DNA from: Candidatus Martarchaeota archaeon
Lineage (GTDB): Archaea > Micrarchaeota > Micrarchaeia > Micrarchaeales > CABMGC01
Assembly (NCBI GenBank): GCA_023476545.1
Contig: JAMCYP010000025.1
Span: 1 to 38,880 of the forward strand
DNA: 38,880 nt
Direction of reading: 5' to 3'
The notes under the pieces were generated by a model. The model was not told the origin of the DNA and searched no databases. It saw nothing but the letters and a program-made list of their open reading frames with translations. Every line of letters begins with the position of its first letter. Position 1 is the first letter of the stretch. Shown here in pieces: positions 1-38,880 of the stretch. The translations under genes were made by a program, and so were the position numbers.

Positions 1-373
1 TTACATGATCTACACCTCCTTCGGGAAGTTCGTACATACAATAAAACTGCAGTGTGCCGCGCACTCTGCGGAATTCGGTTATTTCGTATCCATCTATCCC
101 GTCTGCAAGCTCCCTGGAAAAGCCGCTCAGCCCCCTGCCGGCATCTTTAGTCACAAGATCAAAGTCTAGGTCTTCTGAAAACCTTTGCGTTTTTTGTATG
201 TATATTTTATTGAGCGCAGTGCCCCCCTTGAAAACGAGCGAGCCTTGTTGCCGCGAAGTAAATTCTGCGATACGCCCCAAAACATCCATAAGATGGAATT
301 CTTTTATCACAAATTGGAGCGGAAGCCCGTAACGAACCGCTATGATCCTGCATACTTCTATATCGGTTTCCAT
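1..373 (-). CDS. abiEii: AbiEii-type nucleotidyltransferase toxin (partial, runs off left edge)
   Basis: Manual minus-strand translation from ATG at 373: METDIEVCRIIAVRYGLPLQFVIKEFHLMDVLGRIAEFTSRQQGSLVFKGGTALNKIYIQKTQRFSEDLDFDLVTKDAGRG... The KGGTALxKxY...RFSEDLDFDL signature is that of the AbiEii/AbiGii nucleotidyltransferases. No stop before the window edge. Confidence 0.9.
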   Translation of the reverse strand, partial: METDIEVCRIIAVRYGLPLQFVIKEFHLMDVLGRIAEFTSRQQGSLVFKGGTALNKIYIQKTQRFSEDLDFDLVTKDAGRGLSGFSRELADGIDGYEITEFRRVRGTLQFYCMYELPEGGVDHV

Positions 374-377
374 AGAC

Positions 378-980
378 CTAGCCCTTTGCAACCATCTTCT
401 TGACTTCCAAAAACTTTCTGCGCGTTTTTTGCGAGGCAAACTTCTGCACGTATGAATCGAATTCCTTCAGCTCTTTTGCGCTCAGCGGATTTTCGATGTA
501 TGCCTCGATGAGTTTTTTTTCCTCGATTGAGTATCGTTCCAGGTAGATGCAATCGAAAAGGGTCTTTGCCCTGGTAGAAACGACCAGGTTTCCAATGCTT
601 TCAAACCCTATGGCTTTCTCCTTTAGCGCGACAGCCCTGAACTCGTATGTTCCAAAGCGCTTTGATCCTGACTGGGATGTAGTCACCACGGTAACAACGA
701 AAGGCATCTCGGCAATAAGCCTATGAATATACAAGGCCGCCGAAAATCCTATATAGCCGTTGAACGCGGATTGCGCCGCAACGAACTGGTCCTTCACGGG
801 GTTCGAGGCGTACACGCCACGCTTCAGGCGCAGCGCTCTTTCTGACTTGACCAGCCTGCTCAGAATGGTCTTCAGGGTGGAATCGTCACAGAGTTTCAGG
901 CTTTCAAGCACGTCCAGAGTGATGATTCCTGACGGAGAGTTTTCTACGGCTTCTTGCAGCCTTGCGGTCAAATTTTTCAT
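378..980 (-). CDS. abiEi: AbiEi-type antitoxin / winged-helix transcriptional regulator
   Basis: 200-aa ORF with N-terminal wHTH (TLKTILSRLVKSERALRLKRGVYA) and AbiEi-like C-terminal region; stop lies 4 nt before the AbiEii start. Confidence 0.8.
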   Translation of the reverse strand: MKNLTARLQEAVENSPSGIITLDVLESLKLCDDSTLKTILSRLVKSERALRLKRGVYASNPVKDQFVAAQSAFNGYIGFSAALYIHRLIAEMPFVVTVVTTSQSGSKRFGTYEFRAVALKEKAIGFESIGNLVVSTRAKTLFDCIYLERYSIEEKKLIEAYIENPLSAKELKEFDSYVQKFASQKTRRKFLEVKKMVAKG

Positions 981-988
981 ATAGATAT

Positions 989-1007
989 AATAAACAATAT
1001 GTTTATT
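989..1007. promoter_or_regulatory. Inverted repeat AATAAACA-ATA-TGTTTATT just upstream of the abiEi start; candidate autoregulatory operator
   Basis: Perfect 8-bp arms, 3-bp spacer, 9-27 nt upstream of the abiEi ATG. Confidence 0.6.
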
Positions 1008-1043
1008 TAAGCCTTTCTATATTTAAAGGAGCCGAACGCGCAA

Positions 1044-1129
1044 TGCGGAGGATGGGATTCGAACCCATGCATCCACTAGGGAAACAGGCCCTGAACCTGT
1101 CGCATTTGACCAAGCTCTGCCACCTCCGC
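1044..1129 (-). tRNA. tRNA-Leu(CAG), type II with long variable arm
   Basis: Reverse complement GCGGAGG TG GCAGAGCTTGGTCAAATGC G ACAGG TTCAGGG CCTGT TTCCCTAGTGGATGC ATGGG TTCGAAT CCCAT CCTCCGC folds as a cloverleaf; anticodon loop TTCAGGG gives CAG. Confidence 0.95.
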
Positions 1130-1203
1130 GCAGGTTTAATGGCAAGTAGGTATTTTTGTATCTTTGTCTTCACCCTTTTAATTCCTTCCAACGATAGAGT
1201 ATC

Positions 1204-2517
1204 ATGCAGAAGATAAGCGCCGCGACCGCCACCGCGGTGGGGCTCGGGGCCATAATCGGCGCGGGAATCTTCGTGCTGAGCGGCACCGCCATAGCGCTCG
1301 CGGGCCCGTACGCGCTGCTCGCGTTCGCGCTCGTGGGCATCGTAGTCTTCATAGTCGCACTCGAGCTGGGCGAGCTCGCGAGCATAATGCCCAATGCGAA
1401 GGGTGCGTCATACTCTTACGTATACAAGGCCTTCGGAAGCGAGATGGGCTTCATGACGGGCATGATGATGTATTTCAGCTATGCCTCATCCATCTCAGTC
1501 ATAGCCCTCGGCTTCGGCTCTTATCTCGCCAACATACTGGGAGTACAGTCGGCCGCTTATGCCATACCGTTCGCGATGCTGCTCATAGCCGGCATATCGG
1601 GCATAAACGCGCTCGGAATAAGGAAGGCGGCGCGCACCGACCTCTTCCTTGTTCTGATAAAGATAGCGATCCTGCTGATCTTCATAGGTTTCGCCTTCGC
1701 GCTTGTCATGCGCTCTGGAGGCTTCAGTTTCGTCAACTTCCAGGCGTCGCCAGTACAACTGGGCATCGCGCAGCTCTTTGCGGCGAGCATAGCGATAATC
1801 TTCGCCTACTCCGGATTCCAGAACATAGCTACATTCACCTCAAGGGTTGAGGGCGGCCCCAGGAACGCGGCCAGGGCGATAATATACGCTGTCCTGATAA
1901 GCATCGTGCTGTACGTATTGGTTGTGATAGCGCTCATGGCTCTGGCTCCGGCCAGTTCATTCAAGATAGGCGGCGATCCCCTTGCCTTCGCGCTGAACAG
2001 CGCGCACGCCCCCGCCTGGCTGCTGGTACTGACCGACATAGGCGCGCTTCTGGCCACCGCATCGGCGTCACTGGCGATGATGCTCGGTTCTTCCAGGCTG
2101 CTCTACCAGATAAGCAGCGACGGCCTCCTGCCAAGGATACTGCGCAAGTACGATGCCAAGCGTGACGTCGCGGTCCGCGGCATCGCCGTGTCCGCTGTGA
2201 TAGGAGGCGCAATGCTTTTCGCGGGCAACATATACGTCATTGCGGCGATAAGCAACTTCGGCCTCCTCTTCTCTTACCTCATGCGAGGCTTCGCTGTGGT
2301 TCACTTCAGGCGGCAGAGGGTTTTTGCAGGATTCAAGGTCCCATTCTACCCCTACCTGACCATGATCGCCATAATCGGCATAGTCGCCTTCATGGCGGGC
2401 ATGCCGCACGAGGCGCTCGTGTTCGGCGTCGTGCTGCTGATCGCGTTCCTCTCCGTCTACTACATGCTGCGAGAGGTCGAGGACAAGAAGGTCATAAGGG
2501 TAAGGCTGTTCAAGTGA
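1204..2517 (+). CDS. APC-family amino acid permease
   Basis: 437-aa polytopic protein; N-terminal AVGLGAIIGAGIFVLSGTAIALAGPYALLAFALVG is typical of APC transporters. Confidence 0.9.
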   Translation: MQKISAATATAVGLGAIIGAGIFVLSGTAIALAGPYALLAFALVGIVVFIVALELGELASIMPNAKGASYSYVYKAFGSEMGFMTGMMMYFSYASSISVIALGFGSYLANILGVQSAAYAIPFAMLLIAGISGINALGIRKAARTDLFLVLIKIAILLIFIGFAFALVMRSGGFSFVNFQASPVQLGIAQLFAASIAIIFAYSGFQNIATFTSRVEGGPRNAARAIIYAVLISIVLYVLVVIALMALAPASSFKIGGDPLAFALNSAHAPAWLLVLTDIGALLATASASLAMMLGSSRLLYQISSDGLLPRILRKYDAKRDVAVRGIAVSAVIGGAMLFAGNIYVIAAISNFGLLFSYLMRGFAVVHFRRQRVFAGFKVPFYPYLTMIAIIGIVAFMAGMPHEALVFGVVLLIAFLSVYYMLREVEDKKVIRVRLFK

Positions 2518-2523
2518 TAAAGG

Positions 2524-3429
2524 ATGGCAAACAGAGCAACGTCGAAGGCCCAATCAGCGATGGAGTACCTCATGACCTACGGCTGGGCCATCCTGATTAT
2601 TGCAGTTGTGCTCGGCGCGCTATTCCAGCTCGGAGTGTTCAATTCTGCAAACCTCGCCCCGCGCGCGCCTCCTGGCGCGTGCCAGATCTACAGGCCCAAC
2701 GGCCCAGGCAGTACAAGCATAATCAACCTCGAGGGCGTCTGCAATGGGCAGCTGCCGCAGTACGTGGCGAGTTTAAGTGGGTTCACAACCAGTAACATAA
2801 TGGCTGACGCAGCTTCCCTGCCTACAGGCTCTGAAGCAAGAACAATTGCTGCTTGGGTATACACGAATGTCAACATCAACAATATCCAAAGCACAGCTGT
2901 CATTCCAGTAATATGGGGGGCATGCGGAACGGCAGAGTACTCGGGTTTAGGAATATGGCCCCCAAGCGTAACATACTTTTATGGTGATTACGACGACGCT
3001 GCTTCTAATTTAGGTATAGCAACACAGACATGGACTTTTATAGCGGTCAGCTACCCCGCTAATGGCAACACTTTAGAAGCCTCACTCTACGCAGACGGCA
3101 ACTCCCAAACAGTGGCTCTTAGCGGCGGTGTACCTCTAAACACGCCTTCTGGGACACAGTTATCTTTTTCACTGCCTCCGTGTAGCAGTGGATATTCTTT
3201 CAACGGAATGTTGGCAAATATCCAGATCTACAACGCCTCTCTCTCTGCTCCTGAGGTGAACGCGCTCTATCTTGAGGGCATCGGCGGCGCGCCGCTCAAG
3301 CTCCAGAACCTGGTCGGATGGTGGCCGCTCAACGGCAACGCGAACGACTACTCCGGCAATGGCAACAACGGCGTGCCGAGCAGCGTGAGCTACACGGCCC
3401 AGTGGACTAGCGGGTACACGCCGCCATAG
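2524..3429 (+). CDS. Type IV pilin-like surface protein with LamG/concanavalin-like domain
   Basis: N-terminus AQSAMEYLMTYGWAILIIAVVLGALFQLGVF (archaeal class III signal/pilin helix); later LamG-like motifs IQIYNASLSAPEVNALY and LVGWWPLNGNANDYSGNGNNG. Confidence 0.8.
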   Translation: MANRATSKAQSAMEYLMTYGWAILIIAVVLGALFQLGVFNSANLAPRAPPGACQIYRPNGPGSTSIINLEGVCNGQLPQYVASLSGFTTSNIMADAASLPTGSEARTIAAWVYTNVNINNIQSTAVIPVIWGACGTAEYSGLGIWPPSVTYFYGDYDDAASNLGIATQTWTFIAVSYPANGNTLEASLYADGNSQTVALSGGVPLNTPSGTQLSFSLPPCSSGYSFNGMLANIQIYNASLSAPEVNALYLEGIGGAPLKLQNLVGWWPLNGNANDYSGNGNNGVPSSVSYTAQWTSGYTPP

Positions 3430-3437
3430 TTGATCTT

Positions 3438-4607
3438 ATGCTAATAGGGATAATAGGCGCACCAAACAAGGGCAAGAGCACCATCTTCTCAGCACTCACC
3501 ATGGCGAGCGCAGAGATTGCCGATTATCCATTCACCACTATCAAGCCCAATCTCGGAGTGGCCTATGCCACCAGGCAGTGCGTCGAGAAGGAACTGCACG
3601 TGAAGTGCAAGCCTAGGAATGGGCTCTGCATAAATGGCGTGAGAGAGATTCCAATAAACATAACCGACGTAGCCGGCCTGGTGCCTGACGCTCACCTGGG
3701 CAAGGGTATGGGCAACCAATTCCTCAGCGACCTTGCGGGGGCGAGCGCGTTCATACAGGTAGTGGACCTAAGCGGAAAGACAGACATACACGGCAATGCC
3801 GGCGAGGGATATGACCCCGCAGAGGAGGTGCTCGCTGTGAGGAAGGAGGTGGCGCTCTGGCTTGCGGGCATCATCGTGAAGCACAAAGGGGCGCTTTCGA
3901 AGAGAAACGACGGCGAGAAGGCGCTGGTGGAGACGCTGACAGGATTCGGGCTCAAGGATGCACAGGTCAGGAAGGCCGCTGAGGCATGCGGCCTCGGCAC
4001 CTCGCAGATTGCGTGGGATGAGAAAGAGGCGTACGCATTCGCTGACAAGCTGCTTGCCATAAGCAAGCCCACCGTTGTCGCGGCAAACAAGCTGGACATG
4101 GCCAATCCAGAAGCCCTGGAACGTCTGCGCAAGAAGCTTGATGGCTACACTGTCATCGGCTGCTCCGGGGCCGTGGAGCTGGCGCTCAGGAAGGCTGCTG
4201 CGGGGGGCATAATAGACTATGCGCCCGGGAGCGCAGGGTTCGAGGTGAAGAGAGAGGTTGGCGCCGAGCAGAAGAAGGCGCTGGACTACATGTCAGATTT
4301 CGTAAAGAAGAACGGCGGTACGGGAGTGCAGGAGGTAATAGACACTGTAGTGTTCAAGGAGCTCAAAGAGATAGTGGTGTACCCGGTGGAGGACGAGAAC
4401 AAGTACACGGACCACTTCGGGAACGTACTGCCAGACGCACTGCTGGTCACAAAGGGTTCGAAAGCCGTTGACCTTGCGGAGGCGATACACAGCGACCTCG
4501 CCAAGGGCATGCTCTACGCGATAGACGCGAAGAAGAAGCTGCGCGTGGCAAAGGACTATGCGCTCACGGACAACGACGTCCTGAGGATAGTAAGCGCAGC
4601 GAAGTAG
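3438..4607 (+). CDS. ychF: YchF/OLA1-like Obg-family GTPase (archaeal form)
   Basis: GAPNKGKSTIFSALT (P-loop), DVAGLVPDAHLGKGMGNQFLSDL (G3), ANKLD (G4), C-terminal TGS-like region. Confidence 0.85.
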   Translation: MLIGIIGAPNKGKSTIFSALTMASAEIADYPFTTIKPNLGVAYATRQCVEKELHVKCKPRNGLCINGVREIPINITDVAGLVPDAHLGKGMGNQFLSDLAGASAFIQVVDLSGKTDIHGNAGEGYDPAEEVLAVRKEVALWLAGIIVKHKGALSKRNDGEKALVETLTGFGLKDAQVRKAAEACGLGTSQIAWDEKEAYAFADKLLAISKPTVVAANKLDMANPEALERLRKKLDGYTVIGCSGAVELALRKAAAGGIIDYAPGSAGFEVKREVGAEQKKALDYMSDFVKKNGGTGVQEVIDTVVFKELKEIVVYPVEDENKYTDHFGNVLPDALLVTKGSKAVDLAEAIHSDLAKGMLYAIDAKKKLRVAKDYALTDNDVLRIVSAAK

Positions 4608-4692
4608 GACGGGCTTTATTGCCCCCTCCGTATTAAAAACAGATCTGAACACAATCTTATTTAACCAAACGCGCATATCGTTAAGTGAGGTA

Positions 4693-4794
4693 ATGACGGT
4701 GGTCGTAAGCCAACACGGAACGGTGCATCAGCACCAAGACGCAGGCGAGCCATGCCAATGGCAATCGGGCTACCGTTTCAGGCAGGTCCACTAG
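4693..4794 (+). CDS. Possible 33-aa leader ORF overlapping the next gene
   Basis: ATG ACG GTG GTC ... CAC TAG: MTVVVSQHGTVHQHQDAGEPCQWQSGYRFRQVH, after a TATA-like tcttatttaacc; contains GGTGC-atca-GCACC hairpin. Confidence 0.2.
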   Translation: MTVVVSQHGTVHQHQDAGEPCQWQSGYRFRQVH

Positions 4795-5051
4795 CCGACC
4801 TCACAGGAATCCTGCTTGCATCGCTCAACAAAAAACAGCTGCTAATCCTCTCTGAAATCGCGATAAGTACGGCCACCATAAGCGCGATAATCGATGCAAT
4901 CTCCCTTGAGCAGAGCATACCCGAATCGACGCTGAAGTCGAATGTCAAGAGACTGCGGGAGCTGGGCCTGGTGTCGTGCGGCGACGGGCAGCCGGCAAGA
5001 TTGACAGGGGCGGGCGAGCTTGTGCTGCGAATACTTAACAAGGTGGAATAG
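4752..5051 (+). CDS. Small winged-helix transcriptional regulator
   Basis: 99 aa, wHTH-like: KQLLILSEIAISTATISAIIDAISLEQSIPESTLKSNVKRLRELGLVS. Confidence 0.6.
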   Translation: MPMAIGLPFQAGPLADLTGILLASLNKKQLLILSEIAISTATISAIIDAISLEQSIPESTLKSNVKRLRELGLVSCGDGQPARLTGAGELVLRILNKVE

Positions 5052-5237
5052 ATGGAAGGCACGAAAGAGATACAAGAGAAGAAGATAGAAGAGGCGAAGG
5101 CCGGCACAGCGTCGTCTGCGCAGACGAACAAGGAACCGACGGTGCAGGAGCTAAAAGCAGAGATAGAGAAGCTGAAGGGCGAACTGAGAAAACGCGAACC
5201 AAGCGTCGAGCCGCTGCTCGGCGGGTGCTTCAGATGA
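5052..5237 (+). CDS. Small coiled-coil hypothetical protein
   Basis: 61 aa; ATG directly follows the stop of the upstream HTH ORF (TAG|ATG); VQELKAEIEKLKGELRKRE coiled-coil. Confidence 0.5.
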   Translation: MEGTKEIQEKKIEEAKAGTASSAQTNKEPTVQELKAEIEKLKGELRKREPSVEPLLGGCFR

Positions 5238-5273
5238 ACTGCTTTAATAGATTTGCAGGAGAGTAGTGGTCTG

Positions 5274-6479
5274 ATGGACGGTTCTTTCAAGCGAGTGGAC
5301 GCATACCTCGACGCGCACAAGCGCGAGATGGCCGAGGCTCTGGCAAAGATGGTGGGCATCAGGTCCATATCGCCAGAGAGCGGAGGTGGCGGCGAGGGCA
5401 AACGGGCAGACTTCCTGCAGGGCCTGCTGCAGAAGTGGGGCTTCAAGGTCAAGAGGTACGCATACGTTGACAAGACAGGAACCAGGAGGCCTAGCCTGGT
5501 GACAAAGTTCGGGGCAGGCAAGAAGACGCTCTGGGTCATCGCGCACATCGATACCGTATCCGAAGGCGACAGGTCGCTCTGGAAGACCGATCCGTTCAAG
5601 GGCGTGATCAAGAACGGCAGGGTCTTTGGCAGAGGTACAAATGACAACGGACAGGCGGTGATAGCCAGCATCTTCGCCCTCCGGGCTCTGAAGGAGTGCG
5701 GGACCGCGATGAAGAAGAGCATCGGCGTGGTGCTCGCGGCAGATGAGGAGCTAGGAAGCCAGTACGGCATCGTGAGCCTGATGAAGGAGGGCATATTCGG
5801 CAAGGGCGATTCGGTGGTGGTGCCCGATTCGGGAAACGAGCGCGGGGACGAGATAGAGATAAGCGAGAAGGGCTCGCTCTGGATCAGGTTCACCATAAAA
5901 GGCAGGCAGGTGCACGCAAGCATGCCCCAGACAGGGATAAACGCGTACATGCACGCGATAAGATTCTTCGACTTCCTGGACCGCTACCTGTACGAGAAGT
6001 ACAACGGCAGGGAGAAGCCGTTCCACACGCGCTCAACCTTCGAGGTCACAAAGCACGAGAAGAACCTGGACAGCACAAACATAATACCGGGCACGGAGGT
6101 CTCTTACATGGACTGCAGGGTGCTTCCCAGATATCCGCTGGACAGGGTGCTCACGGACATAAGCAGGATAGCCAAGCTTGACAGCTTCGGGAAGGCGAAG
6201 ATAAAGGTAGAGGTGTTCAAGCGAGAGGATGCGGCAAAGCCTACAAGCGAGAGGGCAGAGGTGGTTGTCTCGCTCAAGAAAGCACTGAAGAAGCTCAGAG
6301 GAATAGACGCCAAGTGCATAGGGATAGGTGGCGGCACTGTTGCCAAGCCCTTCAGGGAGCGCGGCATACCAGCTGCGGTGTGGAGTACGCAATACGAGAT
6401 AGCGCACCAGCCGAACGAGTTTGCGGTGATAAGCCAGATGGTTGACGACGCGAAGGTCTTCGCCTATCTCTGCACCTGA
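5274..6479 (+). CDS. M20-family metallopeptidase (ArgE/DapE/CPG2-like)
   Basis: Motifs LWVIAHIDTVSEGD, GRGTNDNGQAVIA, AADEELGSQYG. The ORF track opens at TTG 5253; ATG 5274 (MDGSFKRVDAYLD) is more likely the start. Confidence 0.88.
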   Translation: MDGSFKRVDAYLDAHKREMAEALAKMVGIRSISPESGGGGEGKRADFLQGLLQKWGFKVKRYAYVDKTGTRRPSLVTKFGAGKKTLWVIAHIDTVSEGDRSLWKTDPFKGVIKNGRVFGRGTNDNGQAVIASIFALRALKECGTAMKKSIGVVLAADEELGSQYGIVSLMKEGIFGKGDSVVVPDSGNERGDEIEISEKGSLWIRFTIKGRQVHASMPQTGINAYMHAIRFFDFLDRYLYEKYNGREKPFHTRSTFEVTKHEKNLDSTNIIPGTEVSYMDCRVLPRYPLDRVLTDISRIAKLDSFGKAKIKVEVFKREDAAKPTSERAEVVVSLKKALKKLRGIDAKCIGIGGGTVAKPFRERGIPAAVWSTQYEIAHQPNEFAVISQMVDDAKVFAYLCT

Positions 6480-6989
6480 CTACGAGCTGACCTTCCTCGA
6501 GTATGAGAGTAGGGCGAACGCCTCAGAGAGCGCGATGCATATGATGACAGGCAGCGCTATCCATGAGAGCAGGAGGAAGTCGGACGATGGGGTTATGCTA
6601 GGGAACACGGCGGAGAGCACCTCGTAGATCACCACTATTCCTATGGAGTACACTATTGCGGCGTAGACGCCGTTGATCAGGCCCGCCTTTCCGGCCTTGC
6701 TCATCGACTTCGACCTTATGCCGACCTCCGCGCCTATCGCGGCGCCTATCACCAGCGGCAGTATTATGTCTCCGGGGAAGAAGAGTATGAAGTTGGATGC
6801 GCTGGCAAGAACACCGCCTATGCTTCCCGAGCTTGCAATCGATACGTTTGAGACGAAGAACTTTATCGCGAGGGCCACGAAGAGAAGTACGAGCCATGCG
6901 GATATTGGGCCCGCGACGTTCGTCGCGTCATGCTGCGGCTTCCGCTCTCCGTCGTCGGAATCATTGCTGTCGTAGTATTCTCTCACCAT
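6480..6989 (-). CDS. Multi-pass membrane protein, function unknown
   Basis: 169 aa with several hydrophobic helices (WLVLLFVALAIKFFV, IILPLVIGAAIGAEVG, AAIVYSIGIVVIYEVL). Confidence 0.6.
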   Translation of the reverse strand: MVREYYDSNDSDDGERKPQHDATNVAGPISAWLVLLFVALAIKFFVSNVSIASSGSIGGVLASASNFILFFPGDIILPLVIGAAIGAEVGIRSKSMSKAGKAGLINGVYAAIVYSIGIVVIYEVLSAVFPSITPSSDFLLLSWIALPVIICIALSEAFALLSYSRKVSS

Positions 6990-7043
6990 GCGAACGCCTC
7001 TTCTTTAGATAAACAAGCCAAGGCTTAAATATGTAAGCAGAAG

Positions 7044-7511
7044 TCAGAGCCGTTTCCACATGCTTCTCCACATCCTGGAGAGTTTGTAGCCTCGCTTCTT
7101 GTAGTACTTGTGAAGCCCTGAGTTCTTCGCGTCAACAAATATCGCGACCTCCCTGGCTCCTAGCCTTCTCAGTTCCCTCTCGGCAGAGCGCATGAGAAGA
7201 GTGCCCGTTCCTTTTTCCCTGAACGTATGCAGAACCGCAAGCCGGTATATGAAACCTTCCCAGCCGTCGTAGCTTACGTACACTGTGCCAACGACATCTT
7301 TTCCAGAGACGGCCACGAGCACCGACCTGGAGTTGTATGCACGTTTCTTGCTGAGGTTTGACCTGCGATCCCAGACCTTGTCGAAGAGTCCCCCGTCAAC
7401 GAGCACTTTCTTCACTGCGGGGTAATCAGAGTCCCTGTATGCCCTTATCCTAATCGCTATGTTATCGCCATTCAGAAAATGTTCTTCAGTATTGTGCTGA
7501 GTATGACCCAT
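7044..7511 (-). CDS. GNAT-family N-acetyltransferase
   Basis: IRIRAYRDSDYPAVKKVL ... LAVLHTFREKGTGTLLMRSAERELRRLGAREVAIFVDAKNSGLHKYYKKRGYK. The start may be internal, since the ORF overlaps the upstream GT gene by 40 nt. Confidence 0.85.
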   Translation of the reverse strand: MGHTQHNTEEHFLNGDNIAIRIRAYRDSDYPAVKKVLVDGGLFDKVWDRRSNLSKKRAYNSRSVLVAVSGKDVVGTVYVSYDGWEGFIYRLAVLHTFREKGTGTLLMRSAERELRRLGAREVAIFVDAKNSGLHKYYKKRGYKLSRMWRSMWKRL

Positions 7512-8158
7512 CCGTCGCTGAAGGTGCGAAGCTTCCCCTCGCCCGCTGCCCTCTTCTTCTCGGTGCTGGGCACCTCAATCACCCTGAAACCGTTCTTTAT
7601 CGCCTTGATGTTTATCTCGGTCTCTATCCCAAAACCCTTCTCGCTGAGCCCCAGCCTGGCGGGCACGCCCTTCCTGAAGCTCCTATATCCGTAGCACATG
7701 TCTGTGTAGTTGGCGTGGAAGAGCACGTTGACCAGGAAGACAAAGAACTTGTTGCCGAAGACGCGGAATGGAGGTATGTCCTCGGAGCCGCCGCCTATTA
7801 TGAACCTTGAGCCTGTGCAGATGTCATAGCCTATGTCTATCGCATCGATCAGGAGCGCGAGTTCCTTCGGCTCGTTTGAGAGATCTGCGTCCATGGCCAC
7901 GAGCACGTCGCCCTTTGCCGCCTTCAGGCCCTTTATCAGCGCCGCGCCTTTGCCCACGTTATCGTAGAGCACCCTTGCGCCCATCCTCTTGGCTATCTCC
8001 GCTGTCTTGTCCTTGCCCCTTACGTCATCCACAACTATTATCTCGCTCCTGCGGCCGCTCAGCTGCTTCTTAACCCCCTGCAGTACCTTCACTATGTTCT
8101 TCTCCTCGCGGAAGGTGGGGATGATGATTGAGATCAGCTCGCTGCTACCTCTCTGCAT
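7472..8158 (-). CDS. Family 2 glycosyltransferase (dolichyl-phosphate sugar synthase-like)
   Basis: ISIIIPTFREEKNIVKVLQGV, EIIVVDDVRGKDKTAEIA, DVLVAMDADLSNEPKEL; GT-A fold motifs. Confidence 0.88.
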   Translation of the reverse strand: MQRGSSELISIIIPTFREEKNIVKVLQGVKKQLSGRRSEIIVVDDVRGKDKTAEIAKRMGARVLYDNVGKGAALIKGLKAAKGDVLVAMDADLSNEPKELALLIDAIDIGYDICTGSRFIIGGGSEDIPPFRVFGNKFFVFLVNVLFHANYTDMCYGYRSFRKGVPARLGLSEKGFGIETEINIKAIKNGFRVIEVPSTEKKRAAGEGKLRTFSDGWVILSTILKNIF

Positions 8159-8232
8159 AAAGCCCAGATACCTTTTTCACTCCTATATATTTAAAGATAA
8201 ACTGAGAGGTAGTAACGACGGTCAAGGATTAA

Positions 8233-9282
8233 ATGTTCAGCACGAAAATGGTTGGCATAGCAGGCACGATCCTGAGGAGCAACATAACCCGGCTTGACAG
8301 ACCGTACAAGTTAAACTTCTCAATCACTTACTGGTGCCAGAGCCGTTGCCAACACTGCTCAATATGGCATATCAGGCCGAAAGGAGAGCTCACGCTTGAT
8401 GAGATACGCGAACTCGCGAGGCGGAACAGGTACTTCCAGTGGATCGAGCTCACTGGAGGTGAGCCCTTCCTCAGGAGCGACATCGTAGAGATAGCCAAGA
8501 CGTTCAAGGACGAGTGCAAAGACCTGTATCTCCTGACGATGCCAACGAACTCGCTCTGCAACTACGAGATGGAGATAAAGAAGATAGAGCAGATGGCGCA
8601 GCTCGGCATACCCAACATAGTCATAACGGTCTCGCTGGACGGCTACCGCGAGCTTGAGGACAAGATACGCGGCGTGCCAGGCAACTACGACAAGGCGATA
8701 CGCATGTTCAAGGGCATAAAGGAGCTTGGCAGGAGGTACAACAACCTGCTCTGCGTCTTCGGCTTCACCATAATAAACGCCAACGCCGGCCAGTTCGAGC
8801 GGACGCTGCAGGAGGTGAGGAAGGACGTGCCAGGCATAAGCTACTCAGATTTCCACCTCAACGTCGGCCAGGTGAGCGACAACTACTACGCAAACGTAAA
8901 CAACCCGATAATAGCTCCAACGGACCTCGCGCTCAAGGACGTCGAGTTCCTGCTGAACAACACGAGAAAGGTAAGGGAAAGGGGCGTGTCTCGCTCGCTC
9001 AAGACATATCTCGAGATAAGGTACATGGAGGGCATAGAGGAGTTCCTGAAAACGAAGAAGAGCTCGGTGCCGAACCGTGATGGCGAGCTAAGCGTCTTCC
9101 TTGACAGCTACGGAAACGTCTTTCCTTCGATAATGACAAGCAGGAAACTGGGAAACACAAGGCAGGATGGCAATGACATCGCGAAGATGGTTGCAAGCGC
9201 GAACCTTGTGAGGGAGAAGGAGCAGCACTTCACCGCCTGTGAGAGCTACCAGTCGATACTCGGGTCGCTCTTCAAGCTGTAA
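8233..9282 (+). CDS. Radical SAM protein
   Basis: YWCQSRCQHCSIWHIRPKGELTLDEIRELARR (CX3CX2C) and IELTGGEPFLRSD. Confidence 0.9.
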   Translation: MFSTKMVGIAGTILRSNITRLDRPYKLNFSITYWCQSRCQHCSIWHIRPKGELTLDEIRELARRNRYFQWIELTGGEPFLRSDIVEIAKTFKDECKDLYLLTMPTNSLCNYEMEIKKIEQMAQLGIPNIVITVSLDGYRELEDKIRGVPGNYDKAIRMFKGIKELGRRYNNLLCVFGFTIINANAGQFERTLQEVRKDVPGISYSDFHLNVGQVSDNYYANVNNPIIAPTDLALKDVEFLLNNTRKVRERGVSRSLKTYLEIRYMEGIEEFLKTKKSSVPNRDGELSVFLDSYGNVFPSIMTSRKLGNTRQDGNDIAKMVASANLVREKEQHFTACESYQSILGSLFKL

Positions 9283-9355
9283 CGGCGCGGAGAAGAATTA
9301 TTATAAGGCTGAACCCCGAGCTATATCCAACATAGCCTGATCGCAGAGGAGATTC

Positions 9356-11053
9356 ATGTATATTCTTGGTTTGTGGGATGGGCACGACGCAGGAGCAGCG
9401 CTGCTCGAGGACGACAAGGTAGTATTCGCATCTAACGAGGAACGCTACACGAAGCGCAAGCTTGAGATAAAGTTCCCACATAACTCGATAATAGCGGCGC
9501 TCTCCTACGCTGACATAAAGCCGGCCGACGTAGAGGTCGTGGCGTTCCCCACGGTAGAGTTCGCAAAGACGCTCTCGCGCGTCTTCCCGTACCAGCAGGA
9601 GGCGTACTACAAGTTCCGAAGGAGGAAGATGCTCAAGCCCAGGAACGAGACGATGATGCACTACCTGAAGTACACGATGACCAGCGTGGGCGTGCTGCCA
9701 TCATTCGCCGAGATAAGCAAGGCTGTCGTCTCCGGCCACCTGAAGAACATGGGGTTCGACAGCTTCAAGCTTCATGCGGTTGACCACCATGCCTCGCATG
9801 CGGCCACAGCCGCGTTCACATCAGGCTTCGACCGCGCGCTGGTGATCACTCTGGACGGGCTCGGCGACGGCCTCTGCGGCAGCATAAGCACGCTGGAGAA
9901 GGGAAAGCTGGAGAGAAAGAAGGCAATAAGCGCAAGGCATTCTATCGGCGTGTTCTACGAGCAGGTCACAAACATAGTCGGCATGAGGGAGTTGGAGGAC
10001 GAGGGCAAGGTGATGGCCATGGCCTGCTACTCATACCCGTTCCCATTTGAGGACAACAGGTTCAAGGACTTCTTCTCGGTCAAGGGAACTGACATAACTG
10101 CCAGGTACTCACCGATCAAGCAGTACGACATGCTCAGCAGGATGGCGTGGTCGATGCCAAGGGAGCAGGTTGCGTACATGGCCCAGCAGCTGTTGGAGCA
10201 CGTGCTTACCGAGTTTGTCGGGAATGCCATAGACGAGTACGGGATAGGCAATGTTGCGATGGCCGGCGGGCTCTTCTCCAACGTCAAGGCAAACATGCAG
10301 GTCAGGAACCTGAGCGCATTGAAGAAGTGGTACATCTTTCCGCACATGGGCGACGGCGGCACCGCGATGGGAGCCGCGATGCGGGTGAACTACCAGCTCA
10401 ACGGCATCTCGAAGTACAGCTTCCCGAACGCCTACCTCGGAGACAGCTTCACCGGCGATTACATCGAGAGCGCGCTGAAGAAGGAGAAGGGCATAAGGTA
10501 CGAGGAGGAGAAGGACAAGGGCGGCCACGCGGCCGACCTGATAGGCAGGGACGACTACGTCTTCTGGTTCCAGGGGAGGATGGAGTTCGGGCCTAGGGCG
10601 CTGGGCAATAGGAGCATACTCGCAAAGGCCGACTCCGAGAGCGTGAAGGACAAGCTCAACCTATACGTGAAGCAGCGCGAATGGTACCAGCCGTTCTGCC
10701 CGTCGATGCTCGAGAGTGAGGCCAAACGCCTGTTCGATCAGGTCAAGGGCACGGACAGGTTCATGACCATGGCCTACAAGGTAAAGGACGGGAAACGCGA
10801 CGTGATGAAATCGGTCATGCACACCGACAACACTGCCCGGCCGCAGATGGTAGGAGACGAGAACAAGAACTACAGGAAGCTGCTAGAAAGCGTTAGGAAG
10901 AAGATGGGGCACGGGGTGGTGCTGAACACGAGCTTCAACATACACGGCATGCCCATAGTCATGAGCCCGGAGGATGCACTGCTCACCATGAAGAAGACTA
11001 AGACGAAACACATGTTCATAGGAAACTTCTACGTTGAGAACAGAGGTGCATGA
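9356..11053 (+). CDS. NodU/CmcH/TobZ-family carbamoyltransferase
   Basis: MYILGLWDGHDAGAALLEDDKVVFASNEERYTKRK, HHASHAATAAFTSGF, LVITLDGLGDG, FQGRMEFGPRALGNRSILA. Confidence 0.9.
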   Translation: MYILGLWDGHDAGAALLEDDKVVFASNEERYTKRKLEIKFPHNSIIAALSYADIKPADVEVVAFPTVEFAKTLSRVFPYQQEAYYKFRRRKMLKPRNETMMHYLKYTMTSVGVLPSFAEISKAVVSGHLKNMGFDSFKLHAVDHHASHAATAAFTSGFDRALVITLDGLGDGLCGSISTLEKGKLERKKAISARHSIGVFYEQVTNIVGMRELEDEGKVMAMACYSYPFPFEDNRFKDFFSVKGTDITARYSPIKQYDMLSRMAWSMPREQVAYMAQQLLEHVLTEFVGNAIDEYGIGNVAMAGGLFSNVKANMQVRNLSALKKWYIFPHMGDGGTAMGAAMRVNYQLNGISKYSFPNAYLGDSFTGDYIESALKKEKGIRYEEEKDKGGHAADLIGRDDYVFWFQGRMEFGPRALGNRSILAKADSESVKDKLNLYVKQREWYQPFCPSMLESEAKRLFDQVKGTDRFMTMAYKVKDGKRDVMKSVMHTDNTARPQMVGDENKNYRKLLESVRKKMGHGVVLNTSFNIHGMPIVMSPEDALLTMKKTKTKHMFIGNFYVENRGA

Positions 11054-12785
11054 CCTGTTGCTTGGCTACGCGATAACCGGCGCGGTATACGCTTCGTTCC
11101 TGCTACTGCTCGCCTGCGTATACATGGCGAGGAAGGACATCAGCGGGCTGCTCAGGAGAGGCATCGACAGATACTCGCTTGCCATACTCGCCGCGGTCAT
11201 CGCCTTCTTCCTCATCTTCGCGCTGGTATACGTAAGCCCGGTGGAGCAGCTCTACTTCGACGAGAACATCTACCAGGGAATAGCGATCAACATACTGCAT
11301 AATGGCAACGCGCTCTGGTGCCAGTTCGGCACAGGACACCTTACCAGCTGTAGCGCAAACGCCCTGTACCACGACCCCGTAGGGTGGTCCGCGTTCCTGG
11401 CCATCGCGTTCGCTATATTCGGGATAGGGATACAGACCGCTTACGCGCTAGAACTCCTCTGCGGCGTTCTCTCAATCCTCTTCATCTTCCTGCTTGCCAG
11501 CGTAATGTGGGAACGCAGGGGCTTCGCCGCGGTTGCCGCGCTCGCCATGTCTGTCATGCCCGGCCTCTTCATATGGTCCAGGACACAGGCAGACTTCGAC
11601 CTGCCTTTCATGATGCTCGCAATTCTGACCTTCTTCTTCTTCATGGTGTTCGTAAGGAAGAAGGGCATCTACACGCTTGGAGCTTTCGCGTTCTCGCTTT
11701 CTCTCACCGCGTACATGAGGATAGAGGCGATACTCCTTGTGCCGCTATTCGCGCTGCTTCTGGTTCTCTTCGGAGAGCAGGGTGTAAAGCGGGTTTTGCG
11801 GGAGCGACTCTCGATGATCAAGCAGGTCATGCTTGACAACACCAAGGTTCTTCTTCTGCTGCTCGCGTTCATACTCCTGCTCCTGCCGCAGGTCTACTAC
11901 GTTGCTGTGCAGGCGCAACAGCCGTCATACGGGCAGCCCAGTTCGCAGGCGGTGGTCTCGCTATCGAACTTCATGAGCAACATAGGCACGAACTCCAGGT
12001 TCCTGGTAGGCCTGATAAACGGCAGCTTATACTATCCCGCCGCCTTCCACTATGCGATCTTCCCCCTCGCGCTTGTCGGGGTGGCGGTGCTTCTTCTGCG
12101 CAGAAAGCTGGTCAACAGGTTCGGCACACTGCTCATGCTGGGCCTTTGGTTCTTGGCGTACTTCCTCTTCTACACCGCATTCTACGCGGGCTCGGTGACA
12201 TACGGGGTGGACTCGCGGTTCATGCTGCAGATCCTTCCTCCCCTTTGCCTCCTGGCCGCGTACGCGCTTATAGGAATAGGCGATGCCGCAGCCATGGCGA
12301 TGAGCAGATTTAGGAAGAATGCGAGGATTAGGGAAGGAAACGGCGCGGCCTTCTATGCTGTGCTGACGGTAGCATCGATAGTTCTGCTCGTACTGCCTTT
12401 CGCCTTCCTCGCTCCGACAGTAGCTCTGCCGCCAAGCGAGATGCCGCAGCAGGCAGTGATACTCAACGCGATGAACACGTTCTACAATAGTTACAACGCC
12501 GTGCCTGCCAACTGCCTGGTCTTCTCGTTCACTCCTGACATATGGTACGAAGTGAACAGGAGCTCGGCCCAGATAGGCTACCTGATGGCGTCAAACCAGA
12601 CGATACACGACGAGATAAGCAGCTACAGCTGCCTTGTGCTTGATTACGGGTACTGGTGCGTCGTGCCGCCATACCATAGCACTACCTGCGCGTATGCGCT
12701 GAACCACTTCAAGCTGGAGAATCTCACTCCCGTCTCGCCCAACAACACAGGAGTCGCGTTCTACAGGATACTGAACTACAGCTAG
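11034..12785 (+). CDS. GT39/ArnT-like polyprenyl-phosphate-sugar glycosyltransferase, integral membrane
   Basis: 583 aa polytopic; LYFDENIYQGIAINILHNG acidic loop motif and WSRTQADFDLPFMMLAI are typical of PMT/ArnT enzymes. Overlaps the upstream carbamoyltransferase. Confidence 0.7.
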   Translation: MRTEVHDLLLGYAITGAVYASFLLLLACVYMARKDISGLLRRGIDRYSLAILAAVIAFFLIFALVYVSPVEQLYFDENIYQGIAINILHNGNALWCQFGTGHLTSCSANALYHDPVGWSAFLAIAFAIFGIGIQTAYALELLCGVLSILFIFLLASVMWERRGFAAVAALAMSVMPGLFIWSRTQADFDLPFMMLAILTFFFFMVFVRKKGIYTLGAFAFSLSLTAYMRIEAILLVPLFALLLVLFGEQGVKRVLRERLSMIKQVMLDNTKVLLLLLAFILLLLPQVYYVAVQAQQPSYGQPSSQAVVSLSNFMSNIGTNSRFLVGLINGSLYYPAAFHYAIFPLALVGVAVLLLRRKLVNRFGTLLMLGLWFLAYFLFYTAFYAGSVTYGVDSRFMLQILPPLCLLAAYALIGIGDAAAMAMSRFRKNARIREGNGAAFYAVLTVASIVLLVLPFAFLAPTVALPPSEMPQQAVILNAMNTFYNSYNAVPANCLVFSFTPDIWYEVNRSSAQIGYLMASNQTIHDEISSYSCLVLDYGYWCVVPPYHSTTCAYALNHFKLENLTPVSPNNTGVAFYRILNYS

Positions 12786-13597
12786 GCTTTTGGCCTTCTG
12801 CTCCTTCTCCACACCGACAGCAGTATCAGGGCCAGCACCGCAACTATTGCAGCCCCTGCGGCGTAAAAGAGAATAGGGCCCGCGAGCGCTCCTGGCGGAG
12901 CGATTACTACCGTAAACGGATCCATCGAGGTGTAGGAGAGATTGTCTAGAGAGTAAGTGGCGAATGCGGCAGACCCGAAAGACGCCTGGGAAGAGTAGCC
13001 AGGAGGTGTGACAACGAAGGTGACGTTCTGCACTGCATATGGCGCAAGATCCACATGATAGCTATCCTGGTCGGCATACGTGAATGACGGGGGAAGCGCG
13101 AGCAAGACGTTTGCAACCACTGGCTGTGAGCCTTCGTTGAACGCGCCAACCCTTATCGCGAATGTTCCGTTGCTGAGCGGGGTGACATTAGAAGATATCA
13201 GCACCTTTGAGACCGTGGTGTTTCCGAACGGTATGACGCACGGGAATGTGGCTGTGAAGACTGACGTTCCCTGCTGGTAGGCGAGCAGCATGTACGCCGG
13301 ATGCTCTCCCCTCTCAGTGATGTTGGTGAAGTTGAGAGCAAATGTCACGTTAGAGAGGGGCCCAAGAAGGTTTGCCGTATATGCGCCTACCACTGATTGG
13401 CTGCCTTGTATCACAGGGGTGAGCACAAGGCTGTATGCCGAATCGTTCCCGCTGTTGGACAGGGAGAATGCTATCGAGTTGCTGCTTACATTGCGCACCA
13501 AGCATTCGCCGTTCAGCGTCACGGTCCCCGCAGAAGCCAACCCTGAAATCGCGAGCAAAAGAAATACGCATATTGCCGTTCTACTCATTGGCGCCAC
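12782..13597 (-). CDS. Exported membrane-anchored surface protein (CARDB/Ig-like)
   Basis: Signal peptide MSRTAICVFLLLAISGLASAG, repetitive beta-rich Asn/Ser-rich region, C-terminal TM (LFYAAGAAIVAVLALILLSVWRRSRRPKA). Confidence 0.6.
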   Translation of the reverse strand: MAPMSRTAICVFLLLAISGLASAGTVTLNGECLVRNVSSNSIAFSLSNSGNDSAYSLVLTPVIQGSQSVVGAYTANLLGPLSNVTFALNFTNITERGEHPAYMLLAYQQGTSVFTATFPCVIPFGNTTVSKVLISSNVTPLSNGTFAIRVGAFNEGSQPVVANVLLALPPSFTYADQDSYHVDLAPYAVQNVTFVVTPPGYSSQASFGSAAFATYSLDNLSYTSMDPFTVVIAPPGALAGPILFYAAGAAIVAVLALILLSVWRRSRRPKA

Positions 13598-14489
13598 CTT
13601 TCAGCAAGAAAGATCCGAGAGTTAAGTATATTAGCTTTGCAGCGAGGAAATCGGGAGCGTGCATGTAAGGTATGGGGCATAGCTCGACGAAGTCTGCGCC
13701 GACGAGGATCTTCTCCTTCCCTATTCCCTTCATCAGCTTCACAACCTCGGCAAACCTCATGCCGTTAGGCTCTGGCGTGCCCACGCTGGGCATCTCTGAA
13801 GGGTCAAGCACGTCGAAGTCGAAGGTGAGGTAGACGCTCTCTCCTGTAGAGCTGTTTATCTTTCTTATAACCTCATCTGTTCCCATCTCCTGAACGTCAT
13901 CCATCAGAAGCGTCTTCTTCCTATCCATCTTCTTCGCGTAGTCCGCGTCTATGCTCCTAAGCCCTACCTGGAATACTTCAGGGAACAGCTCCCTGGCCCG
14001 GCTCATCACCGTGGCGTGCATGTACCTGGCGCCGAAGAGCTCGTCGCGCGTGTCCGAGTGCGCGTCGAAGTGGATTATGCTTACGTCCTGCTTCTTCTCC
14101 TTCAGCGCCTGCAGCGCGCCCAGAGTTATGGTGTGCTCTCCGCCCAGCATGAGCGGCAGCTTGCCGTCGTCAAGCAGTATGCCCACCTCCCTCTTTATGT
14201 TTGCGACCATCTTCTCCGGAGAGCTCAGGTCAGGGGCCATGGACGGGAGTGTGTATATGCCAAGCTTGCTCGGGTCGCCGCCTATCTCATAGCTGTAGAG
14301 CTCGATGTTCCTGCTGGCGCTGATTATCGCATCAGGACCCTCCCTAGTGCCCGCCTTGTATGTCACTGTTGAGTCGTAGGGAACGGGCAGGACAACAACC
14401 CTGGCATTGTCGTAGCTCTGGTCTTCGAGCCCAAAAAGGTTGTGTTCTGGCAGCGCGTGTAGCGGCAGCTTGTCCGGCATAGCTGGCAC
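13581..14489 (-). CDS. speB: Agmatinase/arginase-family ureohydrolase
   Basis: Motifs LMLGGEHTITLGAL, IIHFDAHSDTRDELFG, VYLTFDFDVLDPSEMPSVGTPEPNG. Confidence 0.9.
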   Translation of the reverse strand: MPAMPDKLPLHALPEHNLFGLEDQSYDNARVVVLPVPYDSTVTYKAGTREGPDAIISASRNIELYSYEIGGDPSKLGIYTLPSMAPDLSSPEKMVANIKREVGILLDDGKLPLMLGGEHTITLGALQALKEKKQDVSIIHFDAHSDTRDELFGARYMHATVMSRARELFPEVFQVGLRSIDADYAKKMDRKKTLLMDDVQEMGTDEVIRKINSSTGESVYLTFDFDVLDPSEMPSVGTPEPNGMRFAEVVKLMKGIGKEKILVGADFVELCPIPYMHAPDFLAAKLIYLTLGSFLLKGGANE

Positions 14490-14554
14490 TTTGTGTCGTT
14501 AGAATTATCACTAGTCTATCAGATTAGTTATTTATTATACTTTGTCTGGGAAGT

Positions 14555-15421
14555 ATGCGCATGGGCAGGATATCAGCGCTGCTGAGGCTCACCAGGATAG
14601 AGCACAGCGCAATGCTGGTTGTGGCTGTGATCGCAGCAGAGCTGCTGTCGGGAGGTCTTCCGGGAACATACATCCTGCTGCTAAGCGTGCTAACGCCCAT
14701 ATTCATAAGCATGGCATCATTCGCGATAAACGACTACTTCGACATAGAGGTGGACAGGCTGAACTCGAAGAGCAGGCCTCTTGTGACAGGAGAACTGAAG
14801 CCTAGGGACGCGGTCTATGCATCCGCAGCGTGCTTTGCGATTGGGATCGCGGCCGCTGCGCTGATAAACACGGCGGCGCTTGCTATAACCGTGGTTTTCG
14901 CCGGGCTGGCCTTCCTGTACAGCTACAAGCTCAAGGAGATATTCCTGCTCGGAAACGTATACATCGCGCTGAGCATGGTCATCCCATTCATATTCGGCAA
15001 CTACGTGGTAAGCAACAGCATCGCCTGGAGCGTTCTCCTGATAAGCCTTATGGTCTTCCTGAGCGGCCTTGCCAGGGAGGTACACGGTACGATACGCGAC
15101 TACGGAGGCGACACGAAGGCAAGGAAGGTGAGAACCCTGCCACGCGTGATGGGAATGCAGGGAGCCGCGGCTGCTGCGCTGGTGCTGTACGTTGCTGCGA
15201 TAGCGATAAGCGCCTACCTTTTCGCGTACGTGAGCCCATTCAAGCTAAATCTGGTATATGGAGCGCCGATCCTGGTCAGCGATCTGCTCCTCCTTTATGT
15301 CGGCATAGGATACGTTTCTGTGGCTAAGCAGAAGTTCTACGAGAAGACCAGGAACCTGTCGCTGATCTCCATGGGTCTCGCGCTGGTCACTATAGCTGTG
15401 TCTGCGATTGCGTATATTTGA
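14555..15421 (+). CDS. ubiA: UbiA-family prenyltransferase (possibly digeranylgeranylglyceryl phosphate synthase-like)
   Basis: NDYFDIEVDRLNSKSRPLVTGEL (first Asp-rich motif), REVHGTIRDYGGDTKARKVRTLP (second), polytopic. Confidence 0.88.
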   Translation: MRMGRISALLRLTRIEHSAMLVVAVIAAELLSGGLPGTYILLLSVLTPIFISMASFAINDYFDIEVDRLNSKSRPLVTGELKPRDAVYASAACFAIGIAAAALINTAALAITVVFAGLAFLYSYKLKEIFLLGNVYIALSMVIPFIFGNYVVSNSIAWSVLLISLMVFLSGLAREVHGTIRDYGGDTKARKVRTLPRVMGMQGAAAAALVLYVAAIAISAYLFAYVSPFKLNLVYGAPILVSDLLLLYVGIGYVSVAKQKFYEKTRNLSLISMGLALVTIAVSAIAYI

Positions 15422-15842
15422 AGACCTTGCGCAGCCTGGCCACCTCCTTCTTTACGTCGCTTGCGTAACCGCTCCTGTCGTTGTTTAGCGTGTGGTAGAA
15501 CTCGATGAGCTTGCCATGCAGCGGGTCGCTGGCGCTCCTCGGCACTATGTGGAGGTGCAGATGGTTTATCGCCATGCCAGCGTGCTCTCCCGCATTTATC
15601 GAGAGGTTGTACGAATCGGCATCGAACGCCTTCAGCAGCTTTGGAATCACGATGGAGAGAGTCTCCTTGAGTGAGAGGAGCTCTTCGGCTGAGAGGTCGG
15701 TTATGCGCTCTGCGTGTCTCTTGGGTATTATGAGGGAGTGGCCGCGGATTATAGGATATATGTTGTACGCGGCCAGGAACTGCGGGGTCTCGAAGAATGT
15801 GGTCTCGTATATCTTCGGGGTACAGAAGACGTCGGCTTTCAT
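15390..15842 (-). CDS. HIT-family hydrolase
   Basis: HSLIIPKRHAERITDLS ... NAGEHAGMAINHLHLHIVPR (HxHxH triad). Confidence 0.9.
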   Translation of the reverse strand: MKADVFCTPKIYETTFFETPQFLAAYNIYPIIRGHSLIIPKRHAERITDLSAEELLSLKETLSIVIPKLLKAFDADSYNLSINAGEHAGMAINHLHLHIVPRSASDPLHGKLIEFYHTLNNDRSGYASDVKKEVARLRKVFKYTQSQTQL

Positions 15843-17609
15843 CTACTGCCTTCTCCTTGCCCTTGATTTCGGGGCGTGCTGGAGTATGTGGAAGAGAAGC
15901 ACCACAAGCACGGCAAGGAGCAGTGCCGCGTTGATGAGAAGCAGCGAGTATATCTGGGAGACGTTCTGCTCTATCCCGCTGACCTCCTGCGCGATTCCGG
16001 CACCGGTCTGGTTGGAGGAGACGAACGACGACGAGATTACCTTGTTGTCAGCCGCGATGCCCGCAGCGAGGAGGGAGGTGGAGTACGCCTCTGCCGCGTT
16101 GCCCGTCTCGTTGGCGCCGCTGGTCGCGAGCGACTGCCTGAAGTAGAACTCGGACTGGGAGGCAAACTGTGAAGGCCAAGTACCTACGCTCGAGTTTGCT
16201 ATGTTTGCCAGCGTCCTCGAGTAGAGCTGGGAGGTGCTCAGGTTAGGCACGGGCAGGTCGAACGTCGTGGCGTATGTTGCTGAGTAGAGCGCTACCGCGT
16301 AGTCGCCGTTGCCGTATGCCTGCTGGGCAGTCTGGAGGTACATTCCGTTTCCGGAGGATCTGGCTTTGTTTATCGCCATAGAGGCAGCGCTGGCCAGGCT
16401 GGGTGACTCTTGGACGTAGTTGCCTCCCATCTCCGACGCCGCGGTGTATAGCTGGGAGGACGCCTCGCACCAGCCGAGCGCGGACGCGGCGGTGTATATG
16501 CTCTGGATTAGGCCGTCGGTGCTCTGCTCGCCATTCAGCTGCTGTTGTGCGGCGTTCAGCGTGTAGTTTGCCCAATACTGCCTCAGCTTCCCCCCGATCA
16601 CGAACTCGTAGTTCTGGTCTGTGAGGGGCGGAGGCGAGACTGAGGAGCAGTAAGAGGATATGCCAGACAGCAGGTCTGCCGCGCCGTTACTCGTGTAGTT
16701 ATGCGAGTTAGCAAGAGTGAACGCGGTTATGAAGTTCAGGAAAGCGAAGTCGGCCGCGGTGTAGAGGTAGCCGTGGGAAGCCAAAGTATCGTAGTTGGCA
16801 AGGTTGGAGTCGAGCTGATTTGCAGCCGCGCTGAAGTTGCTCCCGAGCGAGGAAACGGTGTTTGATGTGTAGTTGAGCGTGAAGTTTATGAGCTGATCGA
16901 ATGCGCTGATGTTGCACTCGGTGCACGTTATGTTGGATGCCCCTGCCGCATTGATATTGTATCCCTGGGTCAGGTTGATCGCAAGCTCAGAGGGCTGCTT
17001 GTTTCCGAACGCGTAGGGCAGCGCCTGGGAGACGTTGGTCACAGTCACCACAGGTATGCCGTTGTCCTGCTGCGATATATAGTAGAGAAGGTATTCGAAG
17101 GATGAGCTTGGGGCATAAGGCGCGAGTATGAATCGCATGCCGCCCGCCGCGGCCGCCTGGCTCTTGTCGGTGATTCCGCCTATCAGTCCCACTGATCCGT
17201 CACTCGCTATGGTACCTGTGGCGGTGAACCCCAGAGCGAGCTGCCTGTGCTGGAGCGCGGCGACGGCCAGCAGCGTGAATGCCAGGCCCGCGCTGGGGCC
17301 GGAGACATTGGCGCCGACGTCCTCTATGGTATAGTTGAAGGTATAGCTCTTCTCGTTGAGGCCGAGGAACGACGCCGCGTATGAAGCCGCGGTCTGCGCC
17401 GAGACAAGCGTATCAGCTGATACGTTGGCAGGGCCGTCGACCAGGACGCTGCCGCTTCCAGGGGTCACATTCAGCCTAACGACAGTGAGGCTGCCCACGT
17501 TCTGGTTGACAAGCACTGCAGGTATGTGCATCGTTGTGACATATGCGCTCGGGCTCGCGGCCAGCATGCTGAGCAGCAGTAGTGATAGTACGACTCTAAA
17601 ATCAGGCAT
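15843..17609 (-). CDS. Secreted/membrane-anchored S16 (Lon-like) serine protease without AAA+ domain
   Basis: Signal peptide VVLSLLLLSMLAASPSAY; catalytic Ser motif NVSGPSAGLAFTLLAVAAL; Lys motif IGGITDKSQAAAAGGMRFILAP; C-terminal TM LLLINAALLLAVLVVLLFHIL. Confidence 0.85.
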   Translation of the reverse strand: MPDFRVVLSLLLLSMLAASPSAYVTTMHIPAVLVNQNVGSLTVVRLNVTPGSGSVLVDGPANVSADTLVSAQTAASYAASFLGLNEKSYTFNYTIEDVGANVSGPSAGLAFTLLAVAALQHRQLALGFTATGTIASDGSVGLIGGITDKSQAAAAGGMRFILAPYAPSSSFEYLLYYISQQDNGIPVVTVTNVSQALPYAFGNKQPSELAINLTQGYNINAAGASNITCTECNISAFDQLINFTLNYTSNTVSSLGSNFSAAANQLDSNLANYDTLASHGYLYTAADFAFLNFITAFTLANSHNYTSNGAADLLSGISSYCSSVSPPPLTDQNYEFVIGGKLRQYWANYTLNAAQQQLNGEQSTDGLIQSIYTAASALGWCEASSQLYTAASEMGGNYVQESPSLASAASMAINKARSSGNGMYLQTAQQAYGNGDYAVALYSATYATTFDLPVPNLSTSQLYSRTLANIANSSVGTWPSQFASQSEFYFRQSLATSGANETGNAAEAYSTSLLAAGIAADNKVISSSFVSSNQTGAGIAQEVSGIEQNVSQIYSLLLINAALLLAVLVVLLFHILQHAPKSRARRRQ

Positions 17610-17648
17610 TAGTCTGCTTTAGGCTGATTAAGATTTAAATTGGTTGTG

Positions 17649-18944
17649 TCAGGCTTCGGTTATTGTTCTCTGGCCGTACGCCTTCGGCGCTGCCCCTTTT
17701 GCTTCCACGGCCTTCGTTATATCTATCACGCCGAACACCCCGTCGTAGCCCGGCTTTATGCTCACCCTGTCCTCCCTTATGTTCTCTATCGCCTCGGAGA
17801 GCTTGGAGTCAAGCTCCCTGATGTTGTCAACATTGGCGTTGAGCAGCACGTTCATCTCGGTGCCGAAGCGTTCGACCAACCTATTGTATGTTTCAGACAC
17901 GTGCTGCGTGTACATTCCCTTGCCGCTGACGGAAGCGATTATCTCGTTGAGCGGCACCGCGTGGACGAAGGGAACCGCTCCCTTGGGTTTGAACCCTTCA
18001 TCCCTGTCAGCCAGGTCGTTAACCCTGTGCAGCACCCCGAGCGTGAGTTTCTTCCGGCATACAGGGCAGATGTTGTTGTACCTTGCGGCCTCGCTTGGGC
18101 TGAGTGAGATGTTGCACCTCCTGTGGCCGTCGTAGTGGTACTTGCCCTCTTCAGGATAGAACTCTATGGTGCACTTTATCTTCTTGCTCTTCATCGCCGC
18201 CATCAGCGCGTCATAGGAGAGCTTCTTCTCATCGATCTCGAAGACTGTAGCCTCCCTGCCAAGCTTCGGCAACGAGTGCGCGTCGCCGCTGGAGATTATG
18301 GCGTACTTGTCCAGTTTGGAGAGCCGCCAGTTCATGGCAGGATCGCTGCTCAGCCCCGTCTCTATAGCGTATATGTGCTGCGCCTGATCTTCGTACGCCT
18401 CCTCTATCGAGTCAAACCCGGACATTGAACCGAAGGCGCCAAACCACGGGGTCCAGACGTGCGCGGGATATACGAAGCTCTTCGGATTTATCCCGTGAAC
18501 TATCTCCACCAGCTCCGCGGCGCTCATGCTCAGCTGCGGCCTGCCGTCTATCGAAAGGTTGCCGCGCTTCGATAGCGCCTCGTTTATCTGCGCTATGCTC
18601 TCCATGTCCGGCACCAGAAGTCCGTTGTGTATCTTCGCCGCCTTTCCAGACCTGTCAAAGAGGCTTGCGGTTTCGCCCTTGACCTTGGGGAAGATGGTGC
18701 AGATCTCTGCGCTTAGTATGAAATTGGTGCCTGTCTTGGACCCCTTGAGTCGGAAAAGCCCGTTGCCCTGCGGCTCCAGCGTCTTCTTCATGGCAGCGAA
18801 CCAGTCTGGATGCGTGAAGTCGGCGGTGCCCATCAGCCCTATGCCCTTCGTCTTGGCCGTGGCGTCCATGTTCTCGAGCGTGAGCTTGTCGCTGCAGGCT
18901 CCTGCGTACTTGGAATGCGTGTGCAGTTCTGATATCAGTTCCAA
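17649..18944 (-). CDS. endoQ: Endonuclease Q (EndoQ), PHP-domain DNA repair nuclease
   Basis: N-terminal ELHTHSKYAGACS, YPAHVWTPWFGAFG, ISSGDAHSLPKLGREATVFE, zinc-binding YNNICPVCRKKLTLGVLHRV. Confidence 0.85.
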   Translation of the reverse strand: MELISELHTHSKYAGACSDKLTLENMDATAKTKGIGLMGTADFTHPDWFAAMKKTLEPQGNGLFRLKGSKTGTNFILSAEICTIFPKVKGETASLFDRSGKAAKIHNGLLVPDMESIAQINEALSKRGNLSIDGRPQLSMSAAELVEIVHGINPKSFVYPAHVWTPWFGAFGSMSGFDSIEEAYEDQAQHIYAIETGLSSDPAMNWRLSKLDKYAIISSGDAHSLPKLGREATVFEIDEKKLSYDALMAAMKSKKIKCTIEFYPEEGKYHYDGHRRCNISLSPSEAARYNNICPVCRKKLTLGVLHRVNDLADRDEGFKPKGAVPFVHAVPLNEIIASVSGKGMYTQHVSETYNRLVERFGTEMNVLLNANVDNIRELDSKLSEAIENIREDRVSIKPGYDGVFGVIDITKAVEAKGAAPKAYGQRTITEA

Positions 18945-18948
18945 TACA

Positions 18949-19623
18949 TCACTTGCTCGCCTTGAGCCCGTTCTGCGGGCATATGCTGTTCTTGCTGTCC
19001 GGTCCTATGAGGCACTGGCTGCAGATCGGAACCTGCGATTGGCACACCTTCTTTCCGTGGGTCTTCAGCACGTACGCGAAGTTCTTCCAGTACTTCCTGT
19101 CCACCGCCTTCTCCAGGTCCTGCTCTATCTTCTCCGGGTCCGTGTTCCTGCTCAGGCCAATCCTGCCCGAGAGCTTGATCACCCACGTGTCTACGGGTAT
19201 GCCCTCGACTATCCCGTACGCGTTGATCAGTATCGTGTTGGCCGTCTTCCTCCCTATGCCCGGCAGCTCCAACAGCTCCTCCATCTTTTTCGGGACAGCG
19301 CCTCCGTGCCTCTCTTCCAGGACCTTGCACGCGTTGATCACGTTCTTCGCCTTGTTACCGGCGAAGCTGACCCTGCGTATAAGCTTTACCAGTTCCTCAA
19401 CGTCCGCGTGCGCAAAGTCCTTTGCAGTTTTGTAGCGCTTGAAGAGCTCAGGCGTGACCGCGTTGACCACCTCGTCGTGCGTCTGCGCCGACAGTATGGC
19501 GGCTACGAGCAGCTCCACGGGAGTCTTGAAATTCAGGTAGTACTTCGCGTCCTTGTACTCGTTCTCGAGCATGCCTACGGCCTTAGCGGCTTTGCTTCCT
19601 TCCAGAAGAGTGAAAGACTTCAT
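18949..19623 (-). CDS. nth: Endonuclease III (HhH-GPD DNA glycosylase/AP lyase)
   Basis: ELLVAAILSAQTHDEVVN, LPGIGRKTANTILINAYG (catalytic Lys), PVDTWVIKLSGRIGL (catalytic Asp), FeS cysteine region VCQSQVPICSQCLIGPDSKNSIC. Confidence 0.92.
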   Translation of the reverse strand: MKSFTLLEGSKAAKAVGMLENEYKDAKYYLNFKTPVELLVAAILSAQTHDEVVNAVTPELFKRYKTAKDFAHADVEELVKLIRRVSFAGNKAKNVINACKVLEERHGGAVPKKMEELLELPGIGRKTANTILINAYGIVEGIPVDTWVIKLSGRIGLSRNTDPEKIEQDLEKAVDRKYWKNFAYVLKTHGKKVCQSQVPICSQCLIGPDSKNSICPQNGLKASK

Positions 19624-19753
19624 CTAAATGCCCGGAGAACCGTGCTGCCCCCTATCTGATCCCTTGCGGGTTAAAAACATATAAGCGTATTCCGAGGCGT
19701 AGTATTGCCGAGGTTCCACTGATGGTGCCGTTGTCATTATGAAAATCACGGGG

Positions 19754-20086
19754 CTACTTCGCCAGAAGTATCTCTATCGTGCTTACCTTGGACTTGGTGC
19801 CGTCCTCGTTCTGCAGCTCTTCCGAGTTTATGGCTATGCTCCCGACCTTCGCGTCCTGTATGAACCTGTTTCGGGCGATCTCGGCAACATCAACGGCTCT
19901 GGATATAGTGTTTCCTCTGGCGCGTATCTTTACGCTCTTGGCGCCGTTGTTGAACTGCGTCACCACTGCCAGAACATAGTTCATAGCGGGCTTCTTCCCT
20001 ATGTATACTACATTCTCCGGTATGCTACTTTCAGTCCTCTCCCCAAGTTCCTCCATTTGTTCCGCCATTGTTTCACCAGCAAGCAT
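19754..20086 (-). CDS. albA: Alba-family chromatin protein
   Basis: [50 protein letters not shown] is the canonical Alba core. Confidence 0.93.
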
Positions 20087-20150
20087 GAATCGTTCTGAGT
20101 GTGTTGCTTGTTGTTAATTGCGCGTAAGGATATATAAAGCATGAGTATGT

Positions 20151-20636
20151 TCACGCCCTCCTGACGAGCCGCCTGCCCGAGGCTCCGTTGGTTACGGCCT
20201 CATGCACCGAGTACTTCTTTATCACCATCGCCTTCACGTGCTCCGACTCCGCGTTGCTCCTCATCGCAAGCCTCTCGGCCTGCCTGAGCTTGCCGGCGTA
20301 TGCCCTGTATGCGGTCCTTGCGGCGGCAAGTGCGTCGCGCTCGTGCAGGTTCGCGAATCCGTGCGCAGTGAGGCCCTTCTTCTTTTCGACGCTTATGTCA
20401 GTGGATGGGACGAAGAGCGCAGCGTCGAAGATGCTCGCGAGCTTCTCGACAAGCGAGTCCGGCCTTCTCTTATCTCCCGCGATCACTACGGGCGAGCCTG
20501 TCTTGGTTATCTCGTCGACGAACCACTGCAGCCCGGCAAACCTTCCGGTGGCGAGTTTTGCAACATTGCCGTCGAGGTCCAGGCACGCTACCGCGGCAGT
20601 CTTCCCGGGATCTATTCCTACTATGAGATGCTTCAA
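20151..20636 (-). CDS. RNase H-fold (RuvC/YqgF-like, DUF460-type) protein
   Basis: MKHLIVGIDPGKTAAVACLDLDG followed by GDKRRPDSLVEKLASIF and HERDALAAARTAYRAY. Confidence 0.7.
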   Translation of the reverse strand: MKHLIVGIDPGKTAAVACLDLDGNVAKLATGRFAGLQWFVDEITKTGSPVVIAGDKRRPDSLVEKLASIFDAALFVPSTDISVEKKKGLTAHGFANLHERDALAAARTAYRAYAGKLRQAERLAMRSNAESEHVKAMVIKKYSVHEAVTNGASGRRLVRRA

Positions 20637-20640
20637 TAGA

Positions 20641-21657
20641 TCAGCACAACGTGGAGTTGGTGTAGCAGAGCGCCTCGCGCGCGGTCTGCGGCAGGGCGAG
20701 ATAGTGGCAGTTGACCACTACTGCTGGTGTAAACGTTATGTTGTAGTACTGCGCCAGGAGCGCCTGTGTGTTCAATACGCTGGACGATGAGGTTATGCAG
20801 CTGTCCAACTGCGTTGAGTTGAGCCCGGCGCCTTCGGCTATGCTGGCAAGGCTGTTCTGCGACATGTACTGGCCTGAGTACGCAGCATCGAGGGCGGAAG
20901 CGAACTTGCCGAAGTTGCTCTGCTGCGAAGCACAGAAGGCGTATTTCGACAGGTAGAGCGCGTTCACGAGCCCGACCTGCGAGCCGATCCGCTGCGTTGC
21001 CGATCCTATCACTATCTTCACAGTCAGGTTCACGTTGCTTCCGTACATGCGCTCTATATTGCTGGCGTTAAGAAGGCTGTGCACCGCGCCCACGTCATAC
21101 GGGTCTATGAACCAGTAGACCTGCGTCGGGGACGTATTTGTGCAAGCGTATTTTCCGGCAAGCGCGACCACTCCGGAGGAGACGACGCTGTTGTTCGATA
21201 TCTGCGAAGGCAGAGCGGTCTGCAGCAGGGGAGTCACCTTCGATGTGTTCGTGTCATTGATCTGGAAGGCGAGCGAGAAGGCGACGTTGTTTACCAGGTT
21301 CTTGGCCATCAGCTGAACATACCACGCTCCGCTGTCCGGCAGGTAGCTGACGTGCATGCTGCTTATGTTGGAGATGAACGGTATGAGCGAGAGCGAGCTG
21401 TTAACGGTGGCGTAGCTTGCCAGAACGTGCTCTGCTACGGCTTTGATCTGTGCAGCGGTGTGTAACGCGGTGGTGTTGCCGGTGGTATTGTTGCCTACCA
21501 TCACCAGTATCGGCTTGCCGTACGACACTACCAGAAGCAGCAGTACGAGCAGCACGACGAGGATTATGAGCATCAGGTGCAGGTTGTCGAGTCCACCGAA
21601 CCTGCCCAGCGGTCGCACCACTATGCCAGGTTCCCTTATCCTCTTAGACTTCGCCAT
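20641..21657 (-). CDS. Membrane-anchored DsbA/thioredoxin-fold protein lacking CXXC
   Basis: N-terminal TM (LIILVVLLVLLLLVVSYG); VYWFIDPYDVGAVHSLL replaces the usual DPYCPYC region; KYAFCASQQSNFGKFASALDA, and cis-Pro loop YNITFTPAVVVNCHYL match the DsbA layout. Confidence 0.65.
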   Translation of the reverse strand: MAKSKRIREPGIVVRPLGRFGGLDNLHLMLIILVVLLVLLLLVVSYGKPILVMVGNNTTGNTTALHTAAQIKAVAEHVLASYATVNSSLSLIPFISNISSMHVSYLPDSGAWYVQLMAKNLVNNVAFSLAFQINDTNTSKVTPLLQTALPSQISNNSVVSSGVVALAGKYACTNTSPTQVYWFIDPYDVGAVHSLLNASNIERMYGSNVNLTVKIVIGSATQRIGSQVGLVNALYLSKYAFCASQQSNFGKFASALDAAYSGQYMSQNSLASIAEGAGLNSTQLDSCITSSSSVLNTQALLAQYYNITFTPAVVVNCHYLALPQTAREALCYTNSTLC

Positions 21658-21742
21658 TTAACTCCCAAACCAAGATGGTTCACCATAACCCTTGATGAAT
21701 AAACTATTTATTTGTTTACAGGGCTTCGTCCTGTTTCTTACG

Positions 21743-21817
21743 CGGGCCCGGCGGGATTTGAACCCGCGACCATCACCTTAGGACGGTGCTGCTCTGTCCA
21801 AGCTGAGCTACGGGCCC
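21743..21817 (-). tRNA. tRNA-Arg(CCT)
   Basis: Reverse complement GGGCCCG TA GCTC AGCTTGGACA GAGC A GCACC GTCCTAA GGTGA TGGTC GCGGG TTCAAAT CCCGC CGGGCCC; anticodon CCT. Confidence 0.95.
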
Positions 21818-21851
21818 ACTCTATCAATTTGTAGGCAGGTTTATTTACGCT

Positions 21852-23768
21852 TTACATCTCGCTTACTGTTGCTATGCCGAGCAGCACGAATAGGTTCTCA
21901 AGCGCTATGGTCAGTGAATACACGATCGCAAGCCTTAGCCCCTTCGCCTCCTTGCCCTTTATCACCGGCATTGTCTCGTAGAACCTGCTGAACAAGGAGG
22001 CCAGGTCGAGCAGGTAGTCGGTGATGACGTTAGGCCTCGATTCCGCACACGCCTTCTCCACCGCCTCCTGCATCTCACCCATCTTCTTCACCAGCGCGAA
22101 GTCGTACCCGCGCGTGGCGTGCGCCGCATCGGCATCCGACAACTGCGACACGGAGAAGTTCGCCCTGCCGAGTATCTTCTTCGCCCTCGCATACGTGTAC
22201 ATGGCATAGGGGCCGCTGTTGCCCTCGAAGTTGAGCGCGTTGTCCCATGAGAAGGTTATCTCCTTCTCCGGCGCTATCCTCAGGTACTCGAACTTTATGG
22301 CAGATACGGCTATCACCCTGGCTATCTGCTCCATGTTCTGCTTGTTCGTTATCTTCTCGCTCTTCTGCGCGATCTCGAGGGCACGCTTCGTCGCCTCTTC
22401 CAGAAGGTCGTCGGCGGTGTAGTTCCTGCCCTCTCCGAGCCAGTTGCCGCTTCTCGCGCTGAGCTTGCCCTCCTCGAGGTTGACCCTGCCGTATGCGAGG
22501 TGGACTATGTTCTCCGTAACGTCCTTGTGCCCTATGAGCGTGAACATCACCCTCATTATCTGCTGCTCATACGCCTGGCTTGCGTCTATCACGTTTATGG
22601 CGCGCTTCACGTTGCCGAACTTCATGCTCGTGCCGGAGGGCGCGGTGCTGAATATTGGCTTGCCGTTGGGTTGGTCCATGAACTTCTTGTAGCCGAATCC
22701 TGCGTCTATCAGCCCGAACTTCCATGCGTGGAAGGCGAAGTCCTTGCCTATGTACGTTGCCGCGCCGTTGCTCCTCACTATCACCTTCGCGTCCTCCCTG
22801 CTTCCCTCGAGCTCCTTCGCGTACGGGGTAATCTTATCGAGCTTGACCACTATCGCGCCGGCGTACTTTCCATCGCTGGGCTTCTCGAGTATGCTGCTCG
22901 ATATGTCAAGCGCCTTGCTCAGCAGATGCGAGCGCACTATGTCGCTCTCCCATACCATCACGTCGCGGTATATGCCGTAAGCGAACGCGGTCTCCTGGTG
23001 GGCCATGACGCACTTCTCGGCCATCTCCCTGCCCGCCTTCGACTCCTGCGAGTTCACCTCCTCGAGCTTCTTCAGCAGGTCGTTCACCTCTCCCTTGATC
23101 TGCTCCTTCTGCTGCATCTCCTTGTTAACGCGTACGTACAGCTCGCCCAGCCACTGGTCGAACTTCTTGTCAGGCTTGTTGCTTATGTGGAGCCATCCCC
23201 ACAGCGCCGTTGCCACCTGCAGGCCCAGATCGTCTATGTAGTCCTCGCGCTCTATCTCGTATGAACACGCCTCGAGTAGGTTTGCAATGACGTTGCCGAG
23301 CAGCGCGTTCCTGAGCGTGCCCACGTGCCACGGGTGGGCAGGGTTGGCGCTCGGCGACTCCACTATCGCCTTTTTGTGCCTTCCCACAGAGCTCTGTCCG
23401 TAACCTTTTCTCCTCTTCAGCACATCGCGCAGCACGGCGCGCACGTACTTCTTCTCGTCCATGAACGCGTTTACATATCCGTTGGCATCCTCGAACCTTG
23501 AGATGTGTTCTGTAGCCTTCGCCTTCTGCGCGATCGCCTTTGCTATGTTCGTCGGACTGTTCTTCTTGATCTTCGCAAGCTTGAACGCTATTGACGAGCT
23601 GATGTCCCCCTGTTCCGCCGCGGTGGGAATCGAGACAGAGAGTTTCAGGTCATCTGCCTCCACTTCAGAGTCGCCATACGCCGCGCGTATTGCAGCATCG
23701 ATTGCCTCGACAAACTCGCGCTTCACGATCAGGCTCGGAGCGTCTGCAAACTCTTTTAAGTCTTGCAT
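21852..23768 (-). CDS. argS: Arginyl-tRNA synthetase
   Basis: VESPSANPAHPWHVGTLRNALLGNVIANLLEACSYEIEREDYIDDLGLQ (HIGH region), MRVMFTLIGHKD, C-terminal anticodon-binding domain. Confidence 0.95.
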   Translation of the reverse strand: MQDLKEFADAPSLIVKREFVEAIDAAIRAAYGDSEVEADDLKLSVSIPTAAEQGDISSSIAFKLAKIKKNSPTNIAKAIAQKAKATEHISRFEDANGYVNAFMDEKKYVRAVLRDVLKRRKGYGQSSVGRHKKAIVESPSANPAHPWHVGTLRNALLGNVIANLLEACSYEIEREDYIDDLGLQVATALWGWLHISNKPDKKFDQWLGELYVRVNKEMQQKEQIKGEVNDLLKKLEEVNSQESKAGREMAEKCVMAHQETAFAYGIYRDVMVWESDIVRSHLLSKALDISSSILEKPSDGKYAGAIVVKLDKITPYAKELEGSREDAKVIVRSNGAATYIGKDFAFHAWKFGLIDAGFGYKKFMDQPNGKPIFSTAPSGTSMKFGNVKRAINVIDASQAYEQQIMRVMFTLIGHKDVTENIVHLAYGRVNLEEGKLSARSGNWLGEGRNYTADDLLEEATKRALEIAQKSEKITNKQNMEQIARVIAVSAIKFEYLRIAPEKEITFSWDNALNFEGNSGPYAMYTYARAKKILGRANFSVSQLSDADAAHATRGYDFALVKKMGEMQEAVEKACAESRPNVITDYLLDLASLFSRFYETMPVIKGKEAKGLRLAIVYSLTIALENLFVLLGIATVSEM

Positions 23769-23813
23769 GGTAGTAATACGCAGGGGGTTTAAAAAAGGTA
23801 AGCGGTCGGTTAT

Positions 23814-24668
23814 TTGAAAGTATACAAGACCAGGGATAACAAGTACATAGTATACCTTCCTTTCGACGTCATAAGGCAGTTGGGGCTTAAGGGAAGCGAG
23901 GAGGTAGAGTTCATAGGCTTCAGCGGGAAGGCTTTCCTGTTTGCGAAGAAGGAGGACATAGCAAACCTGCTCATGAGCACCAAGAGCACGGTGAACGCCG
24001 GACCCGCTCCCGCGGGGCAGCAGCCTGCGCAGAAGAGGGTCGAGGTGACGCAGGACGAGGTGAAGGTGCTGAAGAAGCTCGATACTCTGAGATATGCTAA
24101 CCGCACTCCGTCGAATGTTGCGAAGCTGCTGAACGAGAGCGAGAAGAAGACGCTACAAGGGCTGATAAACAAGAAGGTAGTGTGGCTATTCAAGGCAAAG
24201 GGCTCGTACAGCATAAGCAAGGACGTTTACGACAAGTTCCTGATGAGGAAGACGGCGCAGCCTACTGCACCGGCGAAGAAGGAGGTGGTTGAGGAGCCTC
24301 AGAAGATGGTCATACTGCCGGTAAAGACCGCGAACGCTAATGTTGACAAGCTTGAGACCGATGGCTACATCGTGCTGCCCACTGAGGCAGAGGCATCGAG
24401 CCTGTCGCTCTCCGTTGAAGACAGCATAAGGTCGGGCAAGGTGCTAGGCATACGCGCCTTCAACAAGAAGTTTTACATAGTGCTGCGTGCGTTCTTCGAC
24501 AAGAACAGCGACAAGGTAATCAAGGAGCTGAAGAGCGGACCGAAGAAGGTGGATGAGATGGTCAAGAGCACGGGGCTGAAGGAGGACGGCATACGCTCCA
24601 TGCTCTACCTGCTCAGCGAACAGGGAGACGTAAGCGAGAGAAGGAAGGACGTGTTCACGCTGATTTAA
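23814..24668 (+). CDS. DNA-binding protein with N-terminal AbrB/SpoVT-like and wHTH-like regions
   Basis: TTG start; KYIVYLPFDVIRQLGLKGSEEVEFIGFSGKAFLFAKK; later VIKELKSGPKKVDEMVKSTGLKEDGIRSMLYLLSEQGDVSERR. Confidence 0.5.
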   Translation: MKVYKTRDNKYIVYLPFDVIRQLGLKGSEEVEFIGFSGKAFLFAKKEDIANLLMSTKSTVNAGPAPAGQQPAQKRVEVTQDEVKVLKKLDTLRYANRTPSNVAKLLNESEKKTLQGLINKKVVWLFKAKGSYSISKDVYDKFLMRKTAQPTAPAKKEVVEEPQKMVILPVKTANANVDKLETDGYIVLPTEAEASSLSLSVEDSIRSGKVLGIRAFNKKFYIVLRAFFDKNSDKVIKELKSGPKKVDEMVKSTGLKEDGIRSMLYLLSEQGDVSERRKDVFTLI

Positions 24669-24693
24669 CCGGAGATTGTTCTGGGTCGATAAT

Positions 24694-25254
24694 ATGGAAG
24701 TAATCGATGAAACTAGAAGATTTGCAAAAGAAAGGGCGGAGAAGTACGGAGTTCCCTCCTTTCCCCACACGGAATACATAGCAACAAAAGGGGTGGAGCT
24801 TGCAAGAAAACTCGGAGCTGATGAGAAAATTGTTGAGCTTGGGTGCTATTTAATTGATATAGACCTTGGAAAAGCTTTGAAACAGGGTAAACAGGAAGAG
24901 CATGTAAATATGGGAGTTGAAACGGCTAATACTTTCTTAAGAAAATTTGATTTGTCGAGGGCAGAGAGAGATAAAGTACTGAATTGCATTGCGGCGCACC
25001 ATGGGCAAATGGAACATAGTTGCATAGAAAGCGAGATAGTTAAAAACGCAGATAATTACAAGTTCTTGTCACCAACAGGAATAGTCATATCATTATTTTA
25101 CCGACCGAAAGAAATTACTTTAAAACAAGAAGTGGACATATTGAAACAAAAACTTGAAGAAAAACACAAACTAGCTACACTAGCTGTTTGTAAGAGAGAA
25201 GCTGAAGTCAATTATAAGATAATAAAGCGATTCCTTGACGCAGTAATAGACTGA
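24694..25254 (+). CDS. HD-domain-like protein with substituted HD motif
   Basis: FPHTEYIATKGVELARKLGADEKIVELGCYLIDIDLGK...EEHVNMGVETA...IAAHHGQMEHSCIESEIVKNADNYKFL. ATG at 24694 preferred over the track start at 24676. Confidence 0.7.
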   Translation: MEVIDETRRFAKERAEKYGVPSFPHTEYIATKGVELARKLGADEKIVELGCYLIDIDLGKALKQGKQEEHVNMGVETANTFLRKFDLSRAERDKVLNCIAAHHGQMEHSCIESEIVKNADNYKFLSPTGIVISLFYRPKEITLKQEVDILKQKLEEKHKLATLAVCKREAEVNYKIIKRFLDAVID

Positions 25255-25262
25255 AGTGAAAA

Positions 25263-25415
25263 CTACAGCGCAGCGAAGTGGTCGAAGATTATTACCAGAA
25301 GCGTGAAGAGCGCAACTGCGATGAGCAGCACCTTCGCGCTCACCTTTGGTCCCATCTCCGGGGCGTCGTAGAAGCTGAGTATGCCCGCCTGCTGCTGTGG
25401 TGTCGATAGCGCCAT
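25263..25415 (-). CDS. Sec61-beta/SecG-like preprotein translocase subunit (50 aa, absent from ORF track)
   Basis: Manual translation MALSTPQQQAGILSFYDAPEMGPKVSAKVLLIAVALFTLLVIIFDHFAAL*: an N-terminal AGILSFYDAPEMGPKVSAKVLL segment followed by a single C-terminal TM, as in archaeal Sec61-beta. Confidence 0.75.
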   Translation of the reverse strand: MALSTPQQQAGILSFYDAPEMGPKVSAKVLLIAVALFTLLVIIFDHFAAL

Positions 25416-25420
25416 TTATC

Positions 25421-26158
25421 TCACTTTTTGGATCCACTCTTCCTTGACGCGACGGCCGGTGCCACTGGCCCCGAGATCTGCTGGCGTATCCTGACCAGCA
25501 AGACGTAGAACGCGTAGGCGAAGAACGTGCTGATGAAGGTGCCGATAGCAACCAGGCCCAGCAGCCCGAATATGACGCCGAATACCAGCGATATTATGTA
25601 TACGGCGATGAACATGACAATCACAGAGAAGAGTATGCCCCAGAAGTTGCCTTCAGTGATCGCCCAGCTGCTCTTTATCGAGTCCACGACTCCCTTCTTG
25701 CCGCTCATCACCTCTACCGGAGCCAGATAGAGCCTGACGAAAAGGTAGATGCCGGGTATCACAAAGAGCAAGAAGCCTATGCCGACAGCTACTCCCACAG
25801 CTATGAGCGTGATTATCAGTGTGATATATCTGCTTATCGAGTGGCGTGCAGCCGCGGCGACGTCCTTTCTCGTGTCAATGGTCGCGGAGAGTACAGAGCC
25901 TATAACGAATACGTCCACAAGATAGACGACAATTATGCCGCCGAGGATTGGTCCGATCACGGACGTTATGAACGGCAGTATGGCAGTCGGAAGTGTTCCG
26001 ATGCTTGAAATGCTGTGGACATACTGGGCTTGTGAGAGTATCATGGATGAGAAGATGCTGGCCACCAGCGCGCCGAGGAGCGCGAAGAGCGTGACCGTCC
26101 TGTTCCTGAAGAGCGTACTGAAACTGTCTCCAACAGTACTGAGCACATCAATTCCCAT
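25421..26158 (-). CDS. Polytopic membrane protein (DUF4013-like)
   Basis: 245 aa with multiple TMs; GIGFLLFVIPGIYLFVRLYLAPVEVMSGKKGVVDSIKSSWAITEGNFWGILF. Confidence 0.6.
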   Translation of the reverse strand: MGIDVLSTVGDSFSTLFRNRTVTLFALLGALVASIFSSMILSQAQYVHSISSIGTLPTAILPFITSVIGPILGGIIVVYLVDVFVIGSVLSATIDTRKDVAAAARHSISRYITLIITLIAVGVAVGIGFLLFVIPGIYLFVRLYLAPVEVMSGKKGVVDSIKSSWAITEGNFWGILFSVIVMFIAVYIISLVFGVIFGLLGLVAIGTFISTFFAYAFYVLLVRIRQQISGPVAPAVASRKSGSKK

Positions 26159-26202
26159 TCCAATCCCTTTGATATGATAAGGAAGAACACTTTATAAACA
26201 GC

Positions 26203-26525
26203 TCATCTCTGCGTTGCCATGGCCCCATCCAGAGACCTTGCGCATGAGCACTTTCTCGAAGCTGGCATCGAGGAGACCACTGTCCCTATGAGCTCCTTGG
26301 CCTTGCCTATGTTCTCGGCAAAAAGCCTTGTGACCTCTGCGAAGCTGACCGGCTCTATTCCTTCCTGGCGCTCAAGCCCCGCGTCATAGTCGGTGACTAC
26401 ACCTATCCGAGGTAGCAGATCTGCCGCTCGCTTGCCAGCATCGCCTCCGGGTACTGAGTCATGTTGACCAGCCCGAATCCCTGGTTTGAGAAGAACCTAG
26501 ACTCTGCTTTTGACGAGAACCCTGC
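26203..26525 (-). pseudogene. 3' remnant of S-methyl-5'-thioadenosine phosphorylase (MTAP/PNP family), frameshifted
   Basis: FSSKAESRFFSNQGFGLVNMTQYPEAMLASERQICYLG then, after restoring 1 nt near 26408, IGVVTDYDAGLERQEGIEPVSFAEVTRLFAENIGKAKELIGTVVSSMPASRKCSCARSLDGAMATQR*. Matches the MTAP C-terminal third; the N-terminal two-thirds are absent. Confidence 0.88.
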
Positions 26526-27284
26526 GTCTCCTTGCTCTTCGCTGTTGCGCTTTAGAGAGATCACGCTTATGATGACTGCGATGGCGCCCCCCACGGCAGC
26601 AGCAGCGCCCAGTGTTATCTCCCCATGCGCCATAATGAGATGTTTATGTGCAGCATCTAGCGCGCTCTGGTTTTCGACAACGCTCAGGCGAATGTGCTCT
26701 ATCACACTCTGGATGTGAGCTACCAGAAAGGTCTGAAACTTCCCTGTTACCCAGTTGAAGACGCCCTGTTGCTGGCCATTTGTGTATTGGATACCATCGA
26801 AGGTCAGCTTCAGCGCAGTGTTGCTTCCAAAAGATATGAACGAAGAGTTGCCCTGTGCGAGCAGTGTGGCGGTGATGGGTGACAACGCGGTTTGCGTCAC
26901 ACCTCCTCCTAAAGTTGCAACCTGTTTCAGCCCTTCTGTAACTATAGGGACCATTGTGCTGTTCCCTGCTGAAAGGGCATTGGAGAGGGATATCTGCGCG
27001 AATGTGTTTGTGGTACTGTTCCCTCCCGTGAAAATGGCCCATGTAGTAGGAAGCAGTACGCTTTGCACAAACCCCTGTCCTGAAGGAACAAACTTCTGCA
27101 ATGTGCTTATCGAGGTTTCGTTTACTACTTTAGGTATGCTTTCGGTAACAATCTGTGGAGCTACACGTGACGCGCTCTTCAACGCTAGTCCGGCTCCTTC
27201 CAAAGTAAGTCCGCTAGCGGCAGTTACGCCTCCGACAACAGCCATCGCCTTAGCGTGTCTCTCTATGTATTCTTTCACTGCCAT
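26403..27284 (-). CDS. Chimeric ORF: membrane protein of unknown function fused to MTAP fragment
   Basis: Residues ~1-255 contain hydrophobic N- and C-terminal helices (AMAVVGGVTAASGLTLEGAG; ITLGAAAAVGGAIAVIISVISLKRNS); the last ~37 residues are MTAP-derived. Confidence 0.6.
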   Translation of the reverse strand: MAVKEYIERHAKAMAVVGGVTAASGLTLEGAGLALKSASRVAPQIVTESIPKVVNETSISTLQKFVPSGQGFVQSVLLPTTWAIFTGGNSTTNTFAQISLSNALSAGNSTMVPIVTEGLKQVATLGGGVTQTALSPITATLLAQGNSSFISFGSNTALKLTFDGIQYTNGQQQGVFNWVTGKFQTFLVAHIQSVIEHIRLSVVENQSALDAAHKHLIMAHGEITLGAAAAVGGAIAVIISVISLKRNSEEQGDAGFSSKAESRFFSNQGFGLVNMTQYPEAMLASERQICYLG

Positions 27285-27325
27285 GTAATCACTACCACTC
27301 TCGCAGGGCCCTTTAAATACATTGG

Positions 27326-27334
27326 CGTTAGCGA
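27326..27334. repeat. Left copy of 9-bp target-site duplication CGTTAGCGA
   Basis: Identical to 31593-31601 and directly abuts the left terminal inverted repeat. Confidence 0.9.
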
Positions 27335-27351
27335 GGCTTTGCTAATAAAGT
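27335..27351 (+). repeat. Left terminal inverted repeat GGCTTTGCTAATAAAGT
   Basis: Exact reverse complement of 31576-31592. Confidence 0.92.
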
Positions 27352-27422
27352 AATCTCTGCTAATAAAGTCCGAAATCTGCTAAAAAAGTCAGGCTTTTAA
27401 GGCTTTTTTGGCAAATAGCACT

Positions 27423-28151
27423 ATGGCTACTTATAGCGAACCAGAACTTATCATCCCTACGCTCAGCTTGCTCAAAGAGCATTCTGCTGGCTTGAGGATG
27501 TCGCAGATAATACACGCTCTGCTTGGGGTATTAGCTCCTTCAGGGCACGATATGGACATAATCTCAGGAAGAGCGGACACTTATTTTAGTCAAAAAGTCA
27601 GAAACCTCAAATCCCACGATACCTTGACAAGAAAAGGTTTGGCTACCTACAATAATGGCATCTTCAAGATTACTGATGCTGGACTAAGGTATATTGAAGA
27701 AAATGTGCCGATACACGATGCACTCGTCTCTCAAGGATTTTCACAGAGGGATATAGACCAAGAGATTGAAAGCGACTATGATGGAATAATTATAGAAGAA
27801 GGTGCAGGAACAGAAAGATCAGCAGTCCAGCGAGAAAGGTCTGGAAGACTGCGAAACACTGCATTAAGAGAATTCAAGAGACGAAATGGAGGCAAATTGG
27901 AATGTTTGGTTTGCGGGTTCGACTTCGAGAAAAAATACGGAGAGTTAGGCCGAGATTACATAGAAATTCATCATAGGTCTCCTGTTCACCTTATGGATAT
28001 TCAAGGAACGCAAACGAGATTGTCAGAAGCACTTGAAAAAGTAGTCCCGCTCTGCTCTAATTGCCACAGAATGGTTCATAGAAAAAGGAGCACGGTCTTG
28101 TCGCCTGAAGAATTGAAACACATAGTCATAACTCAAGAAGGTAGGCAATGA
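27423..28151 (+). CDS. HNH endonuclease with N-terminal winged-helix region (restriction endonuclease-like)
   Basis: ATG 27423. C-terminal CLVCGFDFEKKYGELGRDYIEIHHRSPVHL...VVPLCSNCHRMVHR: HNH core with two CXXC; N-terminal SLLKEHSAGLRMSQIIHALLG...VRNLKSHDTLTRKGLATY. Confidence 0.88.
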   Translation: MATYSEPELIIPTLSLLKEHSAGLRMSQIIHALLGVLAPSGHDMDIISGRADTYFSQKVRNLKSHDTLTRKGLATYNNGIFKITDAGLRYIEENVPIHDALVSQGFSQRDIDQEIESDYDGIIIEEGAGTERSAVQRERSGRLRNTALREFKRRNGGKLECLVCGFDFEKKYGELGRDYIEIHHRSPVHLMDIQGTQTRLSEALEKVVPLCSNCHRMVHRKRSTVLSPEELKHIVITQEGRQ

Positions 28152-28441
28152 GGAGAATAAACGCAGATGTTAAAATAGTGAATGTGGTTGCAAGAGTAAA
28201 AACACCCCCTCTTGATTTATACAAGATGGCAAAGGCAAACAAGAACATGGTCTTCGACCAAGACTTGCGACTCGCTTGGCATCCAACTACCTGCGGGCAT
28301 GGGAACATAACCCTGATGAAAGGAGGCATCAGCATCGCTGGCGCAAGGTCTGTGAGAGAGGCTAAGAAAGAACTTGGGCTTTGTCTCAGCAGGTTAAAAT
28401 TTTACTACATAGGAGACGGGACTAAACGGCCAACGCCGTAA
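28148..28441 (+). CDS. Single-repeat TATA-binding-protein-like (TBP-like) domain protein
   Basis: ADVKIVNVVARVKTPPLDLYKMAKANKNMVFDQDLRLAWHPTTCGHGNITLMKGGISIAGARSVREAKKELGLCLSRLK aligns by eye with one archaeal TBP repeat (IENIVASV...LDLEKV...SSGKLVVTGAKSVQD...AVAKL). Overlaps the HNH stop by 4 nt. Confidence 0.75.
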   Translation: MRRINADVKIVNVVARVKTPPLDLYKMAKANKNMVFDQDLRLAWHPTTCGHGNITLMKGGISIAGARSVREAKKELGLCLSRLKFYYIGDGTKRPTP

Positions 28442-29603
28442 TTAGCTTCTTCTGGTTCTGCTTCACGTCGAGGTTGTGTATCACCAGATGCTTTACTTCC
28501 CTTTCGTTTCTTCCCTTTATGTTGTAGATGTAAGTTTTGCCAAATGACAGTATCTTGATACCTCTCTTTCTCTTGTAGAGGTTCAGTATAAACGGGGTTG
28601 ATTTTATTATAAGTACGAACTTCGCCTTCAGATTGATGACTATGTTCGCAAGCCGTTCTTGGTCTTCACGTGTAAATGGATTCTCTTCGTATTCACTAAA
28701 TTCTGTATCATAGGGGGGGTCAAGAAACACGAAGTCGTTCCCTGTGGGCTTATACTTCTCAAATATCTTTTCAAAGTCCAGATTCTCAATTTTCGCATTT
28801 GAAAGAACCTGTCTGACATCATCAGAAAATAGGCGATCGACCTTGTTTCTAAAGTCCTTATTGTTATAATTCATTCCTCCATATGGAACATTGAAGTCTC
28901 CAGAGTCATTGAATCTGAACATACCTCCGTAGCAAAATTCTCTAACAAAATAATAATTGGCCACTTTCTTTTCATCAGGTATTCCTATAAGTCCACGCTT
29001 ACTTCTGTTCATCATCTCTCTGAAGTGGATATAAAATCCACTTCTGAAAGCAGTTTCTATATTCTGCTTTATACTATCATTGCTGAAGTTATTTTCAGAA
29101 TCAAGATCCTTCTTGATGTGCTTAAGTTTTGCTATCACGTTTTTCTGCATTGTTTTTAACATGTTATCCCGGTCTAAACAGAACTTATTGTGGAATAATC
29201 CATTGAAAGCTAAAATCTCCCCATTGAAGAGCTTCACAATCCTGTTTTCGAGTTCAATATCGTCAATCTGGTTCCGTTTGTATTTGTTATATAAGTCAAG
29301 GAACTTGTCTCCGAAATTTGCCATATACTCATTGATGCGTTCCCAATACTTGACATAATAGTAGAGTTCTTTCTTGAACACCTCTCTCTGCTCACCATTG
29401 CAGAGCAATTTGTATATTAGCATCAGTTCTTGCGACCTGTCATTTATTACGGCATCAGTTGGTTGCAAATGGAAGAATAATGCGCCTCCTCCAAAAAATG
29501 GCTCAAAATATCTATCAAACTTTTTCGGTATAATCTTCTCAATGTATTTGATTTCGGAAGATTTACCTCCTGCCCATTTTATAATAGGTTTCACGTTAAA
29601 CAC
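28422..29603 (-). CDS. Dam-like adenine-specific DNA methyltransferase (D12 class)
   Basis: IIKWAGGKSSEIKYIEKIIP (motif X), YFEPFFGGGALFFHL (motif I), DFVFLDPPYDTEFSEY (motif IV). Confidence 0.93.
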   Translation of the reverse strand: MFNVKPIIKWAGGKSSEIKYIEKIIPKKFDRYFEPFFGGGALFFHLQPTDAVINDRSQELMLIYKLLCNGEQREVFKKELYYYVKYWERINEYMANFGDKFLDLYNKYKRNQIDDIELENRIVKLFNGEILAFNGLFHNKFCLDRDNMLKTMQKNVIAKLKHIKKDLDSENNFSNDSIKQNIETAFRSGFYIHFREMMNRSKRGLIGIPDEKKVANYYFVREFCYGGMFRFNDSGDFNVPYGGMNYNNKDFRNKVDRLFSDDVRQVLSNAKIENLDFEKIFEKYKPTGNDFVFLDPPYDTEFSEYEENPFTREDQERLANIVINLKAKFVLIIKSTPFILNLYKRKRGIKILSFGKTYIYNIKGRNEREVKHLVIHNLDVKQNQKKLITALAV

Positions 29604-29744
29604 CGAATAGATGTGTGGCTAACGCTAACAAAGAGGCATCACCCAAAAGCAAAAGAGAGCTATCTCTTGTTATGCGTTTTAGCTCGTACGCAGTTCTACT
29701 AAAAAGATTAGGTAAGAAAAAGGATTTATTACTTGCTATCCCTT

Positions 29745-29999
29745 TCATTTTTTCGCCCTGACCTTCATCACCTCTTTCCCGTTCTTGCCATTCTTGACAT
29801 ACGGCTTGTTCCAATAAGGAGACTTACAAGCAGGATTAGGGCATACAGTAGGCAGTTCATCGGTTCTGGGTATCCATTCGTGTCCGCACCTTGTGCAATG
29901 CAGTTTATGCTCGAACTCAAAACCACAATGAGGGCACTTAATCATATTGAGGGGTTCGATGCTATTGCTTTTAACCTTTTCGTTATTGACTTTAGCCAT
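29745..29999 (-). CDS. Small zinc-ribbon protein
   Basis: 84 aa: MIKCPHCGFEFEHKLHCTRCGHEWIPRTDELPTVCPNPACKSPYWNKP; several CXXC knuckles; SD-like GAGAGG upstream of ATG. Confidence 0.75.
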   Translation of the reverse strand: MAKVNNEKVKSNSIEPLNMIKCPHCGFEFEHKLHCTRCGHEWIPRTDELPTVCPNPACKSPYWNKPYVKNGKNGKEVMKVRAKK

Positions 30000-30083
30000 A
30001 TATACCTCTCCTCAACCTTTATAATATATTATTCAAGGTATATAAAACTATCTTCTCTTTATCGGACTTCCTCAACTATACTG

Positions 30084-30101
30084 ATAGGTATATATACCTA
30101 T
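30084..30101. promoter_or_regulatory. 18-bp perfect palindrome ATAGGTATATATACCTAT in the divergent Zn-ribbon/transposase promoter region
   Basis: Directly read; contains AGGTATATA in both orientations, and a further AGGTATATA lies at 30036-30044. Confidence 0.6.
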
Positions 30102-30133
30102 GAGTATATAGTTATATCGAAAGGAATGGTCTT

Positions 30134-31342
30134 ATGGAATACCAGAAATTGATGCAGATAAGGAAGGAGAAGGGTAAGGAAATTGCCTCTACCAAGAAGG
30201 TGAGGCGAGAAGGAAAATACTGGATAGTCCCTTCACAAAGCAGAGACGCACAATACAGGGTTGAACTGACCATAGCGGGAGCGACCTGCACGTGCCCAGA
30301 TTACGCCAAGAGAGGCGTAAGGTGTAAGCATGTCTGGGCAGTGGAATACACCATAGAAAAGAAAACCAACGTTGATGGCTCAACAACGATAACGCAGACC
30401 AAGCGCATAACCTATCCGCAGAACTGGTCTGTCTACACACAGGCGCAGAACGCAGAGGTAAGGCTCTTTGACGGCTTGCTGAAAGACCTTGTCCAGAACG
30501 TGCCAGAGGAGGCGCAGACTATGGGCAGACCACGCATACCTCTGAAAGAGGCAGTCTTTTGCTCCATACAGAAGGTCTATTCTGGGCTTTCAAGCAGAAG
30601 GGCACATTCGCTATATGAGTTTGCTCAGGAAAGACAACAGATAGTGAAAGCACCTAACTACAACACGATAAACTTGACCCTGAACAGACCTGAACTGACT
30701 CCTATACTGCATAACCTTCTTGCCATATCTGCGCTGCCCCTACGAAGCATAGAGACCACTTTCGCAGTAGACTCTACAGGTTTCAGGACTAACCGCTTTA
30801 GCGAGTATGCAAGCGACAAATACGGCACTCCGAAGATGCACGATTGGGTAAAGTTACACGGCGTCTGCGGAACTACCACGAACATAGTGTGCGCCGTGTC
30901 GGTAAGCCCAGAAAGGTCGGGCGACTCTCCGCAATTAGAGCCTCTTATCAGGGAAACCGCACAAGCAGGTTTTCAGATAAAGGAAGTCCTTGCGGATAGC
31001 GCCTACGCCTCACGCAAGAACTATGAAGTCATAGACGAACTCGGCGGAACTGGCTACATACCTTTCAGGGCATACACAAGCGGAAATGCACGAGGCAGCC
31101 TTATATGGAAGAAAGCATTTCTGTTCTTCCAGAACCACGAAGCAGAGTTTATGGAGCATTACCACAAGCGCAGTAATGTGGAGACCACGTTTATGGCGAT
31201 AAAGACAAAGTTCGGCGACACGCTCAAGTCAAAGAACGAAATAGCGCAGGTGAACGAACTCCTGTGCAAACTCATAGCTTACAACCTTTCAGTAGTGATT
31301 GCGGAGATGTTCAATCTGGGCATACAAGCAAACCTCAAGTAG
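30134..31342 (+). CDS. DDE transposase with N-terminal SWIM zinc finger (IS4-superfamily-like)
   Basis: SWIM: CTCPDYAKRGVRCKH. Catalytic: TTFAVDSTGF (D), KEVLADSAYASRKNYE (D), EHYHKRSNVETTFMAIKTKFG (Y-2-R-3-E-6-K). Confidence 0.88.
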   Translation: MEYQKLMQIRKEKGKEIASTKKVRREGKYWIVPSQSRDAQYRVELTIAGATCTCPDYAKRGVRCKHVWAVEYTIEKKTNVDGSTTITQTKRITYPQNWSVYTQAQNAEVRLFDGLLKDLVQNVPEEAQTMGRPRIPLKEAVFCSIQKVYSGLSSRRAHSLYEFAQERQQIVKAPNYNTINLTLNRPELTPILHNLLAISALPLRSIETTFAVDSTGFRTNRFSEYASDKYGTPKMHDWVKLHGVCGTTTNIVCAVSVSPERSGDSPQLEPLIRETAQAGFQIKEVLADSAYASRKNYEVIDELGGTGYIPFRAYTSGNARGSLIWKKAFLFFQNHEAEFMEHYHKRSNVETTFMAIKTKFGDTLKSKNEIAQVNELLCKLIAYNLSVVIAEMFNLGIQANLK

Positions 31343-31575
31343 AGCTGTTAAGTATTTCCGAAAAGAACCTTTCGGCACTACTTCGTTTTGGGCAATATGT
31401 AGCACTTATTGGAGATGTTATCCGTATTCTCCCATCCCTCTTATCTTTGAAGACAACAAGTCCATACACTTCAACTCTACCTCGTCTTCGAATTATTTTG
31501 AATCCAGCCATAGATTACCCTATATGACTTGCTCGTAAAGTCTTAAGAATGCTAATTTAGCAAGTCAGAAATCTG

Positions 31576-31592
31576 ACTTTATTAGCAAAGCC
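31576..31592 (-). repeat. Right terminal inverted repeat (reverse complement GGCTTTGCTAATAAAGT)
   Basis: Exact reverse complement of 27335-27351. Confidence 0.92.
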
Positions 31593-31601
31593 CGTTAGCG
31601 A
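31593..31601. repeat. Right copy of 9-bp target-site duplication CGTTAGCGA
   Basis: Identical to 27326-27334. Confidence 0.9.
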
Positions 31602-31622
31602 CGGCAGCGACGCTGCGTCTGC

Positions 31623-32837
31623 CTATTTCTTCTGCTTTCGGCCAGTGGACTTGCGTCTTCTGTAAGCGAAGACAGCTATAGCCGCCACCACAACAATAAT
31701 AGCAACACCAACAACCAGGGTAGTCGCTCCTTCGCCACTTACACTCACGAAGTAGTTGTCGGAGCCAGAGAACTGCTGGTTCACGGCGCCGTTGGGCTGC
31801 TTCCACTGCTCGTAGAGCGTGACCGGATAGTTGCCCGGCACTCCTTGCGAGTCGACGCTGACCAGGAAGGTCACGTTCTGCGTCGCTCCCGCCGGCAGGC
31901 TTGCTATGTATGCGGTGCTTGCCACGGGCGTTATCGGATAGCTTGACTGGAGGCTGAGCTGCACCTGCTGCGCGGCGCTCGTCCCGGTGTTCGTTATGGT
32001 GAAGCTGACAGGCACGTCGGTCGCCCCTGGGCCGTAGCTCGCTCCGGCTCCGGTGCCTATGCTGAACTGCGCTGCTGGCGCGATCGAGATGTTTATTGGC
32101 TGCGTGCTCGAGAAGCTCTGGCCCAATGTCGAGGAATAGTAGGACGTAGACGCGACGATGTTCGCGATGCCGACGTTCTGCGACGCTATGAGGAGCGGCT
32201 CGCTGACGCTGGATCCCTGGGTGAGGTTGGAGATGAAGAAGGTGGTCACTGAGCTGAGTATGCTTATTCCAGGTCCTCCAGAAACCGCCACGGTCACGTT
32301 CCTGGCTGTGCCATAGCCAGCGTTCTCTATCACAAGGTCGACAGTCTGGTTCTGGCCGCTGTACAGGGCGGACGGCTCCGGGCTTGACAGCAGCACCTTT
32401 ATCGCAGGCTTGTTCTGCACATAGAAGCTAACGGGCATCGATGACGACGCCACCACCTCTGTGGCCCCCAGCCCATAGTAGCTGGCGTTGAAGTGCACAG
32501 TGTAGGTGCCTGAGGGAGTTGTGGCCGGTATCAGGAAGGTGTAGTTGTAGTATGGCTTGTTCACTCCGGGGTTCACCTCGAATATGTCTGTGCTGTTAGC
32601 CGGAGACATGTTGAATATAGGATAGCTGCCGCTTGCCTGAAGATTGACTGTTTGTACGAAGGATCCGTAGGAGTTGTAAAGTTGGAAGCGTATGGTCGCG
32701 CTTCCACCAGCCACTACTGGATTCGGAGACACCGACACGTTATGTAGCGATAACGCGTTGTCAAGAACAGACTGTGCGCTAACCGCGCAAGTGAGCGCGA
32801 GGAGCGCCACAAACACCCAGAGAATTTTCGTTTTCAT
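31623..32837 (-). CDS. Exported S-layer/CARDB-type protein (COG1361-like), C-terminal TM
   Basis: Signal peptide KILWVFVALLALTCAVSAQ, repeated CARDB-like segments (VLLSSPEPSALYSGQNQTVDLVIENAGYGTARNVTVAVSG), TM VVGVAIIVVVAAIAVFAYRRRKSTGRKQKK. Confidence 0.75.
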   Translation of the reverse strand: MKTKILWVFVALLALTCAVSAQSVLDNALSLHNVSVSPNPVVAGGSATIRFQLYNSYGSFVQTVNLQASGSYPIFNMSPANSTDIFEVNPGVNKPYYNYTFLIPATTPSGTYTVHFNASYYGLGATEVVASSSMPVSFYVQNKPAIKVLLSSPEPSALYSGQNQTVDLVIENAGYGTARNVTVAVSGGPGISILSSVTTFFISNLTQGSSVSEPLLIASQNVGIANIVASTSYYSSTLGQSFSSTQPINISIAPAAQFSIGTGAGASYGPGATDVPVSFTITNTGTSAAQQVQLSLQSSYPITPVASTAYIASLPAGATQNVTFLVSVDSQGVPGNYPVTLYEQWKQPNGAVNQQFSGSDNYFVSVSGEGATTLVVGVAIIVVVAAIAVFAYRRRKSTGRKQKK

Positions 32838-32863
32838 CTATTTCACCAAGCATGAAGAGTATA

Positions 32864-34000
32864 TCAAGCCAATTGATCGCTAGTGTTCTTGAAGAATATG
32901 AATGCAAGCGCGACCATCAGCCCCGAGAAGATCAGGAGCACTGCGGTGTCAAGCAACAGACCCCCTATAGGGAGCGAGCCCTTGATCATTATGTCCCTGA
33001 CCGCGTTTACCGCATAGGTCAGCGGATCTATGACCGCGACGCCCTGCAGCACAGGAGGCAGGAGCGATACCGGTACGAACGCTCCTCCAAGGAATGCGGC
33101 CGGCATTGTAATCGTTTGCCCTATGAGCGCGTATGTCTGGAGCTGCTTGGCCCTGACCGCAAGCGCTATCGACAGAGCCCCGAAGCCCAGACCCACAAGG
33201 AAGATTATCCATATGAGCTCGAGCAGACCCAGCAGGCCCGCGGCTATGGTAGCACCCAGGAGCAGGCCTATTGCAAGGCCTATGTAGGCGCTGATCAGCG
33301 ACTGCATCGTCCCGTACGCTATCTTGCTCAACAGTATTGAGAACTTGTTTATCGGAGTGGTGAGGAATGCCTTCAGGTTGCCGAGCTCCCTGTCGCTTAG
33401 CACGGTGAATCCTGCGCTGAAGACGGACCCGAATGCTGCAACCATGATCACTATACCTCCTACAACGAAGCTTTCGTAGTTGCTAGCTGCGCCGTAGGCG
33501 TAGTTGCTAACCACGGGCACGGGGTCTGAGGGAGCGGCAGAAGAGGCAAAGGCGCCGGAGGTTATCTCGCCGCCGAGCTGCGCCGCCTCCTTGCCCACCA
33601 CGCCGTTGACCACTGCGACTGACTGCGGCTGCGCGTTATCAAGATACACATACACGTCGGGTTTGGGAATCATCGAACCTGAAAATCCGCCGGGTATGAC
33701 TATGACTGCGGCGACGCTTCCCTGCGAGAGCAGGCCCATGGCCGCCTGCTGCGTCGTCGAGCTCACCACCTCCAGGCTGTTTCCGGATTGCAGCGCGTTG
33801 ATGAACTGCAGCGAGAGCGGGCCGTTGTCGTAGTTAACAATAGCCACAGGCACGTTTTTTGGAGTGCTCCCGAAAGCCCCGAGCAGTATGATGAATATTA
33901 TAGGGAAGATGAGCGACCTGCCTATGTTGATGCCAAGGTTCTTCTTGAATATCAGCATCTCCCTCAAGAAGAGCGTGTACGCGTCGTTGAATAGTCCCAT
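32864..34000 (-). CDS. ABC-2 type transporter permease
   Basis: MGLFNDAYTLFLREMLIFKKNLGINIGRSLIFPIIFIILLGAFG ... VVSNYAYGAASNYESFVVGGIVIMVAAFGSVFSAGFTVLSDRELGNLKAFLTTPI. The track start 34027 overlaps the ATPase; ATG 34000 is plausible. Confidence 0.88.
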   Translation of the reverse strand: MGLFNDAYTLFLREMLIFKKNLGINIGRSLIFPIIFIILLGAFGSTPKNVPVAIVNYDNGPLSLQFINALQSGNSLEVVSSTTQQAAMGLLSQGSVAAVIVIPGGFSGSMIPKPDVYVYLDNAQPQSVAVVNGVVGKEAAQLGGEITSGAFASSAAPSDPVPVVSNYAYGAASNYESFVVGGIVIMVAAFGSVFSAGFTVLSDRELGNLKAFLTTPINKFSILLSKIAYGTMQSLISAYIGLAIGLLLGATIAAGLLGLLELIWIIFLVGLGFGALSIALAVRAKQLQTYALIGQTITMPAAFLGGAFVPVSLLPPVLQGVAVIDPLTYAVNAVRDIMIKGSLPIGGLLLDTAVLLIFSGLMVALAFIFFKNTSDQLA

Positions 34001-34001
34001 C

Positions 34002-34997
34002 TTATCTTCCCCTTCCAAGCATCGCACTTCTCGAGTCCTTGAAGCTTCCCTCCTCGTCCCTCACCGCAGTGCCGGTAAGCTTGAGGAAGACATCGTCTAT
34101 AGTGGGCTCGTGCATACTGATGTTGTGCGCATCGATCTTGCTGGCTGACAGCAGCCTGAGTATCTTCCCCACCTTCTCCACCGGCTTGGATCCGCCCGAA
34201 GCCTCGACCTTGTTGGCGAGCACCTTGGGCTCGAGCCCCGCCTTCTTGAATATCTGTTCCACCTTGGCTAGATCGTCCTTGTCTGCCGCGACCTCGATTA
34301 TGGTGCTCATCCCTATCTTCTGCCTCAGCTCTGACGGCGTGCCGAGCGCTATCAGCTTGCCGTGGTCGATGATGCCTATGCGGTCGCAGAGCTGGTCCGC
34401 TTCCTCCAGGTACTGGGTAGTCATCAGTATGGTGACCTTCTGCTCCTTGTTTATCTTCCTGAGCAGTTCCCATATCTTCGTCCTGTTCTGCACGTCCAAG
34501 CCTGTCGTGGGCTCATCCAGCAATATAACCTCGGGCGTGTGCATCAGCGCCTTCGCGGTCTCCAGCCTGCGCTTCATGCCTCCTGAGAACGTACCCGCGT
34601 ACGCCTTCCTGAAGCCTTCCAGGTCTGCCAGCTCAAGCGCAAAGTCTATGTCCTTCTGCAACTCCTTCTGCGGTATCTGGTACAGCCTGCCGAAAATCAT
34701 CAGGTTGTCCTCGGCAGTCAGCTCGGGCTCGACCACTGTCTCCTGCGTCACTATTCCTATCTGGCCCTTTGCCTTCTCAGGCTCCTTGAGCATGTTTATG
34801 CCGTTAACGCTTATGCCTCCAGAGGTTGGCGCAAGAAGACCGAGCAGCATGTTTATCGTGGTGCTCTTGCCTGCACCGTTAGGACCCAGAAGCCCGAAGA
34901 TCTCGCCCTTCTTGATCTTTAGGTTGACTCCGTTGACCGCGGTGAGCTTGTCGAACTTCTTGACCAGGTTGCTTATCTCTATCGCGTATTCTGACAT
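34002..34997 (-). CDS. ABC transporter ATP-binding protein (DrrA/NatA-like)
   Basis: Walker A GLLGPNGAGKSTTINML, signature TFSGGMKRRLE, Walker B VILLDEPTTGLD. Confidence 0.93.
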   Translation of the reverse strand: MSEYAIEISNLVKKFDKLTAVNGVNLKIKKGEIFGLLGPNGAGKSTTINMLLGLLAPTSGGISVNGINMLKEPEKAKGQIGIVTQETVVEPELTAEDNLMIFGRLYQIPQKELQKDIDFALELADLEGFRKAYAGTFSGGMKRRLETAKALMHTPEVILLDEPTTGLDVQNRTKIWELLRKINKEQKVTILMTTQYLEEADQLCDRIGIIDHGKLIALGTPSELRQKIGMSTIIEVAADKDDLAKVEQIFKKAGLEPKVLANKVEASGGSKPVEKVGKILRLLSASKIDAHNISMHEPTIDDVFLKLTGTAVRDEEGSFKDSRSAMLGRGR

Positions 34998-35000
34998 ATT

Positions 35001-35336
35001 CTACATCATCTTGATTACTTCGCGGAATGAGCGCATCATAGCTTTCTTCGATTCCTTCACTATGTGCCTTCCCTTCTGCGTGAGGAGGTAGTTCTTCCTG
35101 ATCACGGCGCCAGCTTTCGCCGTCCTGCTCTTTATGAACCCTTCTCTCTCCAGAGCGGCCATTGTGTTGTATACGTCGTTCTTCGTCATGCCCTCCATGA
35201 TCCAGATCTTCTTGTGGTGCACAGCCTTGATCAGCGCATACGGATATCCGGGCTTCCTGCTGAGATGGGTCATTATCATGACTTTCAGGATGTCTTTCTT
35301 GAAACCCTTGCCTATGTATCTGTCCGTCTCTGCCAA
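35001..35336 (-). CDS. PadR-family transcriptional regulator
   Basis: KKDILKVMIMTHLSRKPGYPYALIKAVHH...MEGMTKNDVYNTMAALEREGFIKSRTAKAGAVIRKNYLLTQKGRHIV. Confidence 0.85.
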   Translation of the reverse strand: MAETDRYIGKGFKKDILKVMIMTHLSRKPGYPYALIKAVHHKKIWIMEGMTKNDVYNTMAALEREGFIKSRTAKAGAVIRKNYLLTQKGRHIVKESKKAMMRSFREVIKMM

Positions 35337-35342
35337 GCGCCC

Positions 35343-35364
35343 ACTAGTTTAATTTGAAACTAGT
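35343..35364. promoter_or_regulatory. Inverted repeat ACTAGTTT-AATTTG-AAACTAGT upstream of padR; candidate operator
   Basis: Perfect 8-bp arms, 6-bp spacer, between the padR ATG (35336) and a minus-strand TATA-like GCTTTAATATC (35376-35386). Confidence 0.65.
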
Positions 35365-35463
35365 TAAGAGGGACAGATATTAAAGCTTTATCTAACTGAT
35401 GCGAAGTCCGCAAACAATAGCCTATTAACTTTTAGCGAGCATTTATCTGCATCCTGTGGTTTT

Positions 35464-38316
35464 GTGATAAACTACTCAGAGATAGAGGACAAATGGCAGA
35501 AGGCATGGGCCGAAGCCAAGATATTCGAGGGCGAGGTCGGCGAGAAGCCCCCCTATATGGTTACCGCCGCGTTCCCTTATGCCGACATGCCGCAGCACAT
35601 AGGCCACCTGAGGACGTACGGAACAGCGGACGTGCTTGCAAGATACAAGCGCATGCGCGGATTCAACGTGCTCTTCCCAATGGCGTTCCATGCGAGCGCC
35701 ACTCCAATAATAGCGATAGCGAAGAGGATCCAGGACAACGACAAGGAACTGATAGAGACCATGAAGATATTCCACGTGCCTGACGAGGACATAAAGAAGA
35801 TGGTTGACCCTAGGTACATTGCAGAGTACTTCACAAAGGAGCTAGAGACAGGCATGCACGCCGCGGGATACAGCGTCGACTGGAGGAGGAAGTTCGTGTC
35901 AATAGACCCGTTCTTCAGCAAGTTCGTGGAGTGGCAGTTCGGGATACTGAACAGCAAAGGCTACCTGATCCAGGGCAAGCACCCGGTTGGCTGGTGCCCG
36001 CACGACAATAACGCGGTGGGCATGCACGACACCAAGCATGACGTAGAACCGGAGATAGAGGTGGAGACTGCTGTGAGGTTCAAGCTCGACGGCGAGGATG
36101 CATACTTCGTGTGCAGCACCTACAGGCCCGAGACGATATTCGGGGTAACGAACGTCTTCATCAAGCGCGACGCTAGATACGTGCTCTGCAGCATGGGCGA
36201 TGACGGAAAGAGCTACTACATATCAAAGATGTCTGCGGATACGCTGAGCCACCAGACGAAGATAACGGTGAGCAAAGAGCTGGCAGGGGAGGAGCTGCTC
36301 GGCAGGAAGTGCGCAAACCCGATGACGGGCGCACTGGTTCCAGTATATCCGGGCTTCTTCGTCAAGGAGGACGTGGGCACTGGCGTGGTGATGAGCGTGC
36401 CGGCGCACGCCCCCTTCGACTACGCCGCGCTGGAGAGGCTGAGGAAGGATGGCTACCTGATGGATGACATCAAGCCGATAAAGGTGCTTGACGTCCAGAT
36501 CGGAAGGTCGCTGGGCGACGTCTCCGCAGGGGAAGCAAAGCCGACGCAGCTTGACGTGCCCGCTCTAGCTTATCTTGAGATACTTCACACCAAACCAGAC
36601 GCAATAGACGACATGCTCGAGTTCGCCACAAAGCTGGAGTACAGGGAGGAGTCGCACTGGGGCAAGATGATAGTCAAGGGATACGAGGGCATGAGCGAAC
36701 CCGCGGCGAGGGAGAGGGTAAGGAAGGAGCTGGAGGCCAAGGGCGACGCGTTCGACATATACGTGCTGCAGAACGCGCCCGTGGTGTGCAGGTGCGGCAC
36801 TCCGGTAGTGGTCAAGGTTGTTGATGACCAGTGGTTCCTGAACTACGGCGACGCAAAATGGAAGGACACAACTAAGGAGGCCTTCGGGAAGATAAACATG
36901 CTTCCGGAGAAGTCGCGCAACGCGTTCTCCGCGGCGATAGACTGGATAGACCTCAGAGCTGTGGCCAGGGCGAGGGGCCTGGGCACGAAGTTCCCGCTCG
37001 ACAGAAACTTCATCATAGAGCCGCTCTCAGATTCGACGATCTATCCCTCATTCTATACCATAAGCAATGCGATACGCGGCATAGACGTAGAGAAACTCAA
37101 GCCAGAGTTCTTTGATTACGTCTACAGGAAGGTTGGAGACCTCGACGCCGTGGCGAAGTCCACGGGCATAGACTATTCTGTGATAAAGAGGTGCAGGGAA
37201 GCATTCGAGTACTGGTACCAGTACACGTCAAGGCACTCGGGCTCCGACCTGGTCTTCAACCACCTGACCATGTACATCTTCAACCACGTGGCTGTCTTCG
37301 ACAAGGCTTACTGGCCGAAGCAAATAGTCACGAACGCGCTCGTCAACTACGAGGGCGAAAAGATGAGCAAGAGCCTGGGCAACATAGTGCCGCTGCTCGA
37401 TGGCGTCAAGAAGTACGGGGCTGACCCGCTCAGGATAAACATCATAGGGGCCACAGACCTCCATACAGAATCCGAGTTCAGCAACGCTGCAGTATCTGGC
37501 ATCAAGGAACGGCTCGGTTACCTGTACGACACGATAGGCGAACTCGGAAAGCTTGAGTCGGGAGAGCTGAAGCGCATAGACTACTGGCTCTACTCCAAAC
37601 TGAGCGCCAAGATAGAGCACTCCACGGACTCGATGGAGAAGCTCGAACTGCGCGACGCCTACACATCAGTATTCTATGAGAGCATTCTAGAGCTGAGGAG
37701 GTACTTCGCCCGCGGAGGGAACAACGTCATAGCCGTGAAGGACTTCCTGTCGGACGTGGTGCTGATGCTGCAGCCCATAGCGCCCCACATGGCGGAGGAG
37801 ATGTGGCACATGCTCGACAACGACACCTTCGCCTCCGCAGAGAAGTGGCCGGTCTCCGATTCCGGAATGCGCAACGAGAAGGTCGAGCTGCTCGAGGAGC
37901 TGGTAGACAGCACCATAACAGACGCGAAGCAGGTCGGCGCGCTCATGGAGAAGAAGACTGGAAAGAAGGCAGCGAAGCTGCACGTGATAGTAGCCTCAGG
38001 CTGGAAGAGGAAGCTTGTAAACGCCATAGCAAAGGAGAGGAACATAAGCAAGGCGCTGGAGAGCCTTCAGGGTGAGCCTGCGTCCGACAAGGAGCAGGCG
38101 TCGAAACTGGCGGGCGCGCTCGCAAAGAAGGTGAACGAGATAAGAGGAGTGAGCACGACGCAGGAGGAGGAGCTTGACGGGCTGCGCGAGGCTTCGGCGT
38201 ACATGGCCAAGCAACTCGGTTGCGAGGTCTCGGTGGAGGCCGAGGGCGGTTCCAGGTCGCAGCGTGCTGCGCGTTCGATGCCGATGAAGCCAAGCCTGGA
38301 CATAGACTCGGCGTGA
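35464..38316 (+). CDS. leuS: Leucyl-tRNA synthetase (archaeal/eukaryotic type)
   Basis: GTG start; FPYADMPQHIGHLRTYGTADVLARYKRMRGFNVLFPMAFHASATPI (HIGH) and GEKMSKSLGNIVPLLDGVKKYGADPLR (KMSKS); 950 aa. Confidence 0.95.
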   Translation: MINYSEIEDKWQKAWAEAKIFEGEVGEKPPYMVTAAFPYADMPQHIGHLRTYGTADVLARYKRMRGFNVLFPMAFHASATPIIAIAKRIQDNDKELIETMKIFHVPDEDIKKMVDPRYIAEYFTKELETGMHAAGYSVDWRRKFVSIDPFFSKFVEWQFGILNSKGYLIQGKHPVGWCPHDNNAVGMHDTKHDVEPEIEVETAVRFKLDGEDAYFVCSTYRPETIFGVTNVFIKRDARYVLCSMGDDGKSYYISKMSADTLSHQTKITVSKELAGEELLGRKCANPMTGALVPVYPGFFVKEDVGTGVVMSVPAHAPFDYAALERLRKDGYLMDDIKPIKVLDVQIGRSLGDVSAGEAKPTQLDVPALAYLEILHTKPDAIDDMLEFATKLEYREESHWGKMIVKGYEGMSEPAARERVRKELEAKGDAFDIYVLQNAPVVCRCGTPVVVKVVDDQWFLNYGDAKWKDTTKEAFGKINMLPEKSRNAFSAAIDWIDLRAVARARGLGTKFPLDRNFIIEPLSDSTIYPSFYTISNAIRGIDVEKLKPEFFDYVYRKVGDLDAVAKSTGIDYSVIKRCREAFEYWYQYTSRHSGSDLVFNHLTMYIFNHVAVFDKAYWPKQIVTNALVNYEGEKMSKSLGNIVPLLDGVKKYGADPLRINIIGATDLHTESEFSNAAVSGIKERLGYLYDTIGELGKLESGELKRIDYWLYSKLSAKIEHSTDSMEKLELRDAYTSVFYESILELRRYFARGGNNVIAVKDFLSDVVLMLQPIAPHMAEEMWHMLDNDTFASAEKWPVSDSGMRNEKVELLEELVDSTITDAKQVGALMEKKTGKKAAKLHVIVASGWKRKLVNAIAKERNISKALESLQGEPASDKEQASKLAGALAKKVNEIRGVSTTQEEELDGLREASAYMAKQLGCEVSVEAEGGSRSQRAARSMPMKPSLDIDSA

Positions 38317-38386
38317 GTCCCAACAGAAAAACGATTCTGCACGGCAAATTTATATAGCCAGAAAACCAAATTTTATCTCGAGCGGG

Positions 38387-38880
38387 ATGTCACAGATTGA
38401 TAGGACTGCAGAAGCACCAATGCCTGAGGGCAGGGAGAAGGTAGCGGCGCTCGTGTTCGGAAAGAAGCTCAGGCGGGACGGCACGCTGGACCAGCGCGGG
38501 CTCGCGGTGGTTAGCAAGGCCGAGGAACTCTACAGGAGGGCCGGGCGCGAGAAGCTGACACTGGTGCTGAGCGGCGGCAAGAGCAGCAGCTACGTGCTAA
38601 GAGGGGTAAACGTGCCGAGCGAGGCGAGCGCCATGAAGAAGGAGCTCGTCGCGAGGGGCGTGGCTGAGGAGAGCATGCTTCTCGAAGAAGGCTCATACGA
38701 CACTATCGGCAACGTCATACTCGCGTACCCGCTGATAAAGTCGCTTGGGGCGAAGAAGCTTGTGCTTGTAGGCGAGAGGCCGATGATCAGCAGGGCGGAG
38801 AAGATAGTCAGGAAAGTGATGGGCGGGGCCTACGAGATACGCACCGAGCCCGCGGACGTGGAGCTCGGCAGGGCATACAC
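38387..38880 (+). CDS. DUF218/YdcF-like protein (partial, runs off right edge)
   Basis: Manual translation MSQIDRTAEAPMPEGREKVAALVFGKKLRRDG...LTLVLSGGKSSSYVLRGVNVPSEASAMKKELVARGVAEESMLLEEGSYDTIGNVILAYPLIKSLGAKKLVLVGERPMISRAEKIV. Preceded by TATA-like aatttatatagcc. Confidence 0.75.
   Translation, partial: MSQIDRTAEAPMPEGREKVAALVFGKKLRRDGTLDQRGLAVVSKAEELYRRAGREKLTLVLSGGKSSSYVLRGVNVPSEASAMKKELVARGVAEESMLLEEGSYDTIGNVILAYPLIKSLGAKKLVLVGERPMISRAEKIVRKVMGGAYEIRTEPADVELGRAY

Follow-up and report, generated by a model that had tools for sequence, protein, structure and literature searches.

The open reading frame on the minus strand at positions 26403 to 27284 stays open for 293 codons, and the question it raises is whether it is a single gene or the record of a lost enzyme joined to its neighbor. 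The window analyzed here, 38,880 bp in length, makes up the whole of contig C13 in a Candidatus Martarchaeota genome, G000, which comprises 760,819 bases in 25 contigs and is 87.5% complete. It was compared with six genomes of the same genus (G001, G002, G003, G004, G005, and G007) and with G008, which belongs to another genus, among other relatives.

An MTAP remnant at the end of a membrane protein

According to our analysis, the open reading frame encodes a 253-residue, one-helix membrane protein, here called fusN (26526 to 27284, minus strand), followed in frame by a 38-residue tail derived from S-methyl-5'-thioadenosine phosphorylase (MTAP), and the frame runs uninterrupted through the junction. 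The last 38 residues match the NCBIfam models PRK07823 (E = 8e-11) and TIGR01694 (E = 7.7e-8) at model positions of about 161 to 199. As the reference we used the intact 282-residue MTAP of G005. The tail (block 1, 26406 to 26519, minus strand; residues 256 to 293 of the open reading frame) corresponds to residues 178 to 215 of this enzyme, to which it is 84% identical, and it shares 71% identity with the MTAP of G003. The remainder, residues 216 to 282 and the natural stop codon at 26205 to 26203, lies in another frame (block 2, 26203 to 26406, minus strand; coding part 26406 to 26206) and is 61% identical to the G005 protein. When the DNA is aligned with the intact G005 and G003 genes, the single-nucleotide frameshift falls within 26404 to 26410 on the minus strand, one base being missing at the frame change, near 26406 to 26409. 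MTAP residues 1 to 177 have left no trace within the window. The initial annotation, made from the sequence alone, had read the MTAP C-terminal end, the one-nucleotide frameshift near 26408 followed by the expected MTAP tail, and the loss of the N-terminal two-thirds in the same way. It had placed the junction at about 26520; the junction is present, and we refine it to about 26519 to 26526 (minus strand), where similarity to MTAP begins at GGTTCTC with codon 178, which leaves 38 MTAP-derived residues in the open reading frame.

The surviving part is homologous to true MTAPs. Of 33 positions with a conservation of 90% or more among 31 MTAPs of relatives, it retains 31. Like known MTAPs (TIGR01694 and PF01048; archaeal structure 1v4n), with which it aligns over residues 178 to 282, it has the NMTQYPE and TDYD motifs as well as the cysteine-rich C-terminal end. 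Unlike them, it is missing the first 177 residues and the rest is split by the frameshift, so it cannot be an enzyme; against the full-length TIGR01694 model it scores 32 bits compared with the curated 274.85 and covers only positions 161 to 196 of 240. Its pN/pS relative to G005 is 0.26, compared with 0.31 for the intact pair G003 and G005, a rough measure since synonymous sites are near saturation. Together with the conserved positions, these values indicate that most of the divergence accrued under constraint and that the decay is therefore recent.

A remnant in the ancestral position of MTAP

In G003 and G005, the genes leuS, two ABC-transporter genes, and a CARDB/NEW3-domain gene are followed directly by an intact MTAP, and in G008 the order from the ABC genes through the intact MTAP is the same. 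The window holds the same genes, with the CARDB/NEW3-domain protein, the ancestral upstream neighbor of MTAP in all three genomes, encoded at 31623 to 32837 (minus strand). On the other side, 45 bp separate the stop codon of the remnant from a UPF0259-like membrane protein gene (25421 to 26158, minus strand), whose homologues follow MTAP or fusN in relatives; the corresponding gap in G003 is 32 bp. Given these shared neighbors, the remnant is the MTAP orthologue in place. A search of the whole genome, at its 87.5% completeness, found no other MTAP, and the missing 12.5% could contain one. Within that limit, a disabled copy stands at the ancestral locus and no working copy is present in the genome; the remnant is a recent, local unitary pseudogene, the in-place orthologue joined to a neighbor.

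That completeness also leaves room for the remnant to be a partial duplicate of a working MTAP encoded outside the assembly, as does the MTAP of G016, which is located elsewhere than beside the CARDB gene. We consider this unlikely, since the remnant occupies the ancestral MTAP locus itself and three congeners, two of them 93 to 97% complete, are likewise without MTAP. In these three, G001 (97% complete), G002 (93% complete), and G004, the locus is present and MTAP is absent from it. G007 retains a different remnant (L029, 5054 to 5377, on its contig C18), a 37-residue internal piece of about residues 72 to 108 with a stop codon upstream, fused in frame with the C-terminal portion of a transposase that is 85% identical to the transposase in the window. 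The tree of three neighboring proteins (support 67 to 100) pairs G000 and G005 (support 67) as well as G001 and G007 (89), with G002 and G004 outside. As G005, with an intact MTAP in the ancestral place, is nested among genomes that lost it, at least three losses are implied unless G005 regained the gene. MTAP has thus been lost repeatedly in the genus.

The same comparison bears on whether the junction or the frameshift could be an artifact of assembly or sequencing. The genome is metagenome assembled and fragmented, but the sequence on either side of the junction is in the right neighborhood, with the CARDB gene upstream and the UPF0259-like gene just past the MTAP stop codon, a congener shows an independent and different MTAP remnant at the same locus, and other congeners have no MTAP, so we deem an artifact quite improbable.

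Two possible correlates of the loss were considered and dropped. Spermine_synth matches (E < 1e-29) occur in 5 of 60 relatives and in none of the genus, which offers no contrast for a link with polyamine synthesis, and the next step of methionine salvage (PF01008) is present in G003 and absent from G005 and the MTAP-less congeners, which are too few cases. Within the literature searched, which covered sources other than subscription journals and preprints, we found nothing joining Micrarchaeota with MTAP.

fusN and the origin of the join

Residues 1 to 253 of fusN have no match in Pfam, NCBIfam, or PADLOC, and hydropathy shows one clear C-terminal hydrophobic helix at residues 223 to 242. The initial annotation had called the upstream residues, about 255 in its count, unrelated. 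This holds with respect to MTAP and to the databases, but they are not foreign to the locus, as G001, G005, and G007 have homologues no more than a few genes away from it. According to a profile search, fusN relatives occur only in these three genomes, all near the MTAP locus (261 residues in G001, 208 in G005). This genus-restricted protein evolves fast; the homologues are 26 to 33% identical to fusN (32% in G001). The AlphaFold model of fusN, with a mean pLDDT of 35.7, was unusable for assigning a fold, and weak PDB matches to coiled coils (E of 0.01 or worse) were taken as chance.

Wherever relatives have fusN, it is a separate, standalone gene, and the fusion to MTAP was found in none of 60 relatives. 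The recombination event proposed initially is supported by this and by the intact MTAP at the locus in G003, G005, and G008. That the 293-residue open reading frame could be a functional fusion, its MTAP-derived tail recruited for a new role, is very hard to credit: the frame is indeed open across the junction and the tail well preserved, but no relative shows the fusion, an in-frame join is expected in one-third of random joins, and the out-of-frame block 2 is also well preserved, so that preservation reflects recency. The join being in frame is a matter of a one-in-three chance, and selection is not needed.

We therefore hold with considerable confidence that MTAP decayed recently at its ancestral locus, that its codon 178 became joined to fusN, and that an IS903-like transposon inserted later. 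In this proposed course of events, a rearrangement, presumably a deletion, would have taken MTAP codons 1 to 177 and brought codon 178 up against the 3' end of fusN next to it, in place of the last codons and the stop of fusN. The G001 homologue ends at about the point where MTAP sequence starts in the window, which suggests that the join cost fusN little beyond its stop. A one-base frameshift disrupts the rest of the MTAP tail. If expressed, the predicted fusN product would bear a 38-residue, MTAP-derived cytoplasmic tail, probably neutral and without enzyme activity since two-thirds of the fold are missing. The transposon, with its methyltransferase and HNH endonuclease genes, later inserted between the CARDB gene and fusN.

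The position of fusN complicates the rearrangement. It lies upstream of the MTAP remnant in the window, downstream of MTAP in G005 and G007, and after the membrane gene in G001, so a single deletion from a G005-like order is insufficient. The G000 and G001 versions of fusN resemble each other more closely than they do the shorter form of G005 and G007, and the upstream copy may on this account have arrived separately; either fusN of the G000/G001 type would have done so or a duplication would have preceded the deletion.

Truncated and frameshifted where the gene originally stood, and with orthologues still intact in relatives, the remnant resembles ordinary prokaryotic unitary pseudogenes and fusions born of deletions. 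The only departure is that the loss recurs at one locus within a genus.

A unit transposon adjoins the remnant

Upstream of fusN, a 4258-bp unit transposon occupies positions 27335 to 31592, bounded by perfect 17-bp terminal inverted repeats GGCTTTGCTAATAAAGT and by a 9-bp target-site duplication CGTTAGCGA (left copy at 27326 to 27334, right copy at 31593 to 31601). Its G+C content is about 35 to 51%, lower than the 50 to 62% of its flanks. The transposase (30134 to 31342, plus strand) combines a SWIM zinc finger (PF04434) with a DDE_Tnp_1 domain (PF01609, E = 2e-25), the closest NCBIfam model being IS5. The cargo comprises an HNH endonuclease (27408 to 28151, plus strand; PF01844 over the cut-off, with a weak Mrr_N match, PF14338, below it), likely a restriction enzyme, and a Dam-family (D12) DNA adenine methyltransferase (28422 to 29603, minus strand; PF02086, E = 1.7e-36; TIGR00571 over the cut-off; PADLOC MTase_II).

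Reconstruction of the empty site from the 9-bp duplication places the CARDB gene directly beside fusN, with no MTAP between them. The transposon thus landed after MTAP had left that position, which is the order of events that had been proposed initially. The alternative that the transposon split MTAP and left the N-terminal part on its other side was rejected, as the stretch from the transposon to the CARDB gene holds no MTAP sequence.

The ends of the element are of the type described for IS903B, which has the inverted repeats GGCTTTGTTGAATAAATC and the direct repeat CTCAGATGC (PMC10569121). As in IS903, of the IS5 family, the ends read GGCTTTG, the target duplications are 9 bp, and the transposase is of the DDE_Tnp_1 type. 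The ends and the duplication are those of the IS903 group of the IS5 family, but the transposase scores below the curated IS5 cut-off (NF033579, 122.4 bits versus 140). In contrast to IS903, the transposase carries an N-terminal SWIM zinc finger, and the elements described here measure 2.6 to 9.3 kb and have cargo genes.

In G007, a contig end opens with the same inverted repeat, which lies 54 bp upstream of the fusN homologue (L043, 3757 to 3797, contig C36), and we infer that the two G007 contigs, this one and that of the MTAP piece, are neighbors. Since flanks and orientation differ from those in the window, two separate insertions near MTAP are likelier than one, and a single ancestral insertion common to G000 and G007 is not favored. 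The 9-bp duplication CATTAGTGT next to that inverted repeat is common to two other contig ends of G007 (L050, 233 to 249, C34; L051, 1047 to 1063, C46), which probably flank a single additional insertion on either side. In G001, a stretch comprising a zinc-ribbon gene and the transposase promoter region (L046, 1432 to 2001) is 81% identical in DNA to positions 29590 to 30174 of the window, whereas the transposases of the two elements are only 45% identical in protein, a contrast that suggests mosaic exchange between elements.

A transposon family with defense cargo across the order

The transposase was detected at E of 1e-30 or lower in 33 of 165 genomes of the order. For 30 copies, we sought 8- to 10-bp duplications next to inverted repeats without fixing the end sequence in advance; elements could be delimited at 21, and the best match had a 9-bp duplication in every one of these. 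Controls gave 9 matches in 90 shuffled and 4 in 30 reversed sequences, so a few of the weaker element calls may be wrong. The ends share GGCTTTG, with bases 2, 5, 6, and 7 invariant across the 42 ends. The delimited elements carry the SWIM/DDE transposase and cargo genes; members besides that in the window include L048 (94 to 5554), L049 (119 to 5704), and L055 to L080.

Of the 21 elements, 14 encode a DNA methyltransferase (found by Pfam scan in 13, and in L065 through its near-identity to L064), usually next to restriction or defense partners that vary from one element to another. These are an HNH protein, a specificity subunit with DUF3800, AIPR/AbiU-like and SocA/Panacea proteins, Vsr, the MamI endonuclease (three nonredundant elements), or type IIG-like enzymes. 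A further element encodes DruA alongside a HerA-like ATPase. No relatives of the element methyltransferases were found in 196 kb of flanking DNA. Nearly identical MamI-type transposons occur in two different families of the order (L065, 2354 to 11103, in G042; L064, 6019 to 10993, in G094), and the G042 copy, in which some segments are repeated, has the look of a tandem or nested insertion. The largest delimited element (L061, 136 to 9419, in G045) holds an unusual mix of an Eco57I-type enzyme, a ParB_N protein, and a proteasome-like (Ntn-hydrolase) protein.

On balance, we lean toward the view that compact IS903-like unit transposons exchange restriction-modification and other defense cargo across the order, and that independent landings at the MTAP locus of two congeners accompanied the loss of MTAP. 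The family is apparently undescribed: literature other than subscription journals and preprints yielded no account of these transposons, which is weak evidence of novelty.

Significance

The remnant is real, correctly read, and biologically ordinary. It clearly illustrates how an enzyme that has been lost can go unseen when automatic annotation labels what is left a "hypothetical protein." What makes it interesting is that one genus of reduced archaea has given up MTA salvage repeatedly and recently, and that a member of the defense-carrying transposon family lies beside it. The neighboring transposon matters more than the remnant. If its relatives routinely carry differing methyltransferase or defense modules, they would provide a mobile, easily delimited record of the movement of defense genes between very small archaeal genomes.
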